Of a stretch of DNA of 64,000 bases, positions 1 through 64,000 are shown piece after piece (the first letter of the stretch is position 1; every line of letters begins with the position of its first letter). The stretch lies in assembly GCA_020426345.1 (NCBI GenBank), contig JAGQQE010000001.1:1-64000 (forward strand). Direction: 5' to 3'. This DNA comes from Planctomycetaceae bacterium (lineage in GTDB: Bacteria > Planctomycetota > Planctomycetia > Planctomycetales > Planctomycetaceae). The notes under the pieces were generated by a model. It was given only the letters and a program-made list of their open reading frames with translations, did not search any database and had not been told where the DNA came from. The position numbers and the translations under genes were made by a program.

Positions 1-571
1 ACCCGTGCGCTGCATCGTTGCTACCCATCTGCGTCTAATGCCCTCCTGGTTTGAGACGGGGACGCTGCTTTTCGTGATGGATCAACACCTGTCTTGCGTC
101 TTTCGGAGCCACCGCCCTGAATCCGGGAAACGGAAACCGGCTACTCGCGCATCAATGTCTCTCGCGAGGGCTCGGATCTGAACGCGACTGCACAACTTCC
201 GCAGAGTTAAGCTGGTCTCCGGCTGGAGATTCGTCGAACCCTTTGCTGCAAGGCTCTGTTCAGCTCCGATTGGCTTCAGCGCGAGACGGCCGGTTCTTCC
301 GGGACGTAGTGAGCTCAGCCGACGGGGTTGCCACACAGTCTACGGCTGTTCACGGGATGGTGGGAGTTCATTCTGGACTGGCTCCGGATACACCCGGATG
401 CACATCCACTGACCGGGAACGTTCGCATTGGTCTCGAGTGACCCGCACATTGACACCCACCGCACGGCGCGGCCACGGTGTCACATTCAGTCGAAACGAT
501 TAGACTTCCCTGCCAATCCAGCTCAAATCACATTCGAGTCCCGACATGATCGGGACTGACAGAAAAGAACT
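1..571. other. No convincing gene at the left edge
   Basis: Only short overlapping reading frames with no recognisable motif, signal peptide or good ribosome binding site occur here. The stretch includes whatever regulates the helicase gene that follows. I see no tRNA, strong hairpin or clear promoter. It may be intergenic or hold the remains of a decayed gene. Confidence 0.4.
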
Positions 572-2482
572 ATGACATCGGGCTCATCATCGTTCCACGC
601 GGGCAAACATTTTGACAACCTCCAGAGATGGCTGGAAATGGAAGGGGAGGCCGAGCGTGAGCGAATGGCCGAGCGACGGCGCACGCAGTCGTCGGCATCA
701 GCAGAACGATCGGGCGAAACCCTGCTGGACCTTGTCATCCGGAATCACACGACAGGTCTGGGAGGTCGCTATTTATTGACACTTGCCAAACGGCGGTCTC
801 AGGAGCGAATGCCGTGGCATCGATTCAAATCGGGCAGTCCTGTGATTCTGTCAGAATGCGGGAATGGTGACGGCGATTCGGTTCAGGGTGTTGTTAGTTC
901 ACGCAGGGGCGACTCGGTGGAAGTCGCCGTCGATGACTGGCCGTCCGGCGATCGATTTCGTCTGGACCTGTCACCCGATGAGATTACTCGTAAGCGACAG
1001 TCCAGCTCGCTTGAAGTTGCCAGAAACGCTTCCGGGCGTCTGGCTCAATTGCGGGATTTACTTCTGGGAGAACGCGAACCCACATTCCATCCGAATCCCA
1101 AATTGCCGGCTCAGCTCTCAGAACGAATGAACGATTCACAACGCGATGCGATCGTCCACGCACTGGCAGCCAACGACCTGGCCATCATTCACGGGCCGCC
1201 GGGAACGGGCAAGACAACGACGGTGATCGAAGTCATTCGTCAACTGATTGCACGAGGGGAAAGAGTATTGGCCTGCGCGCCCAGCAATACTGCGGTCGAT
1301 AATCTGCTGGAGCGGCTGCTTGCAGCCGGTGAGCCTGCTGTTCGGCTTGGTCATCCTGCCCGCGTTTCGGAAGATCTTCGTGAACATTCGCTTGATGCAC
1401 TGGTCGAACAGCATGAAGCTATGTCTCTGGTCCGTCAGATGATGAGGGAGGCAGAACAGATAGAAAGGAAGGCGGACCGGTACACTCGTTCCAGGCCAGC
1501 ACCCGGTCAGCGATGGCAACAGCGACAGGAAGCTCGCGAGCTCCGGCGCCAGGCGAGACTTCTGGAGCGGCAGGCGGTCAGTCATATACTGAAAGATGCC
1601 AGGGTCATTTGTGCGACGACAACATTCGATGATTCGATTCTGGATGACATGCGGTTTGATGTGCTGGTGATCGATGAAGCCTGTCAGAGTGTGGAGCCGG
1701 GCTGCTGGGTTCCCCTGCGAAGGGCCGATCGTATCATTCTGGCTGGGGACCATCTGCAACTTCCTCCCACCATTCTGTCGGAACCCGCGGCGAAACAGGG
1801 ATTCGCTGTCAGTCTGATGGAGCGGCTGGTCAATCATTTCGGCGACCCCGTCACCCGTCAACTGACCGTCCAGTATCGAATGCATGAGTCCATCATGGGG
1901 TTTTCGTCACAGCAGTTTTACGAAAACACATTGATTGCTGATGAGTCTGTTCGTCGGCATGTGCTGTCTGACCTGCCCCGGATACGCAGCGAACTTGTGG
2001 ATGATACCCCTGTCGTCTTCATTGACACGGCGGGGACAGGCTGGAATGAAGAGCTGGAACCCGAAGGTCTTAGTAAGCTCAATCCACAGGAAGGTGAACT
2101 TGTGCTGAAACAGGTGAATGCGCTTTGTGAAGCAGGGTTGCCTGCCGCACAAATCGCTGTGATTGCTCCGTATGCCGCGCAGGTGAGGTGGCTGCGGCAG
2201 CACGCGGTGCAGCACCAACTGGAAATCGATACGGTCGATGGATTTCAGGGTCGAGAAAAAGAGGCGGTTGTGATTTCGCTGGTTCGGTCCAACAACATCG
2301 GCGAAATTGGTTTTCTGGCCGATGCCCGCCGCATGAATGTCGCGCTGACACGAGCGAGGCGAAAGTTGATTGTGGTTGGTGACAGTGCGACACTGGCGGC
2401 CGACGAATTCTTCCAGACGCTGTTGATGTGGTTCGAACAGAACGCACACTACCAGACGGCCTGGGAATTCATTGAGCAATAG
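572..2482 (+). CDS. Superfamily 1 DNA/RNA helicase (UPF1/IGHMBP2-like)
   Basis: A 636-residue SF1B helicase that would unwind DNA or RNA using ATP in the cytoplasm. Walker A GPPGTGKT is at residues 208-215, the Walker B/DEAD-equivalent reads VIDEACQ, and the later motifs QLPPTI, QYRMH, TVDGFQGREKE and VALTRAR follow in the usual order for the UPF1/Dna2/SMUBP-2 group. Residues about 80-140 look like the small beta-barrel (1B) that precedes the first RecA domain, and an Arg/Gln-rich helical stretch sits between motifs Ia and II. The gene converges on argS with only 17 bases between stop codons. The ATG has only a weak AAAG-type Shine-Dalgarno. Family is secure; substrate (DNA repair or RNA) cannot be told. 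Confidence 0.9.
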   Translation: MTSGSSSFHAGKHFDNLQRWLEMEGEAERERMAERRRTQSSASAERSGETLLDLVIRNHTTGLGGRYLLTLAKRRSQERMPWHRFKSGSPVILSECGNGDGDSVQGVVSSRRGDSVEVAVDDWPSGDRFRLDLSPDEITRKRQSSSLEVARNASGRLAQLRDLLLGEREPTFHPNPKLPAQLSERMNDSQRDAIVHALAANDLAIIHGPPGTGKTTTVIEVIRQLIARGERVLACAPSNTAVDNLLERLLAAGEPAVRLGHPARVSEDLREHSLDALVEQHEAMSLVRQMMREAEQIERKADRYTRSRPAPGQRWQQRQEARELRRQARLLERQAVSHILKDARVICATTTFDDSILDDMRFDVLVIDEACQSVEPGCWVPLRRADRIILAGDHLQLPPTILSEPAAKQGFAVSLMERLVNHFGDPVTRQLTVQYRMHESIMGFSSQQFYENTLIADESVRRHVLSDLPRIRSELVDDTPVVFIDTAGTGWNEELEPEGLSKLNPQEGELVLKQVNALCEAGLPAAQIAVIAPYAAQVRWLRQHAVQHQLEIDTVDGFQGREKEAVVISLVRSNNIGEIGFLADARRMNVALTRARRKLIVVGDSATLAADEFFQTLLMWFEQNAHYQTAWEFIEQ

Positions 2483-2499
2483 TTGACCGGGGGCTCCAA

Positions 2500-4452
2500 C
2501 TACATCACTTCAGCTGTTTCAATGCCAAGCAGGCCAAGGCCGATCTGGACACAGCGAGCCATCAGGTCGCACAGTTGCAGTCGGCTGTTTCGAATCTCAT
2601 CGGATTCGGCGTCCTGAACGGAGCACTTCGCATAGAATTTGCTGAACTTATCGGACAATTCAAATAACCACGCCGTCATCATGTGTGGTCGGTACTCAGA
2701 CAGCATGCTGTCGATGGCATAGTCGAACTGGAGCATTTGTATCACCAGATCACGCTCTTCCGGGCATGTGATCTGAATCTGACCTTCCATCCTCAGAGCA
2801 TTACGATCGACGTCCAGTTTTCGAAAAATGCCACAGATGCGTGCATACGCGTACTGCATGTATGCGGCCGTATCTCCCGTCGTCGCCAGCATCTTGCTCC
2901 AGTCGAACTTATAGTCGCTGTCCCGATTGTGATGCAGGTCTGCGTACTTAATTCCGCCGATCCCCACGATTCGTGCAACCTCTGCTCGTTGTGCGGCGGT
3001 CAGTGGCGATCCTTCCCGCTTGTCATCGTTCTCATCCACAATTCTGCGCGCACGTGTGATTGCTTCTTCGATCAGGCTTTCGAGGCCAACATTGTCGCCA
3101 GACCGGGTCTTCAAAGGTTTTCCATCGTCACCAAGAACAGTCCCAAAACTTACGTGCTGGAATCTGGTGGTGGTTCCCATTTGACGGGCAGTCTCGAACA
3201 GCAACTGAAAATGCTCAGACTGGCGCTTGTCAACGACATACAGAATTTCATCCGCATGAAGTTCCGTCAGACGGTACTGGATCGTTGCCAGATCAGTGGT
3301 CGCGTAGGTGTAGGCACCGTCGGTCTTCTGAACAATAAACGGCGCCTTATTCCCTTCGATAAAGACGCAGGTTGCCCCTTCACTTTCGGATGCCAGGCCC
3401 TGTGTCTTCAGAGTTTCAATCACTCCCGGAAGCATGGGATTATAAAAGCTTTCCCCCAGTGTCAGATCGAACTGAATTCCCAGCTGATCGTACACCTGTT
3501 GGAGTGCCTGCAGACTGGCGGGAAGAAACTCATCCCAGAGTCGCCGATTATCTGCATCGCCCGCGTGCAGCTTGGCTGTTTCCTCGCGGGCTTTTCGTGC
3601 AATATCCGGATGCGAATCCGCCATCTCCTTCAGAACGGGAGAACTTTCGACAGCGTGGATTTTTTCATCGGCAGACTTCAGCGCCTCCGCCGCTGCGTCA
3701 AGCTGTTTTCTGAATTGAGCAACCTGCTTTTGCGCTTTCTTGTCATTCGAATCAGCCGCCGATTCGCAAGCCTGTAATTGCTGCTGAACCTGCTGGATGG
3801 CCGTTTCAAACTGAGGGCGTTTTGCAACGGTCGCATGATAATCAGACAGCTGATTCACCAGTTTGTACATTCGGGCGAGTTCAGCGACGGGATCGGATCT
3901 GTAGGCATCGGGATCTGCAAAGTTACGAAAGCCATAGATGATCATGCCAAACTGAGTGCCCCAGTCGCCAATATGGTTGTCGCTTGTCACTTTGTGCCCG
4001 GCGAAACGCAGTGTGCGACAGATGGCGTCGCCGATGACGGTACTTCGCAGGTGGCCGACATGCATTGGCTTGGCGACGTTCGGAGAAGAAAAATCAACAA
4101 CGATATTCCGCGGTTCAGTTGCAACTTCGACACCCAGTCTTTCGTCTGTGACGACGGCATTCACCCTTGCGACAAGAAACTCATCCTTCAGTTTCAGGTT
4201 GATGAAACCGGGGCCGGCGATTTCCGGTGGGTGACAAACGTCGGATACATCCAGGTGCTCAATGATGGCCGCTGCGATGTCCCGTGGGGGTCGACCGAGC
4301 TGCTTGCTGAGCGGCATGGCGCAATTGGCCTGAAAGTCGCCGAATCTTGTATCCTGCGCGACGCGAATCATCTCAAGCAACGAAGCCACGTCACTTGTGA
4401 GCGGTTGAAGGGCAGCCTGAAATCGGTCTTTCAGAAGATTCAGCAATGTCAT
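2500..4452 (-). CDS. argS: Arginyl-tRNA synthetase
   Basis: Class I aminoacyl-tRNA synthetase that charges tRNA-Arg with arginine. The N-terminal tRNA-binding add-on domain is followed by the HIGH-type motif (HVGHLRST) and a degenerate KMSK region (GKPLKTRSGDNV); the C-terminal DALR-type anticodon-binding domain ends the protein. At 650 residues it is longer than the roughly 580 of typical bacterial ArgS. The excess is a charged, Gln/Lys/Glu-rich, probably coiled-coil insertion between about residues 220 and 300, inside the catalytic domain. It appears to be a single-gene unit facing the helicase. Identity is firm; the role of the insertion is unknown. Confidence 0.96.
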   Translation of the reverse strand: MTLLNLLKDRFQAALQPLTSDVASLLEMIRVAQDTRFGDFQANCAMPLSKQLGRPPRDIAAAIIEHLDVSDVCHPPEIAGPGFINLKLKDEFLVARVNAVVTDERLGVEVATEPRNIVVDFSSPNVAKPMHVGHLRSTVIGDAICRTLRFAGHKVTSDNHIGDWGTQFGMIIYGFRNFADPDAYRSDPVAELARMYKLVNQLSDYHATVAKRPQFETAIQQVQQQLQACESAADSNDKKAQKQVAQFRKQLDAAAEALKSADEKIHAVESSPVLKEMADSHPDIARKAREETAKLHAGDADNRRLWDEFLPASLQALQQVYDQLGIQFDLTLGESFYNPMLPGVIETLKTQGLASESEGATCVFIEGNKAPFIVQKTDGAYTYATTDLATIQYRLTELHADEILYVVDKRQSEHFQLLFETARQMGTTTRFQHVSFGTVLGDDGKPLKTRSGDNVGLESLIEEAITRARRIVDENDDKREGSPLTAAQRAEVARIVGIGGIKYADLHHNRDSDYKFDWSKMLATTGDTAAYMQYAYARICGIFRKLDVDRNALRMEGQIQITCPEERDLVIQMLQFDYAIDSMLSEYRPHMMTAWLFELSDKFSKFYAKCSVQDAESDEIRNSRLQLCDLMARCVQIGLGLLGIETAEVM

Positions 4453-4756
4453 GGATCAAGGCCAGTACACAAACGGACGAGGTCAAATGAGAACAGTTTC
4501 AGCAACGTCGCGAAACAGTGTTGCGACAACCATTCGTTTCAGGAGGTTCAGACTGCACTCGAATGACGTCGCTGTTTCTGCGAAGGGACGATTCTAGCGT
4601 GATACGGCACTGGTCCCAGCGAGCTGATACTGCGTGCTGGCAAGCTTTTCCCGAACCTGGTCCGTCGTTCTGTCTATTTCGTCCGGAGAGACATCCATCT
4701 GGCATCCAAACGCGAAAGCTGGCTGGCCGCCTGAAAATTAAAATTCGACACGTCCG
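4453..4756. other. Intergenic leader upstream of argS
   Basis: About 300 bases between the start of argS and the end of the next minus-strand gene. No T-box, strong terminator or recognisable promoter pair was found by eye, and no reading frame here has a believable start or motif. It presumably carries the argS promoter. Confidence 0.4.
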
Positions 4757-5080
4757 TTACCAGCCGATGGCCATGTTTGCTTCGATCACTCGTTGTGCCT
4801 CGTGAAGATCTACGCCCGTGTCGAGCATGTAAAGGCGAATGGCATGCAGCTTGTCGCCGGAGGCACGCGCCAGACAATCCCTCGCGACATCACATGGTCG
4901 GACCTTGCCTTCCAGGCCCAGCAGCCTTTTTGAAATCACCCAAATATCTCGCGGGCGTTTCGTAATTCGAACCACTTTCTCTTCCGGGTAGTGCTTCATC
5001 GCGATGTGTTCGGCCTGCTCAACACTTGAGGCCCAGCCAATCATGATGTGTGCTTCAGTTTCGATTTCGAACAGCGCCAT
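4757..5080 (-). CDS. Small conserved-looking protein with L7/L12 C-terminal-like helix pair
   Basis: A 107-residue protein of unknown function. The ATG at 5080 is preferred to an in-frame GTG twelve bases upstream because neither has a strong ribosome binding site and the ATG gives a more natural N-terminus. The last third, including KLHAIRLYMLDTGVDLHEAQ, resembles the KIxAIKxYRxxTGxxLxEAK motif of the ribosomal protein L7/L12 C-terminal domain, the surface that recruits translational GTPases. The N-terminal half is a mixed alpha/beta stretch with no motif I recognise. It lies just downstream of selB on the same strand. The similarity is by eye and could be coincidental. Confidence 0.65.
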   Translation of the reverse strand: MALFEIETEAHIMIGWASSVEQAEHIAMKHYPEEKVVRITKRPRDIWVISKRLLGLEGKVRPCDVARDCLARASGDKLHAIRLYMLDTGVDLHEAQRVIEANMAIGW

Positions 5081-5337
5081 CGCGGATTCCACGTTTTTAA
5101 GAGTACTTCGAGCGGAGAGGCAGGGGACAGTATATCAGGAACAACAATTCCACAAGATGTAGTATCCTGTGAGATGAGAAACCCGCTCTTGCAAAGGACG
5201 CAGACTTGCCATCAACAGGCTTTCCCCGGCGAACTCAGCTGGACATCCCGAGTTTGCGCGAGCCCCCGGACAGCCAGTGAAAACGGCCCCTCGCCAACAC
5301 GCTGGAGAATCCAAAAGTCGAATCCGGGGCTTTCCCG

Positions 5338-7338
5338 TCAGGTGCTGCCTTCACCGGAAAAGTCGCCCCGTGATTGCAGCAGATTCGGTCCGGCGACTCG
5401 CAAATCCCCCTCACGTATGGTCATGCCAACGGAATCAAAATACTGTGCCAGCGGTACGGCGTGTTTTCGGGTCATCGTCCACGCGTCCCGCAACTGAGCG
5501 ATCGTGGCAGGTCCATTCTGTTTCAGGAGCGTCAAGGCAGCAATTCTCGCTTTTTCGATGGCATCCGGAGTGAAGTGCAGCGATTCATCCACACGAATAA
5601 GCAATCCATCTTCCACGGCAATGTCCAGCATCGGGCTGATCACCGAGAGTGGTTCGTTGAGTGAGTCTGCCAGTTCTTTCCGGGTGGGTGGCACGAGTTC
5701 GTGTATTCGGACCTGTTCCAGAATCTGGTTCAGTGCCATGGACTGCTTTTTTGTGAGCTGGTGTTCGCTGCCAGCGACGGCAAGGTTCGGGCCAAGCGGT
5801 ACCAACTTCTTATCGTGGATCAGCAATTCAAATACAGACGCAGTTAATTGCTCGTCCAGCAGATCGTGGCAGGCACTTTGGAGGAGTCTGCGAGAACGGG
5901 ATCGCCCGGGCGGATGGGCCGCGATTTCTTTTCGGACACAGGACAGAATGGTGCGGGAATAGCCTTGCAGTCGTTCTCTGTGGACAAGCAGACCGGGCTC
6001 TTTGGAGCCAATTCTTACCAGTCGACCGATCTTCAGCAATTCCTGCAATGCTGACTCAACGTCTGCCAGCGAACAGCCCGATCGAATCGCTGTTTCACGC
6101 AGATCATCGGGGACCATCGGCAGAAGCGATATGACAGAAGAAACACGTTCGATCGCCGAAAGATTCTGAAGGCCCGTCGCCAGTCGAATCGCCTCACGGT
6201 TTCGCAGTCGTGCTGGACACAAAGGATCCAGAATCAGCCCTCCGCCAATGGTCGCTGCCGGGGCTAACCGCCGAAGAATAAAACGCTGGCCATGGGAAGC
6301 GATGACGGCCTGCTGCAACACGATTTGAGAGATCAGTCCGCCAGAAGAACTTTGCGATCGGACGATTTCGTCCTGGTCTGTGTCAGTTGCGGATACGTCA
6401 TCGGACTTGATCACAATCCGGCAGGGGATTTCTGCCGTGCCAATGTGGATCATCGCGTTGAGCCTGCCCCGCGCGATGAGCGTCTCATTCAATCCATCCA
6501 GTTGGGCCAAAAGCCGCTGTGTTGGACGAAACCAGCCGGGCGTTACCAACTCAACACCGCGTGGAACCTGTTCGGGGCGTATCGACGCGAGATTCACAGC
6601 CGTTCTCTGTCCGGCTTCCGCAGAATCTGCGGCGCGATGATGGGTTTGGACGCTTCGGACACGAACCTCAAGCTGTTCAGGTTGCAATATCAGTCGATCG
6701 CCCGCTTCCACCTGACCGGAAATAGCAGACCCCGTGACGACCGTGCCATGCCCGGCAAGTGAGAACGATCGATCAACCGGTAAACGGAAGACGGGCCATT
6801 GCGCCGTACGTTTTGGGAGCTGCCCGGCAGCGCGAACAATTGCAGACCGTAAATTCTCTATCCCATCGCCTGATTCAGAGGAGACACAAACGATTTCGGC
6901 ATGTTGAAGGAAGGTGTTTCTTGTCAGTTCTGCGACATCCAGCCGGACCAGCTCAATCATGTCTGAATCGACCAGGTCACATTTCGTGATCACAACCAGT
7001 CCGCAGGAAATTCCAAGCCACTGCATGATTTGCAGATGTTCGCGGGTCTGTGGCATCACAGAATCGTCAGCCGCTATAACAAGTACGGCAATGTCGATTC
7101 CCGTAGCGCCGGCCACCATATTGCGCACGAATCTGCGGTGCCCGGGAACGTCAACTACTCCGAAGACAAAATCATCCGTCTGCCAGTTGGCAAATCCCAG
7201 GTCAATCGAAATTCCGCGTCGTTTTTCTTCCGGAAGTCGATGTGTATCAATCCCGGTCAGTGCGGCAACGAGGCGAGTTTTTCCATGATCGATATGACCA
7301 GCCGTCCCCAGAATGACGGGCCGCCTTTCACCACTCAT
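5338..7338 (-). CDS. selB: Selenocysteine-specific translation elongation factor SelB
   Basis: A 666-residue GTPase that delivers selenocysteyl-tRNA to UGA codons followed by a SECIS hairpin. The G1 loop [11 protein letters not shown] (residues 11-21), the RRGISI switch I, the DVPGH G3 motif and the TKCD G4 motif match SelB, and EF-Tu-like domains II and III follow. The C-terminal third (about residues 400-666) has the repeated winged-helix character of the SECIS-binding domain. A selenocysteine tRNA gene starts 273 bases upstream on the opposite strand, which strongly supports the assignment. selA, selD and a selenoprotein gene are not visible in the window. Confidence 0.95.
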   Translation of the reverse strand: MSGERRPVILGTAGHIDHGKTRLVAALTGIDTHRLPEEKRRGISIDLGFANWQTDDFVFGVVDVPGHRRFVRNMVAGATGIDIAVLVIAADDSVMPQTREHLQIMQWLGISCGLVVITKCDLVDSDMIELVRLDVAELTRNTFLQHAEIVCVSSESGDGIENLRSAIVRAAGQLPKRTAQWPVFRLPVDRSFSLAGHGTVVTGSAISGQVEAGDRLILQPEQLEVRVRSVQTHHRAADSAEAGQRTAVNLASIRPEQVPRGVELVTPGWFRPTQRLLAQLDGLNETLIARGRLNAMIHIGTAEIPCRIVIKSDDVSATDTDQDEIVRSQSSSGGLISQIVLQQAVIASHGQRFILRRLAPAATIGGGLILDPLCPARLRNREAIRLATGLQNLSAIERVSSVISLLPMVPDDLRETAIRSGCSLADVESALQELLKIGRLVRIGSKEPGLLVHRERLQGYSRTILSCVRKEIAAHPPGRSRSRRLLQSACHDLLDEQLTASVFELLIHDKKLVPLGPNLAVAGSEHQLTKKQSMALNQILEQVRIHELVPPTRKELADSLNEPLSVISPMLDIAVEDGLLIRVDESLHFTPDAIEKARIAALTLLKQNGPATIAQLRDAWTMTRKHAVPLAQYFDSVGMTIREGDLRVAGPNLLQSRGDFSGEGST

Positions 7339-7524
7339 CGCTCGGGACTCTCGTATCTGGATTGTGATGGCATGTTGAAATTGTGACGAACACCATTCTG
7401 GAACCGCAACCGAGGTTGGCTTCTTCAGATTCTGAAACGATAAGACTCTTCAATCCGACTCCGGATCGTTCGCCGGTTTCTCGCGTTGGGTTCCAGTTAC
7501 GTTCGAACCCGACTATGGTACTCT

Positions 7525-7590
7525 GGCAGGTCGGAGCTGACTTTCAAAGTGCCGAAGGAAGTCTGCCACAAGACGGCATGCTCTAACACT
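7525..7590. repeat. Possible dispersed repeat just upstream of selC
   Basis: The segment encodes, in one frame, a peptide containing QVGADFQSAEGSLPQ. I recall similar strings as junk translations of a repeat scattered in planctomycete genomes. This is recollection, not a search result. No gene is supported here. Confidence 0.25.
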
Positions 7591-7611
7591 TGAAACCACA
7601 TGTTCGTCTCA

Positions 7612-7705
7612 GGAAGTGTACGCAGATCTGGTGACTGCCCTGGTCTTCAAAACCAGTGTGGCGGCTGAAAAGTCGCCAGGTGGGTTCGATTCCCATCCAC
7701 TTCCG
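7612..7705 (+). tRNA. selC: tRNA-Sec (anticodon TCA)
   Basis: Selenocysteine tRNA. The acceptor stem pairs 7612-7618 with 7698-7704. The anticodon arm pairs 7640-7644 with 7652-7656 and carries loop CTTCAAA, anticodon TCA at 7647-7649. The D-stem pairs GCAG with CTGC. A long variable arm pairs 7660-7666 with 7671-7677 around a GAAA loop. The T-loop is TTCGATT. Long variable arm, UCA anticodon and 94-base length are the hallmarks of bacterial tRNA-Sec. The best pairing I can draw is 7 bp acceptor plus 6 bp T-stem, still 13 bp in total. CCA is not encoded. It diverges from selB. Confidence 0.95.
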
Positions 7706-7760
7706 TTCGATCACTTTGCCGATGTCTGCCCGGTGCATCCCACGAGATGAGGTTGTTGCC

Positions 7761-7820
7761 TGAAGTGACGGTGGCTGAAGTGACGGTGGTTGAAGTGGCG
7801 GTGGTTGAAGTGGCGGTGGA
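7761..7820. repeat. Four-copy 15-bp tandem repeat
   Basis: Units 7761-7775, 7776-7790, 7791-7805 and 7806-7820 share the pattern TGAAGTGRCGGTGGN with only two variable positions. Because the unit is a multiple of three, both strands give repetitive reading frames (for example a PPLQP-type repeat on the minus strand), which should not be taken as genes. Confidence 0.9.
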
Positions 7821-8063
7821 GCGAACCGCAGGCTTTGGGAAAGCAGAATCATCGGATTGACGGCGAATACTTTGTGGCTGCACATCAGACACGGGCGGGC
7901 GTCTCCGGCAGGTGCCAGTCGCCATCTCGCGAGGAATACGCGCCATCAATCAACAGGTCGTTCGTTGAGGGGAAGTGTCTTGTCCTGGTTTCGGGCAAAC
8001 TTCAGGGGCAACCCAGAATCAATCCGGATCTGCGCCGCGCCGAATCAGCGAAACAATCTTTTG

Positions 8064-8170
8064 CAGTTAGCTGCCCGTTGAAAAATCGGGACGGCATGCT
8101 GGAAGGCTGTAAGCCGTTGTGTTTTGAGGTCTCCTGCTCGAGCCAGTCCCGTTTTTCAAGAGGCTGTTTG
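8064..8170. repeat. MITE-like imperfect inverted repeat
   Basis: Two arms, 8078-8092 (TTGAAAAATCGGGAC) and 8146-8159 (GTCCCGTTTTTCAA), are inverted copies differing by one base gap and are separated by about 53 bases that contain a smaller dyad (GGCT-GTA-AGCC, 8105-8115). Arm similarity continues weakly outward. It lies 20 bases past the stop codon of the minus-strand gene, so it could be a terminator, but the long spacing fits a small non-autonomous element better. Confidence 0.5.
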
Positions 8171-8178
8171 CCGCGTGA

Positions 8179-8670
8179 CTATTCCTGGACGCGCGAGCAA
8201 CGCCATTTCCAGTGTCGTCCCTGGCTATCGACGAAACGTCCTGACCATTCGCCCGGGCGGTCCATTGACAGGTAAGCAACACCCGTGATCCGGAGTTCAT
8301 TTCCGGGGCTGGCCGGTTCGGAGTGTGGGAAGACGCGGAAGTCCTTCAGGACTGTTCGGGTCTTCCTGTCCTTCGGGTAGTTCATGCCCACGCGTTTGCT
8401 CATGGCGTCATCCGAAGGCGTTTCTTTTTGAAAGACGCGACCATTCGAAATTCTGTAAGTTCCGCGATATCGCTGCGCTTTCCCGGAGCGGTTTTCAATC
8501 GAGAACCTCCAGACGGCTCCGTCGAAATTGTTCTGTGGAGTTGGATTTGCCGAGGCAGCGAAGATCACCGTGCAGGCTAAATTGTCGTGCAGCAGCACCG
8601 CGAAAATAACCAGCACGATGCAGCGGGCAGACCGGGGAACGGGGCCTGGGTGGCGGTGTTGCGTTGTCAT
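8179..8670 (-). CDS. Secreted hypothetical protein
   Basis: A 163-residue protein not matched to a named family. The ATG at 8670 is chosen because GGGAG lies seven bases upstream and because it opens directly into a signal-peptide-like segment: basic start, hydrophobic core CIVLVIFAVLL, then a small-residue region near ASA. The mature part begins with FDGAVWRFSIENRSG and is rich in short beta-type segments, Arg and aromatic residues, ending in a WKWRC stretch. It looks like a single small exported beta-sandwich. It diverges from the sigma factor gene; no functional link is evident. Confidence 0.7.
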   Translation of the reverse strand: MTTQHRHPGPVPRSARCIVLVIFAVLLHDNLACTVIFAASANPTPQNNFDGAVWRFSIENRSGKAQRYRGTYRISNGRVFQKETPSDDAMSKRVGMNYPKDRKTRTVLKDFRVFPHSEPASPGNELRITGVAYLSMDRPGEWSGRFVDSQGRHWKWRCSRVQE

Positions 8671-8886
8671 GGGTACACTCCCGGAGGGTTTGGGGTGATA
8701 TGGCCATGTGGACCGTGAATTGAATCTTTGAATCGGTGGGGGAATTCCGATTTCACAACATTTCAGGATGACCGATTGCCTGAGGTACATTCGCTGAGTA
8801 GAGTCGGGGGGTGTGGAAAGCAAAGAGTTTCTACCCCGACAACATTACGACGGGTATCTACACGCACTTGGTTGAGGGGTTCAGGA

Positions 8887-9531
8887 ATGTCTTCACAAGA
8901 TGGCGCTGCTACCACGTCTGGTCGCTCTCTTGATAATGGCCCCGTTACCAGTGCCACTTTGCTGGAACGATTGAAATCGTGGGAAGACACGGCTGCCTGG
9001 AAGACTTTTGTGAGCAGTTACGGCCATTTGCTTGAACGCTGGTCCCGTCGAAAACTCAATAATTCTGCGGATGTCGAAGAGGTGAACCAACAGGTTCTCT
9101 GGGAGCTCGCCCGCAGGTTAACTGTTTTTCACTACGATCCACGGATGTCATTTCGCGGCTGGCTGCGAACACTGCATCAGAGCCGGCTGCTGGATTATCT
9201 GAAACTGGAGAAACGTCGAACCATACGAGAAGCAGGGCTCGCTCAAATCTATTTGCAAAAGCAAGGCACTCATGAGCGTTCAGTTTCCCTCGATACAACA
9301 GATGAAATGCCTGATAAACTATGTGTTTCTGATGAGATGCGAAGTGCCACATTGATATCGGAGCGTGTTCGAGCTCGGGTTAGTCCGCGGACCTGGGCTG
9401 TTTTTCATGACATAGCGATTGAGGGTCAATCGATTTCGGAGACTGCTCAACGCCACTCCATGCGATATGCCTCTGCATTCGCGGCATACTCTCGCGTCTG
9501 CCGGCAATTGCGTCAGGAAGCGGCAAAATGA
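8887..9531 (+). CDS. ECF-type RNA polymerase sigma factor
   Basis: A 214-residue ECF sigma factor that would redirect RNA polymerase to a specific regulon. Region 2 is seen in SADVEEVNQQVLWELARRL followed by the core-binding/melting segment FHYDPRMSFRGWLRTL. Region 4 is the C-terminal HTH, with TWAVFHDIAIEGQSISETA preceding a recognition helix. The ATG at 8887 is preferred to an upstream ATG because the added N-terminus has no sigma-like character. Its stop overlaps the kinase gene by four bases (ATGA), so the two are translationally coupled. This sigma/kinase arrangement is common in planctomycetes and suggests control by the kinase rather than by a classical anti-sigma factor. Confidence 0.9.
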   Translation: MSSQDGAATTSGRSLDNGPVTSATLLERLKSWEDTAAWKTFVSSYGHLLERWSRRKLNNSADVEEVNQQVLWELARRLTVFHYDPRMSFRGWLRTLHQSRLLDYLKLEKRRTIREAGLAQIYLQKQGTHERSVSLDTTDEMPDKLCVSDEMRSATLISERVRARVSPRTWAVFHDIAIEGQSISETAQRHSMRYASAFAAYSRVCRQLRQEAAK

Positions 9532-12014
9532 TGCGAAACGGTTCGCAGCACTGCCCGGACCATTCTGTCCTGCGGAACCTGGGCAACTGCGACTTAGATG
9601 ACGATGGTTCCCAACGGCCTGATGAGCAACTTGAACAACACATTGAATCCTGCGTTCGATGTCAGGAATTCCTGCAGGACCTGGCGTCAGCGGAACGCGA
9701 AACGGTCACCCCACTGCTAAAGGGCGTTGATCGATCGGATGTTGATTTGGACGTAAATCCGCTGCCCGAAATCGAAGGGTTTCGGCTGGAACGTGAACTC
9801 GGGCGTGGAGGTGGTTCGGTCGTCTATCTTGCAGAAGACCTGACGACGTCCAGGCTGATTGCTCTCAAACGTATTCACGTTGACGCGAAGAGCAACGAAG
9901 CCGAAAGGCTCCGATGGCTGGATGAAGTTCGCATTGCGGCAAAGATGGAACATCACAACGTCGTCCGGCTGTATCGCGTGGAAGAAACGCCGGAGTGTTT
10001 TCTTCTGGTTTTCGAGTATGTTGCGGGTGGCACTCTCAGAAGCTGGCTGGATCAACCGGCGACTCCTCTGCAGATCGCTCAGTTTATCAGTGTCATTGCC
10101 AGTGCCGTCGATCAGATCCACAAGCGAGGCGTGCTTCACCTTGACCTGAAGCCTTCGAATATCCTGATCGATGTTTCAGCGGGAACGACGTGGGACAGTA
10201 TCGTTCCCAAGGTAGCGGACTTTGGAATTGCAAGTTCGCGTCAGTCGCAGTCGACAGATGCTGGCAGGGAACGCCAGATTCGAGGCACACCAAGTTACAT
10301 GGCTCCGGAGCAGGTCCTTGGTGACCCGACTTTGTTATCACCGGCCACTGACGTCTATGGGCTCGGTGGAATCCTGTTTACTTTACTCACGGGGGTTCCT
10401 CCATTTTGCGGAGAAACCTCCACCGGTGTTGTCCGGCAGGTGATGGATGCCGAGATTGATTGGGGAACTTCCGGCTTGGACAAGATACCGGAAGGCCTGC
10501 GGCAGATGACAGAACGGTGTCTTGCAAAGCATCCTGAAGACCGATACGAATCCTGTGCTCATCTGGCTTTGGAACTGCAGTCGTGGATTGTCAGGCAGCA
10601 CTCGGCGGGTACTCACGGCATCCGTTTTCTGATTCCCGCCATCCTCCTTGTGTTGGTCCTGGTTCTTGCGTTGAACCGGCCTGGCTCTTCCCCGAACGGG
10701 TTGAAATCGTCTGCGGAACCTTCAAACGCAGTGGTGTCGGGAGCTTCGATACCACTGACTATTAACGAATGGGCGGACGAGATTACTCGGGATGCTGCCG
10801 CTTTCGGCCCGGACCGTGCGGCGAGACTACTGGAATCAACTCGTTTTCATAATCGTCGTGTGTTGTCTGAATCCCCGGTTTCGTTCGAAGATTGCCTGAG
10901 ATATGGCACTTTGGAATTGCGAGCGGCCGAACGTTTCACGGAAGGCTTAAATAAGACGATGCACGCGGTTGCAGTGGACTTACTGGATACATCGGTTGAG
11001 CTGCTGAAGAAGGCGAACGAACTTCAGCCGGACGATCAGGTCGCACTCACTGAGTTAATTGCTGCGAGATTCATGTATGGCTATCTGCGCGACACCAGTG
11101 ATGTCATTGTCCCTCAGAGACGCTTCGAACAGTTTCGTCGTAATGGAAGAATTCTTGTCGACACTGCTCCCCTGCTGAATCGACTCAGGGACAACAGATC
11201 GAGGGTTTTCTGGGCGGTGTCTTTTATTGACTACTTTCGTTCTCTGACGTGGGATTTTCGCTGGAGCCGTGAATCGACAGAAGCAGCCATGTTCGAGACA
11301 TACGAACTCGAATTCTGGGACCAGCTTTCCGATGCCAGCGAAAGCCCCGATCTTTGGATTCGTCATGGCCTGTTTCCATCGCGCGTTCAGGACAATGACT
11401 GGCCTGAATTGTCTTTGGGAGACTGGGTGCTTGAGGAAAATCAACTCAATCTGGATCAGGAGAAACTGTTCGCATTTATGGGCGATCAGTTTTGGTGCAT
11501 GGAATCATCTGTCGGCACAGAGCATTCAGGCGGCAAATTTCTGGACGCTTTGTCGGCCTCCAGCAGCCAGATCATCCTGGACAACACATTGCAGTTTATG
11601 GAGCAACAACAGATCCGGGATCAGGATCTGCTGCTGGATGTCCTTCACGGCCGGCTGACCAGCTCGATCACAGGGATCAGTACGTACCTCCGTCGGCAGG
11701 GATTACTGGACGACGCAGAAGTAATTCAGAAAGCGTACCTGTCTCTTGCCGAAGAGTGTGTCTCTCGATTTCCTCGCAATGAACACAGTTATCTCTGCGT
11801 TTGCGAAGCGCATCTGCAGGCATGGAAGAATGCATTACGACGTAATGATGATGAGTCAGCGATTATCGCTCTGAAGGCGTCACTTTCCGCCGCTGAAAAA
11901 GCTCTGGAAGTGGCTCCTGATTCTCCCCGGGCGCGATTTCAGGTTGCGGATCGAATTAAGCGGCTGACGCGTTTCCAAAAACAGGATGACCACAGCCAGG
12001 CACGAACCAAATGA
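9528..12014 (+). CDS. Membrane Ser/Thr protein kinase with zinc-finger-like N-terminus
   Basis: An 828-residue Hanks-type kinase. An HIESCVRCQEF motif (His38, Cys42, Cys45) resembles the zf-HC2 anti-sigma zinc site. The kinase domain spans about residues 85-355: Gly-rich loop GRGGGSVVY, catalytic Lys114, HLDLKPSN (204-211, HLD in place of HRD), DFG (231-233) and GTPSYMAPEQ. A single membrane helix (AILLVLVLVLAL, about 370-382) leads to a roughly 440-residue C-terminal, mostly helical region without a named domain but with TPR-like character near the end. It starts inside the stop of the ECF sigma gene. The layout suggests sensing outside and sigma sequestration or phosphorylation inside. Confidence 0.93.
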   Translation: MMRNGSQHCPDHSVLRNLGNCDLDDDGSQRPDEQLEQHIESCVRCQEFLQDLASAERETVTPLLKGVDRSDVDLDVNPLPEIEGFRLERELGRGGGSVVYLAEDLTTSRLIALKRIHVDAKSNEAERLRWLDEVRIAAKMEHHNVVRLYRVEETPECFLLVFEYVAGGTLRSWLDQPATPLQIAQFISVIASAVDQIHKRGVLHLDLKPSNILIDVSAGTTWDSIVPKVADFGIASSRQSQSTDAGRERQIRGTPSYMAPEQVLGDPTLLSPATDVYGLGGILFTLLTGVPPFCGETSTGVVRQVMDAEIDWGTSGLDKIPEGLRQMTERCLAKHPEDRYESCAHLALELQSWIVRQHSAGTHGIRFLIPAILLVLVLVLALNRPGSSPNGLKSSAEPSNAVVSGASIPLTINEWADEITRDAAAFGPDRAARLLESTRFHNRRVLSESPVSFEDCLRYGTLELRAAERFTEGLNKTMHAVAVDLLDTSVELLKKANELQPDDQVALTELIAARFMYGYLRDTSDVIVPQRRFEQFRRNGRILVDTAPLLNRLRDNRSRVFWAVSFIDYFRSLTWDFRWSRESTEAAMFETYELEFWDQLSDASESPDLWIRHGLFPSRVQDNDWPELSLGDWVLEENQLNLDQEKLFAFMGDQFWCMESSVGTEHSGGKFLDALSASSSQIILDNTLQFMEQQQIRDQDLLLDVLHGRLTSSITGISTYLRRQGLLDDAEVIQKAYLSLAEECVSRFPRNEHSYLCVCEAHLQAWKNALRRNDDESAIIALKASLSAAEKALEVAPDSPRARFQVADRIKRLTRFQKQDDHSQARTK

Positions 12015-12102
12015 ATTTGGCCTGCGGCTACTGATCCTGTGGCAGGTTGGCTTCAGTCAGAAAGTTTGCGGCGTCAGAGGCTTGAAACGATTTGCGGGAT
12101 GA

Positions 12103-14862
12103 TTACCAGTGAATTGTGTAGGACGCCTCTGTTGCTGTGTTCGCCTTCAGCGGCAAAAGCAGAAGTAATTCATTTCCCTGGCTCGACTTTCGAGAGATGA
12201 CCTGTCCATGGATACTTCGGATGCGGATTGCGTTGTCGATGACCCATTCGCCATCGGTTTGTTCGATCAGTTCTCCCGTCGCGATGCGAATGCAGGCGTT
12301 TGGAGTGTCAGAAGCGGGCGTCAGTGTGATCGTGCGGGTCAGTTCAGCATCCGGTTCCGCTGACTGTGCTTTGATTTGATCATGCACTGTGATGCCATCG
12401 GGAGTTCGGAAGCGAAATGCTGGCACGCCACTCTTGTCCAGGGTATATCCGAGGAACCGGTAACCCATTTCGCGAGCATTGTCGGATGGCCATTTGGAAT
12501 CGGTCGACGGAAGCACAGCCACTGCGGGGCCGGAGGGAAGCGTCATCATGTGGTCGCCCAGAGGAGCCTGAAAGCCCGGCCCGCGCCCGACCCAGTGCTT
12601 TGAGGCGTCGATAAAGGCTCCGTGCCAGATGAGCCGCATGTTCATTTGCTCTGCATCCCACGCAAAGTGAGCCTTTTCGGGAAATGCGACGGCGATGCCG
12701 CGAGGAGAGAGTCCTTCGATAAAGTTGCGATAAATCAAAGGCCGTTCTTTTGCGACGAGTTCGATGGCCTGCGTTTGTAATCCCGATGGGATCTTCGCCT
12801 GCTTGCCGTCTTCGAGGTATTTCCAGATGGCTTCGATCTGAGTGGGAGCTGTTCCATCCAGAATCTTTGGGACGACGGACTTGCCATTGGGCCAGGCTGC
12901 CGGCATGCGAGTTCCCGGGCGATAGGCCTGTGGGTTCGACAGATAACGATGGAACCAGTCACGCCGAAGGCGCTTTGTCATGGTGGTCATGTCAATCGAT
13001 TGAATTCCAGTGGCGGCAAACTTATCGAAGTAGTGGCACTTAATGCACGACAGTGCCTGATCGCCGATCATCAGGCGAGCGTCTGCTTTTACGCGGTGTT
13101 CAGCTTCGGCAAATTCAACCGGATCAACCTCGTTTTTTTGGTCGCCCTCCAGCATTGTCAGCAGGGCTCCCACATTGCTCGCACCGAATTTGGGCATACG
13201 AGTCGCCATGTACGGTCGATCTTTCGCGCCTTCGTTGAGGACATGTTTCAGCCAGTCCGGGTTGAGTTTGTCACCCACGCCATTCAGATGTGGTGGAATT
13301 CTGCCTTCATCGCCCATTTCCGGAATGCTGCCGGTGAACAGTTCGTTGAATTCATTCGGTACGCCGCCAAGTCCGTCCCGCTGGTGACACGTGTAACAGT
13401 TCAGAGTTGTCATAATCCGGGTGATGGCCTGTTCCCGGGTTGCTGTCTCGGTGGTTTTGTTCTGATCGGCTTCGATGGCAGATACTATGTCGCTGCGTTG
13501 TTGTTCGGTAAGCGCGAAGACAGGAACGTTGCTCCCGGCCGAAGGTGACAAACAACCCTGGGTTGACCTGATGTTCTGGAACGTTGGCGCTGTTTTCGTC
13601 CATTGGATCTTCTGATCACCCTGGCCATGTTGGTGGCAGGCGGCACAACCAAGCGATGCAAAGAGTTGACGCCCTTCTTCGATCAGACTGCTGTCAGTCT
13701 CAGGTGTTGCGTCTTCAGGAGCGGCAGGCTGTCGATCGACGGTCATCAGAGCGGCCATCGGTTGGCGAGCGAGGCCGTTTCCGGAGATCTCGACTTTCAA
13801 TTCTTCCTGTCCATGATACTCAAAATACTCCACGACAACTTCGTGCGGACCTGCATTCATTTGATGGCGAGCCGTTTCGTTGCCGGCCGGATGAATTCCG
13901 TCCGCGACAAGGACAGGCTGTCCGTCAATGAGGACGCGGCTGCCATCGTCACTGCTGAGGTGGATACGATATTGTCCCTCTTTCGGAATCTGCAGGAACC
14001 CGCTGAACCGTAATGCGAAAGTTTCTCTGCGTGACGAAGCTTCGACAGTGATGTCCGTCGTGAGTCCGGTGGAGACAGGTGTTAGCTGACTGAAGTCAGG
14101 CAGCTGTTCCCAGCTTCCATGGTATTCTTCAAAGCGAACATTCGCCTGCACTCTGGACTGGTCGAGATCTCTCAGAAGATAACTGGTGACGTCGCGAAGC
14201 TCCTCAGGCGAAAGATTCAGTGATGGCATTCGGCCTGATGGGCGAACAGCATGGGGGTTGCTGAGAAAACTGCTCAGTGAGGTCAGCGAATACTTTTCGG
14301 ACAGATTTCCAAGTGGCATCGCGAATGCAGGACGATGCTCAGCGGCCTGACGCTGGTCACCGTGACAGGCAGCACAGCCAATGGAGTGGAAGAGTTTTTC
14401 TCCACGCCGGACAGAATCGGCACCGATCGCCATGTACCGAAAGGTCGAGTCGCTCGCCAGGAACGCTGCCAATGCTTCTGCGTTTTCGTTGGGCTTGCCA
14501 TCTTTTGATTGCAGAGCAGCAAAGGCAGGCATCGCCGTTCCGGGTTTGATGTGTTGTGGATCTGCAAGAAATGTTTTCAGGAAATCCACCGAAACGCGAT
14601 TCCCTGCATTTGTCAGTACGGGGGCTTCGCGGGGAGGCATGACCTGATCGTTCATCCTGCCATGACACGACTGACAGTTGAGTTCTGAGATCAGTAGTCG
14701 CCCCGCTTCCGCCGGTGATAAATCTGCCGCCCGAAATCGTTCATAACCAGGCACAATCGCGTGAGAATCGGCCATCGCTTCTGCATCGACGGAGCACGTC
14801 AGGATCAGGAAGGTTGATGCGATGCACAGTGACAGCATTTGTCGGTTGGACTGGATATTCAT
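12103..14862 (-). CDS. Secreted PA14-domain pentahaem cytochrome c
   Basis: A 919-residue exported protein with a signal peptide (core LSLCIASTFLILTCSV). Five CXXCH haem sites are visible: CQSCH 63-67, CAACH 163-167, CAACH 406-410, CYTCH 489-493 and CIKCH 606-610. A PA14-like beta-barrel sits between the second and third haems (about 245-375; signatures FSGFLQIPKEGQYRIHLSSD and ADGIHPAGNE). PA14 folds bind sugars, and planctomycetes often fuse them to cytochromes, so it may couple glycan binding to periplasmic electron transfer. The last 230 residues have no haem motif. It converges on the kinase gene. Redox partner is unknown. Confidence 0.9.
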   Translation of the reverse strand: MNIQSNRQMLSLCIASTFLILTCSVDAEAMADSHAIVPGYERFRAADLSPAEAGRLLISELNCQSCHGRMNDQVMPPREAPVLTNAGNRVSVDFLKTFLADPQHIKPGTAMPAFAALQSKDGKPNENAEALAAFLASDSTFRYMAIGADSVRRGEKLFHSIGCAACHGDQRQAAEHRPAFAMPLGNLSEKYSLTSLSSFLSNPHAVRPSGRMPSLNLSPEELRDVTSYLLRDLDQSRVQANVRFEEYHGSWEQLPDFSQLTPVSTGLTTDITVEASSRRETFALRFSGFLQIPKEGQYRIHLSSDDGSRVLIDGQPVLVADGIHPAGNETARHQMNAGPHEVVVEYFEYHGQEELKVEISGNGLARQPMAALMTVDRQPAAPEDATPETDSSLIEEGRQLFASLGCAACHQHGQGDQKIQWTKTAPTFQNIRSTQGCLSPSAGSNVPVFALTEQQRSDIVSAIEADQNKTTETATREQAITRIMTTLNCYTCHQRDGLGGVPNEFNELFTGSIPEMGDEGRIPPHLNGVGDKLNPDWLKHVLNEGAKDRPYMATRMPKFGASNVGALLTMLEGDQKNEVDPVEFAEAEHRVKADARLMIGDQALSCIKCHYFDKFAATGIQSIDMTTMTKRLRRDWFHRYLSNPQAYRPGTRMPAAWPNGKSVVPKILDGTAPTQIEAIWKYLEDGKQAKIPSGLQTQAIELVAKERPLIYRNFIEGLSPRGIAVAFPEKAHFAWDAEQMNMRLIWHGAFIDASKHWVGRGPGFQAPLGDHMMTLPSGPAVAVLPSTDSKWPSDNAREMGYRFLGYTLDKSGVPAFRFRTPDGITVHDQIKAQSAEPDAELTRTITLTPASDTPNACIRIATGELIEQTDGEWVIDNAIRIRSIHGQVISRKSSQGNELLLLLPLKANTATEASYTIHW

Positions 14863-15180
14863 TTGGAACAGGTCTGTATGCAGAGGCTTCGATTGTGTGG
14901 GAAGGCGTTCCCAGAGTATCTTTGGACGGGGTGGGGGGTGGCATGAATGATGAACAAAGCCTCACAGCGATGCAATGCTGCCAACGTTACCGTTTCACGA
15001 ACGGAACCTCATCAATGCAGGAAACACTGTGCAGTTAAGTCGGCGCAATTAAGTCGGCGACTGGACTCCCCGAAAAATTTCCCGGTGGGAGCTTCCGGGA
15101 TTTCATGAAAGTTGTCACCGACGAACAATGGTCAGCGCTGTGAGGACACGGTCGAGTCTACAAATGAAGGATAATCCAGC
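14863..15180. other. Divergent intergenic region
   Basis: About 320 bases between the divergent cytochrome and esterase genes, so both promoters should be here. A short direct repeat, AAGTCGGCG, occurs twice 14 bases apart around 15038-15060. No terminator, RNA gene or credible coding frame is seen. Confidence 0.4.
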
Positions 15181-16119
15181 ATGAAGACGTGGGTGAAGTT
15201 TCTTTTTGTGGTCGGGTTGTTTCCGGGCTCTCTGCAGGCCAGAGATTACAAGCTGTATTATCTGGGCGGCCAGTCGAACATGGATGGATTCGGTTATGTC
15301 AGGGAATTGCAGGGCCCGAACACGGCACCGGTTTCCGGGGTGATGATTTTTCATGGCAATCAGGGCCTTGATGGTCAGCCCGTTGACGGCCGTGGTGTCT
15401 GGTCAGAACTGAAGCCCGGCAACGGAACCGGGTTTAAGTCCGATGGGATACAGAACACATTGTCGGATCGCTTCGGTGTCGAACTGTCATTTGCACGCCG
15501 CCTCCGGGAACTCGACCCGGATTCTAATATTGCCATCGTTAAGTACTCACGCGGGGGCACATCCATCGCTGCGGATGCAGAGGCCGCAAAGATCTTTGGT
15601 TGCTGGGAGCCGGACTTTCATGTTGCAGGCGGACGTCATGGTGACATCAATCAGTATGATCATTTCCTGGCCACACTTCGAAATGCGTTTGCGATCAGGG
15701 ATATCGATGGCGACGGTGAAAGTGACACCCTGATCCCGGCGGGTATTATCTGGATGCAGGGTGAAAGTGACGCAGGAGATGAAGATGTCGCCCGGCGTTA
15801 CGAAGCAAATCTGAAGCGGTTGATGGACCTGATTCGAGCAGCTTTGCGAAAGGATGATCTGCGCGTTGTGATCGGGCGCATTTCGGATTCCGGCAAGGAC
15901 GACTACGAACAGGCCAGTGCTAATGGCAGAGTTTGGGAGTATGGGGAGCAGGTTCGAAAAGCGCAGTCGGACTTCGTTCAACGCGACGAAAATGCGGCGA
16001 TCGTGACAACAACCGACGCATACGGGTACTCCGACCCCTGGCACTATGATTCGGCAGGATATCTGGATTTGGGTGCCAGATTTGCTGATGCCGTTGTTCA
16101 GGACGCTGAAGAAGACTAA
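15181..16119 (+). CDS. Secreted SASA-family carbohydrate esterase
   Basis: A 312-residue SGNH-type hydrolase of the sialate O-acetylesterase/acetylxylan esterase (SASA, CE6-like) family, expected to remove acetyl groups from polysaccharides outside the cytoplasm. A signal peptide ends near LQA (residue 20). The nucleophile block is LGGQSNMDGFG with Ser32, the WMQGESDA block follows, and the catalytic Asp/His pair is in DPWHYDSAGY near the C-terminus. Length and block order match the family. AAGGA before the ATG is a good ribosome binding site. Substrate cannot be told; planctomycetes degrading sulfated or acetylated glycans carry many of these. Confidence 0.9.
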   Translation: MKTWVKFLFVVGLFPGSLQARDYKLYYLGGQSNMDGFGYVRELQGPNTAPVSGVMIFHGNQGLDGQPVDGRGVWSELKPGNGTGFKSDGIQNTLSDRFGVELSFARRLRELDPDSNIAIVKYSRGGTSIAADAEAAKIFGCWEPDFHVAGGRHGDINQYDHFLATLRNAFAIRDIDGDGESDTLIPAGIIWMQGESDAGDEDVARRYEANLKRLMDLIRAALRKDDLRVVIGRISDSGKDDYEQASANGRVWEYGEQVRKAQSDFVQRDENAAIVTTTDAYGYSDPWHYDSAGYLDLGARFADAVVQDAEED

Positions 16120-16302
16120 GCCAGGTCGACAGTCGCGCGGGGGTGTTTCTGTGAGAGCGGTTTCTGTGATGAACGGATCAAACGACGGAATCTCATGATT
16201 CCGCTTGCATTTCCCAGATTCCACCCGCTGCAATGCTGTGGATGGTTCGCGTGAGTCTGATTTGGTTTTGGCGATTCCTGCCGGGATGTGGGGGCACCCA
16301 GG

Positions 16303-18216
16303 ATGGACTACCGATATTCCAGTCGTTCGGGTTCGCTGCAACAGAGCGACTGGTCCGAGGACCAGGTGCTGGATACGCTGAATGAAGCGTCTCCAGGGAA
16401 TACCTCCACGAACGTAGCCGATATCGCCGGACCTGGCGGCTCTGTTTCCCGGCGGATTCGACCGTCCTTCCCGGATTCCGAAATCAGACGTCGACTCCGG
16501 ACTGTGCCGAAGTCACTTGTATGTGTGTTACCGGCATCCGTTCTCTGGGAACACCGCGTCGTTCCGATCATTTTCGATCAGATTGAAGATACGTACTACA
16601 TCGTCGCGCAGGATGCGGATGACATTGCGCTGATGGACAAATTGTCTTTCCTGCTGGCAAAGAACGTCGTTCTGGTTCCGGGGCATGCGGATCATATCGT
16701 TCAGACGCTTGTGCGGCTGAATCTCAAATCTGCGTCGGAATCTGCGGACTCGATGTTGAGTGAATTCACCGATACGTCGGTGTCCTCCATGTCTGCAGAC
16801 GATGACGAGTTCCTTTCCGATGTCGCGCCGGCTTCGGAACGGGTGCGGCATTCAGCGAAAAGATCGAGGGCGGAATTCAGACGAGGGCCGAATCCCGAGT
16901 CGAATGTCCGTGGCTATGATCTTTATTCATCTAATTCCACAGTGAGAAAGACCAGGGGGCGGGGTATGCTTTACTATACGATCGACGATGGTGAACGTGT
17001 TCTGCGCACATCTCTCAGCGGAGAACGCGACCTGCTTGTCGGCCCTCGACGAGTCTGGATCGGTCGCAATCGCTTCGAAGCCCTGACACACCATGTGGCC
17101 CATCCCGGGCAGTTTCTGATTGTTCGTTTTCTTGATGGATCGCAGCAGCATCTTCCGGGTCCTGCTGAGCTCTGGGAAGACCCCCGAGTTCACGAGTCGA
17201 TCTCGACAGAAGATTGCCTGCAACTGGCGGCGCGGGAAGCGGTCGTTGTCTATTCGCGTAAGTCCGAAATGCCCTCGGAAACGGATCGTCGACTTGTGCA
17301 TGGACCAGCAATGTTCACACCACAGCCTGGTGAATGGCTGCATAGTTTTTCCTGGCATGCTTCTCCCGGCGGGCATCTTGGGGTTCAGAAGATTCCCAAC
17401 TCCCTCCGTTTTCAGAAACTGTGGCTGATGCCGGATCAGATGTATCATGACGTTCCTGATGTACGAACGTCTGACAACGCCGTGATTGTGATTCGATTGA
17501 TGGTCTTCTTTGAACTGATTCATATCGAACGAATGCTGGATTCGACGCGGGATCCCATCGGGGATTTTGTGAATGCTGCCACTGCTGACGTTGTTGAGTT
17601 CACTGGCAGGCTTTCGTTCGAAGAATTCAAGCAGGCGACCGGTCGTTTGAACGATCCTGGCACTTATCGAACTCTACTCTCCCGGGCTGAGCAGATCGGC
17701 TATCGTGTTAACAACGTGGTATATCGGGGGTATGGGGCAGCAGAATCCCTGCAAAAGATGCACGATCAGGCGATTGAAGCACGCACTCGGTTGCAGCTGG
17801 ATCGTGCAACGGAGGAACAAACTCAGGATCTTGAAAACTATCGCCTTCAGAGTCAGCTCAGCCGAGCCAGTATGCGTCGTCAGGAGCAATCCTCCGAGGT
17901 ACAGCATGCGATTGAAATGGATCAGAAAAAGCGAGTTGCTGATTTGGAGCACGCAGAACGACAACGCGAATTTGAGCGACGAAAACGTGAAGCGACCGAT
18001 CAGCAGAGGGAAGCGGCCATGCAGCGAGTCAACCAGATTCAGCAGCAACATCTTGTCTCGCTGAAGCAAATGGGGGTCGACCTGACAGCTTACCTCACGC
18101 AGAACCGTGCGGACCAGGTCATCGAATTGCGTGGTCAGGCCACTTCGCCGCAGCTGCACCTTTCATCCAGAAGCACAGAGCAATCGTCGCCAAATGCAGA
18201 GTCAGAGGCCGATTAA
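16303..18216 (+). CDS. MshEN-like domain fused to a vault/SPFH-like protein
   Basis: A 637-residue soluble protein with no signal peptide or membrane helix. Residues about 60-140 look like the MshEN/GspE N-terminal domain, a c-di-GMP-binding fold in some ATPases. A Ser/Asp-rich linker runs to about 220. Residues 220-480 are beta-rich with three GP-containing repeats (LLVGPRRVWIG, HLPGPAELWEDP, LVHGPAMFTPQPGEW), then an SPFH-like core resembling the major vault protein shoulder (RFQKLWLMPDQMYHDV, DPIGDFVNAATADVVEF). Residues about 485-600 form a long charged coiled coil, the position of the vault cap helix. ATG 16303 is preferred to GTG 16288. The vault resemblance is inference; the SPFH-plus-coiled-coil plan is clearer. 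Confidence 0.7.
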   Translation: MDYRYSSRSGSLQQSDWSEDQVLDTLNEASPGNTSTNVADIAGPGGSVSRRIRPSFPDSEIRRRLRTVPKSLVCVLPASVLWEHRVVPIIFDQIEDTYYIVAQDADDIALMDKLSFLLAKNVVLVPGHADHIVQTLVRLNLKSASESADSMLSEFTDTSVSSMSADDDEFLSDVAPASERVRHSAKRSRAEFRRGPNPESNVRGYDLYSSNSTVRKTRGRGMLYYTIDDGERVLRTSLSGERDLLVGPRRVWIGRNRFEALTHHVAHPGQFLIVRFLDGSQQHLPGPAELWEDPRVHESISTEDCLQLAAREAVVVYSRKSEMPSETDRRLVHGPAMFTPQPGEWLHSFSWHASPGGHLGVQKIPNSLRFQKLWLMPDQMYHDVPDVRTSDNAVIVIRLMVFFELIHIERMLDSTRDPIGDFVNAATADVVEFTGRLSFEEFKQATGRLNDPGTYRTLLSRAEQIGYRVNNVVYRGYGAAESLQKMHDQAIEARTRLQLDRATEEQTQDLENYRLQSQLSRASMRRQEQSSEVQHAIEMDQKKRVADLEHAERQREFERRKREATDQQREAAMQRVNQIQQQHLVSLKQMGVDLTAYLTQNRADQVIELRGQATSPQLHLSSRSTEQSSPNAESEAD

Positions 18217-18234
18217 AATATCCGATGTCGTCAG

Positions 18235-20250
18235 TTACTCAGCTTCGTCCAGCAACCAGTTGGAATTGAAGTTTTCTGCCCAGACAATGTCAGTGGAACT
18301 CTGGTCGGTACTGTTTCTGTCGTTGGTTGCCGGGACAGGCTGGAGGCGTCGAACCGCGATATCTCCCATTCGGGGAAACAACCAGGCGTTGGATGCCTTA
18401 AAGTCAACATCGTGCATCGTGTGCCCGGAGTTAATCACGACATAGCGGTGTGGATTCAGTGGATTCGGATAGATCATGCTCAGCCCATGCGTCGAGGCGT
18501 CCCATTCGCGGTGTCCAACACGAATCTTCCGTGTCGTCCATTCAATGGGCAGGTTCTGGACGACGCGGGCGATTAATGCGTTCGACTGCGGATCACCAAA
18601 CAGTATCAGATTGTTGCCTGCGATATGCTCTTCTGTGACGTCTTTATCCTCTACGACCTGCACCTTTCCTCGCAGCCAGAAGTCAAATTCCTGTTCGAAT
18701 ACTTCCAGTTGATGTTTCGCCCATGTGTTGGCGGCGGGGATCAGTGATGGTTGAGTTGGGCGAACGCAGACGAACGCATCCATGAATGCATCGTCGATGG
18801 GGCCCTGAAGACCGTGCCGTTTACTGAGCTCGGGATTCTCAGCGAATTCGCGCGAGGAGTCGTAGTCGAGCACCTGCCAGGCATCTTCGGTGCGCTGATA
18901 CCAAACGTCGGGCAATAACCCATCGGCAGCAGTCCGGCATGGAAGGAGTGTTCCGTCAATGATGGCATTCGTGGCGATGTCTCGATTCAGCCGGAAGGCC
19001 GTAATGTTCGATGTATTCACTTCAACATCACCATCGGAATTGATTCTGGCATCAATGGTCGAAGGAGCGTAAACCGTTTCGACTTCTTCGATGGTCAGCC
19101 AGTCACATGTGTTGTACCGAAGAGTGCGCGTCGTGAATCGAATGTGGCGTCGATCGTAAACAGAAGGGCGTCCCGCTTCGGACTTCTCGATATGAAACGC
19201 CATGAATTCCTGCTGACTCTTTGGGTCAAACTTATGTCCCATTCCGGGGCCAACAATGACCTTGATTTCAACTTCCTCTTCTCGTGCGGCCTCAGCCATT
19301 GTGGTACTCGCCGCCAGCTGAGGATCAATTTCACCTCCGTAGGTACACACCGGTACGTTTGCTGCGTTCAGAGCATAATCGACAGCGTCGTAAATCCCGA
19401 GGGTTTGATGCTGCCATGCCGGTAGTCGATCCGACTGATTCTGGTATTTGTAGAAGTCAACAAAACCGGCTCCCGGTCCGACGGACGACCAGAGATGTGG
19501 GTAATGCATTCCAAGATGCCATGCTCCCGCTCCGCCCATGGAAAAGCCGTGCAGGGTGATTCGATTCTCGTCGATTCGGAACCGGCGTTTGACGTCGGCT
19601 ATGGCTTCGAAGACGTCTGTCTCACCGGACCATCGGTAAGCGTTACTGCCGCGACCGTAGACGTCGAGCTGAATCCAGTGGACTGGCGTTCTGGGTGTCC
19701 GGCCTTCGAACTTCGAGATGAAGTTCACTTCGTTCATTTGATTGGCTCGGCCATGCAGCACGACATGAAGCGGCCATCTTTTTCCATCCCGTGGGTTTAC
19801 GTTTGCTGGCAGCGTGATGGCATACGGCTGAATGGACTGATCCACTTTGCTGACATAGCCGCGAATTGTCGAACCTTCCTGCACGACCCACGGAGCCTTT
19901 TCATCAGCCAGGCTTTGTGCGCGGGATATTCCGGTTTCAATTGCCCGTTGGGCCTGTTTGACGTAGTCGGGCTTAAAGAATTCGTCGTGTCGCAGTTGCC
20001 ATTCGACTGCCTTTGCGAAAACCGCAACGTCGGCGAATAACGCACGTTGGGTGCGATTCTCCATCCGATCGACGGTTCGCAGCGCGTCGATTAGCTGGCT
20101 GAGTTTCTTCAACCCATCCTGCAATTGGTCCCGTTCTTCCTGCGTCGGTGCCTTCTGATCCTGCTGTGCCACAGCGAAGTCACGGGGGACAACGAGGCCA
20201 GCAAGCAGGAACCCAACGAAAATCAATGAAAACTTCGAAATGCCGAACAT
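18235..20250 (-). CDS. Secreted alpha/beta-hydrolase (prolyl-oligopeptidase/esterase family)
   Basis: A 671-residue exported hydrolase. ATG 20250 is chosen because it opens into a signal peptide (core SLIFVGFLLAGLVV), unlike an upstream in-frame start. A helical Gln/Glu-rich segment (about 30-110) precedes the hydrolase domain. That domain has an LHGRA oxyanion loop, the nucleophile elbow HGFSMGG (Ser237), and likely acid and base residues in GGEIDPQ and GMGHKFD. The last 270 residues form an extra domain with a repeated beta pattern and a VILFGDPQSN-like stretch (NLILFGDPQSNA). Substrate is unknown; ester or peptide bonds are both possible. Its stop lies 18 bases from that of the vault-like gene on the opposite strand. 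Confidence 0.8.
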   Translation of the reverse strand: MFGISKFSLIFVGFLLAGLVVPRDFAVAQQDQKAPTQEERDQLQDGLKKLSQLIDALRTVDRMENRTQRALFADVAVFAKAVEWQLRHDEFFKPDYVKQAQRAIETGISRAQSLADEKAPWVVQEGSTIRGYVSKVDQSIQPYAITLPANVNPRDGKRWPLHVVLHGRANQMNEVNFISKFEGRTPRTPVHWIQLDVYGRGSNAYRWSGETDVFEAIADVKRRFRIDENRITLHGFSMGGAGAWHLGMHYPHLWSSVGPGAGFVDFYKYQNQSDRLPAWQHQTLGIYDAVDYALNAANVPVCTYGGEIDPQLAASTTMAEAAREEEVEIKVIVGPGMGHKFDPKSQQEFMAFHIEKSEAGRPSVYDRRHIRFTTRTLRYNTCDWLTIEEVETVYAPSTIDARINSDGDVEVNTSNITAFRLNRDIATNAIIDGTLLPCRTAADGLLPDVWYQRTEDAWQVLDYDSSREFAENPELSKRHGLQGPIDDAFMDAFVCVRPTQPSLIPAANTWAKHQLEVFEQEFDFWLRGKVQVVEDKDVTEEHIAGNNLILFGDPQSNALIARVVQNLPIEWTTRKIRVGHREWDASTHGLSMIYPNPLNPHRYVVINSGHTMHDVDFKASNAWLFPRMGDIAVRRLQPVPATNDRNSTDQSSTDIVWAENFNSNWLLDEAE

Positions 20251-20394
20251 CGCATGACTCGCACAAACAGGCCGAAACCACAATCGCAACAAAGGGCGGC
20301 CATTGTGACATCGTGCGCGGCAAAACGACAGCGTCCGGGTCGGATTTGAATCGGGCCCTGGATGACTCCGCAAGTGTGCTGATCGCCAAAGCTT

Positions 20395-21537
20395 TCAGTC
20401 GCAGTAGCTAAGCGCAAGCAGGCAGTAGGCTGTCACCAGGTTTGGATCTCCCTCGTACCAGCGATCAGCAGGATTGGTCCAGCTGCCGTTTGGCTGTTGA
20501 AGATCCCTGAGGCGGTTGGATAACTCCGTCTTCCAGTCGTGCTTCTGACCTTTTGAATCGACAAAATCCTGATCATTGCTGATGAGGCTCATTGTCCTGC
20601 CGAAGGTGTGAAAATAGTAGAACAAACCCTGTTGTCCCATACCGGGGTTTTCGGACAGTGTGTAGTGATTTCGGATCCAATCGGTTGCCGCTTTCACCCT
20701 TGGGTCGTCTTTCTTCAGGCCGGCAAAGATCAGGCTTTTCAGGCCAGCGTAGGTGATACTGCCGTAAGATCGCATTCCTCCGTTGTCGTCATTGCCTGCT
20801 TTGGATTCGCCGCCTTTGGCTGGTGTGTAGATGAACCCGCCATCATTGATTTTGCCTGCGAAGGGCAGGGTGTTGTGTACGGATTCCAGGTTCTGAGCCC
20901 GGGAGACAAAGATCAGCGCTTTCTGCATGGCGGGGTCGTCTTCTTTGACGCCCGCTTTTTTCAACGCTTCCACAAGGAACTGCGTGTTGGACATATCCGG
21001 GCGTTGCTTGCTGTCGTAGCCGCCACCACCATAGGCTCCGTCGGAGGACTCGATGCCTTCGCCTTCATCCCACTGCAGCCCTCGCAGAAATGTCTCTGCC
21101 TTCTTTATGTGTTGATTGAAACGACCGTCTTTGTTGGCATCAGCCAGGGCCATCAATGCGATACAGGTTTCGTAGTTCTGGTGTCGACTTCCCGCGGCAA
21201 AGATGCCACCCTCTGGTTGCTGGTTTTTGACGAGGTAGTTCAGTGCCTTTGCAACAATCGGGTCATCGACGGACTTTCCGGTTTCGATGAGTGATGACGT
21301 GACCAAAGCCGTAATTCCAACGGCATCGGATCGCGTCCAGGAACCGTCTTCGTTTTGTGTGACTTCGAGAAACTGCAGAGCTTTCTTCTGCATCGGTGCG
21401 ATCTCTGTTTCGTCCGCGACCAGGGTCGAACCCGAATACGGTGCGCCGGAAAACGAGGAAGTGAACGGGATCACAAGCAGAGCGAAGAAGCAGTGTTTGA
21501 AGAGTGAGTTCCGTGATGGAGAGATTGCCCTGATCAT
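20395..21537 (-). CDS. Secreted prenyltransferase/squalene-cyclase-repeat protein
   Basis: A 380-residue protein with signal peptide (core CFFALLVIPF) followed by alpha/alpha-barrel repeats like those of squalene-hopene cyclases and prenyltransferases. QW-type motifs are visible: NEDGSWTRSD near the start, QQPEGGIFAAG, and LQQPNGSWTNP near the end. The catalytic DXDD motif of true class II cyclases is not seen, and export argues against an isoprenoid enzyme, so a binding or peptidase-like role is as likely. This type is common in planctomycetes. ATG 21537 is preferred to a TTG seven codons upstream. It follows the DUF1559 gene on the same strand with a 137-base gap. Confidence 0.82.
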   Translation of the reverse strand: MIRAISPSRNSLFKHCFFALLVIPFTSSFSGAPYSGSTLVADETEIAPMQKKALQFLEVTQNEDGSWTRSDAVGITALVTSSLIETGKSVDDPIVAKALNYLVKNQQPEGGIFAAGSRHQNYETCIALMALADANKDGRFNQHIKKAETFLRGLQWDEGEGIESSDGAYGGGGYDSKQRPDMSNTQFLVEALKKAGVKEDDPAMQKALIFVSRAQNLESVHNTLPFAGKINDGGFIYTPAKGGESKAGNDDNGGMRSYGSITYAGLKSLIFAGLKKDDPRVKAATDWIRNHYTLSENPGMGQQGLFYYFHTFGRTMSLISNDQDFVDSKGQKHDWKTELSNRLRDLQQPNGSWTNPADRWYEGDPNLVTAYCLLALSYCD

Positions 21538-21674
21538 TTTTCGTAACCCTGATTGCAAATTGCGGTTTCGAAATAGCTGAAACCGGTGGATAGTTGTCTG
21601 AATGGTTTGAGTACTTATTGTGATTGCTGATTCCGCACGAAGGCCAACGGATGATGTTCTTTTGGAACAGAGAA

Positions 21675-22730
21675 TCAGAATTCCCCGATGACTTCACGCC
21701 CGCTGCGAGTTCCCAGCGCTCGCCAGACGCCCAGATCGATATTTTCAGAGATCGTCCGAACAGATCCGTCCACCAGAGCCGAGTTGACAGTTCCCGTATG
21801 AAAGCTACGGGAAGTGATGATGGCGTAGGTCGGTGATCCGGATAGGCCATTTCGGCCTTCCTGATTTGAGTTGAAGTCACACTCTAAATAGTTCGTCGAC
21901 CCGTCAGAACAGTGAGTCTTCGCGTTGGGTTGCATTGTCGTCGTGAAGCCATGGTGGTGAACGCGACCATCCGGCCATTCCGTGTGCCCCGTATTCTTGA
22001 ACTGACCACCGGAGGCGATGATGGTCTCGGCTTCAGCAATTGTCTGGGGGATTGTTGTCGAGGGGGGCCCGCCATTTCTTCGATAAGGAGTCCAGGCTTT
22101 CACCTCGGAGGCCATCAGCGTGTAGCTTGTTCCGTCATAGAAGGCTGCAAACTTCAGTTTTGCATTCGGATAGAAGGTACCGTCTCCGCCTTTTCCAGTA
22201 GCCGGGTTGAAAACGAACCACGATCCGAAGTTGAATCCGTAGGTTGTGGGATAAAGGGTTGGCAATCCAGGGCCCGCATTTCGAATTTCATCGCTTCGTG
22301 GATCGCTGGGACAGGCGAATGCAGGAATCTTCAGTCCGTCAATGGACATTTGACCGTCCCATGCGAGTGAAAGATCGACCTGAGCATAAAGATTTCCCTG
22401 TTCCAGATAGGGCAGAATTCGGCCGTGTACTCCCCACGAACCATTGTTCCCGGCGCCACTGGTGGCGGGATTGATACAGGCGCTCGGGGGCAATGCCGAA
22501 TAGACATCTGCGTAATTATGGACAGCCAGGGCCAGTTGTTTGAGGTTGTTCCTGCATTGAATCCTTCGGGCTGCTTCGCGAGCCTGTTGCACAGCCGGAA
22601 GCAGCAGTGCGATCAGGATGGCGATAATCGCAATGACCACCAGAAGTTCAATCAGAGTAAATCCGGGAGATATCATCCTGCGGTGGGCGTTCGAGCCGCT
22701 GATGACCTGGGTTCTTGTTGCAGATTGCAT
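21675..22730 (-). CDS. DUF1559 prepilin-like protein
   Basis: A 351-residue planctomycete DUF1559 protein. The type IV pilin/pseudopilin signal is [17 protein letters not shown] with Phe at +1 and Glu at +5, followed by [15 protein letters not shown] prepilin peptidase would cut after the Gly near residue 23. The mature part has the family's [13 protein letters not shown] segment, an [10 protein letters not shown] stretch and the C-terminal [16 protein letters not shown] motif before the end. These proteins are exported and expanded to many copies per genome in this phylum; the function of the group is not settled. An internal ATG at 22676 would give a shorter leader, as in many family members. 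Confidence 0.95.
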
Positions 22731-22775
22731 CTGGAGTGGAAGCCTGCCTGATCGGAATGTCGATTTGAGGAATTG

Positions 22776-22801
22776 CCGGAGCGTCTGCTCGCCTGCTCCG
22801 G
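22776..22801. other. Short GC-rich hairpin upstream of the DUF1559 gene
   Basis: CCGGAGC (22776-22782) pairs with GCTCCGG (22795-22801) around a 12-base loop. There is no T-tract, so it is not a standard terminator. It may lie in the 5' leader of the DUF1559 gene. Weak evidence. Confidence 0.35.
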
Positions 22802-22943
22802 ACCGGACTGGGCTGGGATCGGACGAAAAGGCAAATTGCGTTCCAACGTGTTTCCGGTGAGGAATATTGCTTCCAGGTCGCGGGATCCCGAGTTTCCCGA
22901 GAGATTTTGGTGTGTTTTCGGGAACCGCCGTAGTTCCCTGACC

Positions 22944-22976
22944 GGCGCTGTCGGCGGATTTTTCGGCGGCAGCGCC
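22944..22976. other. GC-rich hairpin downstream of the UvrA-like gene
   Basis: GGCGCTG (22944-22950) pairs with CAGCGCC (22970-22976), 46 bases past the minus-strand uvrA-like stop. It could act as a Rho-dependent or structure-only terminator. No clear T-run follows on the minus strand. Confidence 0.35.
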
Positions 22977-23021
22977 AGAAATTCGGCGGTCGGCGTGGTA
23001 ATCACGGACGGAGGGGGCCGG

Positions 23022-26000
23022 TCAGATAATTCTGCCGCCGGCACGTCCGGCTCCCGGGCCCATCTGAATGGTATAGTCAACTTTGCTCAGCAGGTAATCG
23101 TCGTGCTCGATCAGCACCACAGAGTGACCTGTCTGCACCAGATAATTGAGGCACGTCATCAGCCGATCGATATCGTCCATGTGCAGGCCGGTCGATGGCT
23201 CATCCAGAATAAACAACGAGCGTCCTCCATCGCGTCCGCGCTTTTTCTTCCCGTCAGTGGTAGCAGATTCCGTTTCAGACAAGGGCACACCGGCAAGAAG
23301 TGAGGCGATGCGAAGCCGCTGTGCTTCTCCTCCGGAAAGTGTCGACAGCGGTTGCCCAAGTCGCAGGTACCCAAGTCCTGCCTGGCGCATAGCGTTAAGT
23401 CGCTGTTGAATTCGTTTGTGTCCGTTGAAAAATGCGAACGCTTCGTCTGAAGTCATTTGAAGAATGTCAAAGATCGATCGATCTCGATACCTGACTTCCA
23501 GGACATCGGGGCGAAACCGGCGCCCCTGACATTGCTCACATGTTGTCTGAATATCTGCAAGGAACTGCATTTCCACGGTGATGATGCCCAGTCCTTCGCA
23601 AACCTCGCACCGCCCACCGCGAGCACTATTGAAGCTGAACGTCCCGGGAGCAAAATTCCGTTTTCTGGCTTCGTGCGTTTCGGCCATGAGTTTGCGAATG
23701 TCGTCAAAGGCTCCGATCCAGGTGACCGGGATACTTCGCGTGGATTTCTGCAGCGGGCTTTGGTCCAGTAACACCACGCTGTCGATCTCTTCTGCACCGA
23801 GCAATTGTTCGATTGTTCCATCGCTGTCATGGTCGCACGCCTGTCCCAAATGTCGACAAAGTGCCGGGTAGAGGCTATCGACCAGAAGCGAACTTTTTCC
23901 ACTGCCGCTGACGCCGGTTACGGCCACGATGACCTGCAACGGAATTCGGGCATCGAGGCCGCAGATGTTATGACACTGCACATTGGTCAGCGTGAGCCAG
24001 TATTGGGGGATGCGAAGCGTCTGCGACGGCTGTGGTATTGTCCGGGGCGTTGGCGGAGTTCCTGTGCCCGCGTCATGCGTGGCCGCCTCCGTTTCATCGG
24101 AGTGCAGGAATTCACGCAGTTTGCAGGCGGTCACGGAATTCGCCATCTCCAGCAGCCGGGCCGGAGCGCCTTCGAAGATCAGGTTGCCGCCATTTTCGCC
24201 GGCAGCCGGGCCGATTTCGATGACATGATCGGCCGACATGATAAATTGCGGATCATGCTCCACGACAACGAGCGTGTTTCCCGCAGTTGTGAGTTGGCGA
24301 GTTGCCTGGATCACCATTTGCGTATCTGAGCCGTGGAGTCCGGTGGTTGGCTCGTCCAGCACGTAGAGCGTGTTGATCAAACCGGAACCCAACGCTGCGG
24401 TCAACACCACGCGTTGAGCTTCTCCCCCTGAGAGGCTTCGCATGGATCGGTCGAGTGCGAGATATCCGAGTCCACATTCCAGGAGGAACGTCAGCCGAGT
24501 GGTGAGATGTTCGATGACTGAGCGAAGAGCCCGCCGGATATCTTCGCTCAGCCCCGCGACAACTTCGTTCAGCCAGTTCATCAGCTCCGAGAGTTCAAGG
24601 CAAAGGATATCAGTAAAGCGACGTCCGGCCAGAATCAGGACCGCTGAATCCGCGTTGAGCCGACTTCCCTGACAGGCATGGCATGGTACCCAGCTTCTCC
24701 ACCGATTCAGAAAAACCCGAACGCCCATCTTGTAACGATGCCGCACAAGCCAGCGGTGGAAACCCCTGAGTCCTCCGAAGTTTCGTTCGGGTACTCCGTC
24801 CAGGATGATTTGACGATGGGTGTTGTTCAATTCCCGGAACGGCTTGTCGACCGGAAGCCCGTATTCCTTTGCGAGTGCGATGAGTTCCTGTCGTTCATGT
24901 TCGTATGCTGGCGAGTTCCATGGTGCGATGGCTCCCTCCCGAATCGACAACGAATCGTCCGGAACGACTTTTTCTAACGTCATTGTCGAAACGTTGCCGT
25001 AACCTTCACAATTTGCACACGCTCCTAGAGGGGAATTGAAATTGAGAGATTCCGGTACCGGCATGGCAAAGGACCGATGGCAGGAATCACATTGAAGCTC
25101 GCGGCTGAATCGATGGATCATCCATTCGCTGTTGTCGATGGATACTGTCCTGTACGGAGTCTGTTTTTCGGAGCCGGAAGAGGGAATAAGCACGATGCAT
25201 TTTCCGTCTCCCGCTGCAAAGGCCGCTTCAATGCTCTCTTCAATTCGTTGTGGCGACTCGGCATCGATGCGAATGCGGTCCACAACGACACGGAGCGCCT
25301 GTTGTGGCTGGTTCGCCTGTTGTGGTGGATTCGCCTGTGAATCTGGCGCAATCAACTCCAGACAGTCTTCAACTCGAAGGATTTTGTCAGCCCGGATGAC
25401 ACGCGTGAACCCACGACTCTGAAGCGATTCGAGCTCAAGCCTGAGGCGCGTGACCGAGTCCATCTTCTCATCGGAGCTCGTTGGGTCGTCTGCGAAATCC
25501 TGTTCGAATGCGATCATTGCTCTTTGGCCTGACGCATGTCGAAGCAGCCATTGAGATGCCGATGTCGGCGTGAAGGCGTTCACAGGAACGTCGCAGTCCG
25601 GGCAAATGCAATCCGCTGCGCGCGTGAATAACAGTCGAAGGTAGTTCAGGAGCTCAGTCCGTGTTCCTACGGTACTTCGACTGCCTGCGTTGCGCTGATC
25701 CTGTCGGATGGCAACTGCGGGTGGAATACCATCGATCCGATCCACGGCTGGCCGTTCGATCCGATCCAGAAACTGTCTGGCGTAGGGAGAGAACGTTTCG
25801 ATGTATCGCCGCTGGCCTTCTGCATAAAGCGTATCGAAGGCGAGGCTGCTTTTACCGGAACCACTGACACCGCAAATCACCGTGAGCTTGTGGCATGGCA
25901 CATTCAGGGTCAGATTCCTGAGGTTGTGGACTCGAACTCCTTCCAGATGAATGCTGTTGTGAATGCTGCTGTTCTGAATGTCAGGGTCTCCATCACCAGG

Positions 26001-26027
26001 CTCAAAGGTGCCGTCAATCGCAGTCAT
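23022..26027 (-). CDS. UvrA-like excinuclease ABC subunit A (probable paralogue)
   Basis: A 1001-residue double ABC ATPase of the UvrA family, which recognises damaged DNA in nucleotide excision repair. Both Walker A motifs (GVSGSGKSSLAFDTL and GVSGSGKSSLLVDSL), both LSGGEAQR signatures, both Walker B segments (LYVLDEPTTGLH, LFILDEPSTGLH) and zinc modules (CDSCH...CANC; CEVC...CEQC) are present. The segment YIETFSPYARQFLDRIERP differs from the YVESLSAYARQFL of canonical UvrA and matches my memory of a paralogous branch. Two oddities: a Gln/Pro-rich insertion near QANPPQQANQPQQA, and an early stop right after GGRII where UvrA usually continues about 20 residues. Its start overlaps the TfoX-like gene by 14 bases. 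Confidence 0.88.
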   Translation of the reverse strand: MTAIDGTFEPGDGDPDIQNSSIHNSIHLEGVRVHNLRNLTLNVPCHKLTVICGVSGSGKSSLAFDTLYAEGQRRYIETFSPYARQFLDRIERPAVDRIDGIPPAVAIRQDQRNAGSRSTVGTRTELLNYLRLLFTRAADCICPDCDVPVNAFTPTSASQWLLRHASGQRAMIAFEQDFADDPTSSDEKMDSVTRLRLELESLQSRGFTRVIRADKILRVEDCLELIAPDSQANPPQQANQPQQALRVVVDRIRIDAESPQRIEESIEAAFAAGDGKCIVLIPSSGSEKQTPYRTVSIDNSEWMIHRFSRELQCDSCHRSFAMPVPESLNFNSPLGACANCEGYGNVSTMTLEKVVPDDSLSIREGAIAPWNSPAYEHERQELIALAKEYGLPVDKPFRELNNTHRQIILDGVPERNFGGLRGFHRWLVRHRYKMGVRVFLNRWRSWVPCHACQGSRLNADSAVLILAGRRFTDILCLELSELMNWLNEVVAGLSEDIRRALRSVIEHLTTRLTFLLECGLGYLALDRSMRSLSGGEAQRVVLTAALGSGLINTLYVLDEPTTGLHGSDTQMVIQATRQLTTAGNTLVVVEHDPQFIMSADHVIEIGPAAGENGGNLIFEGAPARLLEMANSVTACKLREFLHSDETEAATHDAGTGTPPTPRTIPQPSQTLRIPQYWLTLTNVQCHNICGLDARIPLQVIVAVTGVSGSGKSSLLVDSLYPALCRHLGQACDHDSDGTIEQLLGAEEIDSVVLLDQSPLQKSTRSIPVTWIGAFDDIRKLMAETHEARKRNFAPGTFSFNSARGGRCEVCEGLGIITVEMQFLADIQTTCEQCQGRRFRPDVLEVRYRDRSIFDILQMTSDEAFAFFNGHKRIQQRLNAMRQAGLGYLRLGQPLSTLSGGEAQRLRIASLLAGVPLSETESATTDGKKKRGRDGGRSLFILDEPSTGLHMDDIDRLMTCLNYLVQTGHSVVLIEHDDYLLSKVDYTIQMGPGAGRAGGRII

Positions 26028-26373
26028 CTGTTTTTTCTTTTGCAGGAAGTGTCCTCACAAACCGCACCGCGCGATCGATCCAGGATTTCAGGTCGTCGTC
26101 AGATTCAATCCCCGCTGGCTGAATTCTTGCCCAGCCCTTCATCACACGTCCTGTGATATCCATGGGTTTGACATGAGGTTCTGACTGTGTCTGTTCGTGA
26201 AGTTTCTTGTCGAGCCGAACAATCAGCGATCCCTTCCATGGTCCGACACACATGTTGCCATTGATCAGAAAGCAGGTGCTCCCGAACATTTTCTGTTCCG
26301 TAACGCCCTTGCGTTTCTTCATGAACAAACGAATTCGTTCGATGAGCGTGGTGTCAGTGCCCGGCATCGCCAT
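26014..26373 (-). CDS. TfoX N-terminal domain protein
   Basis: A 119-residue protein of the TfoX_N family, named after the N-terminal domain of the competence regulator TfoX. MFGSTCFLINGNMCVG, the KSLIVRL-like stretch and the closing LKSWIDRAVRFVRTLPAK are typical of the stand-alone bacterial members. No C-terminal TfoX domain is present, so a competence role should not be assumed. It ends 14 bases inside the uvrA-like gene, so the two are likely co-transcribed and translationally coupled. The function of stand-alone TfoX_N proteins is unknown. Confidence 0.85.
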   Translation of the reverse strand: MAMPGTDTTLIERIRLFMKKRKGVTEQKMFGSTCFLINGNMCVGPWKGSLIVRLDKKLHEQTQSEPHVKPMDITGRVMKGWARIQPAGIESDDDLKSWIDRAVRFVRTLPAKEKTDDCD

Positions 26374-26402
26374 TTTCCGTTGATGAAGGATTCAGGGGAT
26401 CG

Positions 26403-27518
26403 TCAGATCGTTGCCACTTTCACACTGCAGACTGGCGGAAGGGAATCGAAGAGACAGCTCCATTCTTCGCCACCGTCTCGGCCCAGCCAAAGCTGTCCGG
26501 TTGTTGTTCCAAAGTAAACAGCGGGGGATTTGAATTCGTCAATGGTCATGGCGTCACGCAGCACCGTGATGTAGCTGTTCTTTCCGGGCATCCCTTTCGC
26601 CATTTTTTGCCACGACTTTCCACCGTTTTGGCTTCTCCATACAGCAGGCGAGCCGCCGGGGCAGGTGCGCGTCATCGGCTCATGCGGCATGACATAAACG
26701 ACGTCCGGGTTATGAGGATGTACGACAATCGGAAAGCCAAAATCCGATGGCAGGCCTTTCGCGATGGAGTACCAGGTTTTTCCGTGGTCGTCACTTCTTA
26801 GTACACCAATGTTTGGGCGAGGACCTCCGGGGCCATGCCATTCTGACCAGCCACCGTGGTTTTGCATGTAAAGACGCCCGGGAGCGGACGCTGGGGCGAC
26901 GATCTTGTGAACGCATTGGCCAAATTCCGGGTAGGGATCCGGTACGAACCCTGCTCCAACGCCAGCATTGGCAGCCTCAAAACTCTGCCCCCCGTCTTCG
27001 CTCATGTAATGCCCTCCGGTTGAAATACCCAGGTGCATCCGACCGGATTCGCGAACGATGGTGTGCAGGCACAGACCGCCATTTCCTGGCTGCCACTGCC
27101 GCGAATGGGGATGGTCGCTGATCCCACGAATCAGATCCCAGGAGTTTCCATTATCTGTGCTGTGGAACAGGGCGGCAGGTTCAACGCCGCACCAGAGTTC
27201 TTTTCTGTTGTCTCCCGGTTCCAGCGACCAGATGTTGGCCATTGCGCGGCCGTCTTTGTCCGGGAAGGTCGGTGCGGATTTTGTCTCCTTGAATTTGCCG
27301 CCCAGATCCGTGGAAACGAGCAGCTTCATGCCGAAGAAGGGATTACAGCTGGACGCGAAGACTCGCGGAGAGTCAGAACGGGTGTCGATCATCGTCGTGT
27401 AAACTGCGACGCCCTGGCCGAATGGTCCTTTCAGCCTGAAACTTCGTCGATTTGAGGCGGATTCCGCGATAAAAACGCCCTTTTTTGTTCCGATGCTGAT
27501 GAGAAGACGATCCGCCAT
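26403..27518 (-). CDS. BNR/sortilin-type beta-propeller protein
   Basis: A 371-residue cytoplasmic-looking propeller of the WD40/YVTN/BNR exo-sialidase-like group. Repeats carry the Asp-box pattern SxDxGxxW: STDNGNSWDL, SEDGGQSFEA, SDDHGKTWYS, SQNGGKSWQK and GRDGGEEWSC. No signal peptide is seen. The ATG at 27518 is fixed by a GGAGG eight bases upstream; the frame's earlier start lies within the upstream gene. The gene begins four bases after the stop of the MoaD/ThiS-like gene, and its Shine-Dalgarno is formed by that gene's last two Gly codons. Catalytic activity is not evident; a scaffold or substrate role for the carrier protein is possible. Confidence 0.85.
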   Translation of the reverse strand: MADRLLISIGTKKGVFIAESASNRRSFRLKGPFGQGVAVYTTMIDTRSDSPRVFASSCNPFFGMKLLVSTDLGGKFKETKSAPTFPDKDGRAMANIWSLEPGDNRKELWCGVEPAALFHSTDNGNSWDLIRGISDHPHSRQWQPGNGGLCLHTIVRESGRMHLGISTGGHYMSEDGGQSFEAANAGVGAGFVPDPYPEFGQCVHKIVAPASAPGRLYMQNHGGWSEWHGPGGPRPNIGVLRSDDHGKTWYSIAKGLPSDFGFPIVVHPHNPDVVYVMPHEPMTRTCPGGSPAVWRSQNGGKSWQKMAKGMPGKNSYITVLRDAMTIDEFKSPAVYFGTTTGQLWLGRDGGEEWSCLFDSLPPVCSVKVATI

Positions 27519-27522
27519 GGGT

Positions 27523-27798
27523 TTAGCCTCCGGAAACGGCCTGAAAAACAGAAACGACATCATTCGGTTTGAGTGCCAACGCCAGTGTTTTACGGTCGAC
27601 AACGATCTCGTTGTTCACAAACAAATTGACGTGCGTCCGAACGGTGTCTGTTTCATCGCAGATGCAGGAGTAAAGGGCAGGGTGTCGATGTTTGATTTCA
27701 TTTAGAGCGGCGCGCAGCGAGCGGGCTTCGACGGAGAACTGCTCCTGGCCGTTGGTGTATTTCCCCAGAATTCGGGGTATCTGAATCAGGATCGACAT
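27523..27798 (-). CDS. MoaD/ThiS-family ubiquitin-like sulfur carrier
   Basis: A 91-residue ubiquitin-like protein ending in Ser-Gly-Gly, the di-glycine tail that is adenylated and thiocarboxylated in MoaD, ThiS and relatives. The hydrophobic start SILIQIPRIL, the central LFVNNEIV and the DVVSVFQAVSGG end fit the beta-grasp fold. The usual partners (ThiF/MoeB, MoaE, ThiG) are not in the window; instead it is tightly coupled to a beta-propeller gene. That argues against a standard molybdopterin or thiamine role. It diverges from ribE across 227 bases. Confidence 0.88.
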   Translation of the reverse strand: MSILIQIPRILGKYTNGQEQFSVEARSLRAALNEIKHRHPALYSCICDETDTVRTHVNLFVNNEIVVDRKTLALALKPNDVVSVFQAVSGG

Positions 27799-28025
27799 GC
27801 GTCAGAGTCTAACCAGAGCGTGTAAAGTCGGGCTATCCCAAGCCGATTAGCTAATCCCGGAAATTCATCATGCCTGCGTGCAATCCGTTGGCAGCTTGTT
27901 AGACTTCGCATGCAACGAAACGGAGCACGGCCGATTGTGGCGATGGGCTCCATTCTCTTCTCACTGCAGTTGGACTTCTGATACGTTCCAATTGTTTTCG
28001 TTGTACTCTACTGAATCTGCGAATC

Positions 28026-28655
28026 ATGTTCACCGGCCTCGTTGAAGGACAGGGCATTGTCAGGCAAATCGCCTCATTGCCAGCCGGATTGCGCTTCACC
28101 ATTTCTCCTGAGCCGGACAGCTTTTCGACGACTGACATCAGTATTGGTGACAGTATCTCGAACAGTGGCTGCTGCCTGACCGTCGTCCGCATTGACGAAG
28201 GCTGCCTCGACTTCGAGGCGGGTGAGGAAACCCTGGCGAAGACCAACCTGGGTGATTTGAAGGTTGGAGATACCGTAAATCTCGAGCGTTCACTCTCTGT
28301 GGGAGCGAGACTTGGGGGGCATTTTGTTCAGGGACACGTTGACGGGACCGCGGTGGTCGATCGGATCGAACGCAATGACGAATGGGTGGACATGTATTTT
28401 CGGGCCGACACAGCCATCACTCGGTTGATGGTCCCGAAAGGTTCCGTTGCAATCGACGGCGTCAGTCTGACACTCGTTCTCGTTGAGCCCGGTCGATTTT
28501 CGGTGGCCCTTATTCCTCACACTCTGCAGATCACCACGCTCGGCTGTCGAAAAACGGGCGATCGAGTGAATATCGAGAATGACATTCTGGGCAAGTATGT
28601 GGCCCAGTTGCTTCAGCATCATCCAATGCTCCCCACGGGACAAAACGATTCATGA
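28026..28655 (+). CDS. ribE: Riboflavin synthase alpha chain
   Basis: A 209-residue enzyme that dismutates two 6,7-dimethyl-8-ribityllumazine molecules to riboflavin. MFTGLVEGQGIV at the start, two tandem lumazine-binding repeats, and GGHFVQGHVDG in the second repeat are diagnostic; the length is normal. It overlaps rsmA by four bases (ATGA), so the two are translationally coupled. No FMN riboswitch is recognisable in the 227-base upstream gap. Confidence 0.97.
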   Translation: MFTGLVEGQGIVRQIASLPAGLRFTISPEPDSFSTTDISIGDSISNSGCCLTVVRIDEGCLDFEAGEETLAKTNLGDLKVGDTVNLERSLSVGARLGGHFVQGHVDGTAVVDRIERNDEWVDMYFRADTAITRLMVPKGSVAIDGVSLTLVLVEPGRFSVALIPHTLQITTLGCRKTGDRVNIENDILGKYVAQLLQHHPMLPTGQNDS

Positions 28656-29701
28656 AAGATGTCCAGCGCCAAACGCGATCCTATCTCATGGCGCTGTTCA
28701 AGGCCCACGGCTTTAATCCGCGCGGAGACCTAGGGCAGAATTTCCTGATCGATGTGAACTTGATCGAGTTTGCTGTTCGCAGCGCGAACCTGGGGCCAAA
28801 GGACGTCGTTCTCGAAGTCGGCACGGGGACCGGGGGAATGACGACGTTCCTGTCCGCGCAGGCAGGGCATGTCATTGCCGTCGAGATCGATCGAAACATG
28901 TTTGCGCTCACGACGTACGCGACGCAGGACTGTACCAACGTGACCCTGATCAATAAGGACATCCTGAAGAATAAGAACAGTTTTGATCCGGAAGTCGTTC
29001 AGGTCATTCGGGAAAAGCTGGCAGCAATTCCGGGATCACAACTAAAGCTGGTTGCAAATTTGCCCTACAGCGTCGCCACACCGGTGATGAGCAATCTGGT
29101 CGCCTCGGATTTGCCCTGGCAGCGCATGGTCACAACCATTCAATGGGAGCTGGGGGAAAAGATGGCGGCGTCTGAGGGCCGCAACAGTTACGGAGCACTG
29201 TCAGTATGGATGCAGTCGCAGACAAGCGTCAAGATTCTCCGCAAATTGAGCCCAAAGGTGTTTTGGCCTCGCCCTGGCGTCGATTCTGCGATCGTCAGCG
29301 TCTGGAAAGACGAAGAACTCACCCGCAGGATTGCCGACCGCAGATTCTTTCTGGATTTTCTGCGTCGGCTTTTCCACCATCGAAGAAAGCTTCTTCGGGG
29401 CGTGCTGGTACGCATGTACCGCAAGCAGCTGACCAGAGAAGAAATTGATCAGTTGATGCTGGACCTGAACATTCCTCCGGAACGCCGCGCTGAAAAGATG
29501 GGGGTGTCTGATCTGGTGGAACTGGCGAACAGGGTGTTTGAGGTGTTCTCCGCCAGGGGGCTGCAGCCGGAGTCTGAAAGTGAGGACACCGAGGTTGAGG
29601 ACACCGAGGTTGAGGACACCGAGGTTGAAGACACCGAGGTTGAAGATGAGTCCGAGGTATCGGACCCGGTTGACGAGTCGGCCACAGAAGAAACAGACTG
29701 A
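28652..29701 (+). CDS. rsmA: 16S rRNA dimethyladenosine transferase with acidic repeat tail
   Basis: RsmA/KsgA dimethylates two adjacent adenines in the 3' end of 16S rRNA during 30S maturation. The SAM-binding motif I (VLEVGTGTGGMT), the motif IV catalytic sequence NLPYS and the C-terminal helical subdomain are in place. At 349 residues it exceeds the usual 270-290 because of a C-terminal tail of about 40 residues dominated by four EDTEV repeats and further Asp/Glu. The tail is encoded by a 15-base tandem repeat. Its start overlaps ribE. Confidence 0.96.
   Translation: MKDVQRQTRSYLMALFKAHGFNPRGDLGQNFLIDVNLIEFAVRSANLGPKDVVLEVGTGTGGMTTFLSAQAGHVIAVEIDRNMFALTTYATQDCTNVTLINKDILKNKNSFDPEVVQVIREKLAAIPGSQLKLVANLPYSVATPVMSNLVASDLPWQRMVTTIQWELGEKMAASEGRNSYGALSVWMQSQTSVKILRKLSPKVFWPRPGVDSAIVSVWKDEELTRRIADRRFFLDFLRRLFHHRRKLLRGVLVRMYRKQLTREEIDQLMLDLNIPPERRAEKMGVSDLVELANRVFEVFSARGLQPESESEDTEVEDTEVEDTEVEDTEVEDESEVSDPVDESATEETD
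29582..29641 (+). repeat. 15-bp tandem repeat encoding EDTEV units
   Basis: Four consecutive copies of GAGGACACCGAGGTT (29582-29596, 29597-29611, 29612-29626, 29627-29641, the last with one G-to-A change). It sits in the 3' end of rsmA and stays in frame, so copy-number change would only lengthen or shorten the acidic tail. Confidence 0.95.
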
Positions 29702-31273
<1,572 letters not shown>

Positions 31274-31292
31274 GTATTCACGTAAAGGCCTG

Positions 31293-32405
31293 ATGCGTCT
31301 GCCCAGGCTGGCGGTCGTGGGGGCGGCTGTTTCAACTCTCACGCTGGCTGGATCTGCGGATGGCGGAGAATGGCGAAATCGGTCTCAACCGGACGTTCGT
31401 AGCTCGCAGCGGGCTGTGCCCTTAAACGCGCGGGCACCGCAGATAAGACTGGCGGACTACGTCGATTCATCTGATTCCGGAATACGGCAGACAGCATTTC
31501 AGCAGGATTTACCGGCGGCTCCGTTGCGAATCGCGCAGGTTCCCCCTGCCATAACACTGCAAGACGAACATTCAGCCGTCGAGCCGGCTCCGATGGTCCT
31601 TCCCGGCGTGTTGACAACTGAGTTTGACGCGGCTCCGGCTGCCGATGGCTATCCGTCGGGGCATTTCGGGACGGATCTGGCTCTAAATCATTCGCATGCT
31701 CCGGTCTCCTACTATACATGGAGTCAGCACTACCGCCGACATATGGACGCGGTGCTTTGCCCCGACTATTCCTGCGATGAACCGGTTGGCGCGGTCATTT
31801 GGTGGCAGCAGAACGTACAGCCAGTCATCGACGACCATACATTGCCCCCACAAATTGAACCTGATGTCGCGACGTATGACGTGACTCCACGCCTCATTGA
31901 ATTCGGTCCCGTTCGTCAGGCTTCTGCGCAGGAGACGTCCTCGGAAACGAGCGCACTCGCGCGGTTGACGCGTGATATTTCCAGAATTCAACCAACGCTT
32001 GACTACGCTCTTGAGGGTGTCCGAGACAAATTGCCGGAAGACTTTGATGAGAAGATGGACAACGGGGCATACGTTGCCCGCGTTAGCGCGCCGACGGTTT
32101 TGCAGTGGGCGCCGACCAATCTTTACCACAATCCCCTCTACTTTGAAGATCCCGCCCTGGAACGATATGGGCATACGTACCACCCTCTGATTCAGCCTTT
32201 TGCGTCAACGGGGCGATTTGCGACCCAGCTTGTGAGACTTCCCTACCAAATGACCCTGCATCCGGTTCACGCGAAAGAGTACACTCTTGGCTACTACCGA
32301 CCGGGTGAATGCGCCCCGAAGAAGCATTATCAGATTCCCTTCAACGAAGAGGCCACATTCATGCAGGTGGCGGCAATGGCTGGTTTGATCCTGATCATTC
32401 CGTAA
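31293..32405 (+). CDS. Secreted hypothetical protein, planctomycete type
   Basis: A 370-residue protein I cannot assign to a family. The ATG at 31293 follows AAAGG and opens into a signal-peptide-like stretch (LPRLAVVGAAVSTLTLAGSADG). The first third is low-complexity and Pro/Ala-rich. The more ordered part has aromatic-rich segments (SQHYRRHMDAVLCPDYSCD, VIWWQQNVQP) and ends with GYYRPGECAPKKHYQIPF and a hydrophobic GLILIIP C-terminus. Two Cys in CPDYSC and one in ECAP could form a disulfide or metal site. It may be transcribed with guaB. A strong terminator follows. Confidence 0.75.
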   Translation: MRLPRLAVVGAAVSTLTLAGSADGGEWRNRSQPDVRSSQRAVPLNARAPQIRLADYVDSSDSGIRQTAFQQDLPAAPLRIAQVPPAITLQDEHSAVEPAPMVLPGVLTTEFDAAPAADGYPSGHFGTDLALNHSHAPVSYYTWSQHYRRHMDAVLCPDYSCDEPVGAVIWWQQNVQPVIDDHTLPPQIEPDVATYDVTPRLIEFGPVRQASAQETSSETSALARLTRDISRIQPTLDYALEGVRDKLPEDFDEKMDNGAYVARVSAPTVLQWAPTNLYHNPLYFEDPALERYGHTYHPLIQPFASTGRFATQLVRLPYQMTLHPVHAKEYTLGYYRPGECAPKKHYQIPFNEEATFMQVAAMAGLILIIP

Positions 32406-32460
32406 CCGAGTCCTGGGGCAGCGCTCCAGGCTCAGGGTGTCTGGTTGAAATAAATTCCTG

Positions 32461-32494
32461 AAGGAGGTGCGAAGCCACAGCTTCGCACCTCCTT
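32461..32494. terminator. Strong bidirectional intrinsic terminator
   Basis: A perfect 15-bp stem (32461-32475 with 32480-32494) closes a four-base CACA loop. A and T runs flank the GC-rich core on either side, so it can stop transcripts from both the plus-strand gene ending at 32405 and the minus-strand gene ending at 32497. Confidence 0.92.
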
Positions 32495-32496
32495 TG

Positions 32497-32967
32497 CTAT
32501 TCGGGTGGGGAATTATCGCGGCGATGCTCGTCGCCATGAAAATCCAGCCGTTGCTGCCGGCGAAGTTCTTCGACAGCATCATGCAGGGCCTTATGGGCCT
32601 TCTGGTTCCGCCGCAGCGACTGGCTGACATGAACCCGGCTTGCTACGGCGTCACTGAAAGCCAGCAGAACGAGCCAGAATGCCAGTAGTAGCAGTCCAAG
32701 CACGTAAAACGTGGCAAATATTGGGGATTCTGCCACCGCTGGCAACGTATCCCAAAGTGATATCAGCGCGCCCAGAGTCACGGTCAGGGCCGACGTCTGC
32801 ATACGTCGCCTGTACTGATGGTCGAAGAAACGCTGGTCGCTTGCGCTTAATTCCAGATCCTCCTGATGGCGGCGATGCTGCCTGACGTGCCAGCCAACCA
32901 TGCAAATACCAAAGAAAGCCACGATGCAGCCGAACAGGAGAAACACATGACCGGTATCTGGTCCCAT
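32497..32967 (-). CDS. Small membrane protein of unknown function
   Basis: A 156-residue protein with three predicted membrane helices: VFLLFGCIVAFFGICMVGW at the start, TSALTVTLGALISLW in the middle and FYVLGLLLLAFWLVLLAF after it. The loop between the first two is charged, and the C-terminal 50 residues are a soluble, Arg/His/Glu-rich helix. AGGAG lies seven bases before the ATG. No family is recognised. It is a monocistronic unit facing the terminator. Confidence 0.75.
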   Translation of the reverse strand: MGPDTGHVFLLFGCIVAFFGICMVGWHVRQHRRHQEDLELSASDQRFFDHQYRRRMQTSALTVTLGALISLWDTLPAVAESPIFATFYVLGLLLLAFWLVLLAFSDAVASRVHVSQSLRRNQKAHKALHDAVEELRRQQRLDFHGDEHRRDNSPPE

Positions 32968-33395
32968 CGATATCTCCTGAATTCAGCAGTGTCGCAAGTT
33001 CGCAAGTCTATTGTCATCAATGTGATGCACTGTTGCGATATTGATACGGTTGGCAGGCGGATTCCAGGAGTTTAGCGAAACGTGAAACGGAATGGCGGTG
33101 GTTTTGTGGATCGAGGCGAACTCCCTGAACATTTTTTGTAATTCGTGCGTCTCCAATTTACGTATTTACAAGTACCAGTGACTGAGCTGTGGCATTGCAA
33201 CGCGTTCCTTTGCCGCCGTTGGCGGATTATGCCGGTAATCAGGTGCGTTAAGGCAATGCGGCGGCTCGGGTCTGACCTGGCATGGTGTTTGCGAAGGATT
33301 CTTCTGCTCGGAAGCCTGGTTTGGCCAGGCCGAAGCACGACAGAATCCGTTGCATCAAGGATGCCACCTACCGGGTGGTTCAAAAAAAGGAGCAG
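32968..33395. other. Long leader/promoter region of the HTH-sigma gene
   Basis: More than 420 bases separate the divergent membrane-protein and sigma genes. No credible coding frame is seen. The 3' part carries two small hairpins, listed separately, just before the sigma gene's ribosome binding site. I did not find a convincing -35/-10 pair. Confidence 0.45.
33314..33378 (+). promoter_or_regulatory. Two small hairpins in the sigma gene leader
   Basis: GCCTGG (33314-33319) pairs with CCAGGC (33325-33330), and CCACC (33364-33368) pairs with GGTGG (33374-33378). The second ends six bases before the AAGGAG ribosome binding site, so it could affect translation of the sigma factor. Regulation is inference only. 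Confidence 0.35.
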
Positions 33396-35069
33396 ATGAG
33401 AATGCCGCAATATCTGAATTCTCGCCTGAAGACGTTGGCTGATCAGCAGGGCCGTTTCACTCCCAAGTCTGTGCGCTCATCGCAGCTGGACGCCGCAGAA
33501 AGGCTGCTGTTGACAGTCGTCCCCAGTCAGACCTACTCCTTTTCCGATGTTTGTGAGCAAATCACCGGCTATCGCCCCAGCAGCAGTGCGGCGTCAGAAG
33601 TCATTTCAGGCGAAGAGCTTGCGCACGATTTGCGTTGCATGATCGAGGATCTGTCGGAGAGTCTCCGCCTGTCCCCCGATTCAGTCGATGAGCCCGTGCT
33701 GACCGTGGAGCAGGTGAGTGAGCGATTAAGCATTTCGACGAAGACGGTCTCTCGCTGGAGAAATCGAGGTCTCCCAGGCCGCTGGTTCTATGTGAATGGC
33801 AGGAAGCGGCTTGGAGTACTGGAATCTTCGTTGCAGGAGTTCATTCGAATGCATCCGGGTGAAGTCGGCCGTGGCGCATCCTTTTCTCAGATGACCGAGC
33901 GAGAAAAAGAATCCCTCGTCACAGCGGCACGAGATCTGGCTCGCCAGGGGCTGTGTTTGACAGAGATTTCCAGACAACTGTCCGTTCAGTTCGGCCGTGC
34001 GGTAGAGACGATCCGTTATACCCTGCGGGATTACGACAGTCGCTTTCCGGAGAACGCGATTTTTGGACGCCGGGAAACGCCAATGCTCTGGGAGCATAAG
34101 GAGATGGCGTTCGAGATGTTTCAAAAGGGGGTAGCGGTTGCCGACCTTGCAAAACGATTTTCCCGCAGTCGCCCTGAGATCCACGGAATACTTTCCGAAG
34201 TCCGTGCCATTCGTCTCAAGTCTGTGGCGATGGATTACATGGACAGCGAAGAGTTTCGGTGCGACGATGCGGACTCAACGATCTGCGCAGTTCCCCCTGC
34301 GTATGACGGCGGGGCTGGCGTACAGAAGCCACCTTCCGGATTGCCTCCCTATCTGGCTGATTTGTACAAGGTTCCTTTGCTGAACAAACCTCAGGAGCAG
34401 CATTACTTTCGTCTGATGAACTACCTGAAGTTCCGTTTCACGGAGCTTCAGTCCTCTTTGGATGTCAAACGCCCGGCATTAAAGGTAATCGGAGAACTTG
34501 AGTCGCTTCAGCAGAGGATCGCGGAGGTGAAAAATCTGTTGATTCGGTCTAATCTCCGGTTAGTGGTTTCAATTGCCAAGCGCCATCTAAAACCAGGAAT
34601 GAACTTCTTTGAGCTGGTAAGCGACGGAAATATGAGCCTGATCCGGGCGGTTGAAAAATTCGACTATTCACGGGGAAACAAGTTTTCCACTTACGCTTCG
34701 TGGGCGATCATGAAGAATTTTGCTCGGTCCGTTCCAGCCGAGCATACTCGCCTGGAAAGATTTCGGACCGGAAATGACGAAGTTTTCCTTCAGTCCGCGG
34801 ACGACAGATCCGCAGTTTTTGCGGATGAGCGGATGAATCTCGCTCAAAAGGACGCGATTCGCGAACTTATGGGGGAATTGAATGGTCGAGAGCAGAAGGT
34901 AATTGCCTGTCGCTTTGGGCTTGAGGCCGGCATGGAGCCGGAAACTTTGGAAGAGATCGGAAGCCGACTTGGAGTCACCAAGGAGCGCGTCCGCCAAATC
35001 GAAGTGAAGACTCTGGAAAAACTCAGGAAAATCGCAGAGCGTCGGAAGGTTGACATTCCTGGGATTTGA
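33396..35069 (+). CDS. Sigma-70 family factor with N-terminal HTH modules
   Basis: A 557-residue sigma factor. The C-terminal half has region 2 (NLRLVVSIAKRHLKPGMNF, then GNMSLIRAVEKFDYSRG and FSTYASWAIMKNFAR) and region 4 (LNGREQKVIACRFGL, EEIGSRLGVTKERVRQIEVK), close to primary-type sigma factors but with a very short region 3. The N-terminal half replaces region 1.1 with an excisionase/MerR-like HTH (TVEQVSERLSISTKTVSRWR, about 103-122) and at least two further HTH-like helices before residue 300. The ATG at 33396 follows AAGGAG. It precedes the translation gene block. An alternative sigma factor with DNA-binding targeting is my reading. Confidence 0.88.
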   Translation: MRMPQYLNSRLKTLADQQGRFTPKSVRSSQLDAAERLLLTVVPSQTYSFSDVCEQITGYRPSSSAASEVISGEELAHDLRCMIEDLSESLRLSPDSVDEPVLTVEQVSERLSISTKTVSRWRNRGLPGRWFYVNGRKRLGVLESSLQEFIRMHPGEVGRGASFSQMTEREKESLVTAARDLARQGLCLTEISRQLSVQFGRAVETIRYTLRDYDSRFPENAIFGRRETPMLWEHKEMAFEMFQKGVAVADLAKRFSRSRPEIHGILSEVRAIRLKSVAMDYMDSEEFRCDDADSTICAVPPAYDGGAGVQKPPSGLPPYLADLYKVPLLNKPQEQHYFRLMNYLKFRFTELQSSLDVKRPALKVIGELESLQQRIAEVKNLLIRSNLRLVVSIAKRHLKPGMNFFELVSDGNMSLIRAVEKFDYSRGNKFSTYASWAIMKNFARSVPAEHTRLERFRTGNDEVFLQSADDRSAVFADERMNLAQKDAIRELMGELNGREQKVIACRFGLEAGMEPETLEEIGSRLGVTKERVRQIEVKTLEKLRKIAERRKVDIPGI

Positions 35070-35247
35070 TAGATTCATTTGAGTTTCGGCCGGAGATCGC
35101 CGACTGAATGAGGATCGTTTTCGACGCAGTGCGGAGACGCCTGATTCATGTGGCACGGTTTGTTCGGGGAGAACCCTGACTGAAAGGTCCTGCGAATTCC
35201 CGCGAGTGGGTTGTTTGATCGCAGTTGAATCGTTTGGCGGATCTGCC

Positions 35248-35275
35248 TTGCCTGAAGGAATCGGGTTGCTATACT
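35248..35275 (+). promoter_or_regulatory. Sigma-70 type promoter of the tRNA-tuf operon
   Basis: TTGCCT (35248-35253) and TATACT (35270-35275) are separated by 16 bases, and the first tRNA begins 22 bases after the -10 box. The position fits a strong stable-RNA promoter. Confidence 0.7.
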
Positions 35276-35297
35276 CCGCGGCTCGCTTCCGGTCTGC

Positions 35298-35370
<73 letters not shown>

Positions 35371-35425
35371 TCGGGTGCCTCTCGGGTTTGTTTTGCGAGG
35401 CATTCTGTGTGGTTGTTTGTTTATA

Positions 35426-35507
35426 GGGGGAATACCAGAGCGGCCAAATGGGCCAGACTGTAAATCTGGTGGCTTAGCCTTCGCAGGTTCGAATCCTGCT
35501 TCCCCCA
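35426..35507 (+). tRNA. tRNA-Tyr (anticodon GTA)
   Basis: Class II tRNA with long variable arm. Acceptor GGGGGAA pairs with TTCCCCC, the anticodon stem CCAGA/TCTGG encloses GTA at 35460-35462, and the T-loop is TTCGAAT. Confidence 0.97.
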
Positions 35508-35536
35508 CTGCTGGGTGTCGGTTCTCTGGCATCTGT

Positions 35537-35607
<71 letters not shown>

Positions 35608-35635
35608 CTTCTTTTGTGTTTTGAATGCGGAGATT

Positions 35636-35711
<76 letters not shown>

Positions 35712-35820
35712 GCCGTTGATGTGTTGGTGGCTCGTGTGGGCTACCGTGGATTGTTTGTTTAAGTAGGTTTTGCCGGGCGTTGATTGCGTGTCCTGGCGTA
35801 GATGATGTGGAGTTCAGGGG

Positions 35821-37017
35821 ATGGCAAAGGGTACGTTTGAGCGAACAAAGCCGCACGTCAACGTGGGTACAATTGGTCATATTGACCACGGCAAGACGAC
35901 TACAACTGCGGCGATTCTGGCTGTTCAGTCTGCGAAGGGGCTGGCTGGTGCCAAGAGCTATGCTGATATCGCAAAGGGTGGTACGGTTCGAGACGCAACA
36001 AAGACGGTAACGATTGCTGCGAGCCACGTGGAGTATGAAACTCCGAATCGTCACTATGCTCATATCGACTGTCCCGGGCACGCCGACTACATCAAGAACA
36101 TGATTACCGGTGCCGCTCAGATGGACGGGGCCATTCTGGTTGTTTCGGCCGCTGATGGTCCGATGCCTCAGACCCGAGAGCATATTCTTCTGGCTCGTCA
36201 GGTGAATGTGCCGGCTCTGGTTGTGTTCCTCAACAAGTGTGACCTTGTTGACGATGAGGATCTGCTTGAGTTGGTTGAGATGGAAGTCCGGGAGTTGCTG
36301 ACGAAGTATGGCTTCCCTGGGGATGACATTCCTCTGGTTCGAGGTAATGCTAAGGGAGCTTTGGATAACCCTGCTGACGATACATACAGCCAGTGTATCA
36401 CGAACCTGATGGAAGCTCTGGATTCCTATATTCCTGAGCCGGCTCGTGAAGCTGACAAGGCGTTCTTGATGGCTGTCGAAGACGTCTTCTCAATCGAAGG
36501 TCGTGGTACTGTTGCGACGGGTCGAATTGAGTCCGGCGTTATTAAAGTGGGTGAAAAAGTTCAGATTATCGGTCTGCGCGATACTGCTGAGACGACCGTG
36601 ACTGGCGTTGAAATGTTCCAGAAGACTTTGAATGAAGGTCAGGCTGGTGACAATGTTGGTCTTCTTCTTCGTGGTCTGAAGAAGGATGACGTTCAGCGTG
36701 GTCAGGTTCTGGCTGCCCCGAATTCAATCAAGCCGCACACCAAGTTTGAGGCTGAGGTGTACGTATTGAGCAAGGAAGAGGGTGGTCGACACACTCCATT
36801 CTTCAGCGGTTATCGTCCGCAGTTCTACTTCCGAACAACCGACGTGACTGGTACAACCAAGTTGCTGGGTGGTGCAGAAATGTGTATGCCCGGTGATAAT
36901 GTTAAGGTTGAGGTGGAGTTGGGTAAGCCGATCGCTCTTGTCGATGGCAGCCGTTTCGCGATTCGCGAAGGTGGACGTACTGTCGGTTCGGGTGTTGTGA
37001 CGAAGATTCTCGAGTAA
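35821..37017 (+). CDS. tuf: Elongation factor Tu
   Basis: A 398-residue GTPase that carries aminoacyl-tRNA to the ribosome. G1 (GHIDHGKT), G3 (DCPGH) and G4 (NKCD) are canonical, and domains II and III follow with ordinary length. Switch I is unusual: where most bacteria have RGITI, residues 61-65 read KTVTI within a [20 protein letters not shown] stretch. The Mg-coordinating Thr is kept, but the Arg and Gly are replaced. I recall a similar sequence in other planctomycetes. It is the first protein gene after four tRNAs, as tufB is in E. coli. Confidence 0.98.
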
Positions 37018-37088
37018 TCTTGTGTGGTCATTGAGGCTGCCTGTTCAGATGGCTGGGCGGGCAGTCTTGTATTTGGCGGAGTGTCGTG

Positions 37089-37241
37089 ATGCGTGAGTAT
37101 GTTTGGCTGGAATGTACTGAAACCGGGACGCGGAATTACCGCGTGATCAAGGAAACGCGCGGTACGGAGCGGCTTGAGCTGATGAAGTACTGCCCAAAGC
37201 TTCGCCGTCATACGGTGCATAAGGAATCTCGCAAGAAGTAA
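37089..37241 (+). CDS. rpmG: Ribosomal protein L33
   Basis: A 50-residue large-subunit protein: MREYVWLECTETGTRNYR at the start, then KYCPKLRRHTVHKE near the end. Only two of the four zinc-binding Cys of the C+ form remain (Cys9 and Cys37), so it should be a zinc-free or weakly binding form. It sits between tuf and tRNA-Trp, a very common arrangement upstream of secE. Confidence 0.96.
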   Translation: MREYVWLECTETGTRNYRVIKETRGTERLELMKYCPKLRRHTVHKESRKK

Positions 37242-37250
37242 TGCTTGCCT

Positions 37251-37323
<73 letters not shown>

Positions 37324-37394
37324 TTTTGAGTTCACTGCTCATTTGTTTCGTTCGTCCGTCGGTGGCTGTCCGGCATTCATGGTCTGGGTTGGGT

Positions 37395-37826
37395 ATGTCA
37401 AGCAAAGAAGTCGGGTTCTCAATCTTGCCCGAGCTGTTCCGCTTTAACGTATACAAGCCGAGCCAGGGTCGAATGGTTCGGCAGTTTACATTCTTCGGTG
37501 TGGCGATTTTGGCTGCGTTGGGTTGCATTACGCTGGCGAATGGCCCTCTGGGTTTTGCTGACAAGAGCGTTCAGGTTGGCGTGCCTTTGGCTGTTTGGGC
37601 TGTATGTACGTGGGTGGCTTTTCGCGGTGTTAACTTTCCGCGATTTGCCGACTTCCTCGTCTCTGTTGAGTCCGAGCTGGATAAGGTTTCATGGCCGGTT
37701 CGGCAGGAGGTTATTCAGGCGACGGTTGTCGTTCTGGTGACTATGTTCTCCCTGGGGGCGTTCTTGTTTGTGATTGATCTTGTCTGGCAGGGTCTGTTTA
37801 AGTTCATTGGGTTTATTCAGTACTGA
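37395..37826 (+). CDS. secE: Preprotein translocase subunit SecE
   Basis: A 143-residue inner-membrane subunit that clamps SecY in the Sec translocon. The family motif SVESELDKVSWPVRQEVIQA precedes the conserved last helix. Two additional helices (FFGVAILAALGCITLA and VGVPLAVWAVCTWVAF) make this a three-helix, E. coli-like form. The ATG at 37395 is chosen because any longer frame would run back through tRNA-Trp. nusG follows, as usual. Confidence 0.95.
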   Translation: MSSKEVGFSILPELFRFNVYKPSQGRMVRQFTFFGVAILAALGCITLANGPLGFADKSVQVGVPLAVWAVCTWVAFRGVNFPRFADFLVSVESELDKVSWPVRQEVIQATVVVLVTMFSLGAFLFVIDLVWQGLFKFIGFIQY

Positions 37827-37955
37827 TTGCCTTTTCCTGGCGGCTCTTTCCCAAGTTTGCATTCAGCGGCAGTGACGGGTTGAATTCTGTTGTGGTGATG
37901 GTCACGATACGCCGCTTCGAAAAAATCAGGGCTTAGTGAGACGGGGGTTCAGGGC

Positions 37956-38522
<567 letters not shown>

Positions 38523-38543
38523 GTTTTGGGACTGGTTAAAAAA

Positions 38544-38975
38544 ATGGGCAAGCAGCGGCAGGTGACTGCACAGATTAAGGTTCAGGTCACTGGTGGGCAG
38601 GCAACTCCTGCTCCTCCTGTGGGTACTGCGCTTGGTCCGCATGGCGTGAATATTGGGCAGTTTGTTTCGCAGTTCAATGAGCAGACTCGTGACATGATGG
38701 GCGTGACTGTGCCTGTTGTGATCACTGTGTACAACGATCGTTCGTTCGAGTTCATACTGAAGAGCCCGCCAGCTGCCGTCTTGCTGAAGAAGGCGGCGGG
38801 TATTGCGAAGGGTTCCGGGAATCCCCTCAGAAACAAGGTTGGGACGGTTACTGTCGCGCAGCTTGATGATATCGCCCAGAAGAAATTCGCTGACTTGAAT
38901 GCTTCTTCCGTGGAGCAGGCCCGCAAGATGATTGCCGGGACCGCTCGGAGTATGGGATTGGAAGTTGTTGACTAG
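38544..38975 (+). CDS. rplK: Ribosomal protein L11
   Basis: A 143-residue protein of the GTPase-associated centre that binds 23S rRNA with thiopeptide-sensitive contacts. [20 protein letters not shown] is the classic Pro-rich N-terminal loop. The ATG at 38544 gives the usual length; a TTG six codons upstream is in frame but unlikely. It precedes rplA in the standard order. Confidence 0.96.
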
Positions 38976-39023
38976 TCTGATTTAGTTTTTTGTTGTCTGA
39001 ATAGATTTGTTTTGGGTGGCATT

Positions 39024-39728
39024 ATGTCTCGACGGTCGAAGCGCGTCAGTGTTCTGGAGAAGAAGGCGTCGGAGATTGGTGTTGTACAGCTGGATGCGGC
39101 TGTGGCGGCGCTCAAGACTCTGGAAGATTCTCTGCCGAAGGGGATCAAACGCTGTGGTTTTGACCAGACAGTGGAGATTGCTGTTCGGCTGGGTGTGGAT
39201 CCACGTCAGGCAGACCAGATCGTTCGTGGTTCAATCGTGCTGCCGCACGGTATCGGTAAGGCGCAGCGTGTCCTTGTGTTCTCACAGGGTGAGAATGTGA
39301 AGATCGCCGAAGACGCGGGTGCTGACTTTGTCGGTGGCAAAGAGCTGGCGGACAAGATTAAGGCTGGGTGGCTGGAATTCGATGTTGCGATTGCTACTCC
39401 TGATATGATGGGTGTGGTTGGTCCGCTCGGTCGTGTGCTTGGTCCCCGTGGTTTGATGCCCAGTCCGCGGGCTGGTACTGTGACTCAGGACGTCGAGACG
39501 GCTGTGCGTGAATACAAGGCTGGTAAGGTCGAGTTCCGCGTGGATTCTGGTTCGAATGTGCATTGCGTCGTCGGAAAACTGTCATTCGACTCGCAGAAGC
39601 TGACTGAGAATATTGAGTCCCTGCTGGCCTATATTCGCGGACTGAAGCCGAATAGCTCCAAGGGTGTTTACGTTCGGGGAGTCGTGGTGACTGCGACGAT
39701 GATGCCGGCGATTTCTGTTGCTGTTTAG
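39024..39728 (+). CDS. rplA: Ribosomal protein L1
   Basis: A 234-residue protein of the L1 stalk, which helps release E-site tRNA and in many bacteria represses its own rplK-rplA message. [20 protein letters not shown], the [12 protein letters not shown] loop and the [14 protein letters not shown] stretch are typical. The ATG at 39024 is preferred to a frame start four codons earlier. I did not resolve an L1-binding mimic in the leader. Confidence 0.97.
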
Positions 39729-39775
39729 AGTTGCCGGGTTGAGTTCAGGGGTTGCAAAAAGGGTAGGGTGGATCG

Positions 39776-40291
39776 ATGAGTCGTCGCATCAAGGATATGT
39801 TGATCTCTGATATTCAGTCGCGCGTGGGCGAGGCTAAGGACTTTGTTGTTGTGGACGTGTCGAAACTCGATGCCGTCTCTGCGAACAAGTGGCGTCTGAG
39901 TCTGCGGGAAGCCCGACTTTCTGCGTTGACAGTAAAGAATTCCGTTGCTCTCAACGCGCTGAAGCGAAGTGGCGTTGAGGGCCTTGATGGCGTGCTCGCT
40001 GGTCCTTCGACCCTTCTTTGGGGTGCTGAGGACATTGTGGCGCTTGCAAAGGCGGCCGCTGGGTATGCAAAGGAATGGAAGAACCTTGAGATCAAGGGCG
40101 GCACGACAGAAGGCCAGCCCATCGATGCAAAGGGCGTCGAAGTTCTGAGTAAGAGTGCCGGGCGGTTGGAAACAATTGGTCAGTTGGCTAGTTGTATGCT
40201 TGCTCCTGGTGCATTGCTCGCCGGTTGCCTGCAGGGTCCGGGGGGTCAGCTTGCTGGCCAGTTGAAGACGATTTCCGAGAAGGAAGCGTAG
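39776..40291 (+). CDS. rplJ: Ribosomal protein L10
   Basis: A 171-residue stalk-base protein that anchors L7/L12 dimers. The N-terminal RNA-binding half (VVDVSKLDAVSANKWRLSLR) and the C-terminal helix used for L12 binding are present. It follows rplA by 47 bases and precedes rplL, the normal order. L10 usually regulates this operon by binding its leader; no leader structure was worked out here. Confidence 0.95.
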   Translation: MSRRIKDMLISDIQSRVGEAKDFVVVDVSKLDAVSANKWRLSLREARLSALTVKNSVALNALKRSGVEGLDGVLAGPSTLLWGAEDIVALAKAAAGYAKEWKNLEIKGGTTEGQPIDAKGVEVLSKSAGRLETIGQLASCMLAPGALLAGCLQGPGGQLAGQLKTISEKEA

Positions 40292-40372
40292 TTTAAAGTG
40301 CGGATTTGATGTGTCCGCCGGTTCTTGTGTTGATGCGAAAAGCGAGTTACTACAAGGGAAAGGTTCTTAGAG

Positions 40373-40777
40373 ATGTCTACTGATGCTGCCACTGAGTTCG
40401 ACGCAGCCACAATTGAGCTTGGTGACAAGATTGTTGGGCTGACTTTGCTCGAAGCAAAAAAGGTAGTGGACTACCTGAAGGAGAAGCATGGTATCGAGCC
40501 TGCTGGCGGTGGTGCTGTCATGATGGCTGCTCCTGTTGGCGATGCTCCTGCTGCTGCTGCTGAGAAGACAGAGTTCGACGTCGTTCTGACCGGATTTGGC
40601 GACAATAAGATCGCTGTGATCAAGGTTGTGCGAGCTGTCACGGGTCTTGGTCTGAAAGAAGCCAAGGACCTTGTAGAAGGCGCTCCAAAGCCGTTGAAGG
40701 AAGGTATCGCCAAGGAAGATGCTGAGAAGCTGAAGGCAGAAGTTGAAGCGGCTGGCGGTACTTGCGAGCTGAAATAG
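40373..40777 (+). CDS. rplL: Ribosomal protein L7/L12
   Basis: A 134-residue stalk protein that recruits translational GTPases. The N-terminal dimerisation helices, an Ala/Pro-rich hinge (around [13 protein letters not shown]) and the C-terminal domain with [20 protein letters not shown] are in order. It is followed by a strong hairpin before rpoB. Confidence 0.97.
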
Positions 40778-40817
40778 TCTGTTGTTTGCGACGGTTGTAG
40801 CAGAGCTTTTCGTTAAT

Positions 40818-40847
40818 ATCTGATCGGGGTATTTTCCCCGATCAGAT
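40818..40847 (+). terminator. Attenuator-like hairpin between rplL and rpoB
   Basis: ATCTGATCGGGG (40818-40829) pairs perfectly with CCCCGATCAGAT (40836-40847) over a TATTTT loop. Only a weak T-rich stretch follows. It matches the place where many bacteria partially terminate between the ribosomal genes and rpoB. The rest of the 297-base gap shows no gene. Confidence 0.7.
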
Positions 40848-41074
40848 GTTCGTTTGCACTGCATTTGTGCGGCATTGCGTTGGTTCTGCAGGTCTATGAA
40901 GGCTCGACAATTCGTGTCATTGAGCCGTTGTTCATCAATGCGGTTCGTGGTGATTGAGGCAGCTACTGGTAGTCGGTAGGTGCCTTTCGTCGCGCGCTTT
41001 TTCGCGGATGGTCTGTTGCAGATCTGATTTGAAGTTGGTTTTGAACAAGCGATTTTGAGTTTAGGGCAGGTGGT

Positions 41075-44000
41075 ATGGCGATTCCGTCTATTCGTACGAT
41101 CGACCAGGATACGGTTCGAAACTTCGGGAAAATTCAGGCCGAGTACGAGATTTCTGGACTGACTCAGATTCAAACGGCATTTTACAGCCGTTTTCTGCAG
41201 GCTGACCGCCCCGCGCGAGATCGGCTGAATTTCGGTCTGGAAGGCATCTTGCGCGAAGTCTTTCCAATTGAGAGCTATGATGGCCAGTTCCGATTGGATT
41301 ATGTGAAGTATGAGCTGGGTAAGCCTCGCTATACAGCCGACGAATGTCGTCAGCTCAAACTGACCTACGGAATGCCGTTCCGTATCTGGTTGCGACTGGT
41401 CAAAGAGCAACCAGTTGAGGAAGAAGTGTATCTCGGTGATATTCCCATCATGATTGGGGGTGGTGAGTTCATCATCAACGGGGCTGAGCGTGTCGTTGTC
41501 TCTCAGTTGCACCGCTCTCCGGGTGTGGACTTTGTGATGGCGGAGGAGACTGCCAGCAGTGATCGCAAGACTCATTCCTGCCGCATTATCCCGGAACGCG
41601 GAAGCTGGATTGAGTTGCTGGTGAGCAAGCGCGACGCGATTGGCGTTCGCATCGACCAGAGTGGTAAGTTCTCGGCGTTGACGTTGCTGCGAGCGATGTC
41701 GGGTGAGTATTCCAGCGACGCTTCCATCATCCGTTTGTTTTATCCGACGGAAGAGTTGAAGCTGAGTTCGAAGACGACGGTTGCTGAGGTCGAGAACCGC
41801 TATTGCGTGGGCGATGTTGTTTTCCCGGAAAAGCATGAACGCGCCGGCGAGATCATTTGTGATGCTGGGTCGCAGATCACAGATACCATTGCTGAGGAGT
41901 TGATTTCAGCGGGTGTGAAGAGCATTGAGGTTGTGACCGAGGTTCGGGACCCGCTGATTCTGAAGACTCTGGCAGAAGACGGGACGTCAACTCATGAAGA
42001 GGCGCTGTTGAAGATCTACCAGCGACTGCGCCCTGGGAATCCTCCAAATCTGGATAAGGCATCGGAGCTGTTCCACGAGAAGTTCTTCGATGTGAATCGC
42101 TATCGGCTCGGGCGGGTCGGGCGATTCCGAATCAACCGAAAGTTCCAGCAGGACATCTCTGACGAAGAGATGACTTTGAAGCCTGAGGACTTCATCAACG
42201 CAATGCGGTACATCGTTCGTCTGCGCATTGGTGATGAGACCGCGCAGATCGACGACATCGATAACCTGGGTAATCGGCGGTTGCGTACGATTGATGAGCT
42301 GGCGTGTGATGAGATCCGAAAGGGTTTCCTGAAGCTTCGCCGCACCGTACAGGAGCGTATGCAGCTGAAGGAGGTGGAGTCGATTTCGCCTCGAACACTT
42401 ATCAATCCGAAGAGTGTTTCTGCTGCAATCGACTTCTTCTACGGTCGTAGTGAGCTGTCACAGGTCGTGGACCAGACAAATCCACTGTCGATGTTGACGC
42501 ACGAGCGGCGTTTGAGTGCGCTTGGTCCCGGGGGTTTGAACAGGAAGCGTGCCGGTTTCGAAGTTCGCGACGTGCACATTTCCCACTATGGACGCATCTG
42601 TCCGATCGAGACGCCAGAAGGTACCAATATCGGTCTGATTTCGAGTCTCGGGATCTTTTCTCGAGTCGACGATTATGGCTTTCTGATCTCGCCCTACCGT
42701 GTTGTTCGGAATGCGAAGATCATGGACGAGGTTGTCTGGTTGCGTGCCGATGAAGAGGCCGCTGCATTTGTGTGTCCTGCTGACACGCCTGTGGTGAACG
42801 GAGAGATTGAGCCGGAACGTGTTCTCGCCCGTAACAAGAGTGATGTAGTTTGGGCGAGTCGTGATCAGGTCGAGTTTATCGATGTGGCGCCTTGCCAGAT
42901 GGTAGGTGTGTCTGCCGGGTTGATCCCGTTTCTTGAACACGACGATGCGAATCGTGCTCTGATGGGCTCGAACATGCAGCGACAGGCTGTTCCGTTGTTA
43001 ATCGCTGAACGACCCGTAGTCGGAACAGGTATGGAGCAGTACGTTGCCCAGAACTCCGGCATGGTTTGGCGGGCGGAGAAGGCCGGTAAGGTGACTTACG
43101 TTGATGCCAACGTGATTGAGGTGGAAGGTAAACGATATCCACTTCGCAAGTACCGCCGTTTGAACGAACGAACGTGTCTGAATCAGAAGCCTATCGTGGC
43201 GGTGGGTGACAAGGTTAAGGCTGGTCAGGTACTTTGTGATAGTGCGGCGACACGAAACGGAAGTCTTGCACTTGGTCGCAACGTACTGGTCGCGTTTATG
43301 TCATGGGAAGGCTTCAATTTTGAAGACGCCATCATTCTGTCCGAGCGACTGGTGAAGGAAGACGTCTACACGTCGATTCACCTGGATGAGTTTGATGTTG
43401 AGATTCGTGAAACCAAGCTTGGGCGCGAAGAGTTCACTCGTGATATCCCTAACGTGAGCGAGAAAGCTCTTCGTCATCTCGATGAAAGCGGAATCGTAAA
43501 GATCGGAACTCGAGTTCATCCCGGCGACATTCTGGTGGGCAAGGTTTCGCCGAAGGCGAAATCAGAATTGACGCCGGAAGAGAAACTGTTGCACGCGATT
43601 TTTGGTCGCGCTGGCGAAGATGTGAAGAACGAATCACTGGAAGTTCCTTCCGGCGTGGGCGGTATCGTCATTCACACCGAAAAGTTTTCTCGCCGCATGA
43701 GCCTGTCTGAGATTGAGCGTAAGCGGTTTGAAGATGATTTGAAGAAGGTAGAGAAGGAAGGCGAAACGGCAATTGCCGCGTCGTTCCAGAAGTTCCTTGT
43801 CGAGCTTGAAGCGGTCATCGAACAGCCCGTTGTTGACGAAGATGGCCGGCAGCTTGGCCAGTTGGATGACGTGAAGGCCGTAGCTGAATATGCACGACAT
43901 TTCCAGAGTCACTTCGAAGACATGGATGTGCGAAGTCCGCAGAAGAAGACGGCGGCTCGCAAAGTGATTCGTGACAGCTGGAGCATTGTTGAAGACGTAA

Positions 44001-44797
44001 TCGATCACGAGGACCACCGTTTGAACAGCATGAAGCGAGGCGATGAGTTGCCGAGTGGTGTGCTGCAGATGGTGAAGGTTTACGTTGCGTCGAAGCGTCA
44101 GATCAGCGCGGGCGATAAGATGGCAGGACGCCACGGGAACAAGGGGGTCATTTCGAAAGTCCTTCCGATCGAAGATATGCCATTCCTGGAGGATGGAACT
44201 CCTGTGGATATCATTCTGAACCCGCTGGGCGTTCCGAGTCGTATGAATGTGGGGCAGATTCTGGAAACGCATCTCGGGTATGCAGCTGGAAAACTGGGCT
44301 ACCGGGCGATTTGCCCCGTCTTTGATGGAGCAAGCGAAGATGATGTTCGTGCGGCTCTTGTCGAGGCCGGCCTGCCTGAGGATGGCAAGTCAGTTCTGTT
44401 CGACGGTCGCACCGGCGAACGCCTCGAGCAAAAGGTGACGGTCGGTTACATCTACATGTTGAAGCTGCACCACCTGGTGGATGATAAGGTGCATGCTCGC
44501 GCGACCGGACCTTACTCACTGATCACTCAACAGCCACTTGGTGGCAAGGCCCGGTTCGGTGGACAGCGCTTCGGGGAGATGGAAGTCTGGGCGCTGGAAG
44601 CTTACGGTGCGGCCTACATCCTTCAGGAGTTGTTGACCGTGAAGAGCGACGACGTGGAAGGTCGTACAAAGATCTATGAGAGCATGGTTAAGGGCGAGAA
44701 TACACTTGAAGCCGGAACACCCGCCAGCTTCGACGTGTTGAACAATGAAATTCGGGGCTTGTGTTTGAATCTGCATCTGGAGAAATCAGGTCATTAA
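41075..44797 (+). CDS. rpoB: RNA polymerase beta subunit
   Basis: A 1240-residue catalytic-core subunit. The rifampicin-binding region (about 42430-42540) reads [19 protein letters not shown] then LSALGPGG, keeping the residues equivalent to E. coli Asp516, His526 and Ser531, so the main resistance positions are wild type. The C-terminal clamp/flap segments [13 protein letters not shown] and [14 protein letters not shown] are intact. No large lineage insertions of the E. coli type are evident given its short length. It is followed by an unusually long 169-base gap before rpoC. Confidence 0.99.
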
Positions 44798-44821
44798 TTC
44801 GCCTGAATCCCCGTTCTGCGT

Positions 44822-44847
44822 CGACTGCTGACCTGAGTCAGCAGTCG
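44822..44847 (+). promoter_or_regulatory. Perfect hairpin in the rpoB-rpoC gap
   Basis: CGACTGCTGAC (44822-44832) pairs perfectly with GTCAGCAGTCG (44837-44847) over a CTGA loop. No T-run follows, so it is more likely an RNA-processing or stability element than a terminator. Confidence 0.7.
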
Positions 44848-44858
44848 CCAACTCTGAG

Positions 44859-44876
44859 TCCCGCGGACTTGCGGGA
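44859..44876 (+). promoter_or_regulatory. Second hairpin in the rpoB-rpoC gap
   Basis: TCCCGC (44859-44864) pairs with GCGGGA (44871-44876) over a six-base loop, only 11 bases after the first hairpin. The two may act together. Confidence 0.6.
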
Positions 44877-44966
44877 GCATTGTTCCGTCTGAAATGAATA
44901 CAAAACTGCAACGGTAGTTCTTTGGAATGCCTTTGCCTTTTGAACGATAGTTTGGGAGAACCGACC

Positions 44967-49280
<4,314 letters not shown>

Positions 49281-49295
49281 GATCGGCGAATTCCA

Positions 49296-49326
49296 CTGAT
49301 CGTGAACACGCGAGGTTGACGATCAG
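49296..49326 (+). promoter_or_regulatory. Hairpin between rpoC and rpsL
   Basis: CTGATCGT (49296-49303) pairs with ACGATCAG (49319-49326) over a 15-base loop. There is no T-tract after it. It may be a processing site or a weak terminator between the rif and str parts of the cluster. Confidence 0.5.
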
Positions 49327-49395
49327 GAGAAGCATGGATAGATTGTCGCGTTTTCGGCGCTCGTAAGGTCTTCTGTTTTAAGAATTTGGCGTGTT

Positions 49396-49767
49396 ATGCC
49401 CACAATTAATCAGCTGGTTCGCAAGCCGCGTCGTCAGCAATATTCCAAGACCAAGACTCCCCTTCTGGAGGGATGCCCTCAAAAACGCGGGGTTTGTCTC
49501 CAGGTAAAGACTGTCACTCCGAAGAAGCCGAATTCGGCTCTCCGAAAAGTGGCTCGTGTACGTCTTTCTAATGGTAAGGAAGTGACGGCTTACATTCCTG
49601 GAGAGGGTCACAACCTCCAGGAACACTCGATTGTGCTTGTTCGTGGTGGTCGTGTTCGCGACCTTCCGGGTGTTCGCTACAAGGTGATTCGTGGCGTTCT
49701 TGATACCCTGGGTGTTAACGGTCGGCGACAGGCTCGCAGCTGTTATGGTGCCAAGCGGCCTAAGTAG
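49396..49767 (+). CDS. rpsL: Ribosomal protein S12
   Basis: A 123-residue decoding-centre protein. [20 protein letters not shown] and [19 protein letters not shown] carry the Lys residues at the positions where streptomycin resistance arises, all wild-type-like. First gene of the str block; rpsG follows after 49 bases. Confidence 0.99.
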
Positions 49768-49816
49768 TTTTTGCTCGTCTTGTTTTCTCTGCGTGTGCTA
49801 AAGGTAGTGCAGGTTC

Positions 49817-50290
49817 ATGGTTAAGAAGTTTACAGCCAGTCGCGAGCAGCTTACTCCCGATACCCGCTTCAATAGTCTGCTGGTATCGAAGTTCGTGAAT
49901 TGTTTGATGTATGACGGCAAGAAGAGTGTGGCGACGGCTGCCTTCTATCGTGCGATGGACATTATTCAGAAGCAGCTCCCTGAGGAAGATGCTCTGAAGG
50001 TGTTTACTCAGGCTGTTGATAACGTGAAGCCTGCTATCGAGGTTCGTTCCAAGCGAGTTGGCGGGGCCACTTACCAGGTTCCTACGCCCGTAAATCATCG
50101 TCGCCAGCAGGCGCTTTCCATTCGCTGGATCCTGGAGGCTGTTCGCGGCCGCAAGGGGCGTCCGGTGGATCGTTCTCTGGCTGATGAGTTGATGGCTGCG
50201 TTTCGCCGGGAAGGTGCTGCAATGACAAAGCGTGAGAACGTGCATCGTATGGCTGATGCAAACAAGGCGTTCTCGCACTTTGCGTGGTAA
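49817..50290 (+). CDS. rpsG: Ribosomal protein S7
   Basis: A 157-residue 30S head protein that nucleates assembly by binding the 3' domain of 16S r[23 protein letters not shown] and the [17 protein letters not shown] beta-hairpin are typical. A terminator-like hairpin lies just after its stop. Confidence 0.98.
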
Positions 50291-50316
50291 TTCTTCGTTG
50301 ATCAAAATCTGAACAG

Positions 50317-50356
50317 CGCCAAATGGTCCTCCTTGAGAGCCGTTTGGCGTTTTTTT
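50317..50356 (+). terminator. Intrinsic terminator between rpsG and fusA
   Basis: CGCCAAATGG (50317-50326) pairs with CCGTTTGGCG (50340-50349), one G-T pair, followed directly by seven T (50350-50356). It ends 20 bases before the fusA start, so fusA either escapes by readthrough or has its own promoter overlapping this region. Confidence 0.82.
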
Positions 50357-50376
50357 GTTGGTTCTGGAGTGCCGCT

Positions 50377-52464
50377 GTGAGTCGAGACATAAACAACATT
50401 CGAAACATCGGAATTATTGCCCACATTGATGCAGGCAAGACAACGACGACAGAGCGGATCTTGTTCTACACCGGAACCTCGCACCGCATGGGGAATGTCG
50501 ACGACGGCAATACCGTCACTGATTTCGATCCGGAGGAGGCTCAGCGCGGCATAACGATCTATTCGGCCGCGGTAACCTGCGAGTGGGGCGGTACGACCAT
50601 CAACATTATTGATACTCCGGGGCACGTGGATTTTACTGCCGAAGTTGAACGCAGTCTGCGTGTGCTTGACGGTGCGGTGGTCATCTTCAGCGCGGTTGAA
50701 GGTGTTGAGGCGCAGAGTGAGACGGTTTGGCGACAGGCGAATCGGTATAACGTCCCGAGGGTATGCCTGATCAACAAGATGGATCGGATCGGTGCAGGTT
50801 TTGAACGGATCCTCGAGCAGATTCGGGCGAGGCTGAATGGGAAGCCCCTTCCTTTGCAGATACCGATTGGTATGGGCCCGAATTCAAATGCAGATGGTTT
50901 CGTCGGCATCATTGATTTGCTGCAGGCGAAGGCTATCTACTGGGATTCGGAGTCGCGTGGCGCTGAGTTTCGACTCGAAGAAATACCGGACCATCTGAGA
51001 GACGATGCTGATCTTTGGCGAGGGGAATTGTTTGATACGCTTTCGCTTCTGGATGAAGAGTTGATGGTTGCCTGTATGGAGATGGATCCGTCGGAGATTC
51101 CCATGGACCTTGTTCTTGGGGCTATTCGCCGGGCGACTCTTAATGGCGAAGTTCAGCCGGTTTTTTGCGGGTCATCTCTGGATTATATTGGTGTTCAGCC
51201 GGTCCTTGATGCGGTGAGAGATTTCCTGCCCAGTCCCATCGATCGTCCCCCGGTGCAGGGGGTTGTTCCATCCGGAAAACAGGAAGGGCAGGTGGTCAGT
51301 CGAAAGCCATCGTCCGACGAATCCGCATGTGTGCTCGTATTCAAGATCCAGGCGGAATCGCATGGTGATTTGTATTTTGCACGAATTTATTCGGGTGCTT
51401 TGACGGGTAATTCCAAGTTGCTGAATCCCCGAACGGGGAAAAAGGAGATGATTACCCAGCTTTGGCATATTCAGTCGGACTCTCGGGTCAAAGTCGAACG
51501 AGTTGAAGCCGGGGATATTTGCGGAATTATCGGTCCGCGAGATTCCGCCACTGGAGACACGCTTTGCGATCCTGGGGCGCCGATTGTGCTGGAGTCAATC
51601 GTCTTTCCGGAGCCTGTGATCTCAGTCGCTGTGGAGCCCGAATCGAGCGGTGATCGAAAGAAGCTGGAAGACACATTGCGAAGGCTGGAGCGACAGGATC
51701 CCACTTTTCATGTGAAGATAAACCCGGACACCGGGCAGACTCTGATCAGTGGGATGGGCGAATTGCACCTGGAAGTTATCCGCCATCGCATGGAGCGAGA
51801 TTTCAATCTGTCGGTTAAATTCCACAAGCCACGCGTCAGCTACCGTGAAAAGCTGATCGGGTCCGTGACAATTCATGAGCAATTCGCCCGTCAGCTGCCA
51901 TCGGGTCCGGTTTCGTTTGGTCTGACTCTTGTGGCGGAAGAGCTGGAGGATTTGTCTGTTGGCGTTGAGGTTGTTTCCGAAATCAGCCCGGAGTCTATTC
52001 CGCGTCCGTTACTGGCGGTCTTGCTGGAATCGATTGAGAAGGAGGCGCAGGCAGGCGGAATCTTCGGTAACCCGTTGATGGGCTTGCGCCTTCGGATTCA
52101 GGAGATTACTTTCACAGAGGGCGAGTCTACGGAGGTGGCGATCCGTACGGCAGCGGCAGAAGCGTTCCGGCGCGTTCTTGCCGATGGGAAGCTGGCAATC
52201 CTGGAGCCAATTATGTCACTTGAGGTTGTCACACCGGAGGACTTTCTGGGTAATGTCCAGTCTGATTTGAACGCACGACGTGCGACGATCGTCAATTCAG
52301 ACCGTCAGGGAGATCTTTGCGTTTTACAATGCGAGGCTCCTCTGGTTGAAATGTTTGGCTACTCAAACCAGATTCGCAGTCTTTCTCAAGGCCGAGCATC
52401 CTACTCCATGGAGCCCTGCCGCTACGCGATTGCCCCGGCGAATGTTGCAGAACAGATGATGTAG
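50377..52464 (+). CDS. Elongation factor G, GFM2/spdEFG2-like
   Basis: A 695-residue translational GTPase. G1 [13 protein letters not shown], switch [13 protein letters not shown]3 DTPGHVDF and G4 NKMD are intact, and domains II-V follow. The segment [13 protein letters not shown] and the IPIGMGPN region look more like mitochondrial GFM2 and the spirochaete/planctomycete spdEFG2 group than classical FusA, which reads GEVHEGAATMDWM at that place. GFM2 acts in ribosome recycling. The GTG at 50377 has GGAG nine bases upstream; the ATG at 50323 would put the terminator inside the coding region. The classical EF-G should then be elsewhere in the genome. Subfamily call is from memory. Confidence 0.85.
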
Positions 52465-52517
52465 CTGAAGTTTGGATTCTCGTCTGTCGAAGAAGAAGAT
52501 TTCTCTGCTGTGCTTCA

Positions 52518-52546
52518 TTGACAGATTGTACTGTCAGAACTAGAAT
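52518..52546 (+). promoter_or_regulatory. Consensus promoter of the S10 operon
   Basis: TTGACA (52518-52523), a 17-base spacer and TAGAAT (52541-52546) form a near-perfect sigma-70 promoter. A TGACAG...CTGTCA dyad (52519-52524, 52531-52536) overlaps the -35 box and spacer and could bind a regulator. Confidence 0.8.
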
Positions 52547-52614
52547 CCGCGATTCCCCGTGGCAGGGGTAAGCTCGATCTCTAAACGTAAACTCTTTGCT
52601 CAAGGTGACTTGCG

Positions 52615-52944
52615 GTGGCTGGTGCTGGTGAAGAATGTATCCGGATTCGGATGGAAGCGTATGACCATTCCGTGCTGGATCAGTCGGCAGCGGAAATAGT
52701 GGATACTGCAAAGCGCACAGGGGCAATTGTTCATGGGCCTGTGCCGCTACCGACTCGCATTGAGCGGTATACGGTGCTGCGTAGTCCTCATATTGACAAG
52801 AAGTCGCGGGAGCAGTTCGAAATTCGGACGCACAAGCGATTGATTGATATTGTTCAGCCAACCGGTAAGACGGTTGATGCTCTGAACAAGTTGTCTCTGC
52901 CGGCTGGTGTGGACATTAAGATCAAGGCGACTGCGACGGCTTAG
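52615..52944 (+). CDS. rpsJ: Ribosomal protein S10
   Basis: A 109-residue 30S protein and NusG/NusB partner. [39 protein letters not shown] and [15 protein letters not shown] are characteristic. GTG start at 52615 with AAGG nine bases upstream. First gene of the S10 operon; no tuf gene lies before it, unlike in many bacteria. Confidence 0.97.
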
Positions 52945-53036
52945 TCTGTTGTGGGCTTTTGGTCTTGGTTGGCCCTTGGTGATGCGGGTCTTTCGGCTCG
53001 TTCTTTGGTTTTCATTTGCGCGCGGATCTCTGAGCT

Positions 53037-53729
53037 ATGTCAGTGGGCTTGCTTGGTAAGAAAATTGGTATGACCCAGGTTTACGGGGATGATGGTGTCA
53101 TCGTTCCTGTGACGGTCATAGAGGCTGGTCCTTGTGTTGTGCTGCAGGTTCGTACTCAGTCCAGGGATGGGTACGATGCTGTGCAGTTGGGCTTCGATGA
53201 TGCCCCGCGGGAGAAGGTTTCGCGTTCTGTTCGAGGTCATGTGGCGGCAATTGGTGGGGTTCGTCAGTCGGCGCTGAAGGCTGCTGGTGTGGAGGTGCTG
53301 CCAAAGGCGGAGTGTGAGCCAAAGCGGTTTGTGCGGGAGTTTCGGCTGGTGTCGCCGGCTGAGTTGTCTGTGGGGCAGGTTCTTCTGGCAGATTCGCTTT
53401 CAGATGTTCAGTGGGTTGATGTGATTGGTGTTTCCAAGGGTCGCGGGACCACGGGTGTGATGAAGAGGCACAACTTTGCCGGGCAGCCGGCGAGTCATGG
53501 TGCGAAGCGGGTGCATCGTCATCCTGGTTCGATTGGTCAGAGTGCGGATCCTTCAAAGGTTATGAAGGGTACGAAGATGGCTGGTCGGTTTGGTGGTGAG
53601 CGGGTAACAGTGAAGAATCTTAGGGTGGTTCGGGTTGACGCTGAGTCGAATCTGTTGTTGGTGCGGGGTGCCATTCCGGGTCCGCAGGGTTCGTTTGTTG
53701 TTGTTCGTCGCTCTGAGAAGAACGCCTAG
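53037..53729 (+). CDS. rplC: Ribosomal protein L3
   Basis: A 230-residue early-assembly protein reaching the peptidyl transferase centre. GLLGKKIGMTQVYGDDG at the start and VSKGRGTTGVMKRHNFAG with SHGAKRVHRHPGSIGQ mark the family. The gene sits in the normal order before rplD. Confidence 0.98.
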   Translation: MSVGLLGKKIGMTQVYGDDGVIVPVTVIEAGPCVVLQVRTQSRDGYDAVQLGFDDAPREKVSRSVRGHVAAIGGVRQSALKAAGVEVLPKAECEPKRFVREFRLVSPAELSVGQVLLADSLSDVQWVDVIGVSKGRGTTGVMKRHNFAGQPASHGAKRVHRHPGSIGQSADPSKVMKGTKMAGRFGGERVTVKNLRVVRVDAESNLLLVRGAIPGPQGSFVVVRRSEKNA

Positions 53730-53749
53730 ATATTTCGGTTGGTGGAAGC

Positions 53750-54373
53750 ATGATTTCTGTTTCGATTCGCGATATGTCTGGTGCTGAGTGTGGGACTTAC
53801 CAGCTCGATCCGGCCTCGCTTGCTGACGGTATTAACAAGCAGCTGCTGCACGATGTTGTTGTGATGTACAACGCCAACAAGCGAGTTGGTGAGGTGCAGA
53901 CAAAGTCTCGTGGCATGGTGGCTGGTAGTACCCGGAAGTTGTTTAAGCAAAAGGGTACTGGCAGGGCTCGTGCTGGTGCGCTTCGTACACCGGTTCGTCG
54001 TGGTGGTGGTCATGCCTTCGGTAAGAAGCCGCGGGACTACTACTATCGGCTGCCGCGCAAGGCGGTTCAGAAGGCGACGCGAATGGCGTTGCTGAGTAAG
54101 TTTCAGGATGGCCAGGCTGTAGTTCTGAAATCCTGGGATTGTGTGGAGCCTCGGACTCGGGTTGTGGCGGGATTTCTGAAGGCAGTTGGGATTCAGGGGC
54201 AGTCGGTTTTGCTGGCGACTGAAGGGCTGAATGCCAACGTTTGGAAGTCGGCGAGGAATATCGAGGGTGTGGTTGTGATGCCTGGCTCCGACCTGAATGC
54301 TTACTCGTTGTTGCGGCAGCGTAATCTGGTGATCACTGTTGCTGAAATTGACCGGATTGCTGGCAAGGCGTAG
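53750..54373 (+). CDS. rplD: Ribosomal protein L4
   Basis: A 207-residue protein lining the exit tunnel. The extended loop with MVAGSTRKLFKQKGTGRARAG and HAFGKKPRDY carries the tunnel-tip residues. In some bacteria L4 represses the S10 operon; no matching leader structure was resolved here. Confidence 0.97.
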   Translation: MISVSIRDMSGAECGTYQLDPASLADGINKQLLHDVVVMYNANKRVGEVQTKSRGMVAGSTRKLFKQKGTGRARAGALRTPVRRGGGHAFGKKPRDYYYRLPRKAVQKATRMALLSKFQDGQAVVLKSWDCVEPRTRVVAGFLKAVGIQGQSVLLATEGLNANVWKSARNIEGVVVMPGSDLNAYSLLRQRNLVITVAEIDRIAGKA

Positions 54374-54409
54374 TCGTCAAGGGTTTTTCCAAGATAGTTT
54401 TGGTGTCTT

Positions 54410-54721
54410 ATGTCCATCGAAAATGCTGCTGCCGGGATTACCCTGGATGCTACTCAGGTGATTCGTCGTCCCCTTGTTACTGAGAAGGGGACGCACGTCT
54501 CAGAGAAGTTTAATGCGTACGCATTTGAGGTTCATCCTCTGGCAAGCAAGACGGATATCAAGAACGCAGTCGAGCAGATGTTTGATGTGCGGGTTGTCGC
54601 TGTTCGGACACAGAATCGGTCGGGCAAGCCTCGCCGTTTTAAGATGGCGATGGGGCGTACAAAGAGCTGGAAGAAAGCTATTGTGAAGCTTCACGATGAA
54701 GATCGGATTGCGTTCTTTTAG
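54410..54721 (+). CDS. rplW: Ribosomal protein L23
   Basis: A 103-residue exit-site protein that docks trigger factor and SRP. VIRRPLVTEKGTHVSEKFN and the KTDIKNAVEQMFDVRVVAVR core are typical. A short N-terminal extension of about 15 residues precedes the core. Confidence 0.96.
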   Translation: MSIENAAAGITLDATQVIRRPLVTEKGTHVSEKFNAYAFEVHPLASKTDIKNAVEQMFDVRVVAVRTQNRSGKPRRFKMAMGRTKSWKKAIVKLHDEDRIAFF

Positions 54722-54764
54722 GCGTTGTTTGCTGTCGCCAATTGAAATTCTGGGTGATTGAGTC

Positions 54765-55622
54765 ATGGGAATTCGATTTTACAAACCTACCACGCCAGGG
54801 CGTCGAGGGGCTTCTGTCAGCGATTTTGCGGAAATCACTGACAAGAAGAAGCGGCCCGAGAAGTCGCTTACCAAGCGGTACAAGCGAAGTGGTGGTCGGA
54901 ATAATCAGGGTAAGATTACGTCTCGGCATCGTGGCGGCGGGCACAAACGCCTGTATCGAATCATCGATTTCCGCCGCGATAAAGACGGCGTTGAGGCCAA
55001 GGTTACACACATTGAGTACGACCCAAATCGAACGTGTCGTATTGCTCTGCTTCAGTACGCCGATGGAGAGAAGCGCTACATTCTGGCACCTGAGGGCCTG
55101 AAGGCGGGCATGACTGTAGAAAGCGGTCTGGGTGTTGAGCCAAATGTCGGCAACTGCATGCCGCTGAGTGCGGTTCCGCTTGGTACGGTGGTTCATAACA
55201 TTGAAATGCAGCCTGGGCGCGGTGGTCAGATGTGCCGCAGTGCCGGGGTTGGTGCGACTTTGAATGCTCGGGATGGACGCTGGGCTCAGTTGACACTGCC
55301 GAGCGGTGAGGTTCGACGTGTTCCCAGTGCCTGCCGCGCAACAATCGGTGTGCTTGGCAACTCTGAGCACAGCAGTATCGTGATTGGTAAGGCTGGTCGT
55401 AATCGCTGGAAGGGTATTCGGCCACATGTGCGGGGTACTGCGATGAATCCGGTCGCCCATCCAATGGGCGGTGGTGAAGGTCGTAACTCCGGCGGTCGGC
55501 ATCCTTGTAGTCCGAGCGGTAAGCTGGCCAAAGGTGGTCGCACCAGGAATCGGAAGAAGTCGTCTACCAAGGCAATCATCCGTCGTCGTCGGTCTGTCCG
55601 TTATGGCGAAGTGAAACTCTAG
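54765..55622 (+). CDS. rplB: Ribosomal protein L2
   Basis: A 285-residue protein near the peptidyl transferase centre. [20 protein letters not shown] and the highly conserved [18 protein letters not shown] containing the functional His are present. Length is slightly above the usual 275. Confidence 0.99.
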
Positions 55623-55646
55623 GCGTTGTGAAGTAAGGTTTGTGTT

Positions 55647-55916
55647 ATGGGGCGTTCGCTGAAAAAGGGTCCATTCGTGGACCCGCGGGTGTTGGAGAAG
55701 GTTGAGAAACTCAACGCTGCGGGTCGCAAGGAGCCGATCAAGACTTGGTCTCGGTCCTGTACGATATCGCCTGAGTTTGTTGGTCATACGTTTCTGGTGC
55801 ACAACGGTAAGGTGCATATCAGCGTCTATGTGACTGAGGATATGGTCGGGCACAAACTTGGCGAGTTTTCGTTGAGCCGTACTTTCCGTGGTCATGGTGC
55901 AAAAGGTAAGAAGTAA
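55647..55916 (+). CDS. rpsS: Ribosomal protein S19
   Basis: An 89-residue 30S head protein. [20 protein letters not shown] and the C-terminal [16 protein letters not shown] are standard. Its stop is two bases before the rplV start. Confidence 0.98.
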
Positions 55917-55918
55917 TC

Positions 55919-56263
55919 ATGGCTTTAGTTCGCGCTACACATCGTTTTGCCCGGATTTCACCGACGAAGGTGCGTCCGTTTGCTGACATGATTCGCGGCG
56001 AGACTGCGGAGAGCGGGCTCAATGCTTTGAAGTATGTCCCGAATCGGGGTGCACGCTTCATCGAGAAGGTGCTGAAGAGTGCCGTCGCCAATGCGGAGGA
56101 CCGTGGTGTTCGTAACCCGGACCGTTTGCGTATTGTGGAGGCCAGGGTTGATGGCGGCCCGATGTTCAAGCGGGTCCAGCCTCGAGCGAGAGGGATGGCC
56201 TTTTTGATTCGTCGCCGTACGGCTCATATTCATGTTGCTGTGGAAGCTCCGGAACTTGGTTGA
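55919..56263 (+). CDS. rplV: Ribosomal protein L22
   Basis: A 114-residue tunnel protein. ARISPTKVRPFADMIRG at the N-terminus and FKRVQPRARGMAFLIRRRT, the beta-hairpin reaching the tunnel, are characteristic. Tight spacing on both sides. Confidence 0.97.
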   Translation: MALVRATHRFARISPTKVRPFADMIRGETAESGLNALKYVPNRGARFIEKVLKSAVANAEDRGVRNPDRLRIVEARVDGGPMFKRVQPRARGMAFLIRRRTAHIHVAVEAPELG

Positions 56264-56283
56264 TTGCTGAAGGGTTGTTGGAT

Positions 56284-56985
56284 ATGGGACAAAAGGTAAG
56301 GCCAACCGGTTTCCGCGTTGGGGTCATGGAGACTTGGCGAAGTCGCTGGTATGCTCCAAAGAAAGAGTTTGGTGACCTGCTTGCTGAGGATCAGAAGATC
56401 CGCAAGTTTGTGGCGACCAAGTACGAGTTTGCCGAGATCGCGAAGGTTGAGATCGAGCGTACCCGCGATCAGGTTGTGGTCCATCTTCATTCCGGTCGTC
56501 CGGGGGTGATCATCGGCCGCAAGGGGCAGGAAGTTGATAAGCTGAAGGCGGAACTTGAGGACCTTACCGGTCGTCGAATGGACGTCAAGATTGTTGAGAT
56601 CACGAATCCGAATCGCGATGCCAAGCTGGTTGCGATGAAGATTGCTCAGCAGCTTCGGAAACGCGGCAGTTTCCGTCGTGCGATCAAGAAGACGCTGGAT
56701 GAGGTGATGAGTTCCGGCGTTCATGGTGTGAAGATTCAGATGTCTGGCCGTTTGGGGGGTGCGGAGATGTCCCGAACGGAGAAAGCGAATCGTGGGTCGA
56801 TTCCGCTCTCTACGCTCCGTCGGCACATCGACTACGGCTTTGCTGAGTCGTTGACGCCAACCGGCATCATTGGTGTAAAAGTTTGGATTGATTTAGGCGA
56901 CTATTCGGACGAGGAGACTGCAGATGGCTCTAATGCCAAAGCGGGTCAAGCATCGCAAAAGCCAAAGAGGGCGTATAAGAGGTAA
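56284..56985 (+). CDS. rpsC: Ribosomal protein S3
   Basis: A 233-residue mRNA-entry protein with helicase role. MGQKVRPTGFRVGVMETWRS at the start, the KH domain with HSGRPGVIIGRKGQEVDKL, and the C-terminal ARTEKANRGSIPLSTLR-like stretch (SRTEKANRGSIPLSTLR) are clear. ATG 56284 is chosen by family comparison over an upstream in-frame start. The last 62 bases overlap rplP in another frame, giving it a Lys/Ala-rich tail. Confidence 0.97.
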   Translation: MGQKVRPTGFRVGVMETWRSRWYAPKKEFGDLLAEDQKIRKFVATKYEFAEIAKVEIERTRDQVVVHLHSGRPGVIIGRKGQEVDKLKAELEDLTGRRMDVKIVEITNPNRDAKLVAMKIAQQLRKRGSFRRAIKKTLDEVMSSGVHGVKIQMSGRLGGAEMSRTEKANRGSIPLSTLRRHIDYGFAESLTPTGIIGVKVWIDLGDYSDEETADGSNAKAGQASQKPKRAYKR

Positions 56986-57343
56986 GGCGACCCGTGGTAA
57001 CACGGTTGTTTTCGGCGAATGGGCGTTGCAGTCTCTGGATGCCGGTCATATTACTGGGCAGACGATTGAGGCTTGCCGTATTGCCGCAACACAGTACGTG
57101 CGTGGTCAGGGTCGGGTTTTCATCCGTATCTTCCCACAGAAGTCTGTAACAGCGCGACCTCTTGAAACTCGAATGGGTAAGGGGAAGGGTGAGCCGGATC
57201 GCTGGGTTGCCGTTGTCAAACCTGGTACGGTATTGTTTGAATTGACTGGTGTTTCGCAGGACGCAGCTAAGACCTGCTTCCGTCGTGTTGCTCACAAGTT
57301 GCCTGTCCGAGTTCGCCTTGTCGGACGTCGGCCTGAGATTTAG
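56924..57343 (+). CDS. rplP: Ribosomal protein L16
   Basis: A 139-residue protein near the A site. MPKRVKHRKSQRGRIRGKA, IRIFPQKSVTARPLETRMGK and VLFELTGVSQ are typical. The start has GAGGAG upstream and the N-terminus needed for family match, so the 62-base overlap with rpsC appears real. Confidence 0.96.
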   Translation: MALMPKRVKHRKSQRGRIRGKATRGNTVVFGEWALQSLDAGHITGQTIEACRIAATQYVRGQGRVFIRIFPQKSVTARPLETRMGKGKGEPDRWVAVVKPGTVLFELTGVSQDAAKTCFRRVAHKLPVRVRLVGRRPEI

Positions 57344-57363
57344 GTAAGGTTGAGGTTGAGAAA

Positions 57364-57564
57364 ATGTCTAAGGTGTCTCAGCTCCGTGAGTTGTCGGAAG
57401 AACAGTTAACGCATGAAATGCGCGAGGTTCAACAGCAGCTTTTCAAGCTTCGGTTCCAGGCGGCTTCGGAACGGAATGATATTCCTGCAAGCGTCAAGAA
57501 ATTGCGACGTACTGTCGCTCGTATTAAGACAATTCAGCGTGAGCGGGAATTGGGTAACGCGTAG
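57364..57564 (+). CDS. rpmC: Ribosomal protein L29
   Basis: A 66-residue helical-hairpin protein at the exit tunnel. LRELSEEQLTHEMREVQQQL and the KLRRTVARIKTIQRERE end fit the family, which helps dock SRP and trigger factor. Confidence 0.95.
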   Translation: MSKVSQLRELSEEQLTHEMREVQQQLFKLRFQAASERNDIPASVKKLRRTVARIKTIQRERELGNA

Positions 57565-57584
57565 ATCTTTGAAGGTCGGTTGAG

Positions 57585-57842
57585 ATGCGGAAGATTCTGG
57601 TAGGTACAGTCAAGTCGGACAAACGCGATAAGACCCTTCGGGTTGAAATCGAACGGCGTATGCGTCACCCGAAATACGGCAAGATCATCCGTCGTAAGAC
57701 GGTTTGCCAGGTTCATGATGAGGGTAACGTTGCCAGGGTTGGCGACCTGGTGGAGATTGAGGAATGTCCTCCAGTTTCCAGCAGCAAGCGCTGGAAGTTG
57801 AACCGGGTGGTTCGGCATGAGGCAGAAGTTTCTGCCCATTAG
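57585..57842 (+). CDS. rpsQ: Ribosomal protein S17
   Basis: An 85-residue OB-fold 30S protein. [20 protein letters not shown] and the [18 protein letters not shown] segment are standard for S17. Confidence 0.96.
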
Positions 57843-57886
57843 TATTTTGTTGGTCCCATTGCAATTAGTCGGCGTGCGGTGATTCG

Positions 57887-58255
57887 ATGATTCAGATGCA
57901 GACAATGCTTGATGTGGCAGATAATTCGGGTGCAAAGATCGCCCGTTGCATCAAGGTGCTTGGTGGTACGCGTCGTCGTTACGCGAGTCTTGGTGATATC
58001 GTCGTGATCGCCGTACAGAAGAGCCTGCCTGGCAGTAATATCAAGGCCGGTTCGGTTGTCAAGGGCGTGGTTGTGCGGTGTCGAAAGGCGAGTCGCCGTC
58101 CTGACGGTTCCTATGTCCAGTTCGACCGAAACGCGGTTGTTATTGTGGATAACGATGGTAATCCGCGTGGCACTCGCATTTTCGGCGCCGTTGCCCGTGA
58201 GCTTCGGGACAAGAAGTTCATGAAGATTGTTTCGCTTGCAAGTGAAGTGATTTAG
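57887..58255 (+). CDS. rplN: Ribosomal protein L14
   Basis: A 122-residue bridge protein at the subunit interface. [20 protein letters not shown] and [20 protein letters not shown] are diagnostic. The gene that normally follows, rplX (L24), is not there: only 63 bases separate this stop from the rplE start. Confidence 0.98.
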
Positions 58256-58318
58256 CCCGTCGCTTGATGTCTGTGTCTCTGGTGAATTCAGTCCTGATTA
58301 GTGTACAAAGTCGGTAAC

Positions 58319-58873
58319 ATGACACGCCTCCTGGAAGATTACAATAACCGAATCGTTCCCGAGCTGAAGCGACAGCTTGGTCGTTCGAACGTTCATTGCA
58401 TTCCCAAGCTGCAGAAGATCGTTGTCAGCATGGGTGTCGGAGAGGCGGTCCAGGACAGAAAGCGTCTGGATAGCGCTGCTGAGCACCTGACGGCTCTTGC
58501 CGGGCAAAAGCCGCAGATTTGCCGTGCGAGAAAGTCTGTCGCGGGGTTTCGTCTTCGCGAGGGTCAGCCGATCGGTTGCCGGGTTACGTTGCGTGGTAAG
58601 CGGATGTACGAATTCCTTGATCGCCTGATCACGCTGGCCTTGCCGCGAGTCCGCGACTTCCGCGGGATCAATCCAAATGGTTTCGACGGCCGGGGTAATT
58701 ATAACTACGGTCTGAACGAACAGTTGGTCTTCCCGGAAGTTGATCCGGAAAGTGTGACTCATACGCAGGGTATGAACATCACCTTTGTCACGACTGCCAG
58801 GACCAATGACGAGGGGCGTGCGTTACTGAAGCTCTTCGGGATGCCGTTCCGTACCGATGAGAAGAACCAGTAG
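58319..58873 (+). CDS. rplE: Ribosomal protein L5
   Basis: A 184-residue protein binding 5S rRNA. PKLQKIVVSMGVGEAVQDRK, the LREGQPIGCRVTLRGKRMYE segment and DFRGINPNGFDGRGNYNYG are typical. ATG 58319 is preferred to an in-frame GTG at 58301; neither has a strong ribosome binding site. Confidence 0.96.
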   Translation: MTRLLEDYNNRIVPELKRQLGRSNVHCIPKLQKIVVSMGVGEAVQDRKRLDSAAEHLTALAGQKPQICRARKSVAGFRLREGQPIGCRVTLRGKRMYEFLDRLITLALPRVRDFRGINPNGFDGRGNYNYGLNEQLVFPEVDPESVTHTQGMNITFVTTARTNDEGRALLKLFGMPFRTDEKNQ

Positions 58874-58922
58874 TCTGCTGCTACCACCACATACCGTCCT
58901 TGATTGATCAAGAAGAGATCCG

Positions 58923-59108
58923 ATGGCCAGTAAGTCAAAAATTGAAAAGGCGAAACGAACTCCAAAGTTCAGTAGCCGTATTGAACGACGATGTGCTATT
59001 TGCGGGCGTCCCCGTGCTGTGTATCGCAAGTTTAAGCTTTGCCGTATTTGTTTTCGTAATCTGTGCCTCGACGGTTTGATCCCGGGCGCACGGAAGGCGA
59101 GTTGGTAG
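58923..59108 (+). CDS. rpsN: Ribosomal protein S14, zinc-binding type
   Basis: A 61-residue short S14 with four Cys in CAIC and CRIC, the zinc-ribbon (C+) form, unlike the 100-residue zinc-free form of E. coli. RKASW at the end is the family signature. Confidence 0.96.
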
Positions 59109-59145
59109 TTGTTGGTTGCCGTATTTTGGCGAGTTGGTGCTGATT

Positions 59146-59541
59146 ATGATGACGGACCCTATTGCAGATCTGTTGACGCGTATTCGCAATGCTGTGCGTG
59201 TTGAACGCCCATTTGTTGACGTGCCATACTCCCGGATCAAGCAGAATATTGTCGAAGCCCTGAAGCGAGAGGGGTTCGTTTGGGACCACGAGGTTGTCGA
59301 GTCATCGCCGGTGAATGTTCTCCGCGTGACCCTGAAGTACGGCCCCAGTGGTGAGCAGATCATCCAGCACATCGAGCGGGTGAGCAAACCTGGTTGTCGC
59401 GTCTATATGGGCGTTGGTGAGTTGAAAGAGATCCGGCAGGGCACTGGTGTGAGTGTGCTGTCGACACCAAAGGGTGTGTTGAGCAGCCGTGAAGCACGGC
59501 GAGATGGTGTTGGTGGCGAGGTACTTTGCCAGATTTGGTAG
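59146..59541 (+). CDS. rpsH: Ribosomal protein S8
   Basis: A 131-residue 30S protein that in E. coli also represses the spc operon. DPIADLLTRIRNAV at the start and GVSVLSTPKGVLSSREARRD near the end mark the family. Either of two adjacent ATG codons (59146, 59149) may be used. Confidence 0.96.
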   Translation: MMTDPIADLLTRIRNAVRVERPFVDVPYSRIKQNIVEALKREGFVWDHEVVESSPVNVLRVTLKYGPSGEQIIQHIERVSKPGCRVYMGVGELKEIRQGTGVSVLSTPKGVLSSREARRDGVGGEVLCQIW

Positions 59542-59583
59542 TCTGTCTTGGTCAGGTTGGCCCTCTGTGATCGGTGTGTTGAG

Positions 59584-60126
59584 ATGTCACGAATTGGTAA
59601 AAAGCCTGTCGCTATTCCAGCCGGAGTCGACGTTAAACTTACGGATCGCGTCCTTTCTGTTAAAGGGAAGGCTGGCGAGCTGACTCTTCAGATTCACGAC
59701 AAAATGTCCGTGACCATCGAGAATGATGTACTGACAGTCGTGCGACCAGATGATAAGCGCGAGAGTCGCGCACTTCATGGCCTGACTCGCAGTTTGATTC
59801 AGAATATGGTGACGGGTGTTGTGACACCCTTTGAAAAGAAGCTTGAGATCGTGGGTGTTGGCTACAATGCCAGCCTGGCGGGAAACAAGCTGACGCTGCA
59901 GGTTGGTTTTGCAAACAAGATTATCCTGGAGGTTCCTTCGGGAGTTGTCTGCGAAGTGCCTGACGCAACTCATATCACAGTGCGTAGCGCAGACAAGCAG
60001 GCTGTCGGCCAGTTTGCGGCGGAGATTCGTGGCGTTCGGCCACCGGAGCCCTACAAGGGGAAAGGTGTGCGGTATGCTGGCGAGTTCGTTCGCCGAAAGA
60101 GTGGCAAGGCGTTTGGATCGAAATAG
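59584..60126 (+). CDS. rplF: Ribosomal protein L6
   Basis: A 180-residue protein near the sarcin-ricin loop. MSRIGKKPVAIPAGVDVKLT, RALHGLTRSLIQNMVTGV and the PEPYKGKGVRYAGEFVRRK end are standard. The ATG at 59584 matches the family N-terminus. Confidence 0.97.
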   Translation: MSRIGKKPVAIPAGVDVKLTDRVLSVKGKAGELTLQIHDKMSVTIENDVLTVVRPDDKRESRALHGLTRSLIQNMVTGVVTPFEKKLEIVGVGYNASLAGNKLTLQVGFANKIILEVPSGVVCEVPDATHITVRSADKQAVGQFAAEIRGVRPPEPYKGKGVRYAGEFVRRKSGKAFGSK

Positions 60127-60174
60127 TTTTGGTCTGCAGGATTTTCCGGTCGGCATTAAGTTTCGGGTGATGTG

Positions 60175-60546
60175 ATGAAGGTTGAAAAGAGACTTGCAGT
60201 TCAGGCGAAGCGCCGTCAGTTTCGAGTTCGAAACCGGGTGATTCGTGATGCTCATGGGCGCCCGCGGCTTTCGGTGTTTCGCAGCAATCGCCACATGTAC
60301 GCACAGATCATTGATGACGCTGCCGGGAAGACACTTGCTTCGGCAAGCACGGTAGAGGCGGAAGTGGCTGGTGCAGGGAAGTGTGCCGGCAATATCGAGT
60401 TCGCTCGCAAAGTCGGGGAGCTGATTGGCAAACGAGCAACCGAACTCGGAATTAGCAAAGTGGTTTTCGATCGAGGGTCGTTCCGATATCATGGTCGAGT
60501 TGCTGCGGTTGCGGATGCTGCCCGTGCGGCTGGTTTGGAATTCTAG
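60175..60546 (+). CDS. rplR: Ribosomal protein L18
   Basis: A 123-residue 5S rRNA-binding protein. [20 protein letters not shown] (read here as [18 protein letters not shown]) and [20 protein letters not shown] are characteristic. ATG 60175 is used in preference to a GTG one codon earlier. Confidence 0.96.
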
Positions 60547-60598
60547 ATTTTCTTTGTGGGCCGAGGCGGGCACCTTGTGTCGCGATTGGAGTTGAGGC

Positions 60599-61081
60599 GT
60601 GTCAACAAACGACGTTCGGAATGATTCAGGCGAAAAAGTGGTAGCGATTCGTCGCTGCGCGTGCGTGGTGAAGGGTGGCCGCCGCTTCAGCTTCGCTGCT
60701 CTTGTGGTGACAGGCGACGGAAACGGCAAGGCTGGCTACGGCTATGGCAAAGCTGTCGAAGTGCCTCTGGCTGTAGAGAAGGCAACGAAGCAGGCGAACC
60801 GCAGCCAGCTGAGTGTACCGCTTGTTGGCACCACGATACCTCATCAGGTGATCGGTCGCTTCCGTGCATCGCGTGTCTTGTTGCTTCCTGCAAAACCGGG
60901 GACCGGGATCATTGCTGGTGACTGTGTTCGCTCCGTTGTTGAGTCTGCAGGGATTAGTGACATCCTGACGAAGGCCTACGGCAGTACAAATCCGTTGAAT
61001 CTTGTGAAAGCTACGTTCGACGCACTTTCTCAACTACGTACACGTGAACAAATTGAGCGATTGCGAGGGGTGTCACTGTGA
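60599..61081 (+). CDS. rpsE: Ribosomal protein S5
   Basis: A 160-residue 30S fidelity protein. [20 protein letters not shown] with [17 protein letters not shown], and the C-terminal SRALIxT-type region represented by [20 protein letters not shown], identify it. GTG start with GGAG upstream. Its stop overlaps the rplO start, and the usual rpmD (L30) between them is missing. Confidence 0.96.
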
Positions 61082-61527
61082 TTCTTAACGACGTTCATGT
61101 TGGTATTCAGAAGTACAAGAAACGCAAACGCATCGGTCGAGGCTCAGGGAGTGGGCACGGTAAAACCTCTGGCCGCGGTCATAAAGGGTTCTACAGTCGG
61201 GCCGGTTCATCTCGCCGTACGGGATTTGAAGGCGGTCAGATGCCTTTGTTCCGTCGCGTGGCGAAACGTGGCTTCAACAATGCCGCCTTCGCATCTGAAG
61301 TTGTGATCGTGAATGTGGGGCAGTTGGAATCATTGTTCGACGAAGGCACCGCAATCACCCCGGAACTGCTCGTATCTCGCGGAGTTATACCGTCGAAGTT
61401 TGATGAGCTGAAGGTTCTGGGTGATGGCGAGCTGACAAAGAAATTCACGGTTGAGGCGCATCGCTTTTCTGCTTCAGCTGAGCAGAAGATCGCCGCTTCT
61501 GGTGGTTCATTTTCCGTTCGAGTCTGA
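61078..61527 (+). CDS. rplO: Ribosomal protein L15
   Basis: A 149-residue late-assembly 50S protein. [20 protein letters not shown] and [19 protein letters not shown] are the conserved Gly-rich N-terminal segment. GTG start overlaps the rpsE stop by four bases. Confidence 0.96.
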
Positions 61528-61572
61528 TTCAGGCTGGACCTTCTCTATTTGATGGCTCTCCGGAGAGACGGA

Positions 61573-62916
61573 ATGCTCTCAAGACTCGCGACAGTTTTCC
61601 GTATACCGGAACTGCGACGAAAAATCTTCCTGACGATCATTCTGCTGGCGGTTTACCGTCTTGGCTTCCATATCACGCTGCCGTTTATCAACCACGAAGG
61701 TTTTCGTGAGATTGCGGAGAAGGCGACTCAGGGAGCCGGGCTGGGGAATGTGCTGCAGATGGTATCGCTGTTTTCGGCGACCGACCTGCAGAGTGGATCG
61801 ATCTTCGGACTTGGGATCATGCCGTATATTACGGCTTCGATCGTGTTTCAGCTGCTCGGTACGGTATATCCGCCTCTGGAAGCACTCCAGAAAGAGGGAG
61901 AATCCGGTCGTCGGCGTCTGAACGAGTATACAAGATACGCGACAGTGTTTGTGTGCGCGTTACAGAGCTTCTTCCTCATCAGAAACCTGGGGGGAAGCGG
62001 AATGATTCTGGACTACTACAACACCTTCTGGTGGCACATTGTTGGCACGTTGGTGATGATTGCCGGCACAGTGTTTTTGATGTGGATTGGTGAACAGATT
62101 GACGCCTATGGTGTTGGCAATGGCATCAGTCTGCTGATCATGGCCGGGATTTTGGCCCGTCTGCCGGATATTGTCGTCACATACGTCAACGGTATCGTGC
62201 AGAATGGTGTTGGGATTGGCACCCGTTTCGGTGTCGAGCGACTTCTATTATTGGCGGTGCTCTTCGTGGCCGTGATTGTAGTCGTTGTTGCCATCACTCA
62301 GGGCCAGCGAAAGATTCCAATTCAGAGTGCAAAACATGTACGTGGTCGCAGAGTGATGGGTGGGAATCGCCAATGGTTGCCCCTAAGGGTTAATCAGGCT
62401 GGCGTGATGCCAATCATTTTCGCTTCGAGCTTGCTGCTGATTCCTTACTTTATTTTTAATCAGCTCAGCAAGGCGATGCCGGACAACTCGTTCCTTGCCA
62501 CCGTTGCAGGTGCTTTTTCTCCGGGACAGGGTTTTGTTTACAGCCTGATGTCGATCTGTCTGATTTACTTTTTCTGCTACTTCTGGACAGCAATCACCTT
62601 CAATCCGAAGGAAATGGCTGAGAATCTTAAGGATACGGGAAGCTTTATTCCTGGCTATCGGCCCGGTGGTCGCACGGCTGCCCATCTGGAATCGGTAATG
62701 ATCAGAATTACTTACGTTGGAGCCGCTTTTTTGGCAGTCATCGCAGTAATTCCTACTGTTATTTCTACGACATTGACTGGCGATTATCAGACCGCGAGTT
62801 TCTTCGGTGGTACGGGACTGTTGATTATGGTCTCGGTCGCATTGGATCTGGTGCAGAAGATCGATTCTCACTTAGTAATGCGAAACTATCCCGGGCTGCT
62901 GGACAGCGAGTCATAG
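61573..62916 (+). CDS. secY: Preprotein translocase subunit SecY
   Basis: A 447-residue ten-helix channel of the Sec translocon. [20 protein letters not shown] opens the protein, [16 protein letters not shown] and [19 protein letters not shown] mark the central helices, and [17 protein letters not shown] lies before the last ones. The ATG at 61573 has GGAGAG six bases upstream; an earlier ATG at 61552 lacks one. adk and map, which often follow, are absent here. Confidence 0.97.
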
Positions 62917-62983
62917 TTTTGGGACATTGGTTGGTTTTCGTGGCCAGATTCTGGTCACCATTTTGTTTTGGCTGGGTGAAGAG

Positions 62984-63100
62984 ATGAAGGTTCGTTCAAG
63001 CGTTAAGAGAATCTGTGAGCATTGTAAGCTCGTGCGACGACGCGGAAAGATCTTCGTGATCTGCTCGTCCAATCCTCGTCACAAGCAGCGACAGGGTTAG
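62984..63100 (+). CDS. rpmJ: Ribosomal protein L36
   Basis: A 38-residue protein, the zinc-binding form: [20 protein letters not shown] then [13 protein letters not shown], with the Cys-Cys-Cys-His set retained. No infA gene separates it from secY. Confidence 0.96.
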
Positions 63101-63137
63101 TTGCGAACGGAACGCTTTCAAGCGGAGTTGAGTGAAA

Positions 63138-63524
63138 ATGCCTCGTGTTCTCGGTGTAGACATACCTAATAACAAGCCAACCTATATCTCTTTGACGTAC
63201 TTGTACGGCATTGGGCCGGTACTGGCTGTCCAGATCTGCTACGAGCTTGGCGTTGATCCGCACGCTCGGGCCAGTGAGTTGAGTGAGGACGACGTCAGTC
63301 GGATCACAAACCATCTGGACAAGAATTATACAGTTGAAGGTCCTCTTCGACGTAAGGTCCAGCAGGATATTGGTCGCCTTCGCGAGATTCAGTGTTATCG
63401 CGGAATTCGTCACCGACGAGGGTTGCCTGTTCGTGGTCAGCGGACGAAGACAAACGCCCGGACACGCAAAGGCCGTAAAAAGACTGTTGCGGGCAAGAAG
63501 GGTGTGAAGGACATGAAGCACTAG
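63138..63524 (+). CDS. rpsM: Ribosomal protein S13
   Basis: A 128-residue 30S head protein contacting P-site tRNA. LGVDIPNNKPTYISLTYLYG, RGIRHRRGLPVRGQRTKTNA and a basic tail fit. ATG 63138 is preferred over GTG 63132 by comparison with the family's short N-terminus. Confidence 0.97.
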   Translation: MPRVLGVDIPNNKPTYISLTYLYGIGPVLAVQICYELGVDPHARASELSEDDVSRITNHLDKNYTVEGPLRRKVQQDIGRLREIQCYRGIRHRRGLPVRGQRTKTNARTRKGRKKTVAGKKGVKDMKH

Positions 63525-63574
63525 TCTTCTGTCTGGTTTGAGGCTAATCGAATAGTACTTTTGGATGAAATCGC

Positions 63575-63955
63575 GTGGCAAAGGTTAAGAAGAAGAAGAT
63601 CCGTCGTAATGTGAATAAGGGTGTTGCCTACATCAAGGCTACCTTTAACAACACAATTGTCACGATGACTGACGCGACCGGTGATGTGATTTGCTGGGCC
63701 ACGGCGGGCACGGTCGGGTTCAAGGGTTCCAGGAAAAGCACGCCATTTGCGGCGCAGCGAGCTGCGGAGACCGTTGCTGAGCGAGCGGCCAAAGTCGGTG
63801 TTCGTGAGATCGAAGTTCGGGTGAAGGGGCCCGGTTCAGGTCGGGAAAGCGCAATCACCGGTTTGCAGTCGTCCGGAATTGCCATTCGCTCGATTGAGGA
63901 CATCACACCACTGCCGCATAACGGATGTCGGCCACCTAAAAAGCGTCGCGTCTAG
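63575..63955 (+). CDS. rpsK: Ribosomal protein S11
   Basis: A 126-residue platform protein. [38 protein letters not shown] and [16 protein letters not shown] are typical. GTG start at 63575. rpsD, which often follows, is not next. Confidence 0.98.
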
Positions 63956-63989
63956 AGTTTCGTCGGTTTGATTTTGTTGAGGTTATGCA

Positions 63990-64000
63990 ATGCGTATTCG
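63990..64000 (+). CDS. rpoA: Probable start of RNA polymerase alpha subunit (cut by window end)
   Basis: Only ATG CGT ATT CG is visible, giving Met-Arg-Ile-Arg. GAGG lies eight bases upstream. I recall planctomycete RpoA beginning MRIRWRG, whereas S4 usually begins differently, so rpoA is the better guess from gene order. Confidence 0.5.

What the first reader, a model, noticed from the sequence alone, without database searches (positions are those of the whole stretch)
16303..18216. MshEN-like domain fused to a vault/SPFH-like body and coiled coil
One soluble protein appears to join a GspE/MshEN-type N-terminal domain, a c-di-GMP or partner-binding module in secretion ATPases, to GP-containing beta repeats, an SPFH/vault-shoulder-like core and a long cap-helix-like coiled coil. 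A vault- or flotillin-like cytoplasmic particle with a possible nucleotide-sensing head would be new to me. It has no membrane helix, unlike most flotillins.
Basis: partly seen in the sequence, partly recalled or inferred. Interest (0 to 1): 0.7.

Follow-up and report, generated by a model that had tools for sequence, protein, structure and literature searches.

The report
Bacterial vault-like cage protein
This planctomycete gene encodes a shortened relative of the protein that builds eukaryotic vault particles (three wall repeats instead of nine), with a docking domain borrowed from a type II secretion / type IV pilus motor ATPase at its free end; it belongs to an apparently undescribed bacterial family, which matters because vaults are usually said to be absent from bacteria.

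Summary
The N-terminal domain is MshEN (PF05157, 28.9 bits, cut-off 23.1), but only its C-terminal half (ND1/MshEN_C). [quoted passage not shown] The body (residues 222-620) folds in AlphaFold2 as three GP beta-repeats, an SPFH shoulder and a 109-residue cap helix. Its top 11 PDB matches are all major vault protein (MVP; best E 7.6e-15), ahead of flotillin, stomatin and HflK/C. A repeat HMM built from the family hits true planctomycete MVPs at their own repeats. Two relatives have five repeats through a tandem duplication, and that model also matches MVP R1-R7 alone. The family is found in Planctomycetota (37 of 398 class genomes sampled) and patchily in Myxococcota. The ND1 fusion is restricted to Planctomycetota and fits one gain; it includes a linker motif shared with planctomycete GspE/PilB. 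By sequence it is not a member of the Pfam MVP or Band_7 families, and no assembly has been shown. Most likely it forms a cytoplasmic vault-like half-cage whose rim carries docking heads.

The parts
16303..16347 (+). N-terminal tip peptide (residues 1-15, MDYRYSSRSGSLQQS): conserved short motif Y-x-[YLI]-[LI]-x-[KR]-x-G-[AS]-[LV]-[QHN]-[ED]
   Evidence: G in 37/38 and A/S in 35/38 aligned members, also in Myxococcota members without MshEN; predicted disordered
16348..16473 (+). disordered N-terminal linker (residues 16-57)
   Evidence: pLDDT <50 over residues 1-51
16474..16722 (+). ND1 / MshEN_C domain (residues 58-140)
   Evidence: PF05157 28.9 bits vs cut-off 23.1; PilB by profile E 3.4e-9; pLDDT >90; no c-di-GMP motif
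16738..16782 (+). linker motif ESADSMLSEFTDTSV (residues 146-160), family form SVDSMLxEFTDTAIDF, shared with the planctomycete GspE/PilB ATPase
   Evidence: blastp to own-genome ATPase L100, 31% over 68-160, E 8e-10; relative L011 to L100, E 4e-27
16783..16965 (+). disordered linker (residues 161-221)
   Evidence: pLDDT <50 at 155-212
16966..17106 (+). MVP-type wall repeat a (residues 222-268, GP at 247-248)
   Evidence: beta strands in model; repeat HMM hits true MVPs
17107..17229 (+). MVP-type wall repeat b (residues 269-309, GP at 286-287)
   Evidence: repeats b+c duplicated in tandem in two relatives
17230..17388 (+). MVP-type wall repeat c (residues 310-362, GP at 334-335)
17389..17742 (+). 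SPFH / MVP-shoulder domain (residues 363-480)
   Evidence: strands plus helices in model; Foldseek MVP E 7.6e-15, stomatin SPFH TM 0.74-0.78 by target length
17743..18069 (+). cap helix / coiled coil (residues 481-589)
   Evidence: continuous helix H481-589 in model
18070..18168 (+). putative cap strand or hairpin (residues 590-622: MGVDLTAYLTQNRADQVIELRG...PQLHLSS)
   Evidence: L594, L598, D604, H619 invariant and D593, T595, I607, E608, R610 at 39-42 of 43; same place as the strands of the MVP cap beta-barrel (PMC7618893); assignment inferred
18169..18216 (+). variable C-terminal tail (residues 623-637) and stop codon
   Evidence: low conservation, low pLDDT

Best explanation
A soluble, cage-forming protein of vault/SPFH type. 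Copies would pack side by side through SPFH shoulder and cap helix into a dome closed at its C-terminal end by a beta-barrel of the conserved VIELRG strand. The three GP repeats would form a short wall below the shoulder. The free N-terminal rim would carry, on flexible linkers, many copies of a GspE/PilB-type ND1 docking domain and of a conserved tip peptide. ND1 is a protein-docking module (GspL/PilM-type or PilZ-type partners in known cases), so the cage would be recruited to, or recruit, a protein partner, plausibly at a secretion/pilus platform of the inner membrane. Shown here: the ORF, domain boundaries, conservation, predicted MVP-like fold and repeats, absence of the c-di-GMP motif, and similarity of ND1 plus linker to GspE/PilB-like proteins of the same genome. 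Inferred: oligomer, cage, cap barrel, partner and function. My estimates: MVP-like architecture 0.93; forms a ring or dome 0.75; ND1 docks to a PilM/GspL-type partner about 0.3.
For: Top 11 PDB matches all MVP over 442-514 alignment columns, best E 7.6e-15; flotillin, erlin, stomatin, HflK/C follow at 1e-7 to 1e-5. The five-repeat relative matches MVP at E 2.3e-18 and the repeat-only MVP R1-R7 crystals at 4e-8. The family's repeat HMM hits all six planctomycete MVPs at their GP repeats (E 1.4e-11 to 4e-4) and none of 36 shuffled or reversed decoys below 0.68; in 4,685 ORFs five of the six MVPs rank next after the family itself. Tandem duplication of an 88-aa two-repeat unit in L090/L091 (scores 291/333, shuffles at most 69/54). 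No membrane helix. ND1 plus SVDSM-EFT linker shared with own-genome GspE/PilB ATPase L100. ND1 without ND0 binds GspL-type proteins, and PilB ND1 binds PilZ (PMC8389850). Two PilM-like genes in the genome. MshEN carriers form one side of one branch.
Against: No oligomer was modelled or seen; global TM-scores to MVP are low (0.25-0.39 by query length), which I attribute to free placement of the long helix and linkers in a monomer. The shoulder is not matched to MVP by sequence, and PF11978 and PF01145 are not reached by the window protein. No conserved neighbour supports a partner or a function. The PilM/GspL docking idea rests on homology of the module only.
Confidence: 0.72

Rival explanations
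1. An SPFH membrane scaffold (flotillin/prohibitin-like) that sits on the inner membrane through an amphipathic or protein-mediated contact; the GP repeats are just an extended beta region before the SPFH domain rather than a vault wall.
For: SPFH domain matches stomatin, flotillin, erlin and HflK/C; nearly all SPFH complexes are membrane-bound half cages (PMC13100048).
Against: No membrane helix in any of 43 members. MVP outranks every membrane SPFH protein by about 7 orders of magnitude in E. The repeats match MVP repeats by HMM and duplicate as a unit; the five-repeat model hits the repeat-only MVP crystals.
Confidence: 0.17
2. A c-di-GMP-gated vault-like particle, with MshEN as nucleotide-sensing head.
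For: The MshEN domain is present above its cut-off, and many MshEN proteins bind c-di-GMP (PMC5013675).
Against: Binding needs two 24-residue motifs of the MshEN_N half (PMC5013675). The relaxed motif occurs in 0 of 43 members, while it is found twice in tandem in own-genome protein L098 and once in L099. Residues 1-51 are predicted disordered.
Confidence: 0.04
3. A eukaryotic MVP gene acquired by a bacterium and degraded.
For: MVP-like fold; full-length MVP genes do occur in some planctomycete genomes.
Against: The family forms deep clades across Planctomycetota and Myxococcota, with about 41-54% identity and many invariant residues. It is distinct from the true MVPs of the same phylum; the window's own genome has no PF11978 match.
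Confidence: 0.03
4. A regulatory accessory of the type II/IV secretion machine that uses a coiled-coil SPFH ring as adaptor for the ATPase or its platform, the cage itself being unimportant.
For: ND1 and its linker resemble those of the secretion ATPase of the same genome; PilM-like partners are present.
Against: The more divergent members (Myxococcota, Pirellulaceae short form) lack ND1 and still keep the body; no secretion genes adjoin the gene in the window and none is a conserved neighbour.
Confidence: 0.12

Closest known systems
Major vault protein (MVP; Pfam MVP_shoulder PF11978, Vault repeats PF17795/PF17796)
   Same: Order of parts: GP beta-repeats, SPFH shoulder, long cap helix, conserved C-terminal strand; soluble; best structural match by far
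   Different: Three repeats (five in two relatives) instead of nine; MVP Pfam cut-offs not reached; carries a conserved tip peptide and, in Planctomycetota, ND1
SPFH family (stomatin, prohibitin, flotillin, erlin, HflK/C; Band_7 PF01145)
   Same: SPFH fold followed by a long helix
   Different: No membrane anchor; extra MVP-type wall repeats; Band_7 cut-off not reached
MshEN / ND1 domain of PilB, GspE and MshE
   Same: PF05157 above cut-off, alpha/beta ND1 layout, same downstream SVDSM-EFT linker as planctomycete GspE/PilB
   Different: No ND0/MshEN_N half, no c-di-GMP motifs, no ATPase domain
Full-length MVPs of Planctomycetota (L076-L081)
   Same: GP repeats recognised by the family's repeat HMM; same phylum
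   Different: Longer repeat arrays (748 aa in L076; 815-873 aa in frames mostly cut by the locus end); shoulder scores 69.9-107.4 bits with PF11978; not the same family

Membership tests
Major vault protein | MVP_shoulder (PF11978) above curated cut-off | tested here: not met
   No hit in the window protein; 5 of 43 members hit only weakly, best E 0.017; no match in the own genome at E 0.001
Major vault protein | Fold: beta-repeats + SPFH shoulder + cap helix | tested here: met
   Top 11 PDB matches are MVP, best E 7.6e-15; five-repeat relative E 2.3e-18; predicted models
Major vault protein | MVP-type repeats by sequence | tested here: met
   Repeat HMM hits 6/6 MVPs, 0/36 decoys below E 0.68; among 4,685 ORFs one background ORF reaches 5.6e-4 and L076 drops to E 0.046, so the signal is clear but modest
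Major vault protein | Nine repeats (R1-R9) | tested here: not met
   Three repeats; five in L090/L091
Major vault protein | Assembly into 39-mer half shells, 78-mer vaults | not testable with these tools
   Needs purification and cryo-EM
Major vault protein | Shoulder pocket for adenine nucleotides (NAD+, ADP, ADP-ribose) | not tested
   Reported for human vaults (PMC13174449); the paper listing the residues (PMC12280208) is not held
SPFH / Band_7 | SPFH fold followed by long helix | tested here: met
   Stomatin SPFH TM 0.74-0.78 by target length; helix 481-589
SPFH / Band_7 | Band_7 (PF01145) above cut-off | tested here: not met
   Not hit by window protein; 4 of 43 members weakly, best E 0.0086
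SPFH / Band_7 | Membrane anchor | tested here: not met
   No hydrophobic segment except an SPFH strand
MshEN | PF05157 above cut-off | tested here: met
   28.9 vs 23.1 bits; 26 of 43 members match at E 1 or better
MshEN | Tandem c-di-GMP-binding motifs of MshEN_N | tested here: not met
   0 of 43 by relaxed motif; control works in L098 (two) and L099 (one)

The most novel reading that the evidence does not exclude
Planctomycetes and some myxobacteria build true vault-type particles, small cages with an MVP wall, shoulder and cap, from one short protein. The array of wall repeats grows by tandem duplication (three to five here, nine in MVP), so the family shows a short form of the vault architecture. 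In Planctomycetota the cage rim has acquired secretion-motor docking heads that tether or load it at the inner membrane.
Probability: 0.4. Interest if true: 0.88.

Novelty: new variant of a known kind. Interest (0 to 1): 0.66.

Why it matters
Vaults are described as eukaryotic and absent from prokaryotes (PMC9778704, PMC11855390), MVP domains as unique to the vault (PMC13100048), and a prokaryotic origin as unresolved (PMC7916137). A conserved bacterial family with MVP-type repeats, shoulder and cap helix in one short soluble protein, with members that differ by a repeat duplication, gives a small and testable system for how vault walls assemble and evolve, and possibly for what vaults do. The fused ND1 domain suggests a partner class to look for.

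Tried and rejected
c-di-GMP sensing: motif scan negative in 43 of 43, with positive controls. Conserved gene partner: neighbourhood clustering over 42 loci plus the window, and over 11 further loci mostly of the short form, gave only lineage-level synteny (PALP upstream in Gemmata relatives; RNA ligase in Nannocystis); the greedy ORF picking was misled by antisense ORFs in GC-rich genomes and was replaced. DUF1559 prepilin-like neighbours recur in 5 loci but, from my own knowledge, that family is very abundant in planctomycetes, so I do not count it. Sequence match of the shoulder to planctomycete MVP by hhalign: not significant; repeats only, E 2.8e-5, probability 74. Mobile or viral origin: no match in plasmids, phages or viral contigs; no PHROG or PADLOC family; viral fold matches are ordinary Band 7 / SPFH proteins. 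Nucleotide pocket of the MVP shoulder: could not be mapped, source paper not held. A regular-expression count of the tip motif was uninformative (19% of shuffles match); the column counts replace it.

Full report
Observation. The finding is one ORF on the + strand, 16303-18216, 637 aa. An in-frame GTG at 16288 is possible, but the closest relative (L034, Bythopirellula sp.) starts at the same MDYRY. The window lies in a 6.8-Mb planctomycete genome (G000, 791 contigs, 95% complete).

N-terminal domain. PF05157 (MshEN) matches residues 69-140 with 28.9 bits against a cut-off of 23.1. A profile of 43 relatives hits PilB of solved structure at E 3.4e-9. AlphaFold2 predicts residues 58-140 with pLDDT above 90 as helices plus three strands, the layout described for ND1/MshEN_C (PMC8389850). 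The c-di-GMP site of MshEN lies in the other half, MshEN_N, as two 24-residue motifs (PMC5013675). The authors' relaxed motif is found in 0 of 43 family members. The same pattern finds two tandem motifs, with the expected 5-residue spacer, in one own-genome MshEN protein (L098) and one motif in another (L099). So the head is an ND1 docking domain, not a c-di-GMP sensor. ND1 without ND0 is the state in GspE/EpsE, where it binds GspL/EpsL; in X. citri PilB, ND1 makes most of the contact with PilZ.

Origin of the head. The similarity to the own-genome ATPase L100 (T2SSE + MshEN) runs past ND1 into the linker motif ESVDSMxxEFT-T (31% over residues 68-160, E 8e-10; relative L011 to L100, 42%, E 4e-27). 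In a tree of the body, the 26 MshEN carriers are one side of a branch (support 87/66; 86% of bootstrap trees), all in Planctomycetota. One gain is the simplest reading but is not firmly supported.

Body. The model has three GP-containing beta-repeats (GP at 247, 286, 334), a mixed domain at about 363-480 and one helix at 481-589. The eleven best PDB matches are all MVP (E 7.6e-15 to 4.1e-11, 442-514 columns, 16-20% identity); flotillin, erlin, stomatin and HflK/C follow. Global TM-scores are low, probably because the helix and linkers are placed freely in a monomer. By sequence the shoulder is not recognised as MVP_shoulder or Band_7, nor aligned to planctomycete MVP shoulders by hhalign.

Repeats. 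Six of 294 Planctomycetota genomes sampled contain an ORF above the MVP_shoulder cut-off; the window's genome does not. One, L076 (748 aa), hits solved MVP at E 6.7e-33. An HMM built from the GP repeats of the finding's family hits all six at their own GP repeats (E 1.4e-11 to 4e-4), and no decoy of 36 scores below 0.68. In a pool of 4,685 ORFs the first non-family hits are five of these MVPs; one background ORF reaches 5.6e-4 and L076 drops to 0.046. Two relatives (L090, L091) carry a tandem duplication of an 88-aa two-repeat unit (scores 291 and 333; 200 shuffles at most 69 and 54). The model of L091 matches MVP at E 2.3e-18 and, separately, the MVP R1-R7 crystals that hold no SPFH domain (E 4e-8). 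The repeats therefore behave as vault wall units.

Ends. The first 15 residues form a conserved motif (G in 37 of 38; A/S in 35 of 38) that is kept in Myxococcota members without ND1 and is absent from the short Pirellulaceae form. Its role is unknown. After the cap helix, DLTxxLTQxRADxVIELRG...PHLHLD is nearly invariant. In MVP the strands of the cap beta-barrel follow the cap helix at the same place (PMC7618893), so I assign it as a cap strand or hairpin; this is inference.

Distribution and context. The body occurs in 37 of 398 genomes of the class and 3 of 141 of the Myxococcota sample, plus loci labelled Deltaproteobacteria, Brocadiia and Proteobacteria. It was not found in plasmids, phages or viral contigs. 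No neighbour is conserved across phyla. In the window the neighbours are an acetylesterase-like gene, a peptidase-like gene, a squalene-cyclase-like protein and a DUF1559 protein. A stand-alone gene fits a self-assembling protein but gives no function.

Mechanism. Best reading: a soluble vault/SPFH cage protein. Lateral packing of shoulder and cap helix makes a dome, the repeats make a short wall, the C-terminal strand closes the cap, and ND1 plus tip peptide hang from the rim. Whether two domes meet rim to rim, as in vaults, or one dome docks on a membrane partner through ND1, cannot be told here. PilM-like genes, candidate partners, are in the genome.

Novelty. In the open-access literature searched (10 searches) I found no description of this family. 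Reviews say vaults are absent from prokaryotes or that a prokaryotic origin is unresolved (PMC9778704, PMC7916137). Most of the subscription literature was out of reach, and putative bacterial MVP homologues have been mentioned before (PMC7916137). I rate it a new variant of a known kind.

Noticed in passing
L076:952-3195(-), L077-L081: MVP genes with long repeat arrays in 6 of 294 Planctomycetota genomes (PF11978 69.9-107.4 bits; L076 hits solved MVP at E 6.7e-33): true MVP occurs in bacterial assemblies. MAG contamination was not excluded.
   Followed up: partly
L108:849-4322(+) (G000:C187, own genome): A 1158-aa protein joining VIT (vault inter-alpha-trypsin), VWA, MshEN with the same SVDSM-EFT linker and a partial T2SSE domain, in the same genome as the vault-like protein. 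Co-distribution was not tested.
   Followed up: partly
L090:6983-8467(+), L091:6840-8360(+): Relatives of the short form with a tandem duplication of a two-repeat wall unit (five repeats instead of three).
   Followed up: yes
L053:7448-8569(-) and other Nannocystis loci: An RNA ligase (PF09414) lies convergent, just downstream of the vault-like gene in Nannocystis.
   Followed up: partly
L055:4495-7200(+): One member lies in a 902-aa open frame, much longer than the others; a GC-rich read-through or a real N-terminal extension.
   Followed up: no
window 5338-7338(-): A SelB-like elongation factor (GTP_EFTU plus SelB winged helix), suggesting selenocysteine use in this planctomycete.
   Followed up: no
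window 8728-12014(+): An ORF with a sigma-70 region 2 match overlaps by 4 bases the start of a Ser/Thr kinase gene with a long C-terminal part.
   Followed up: no
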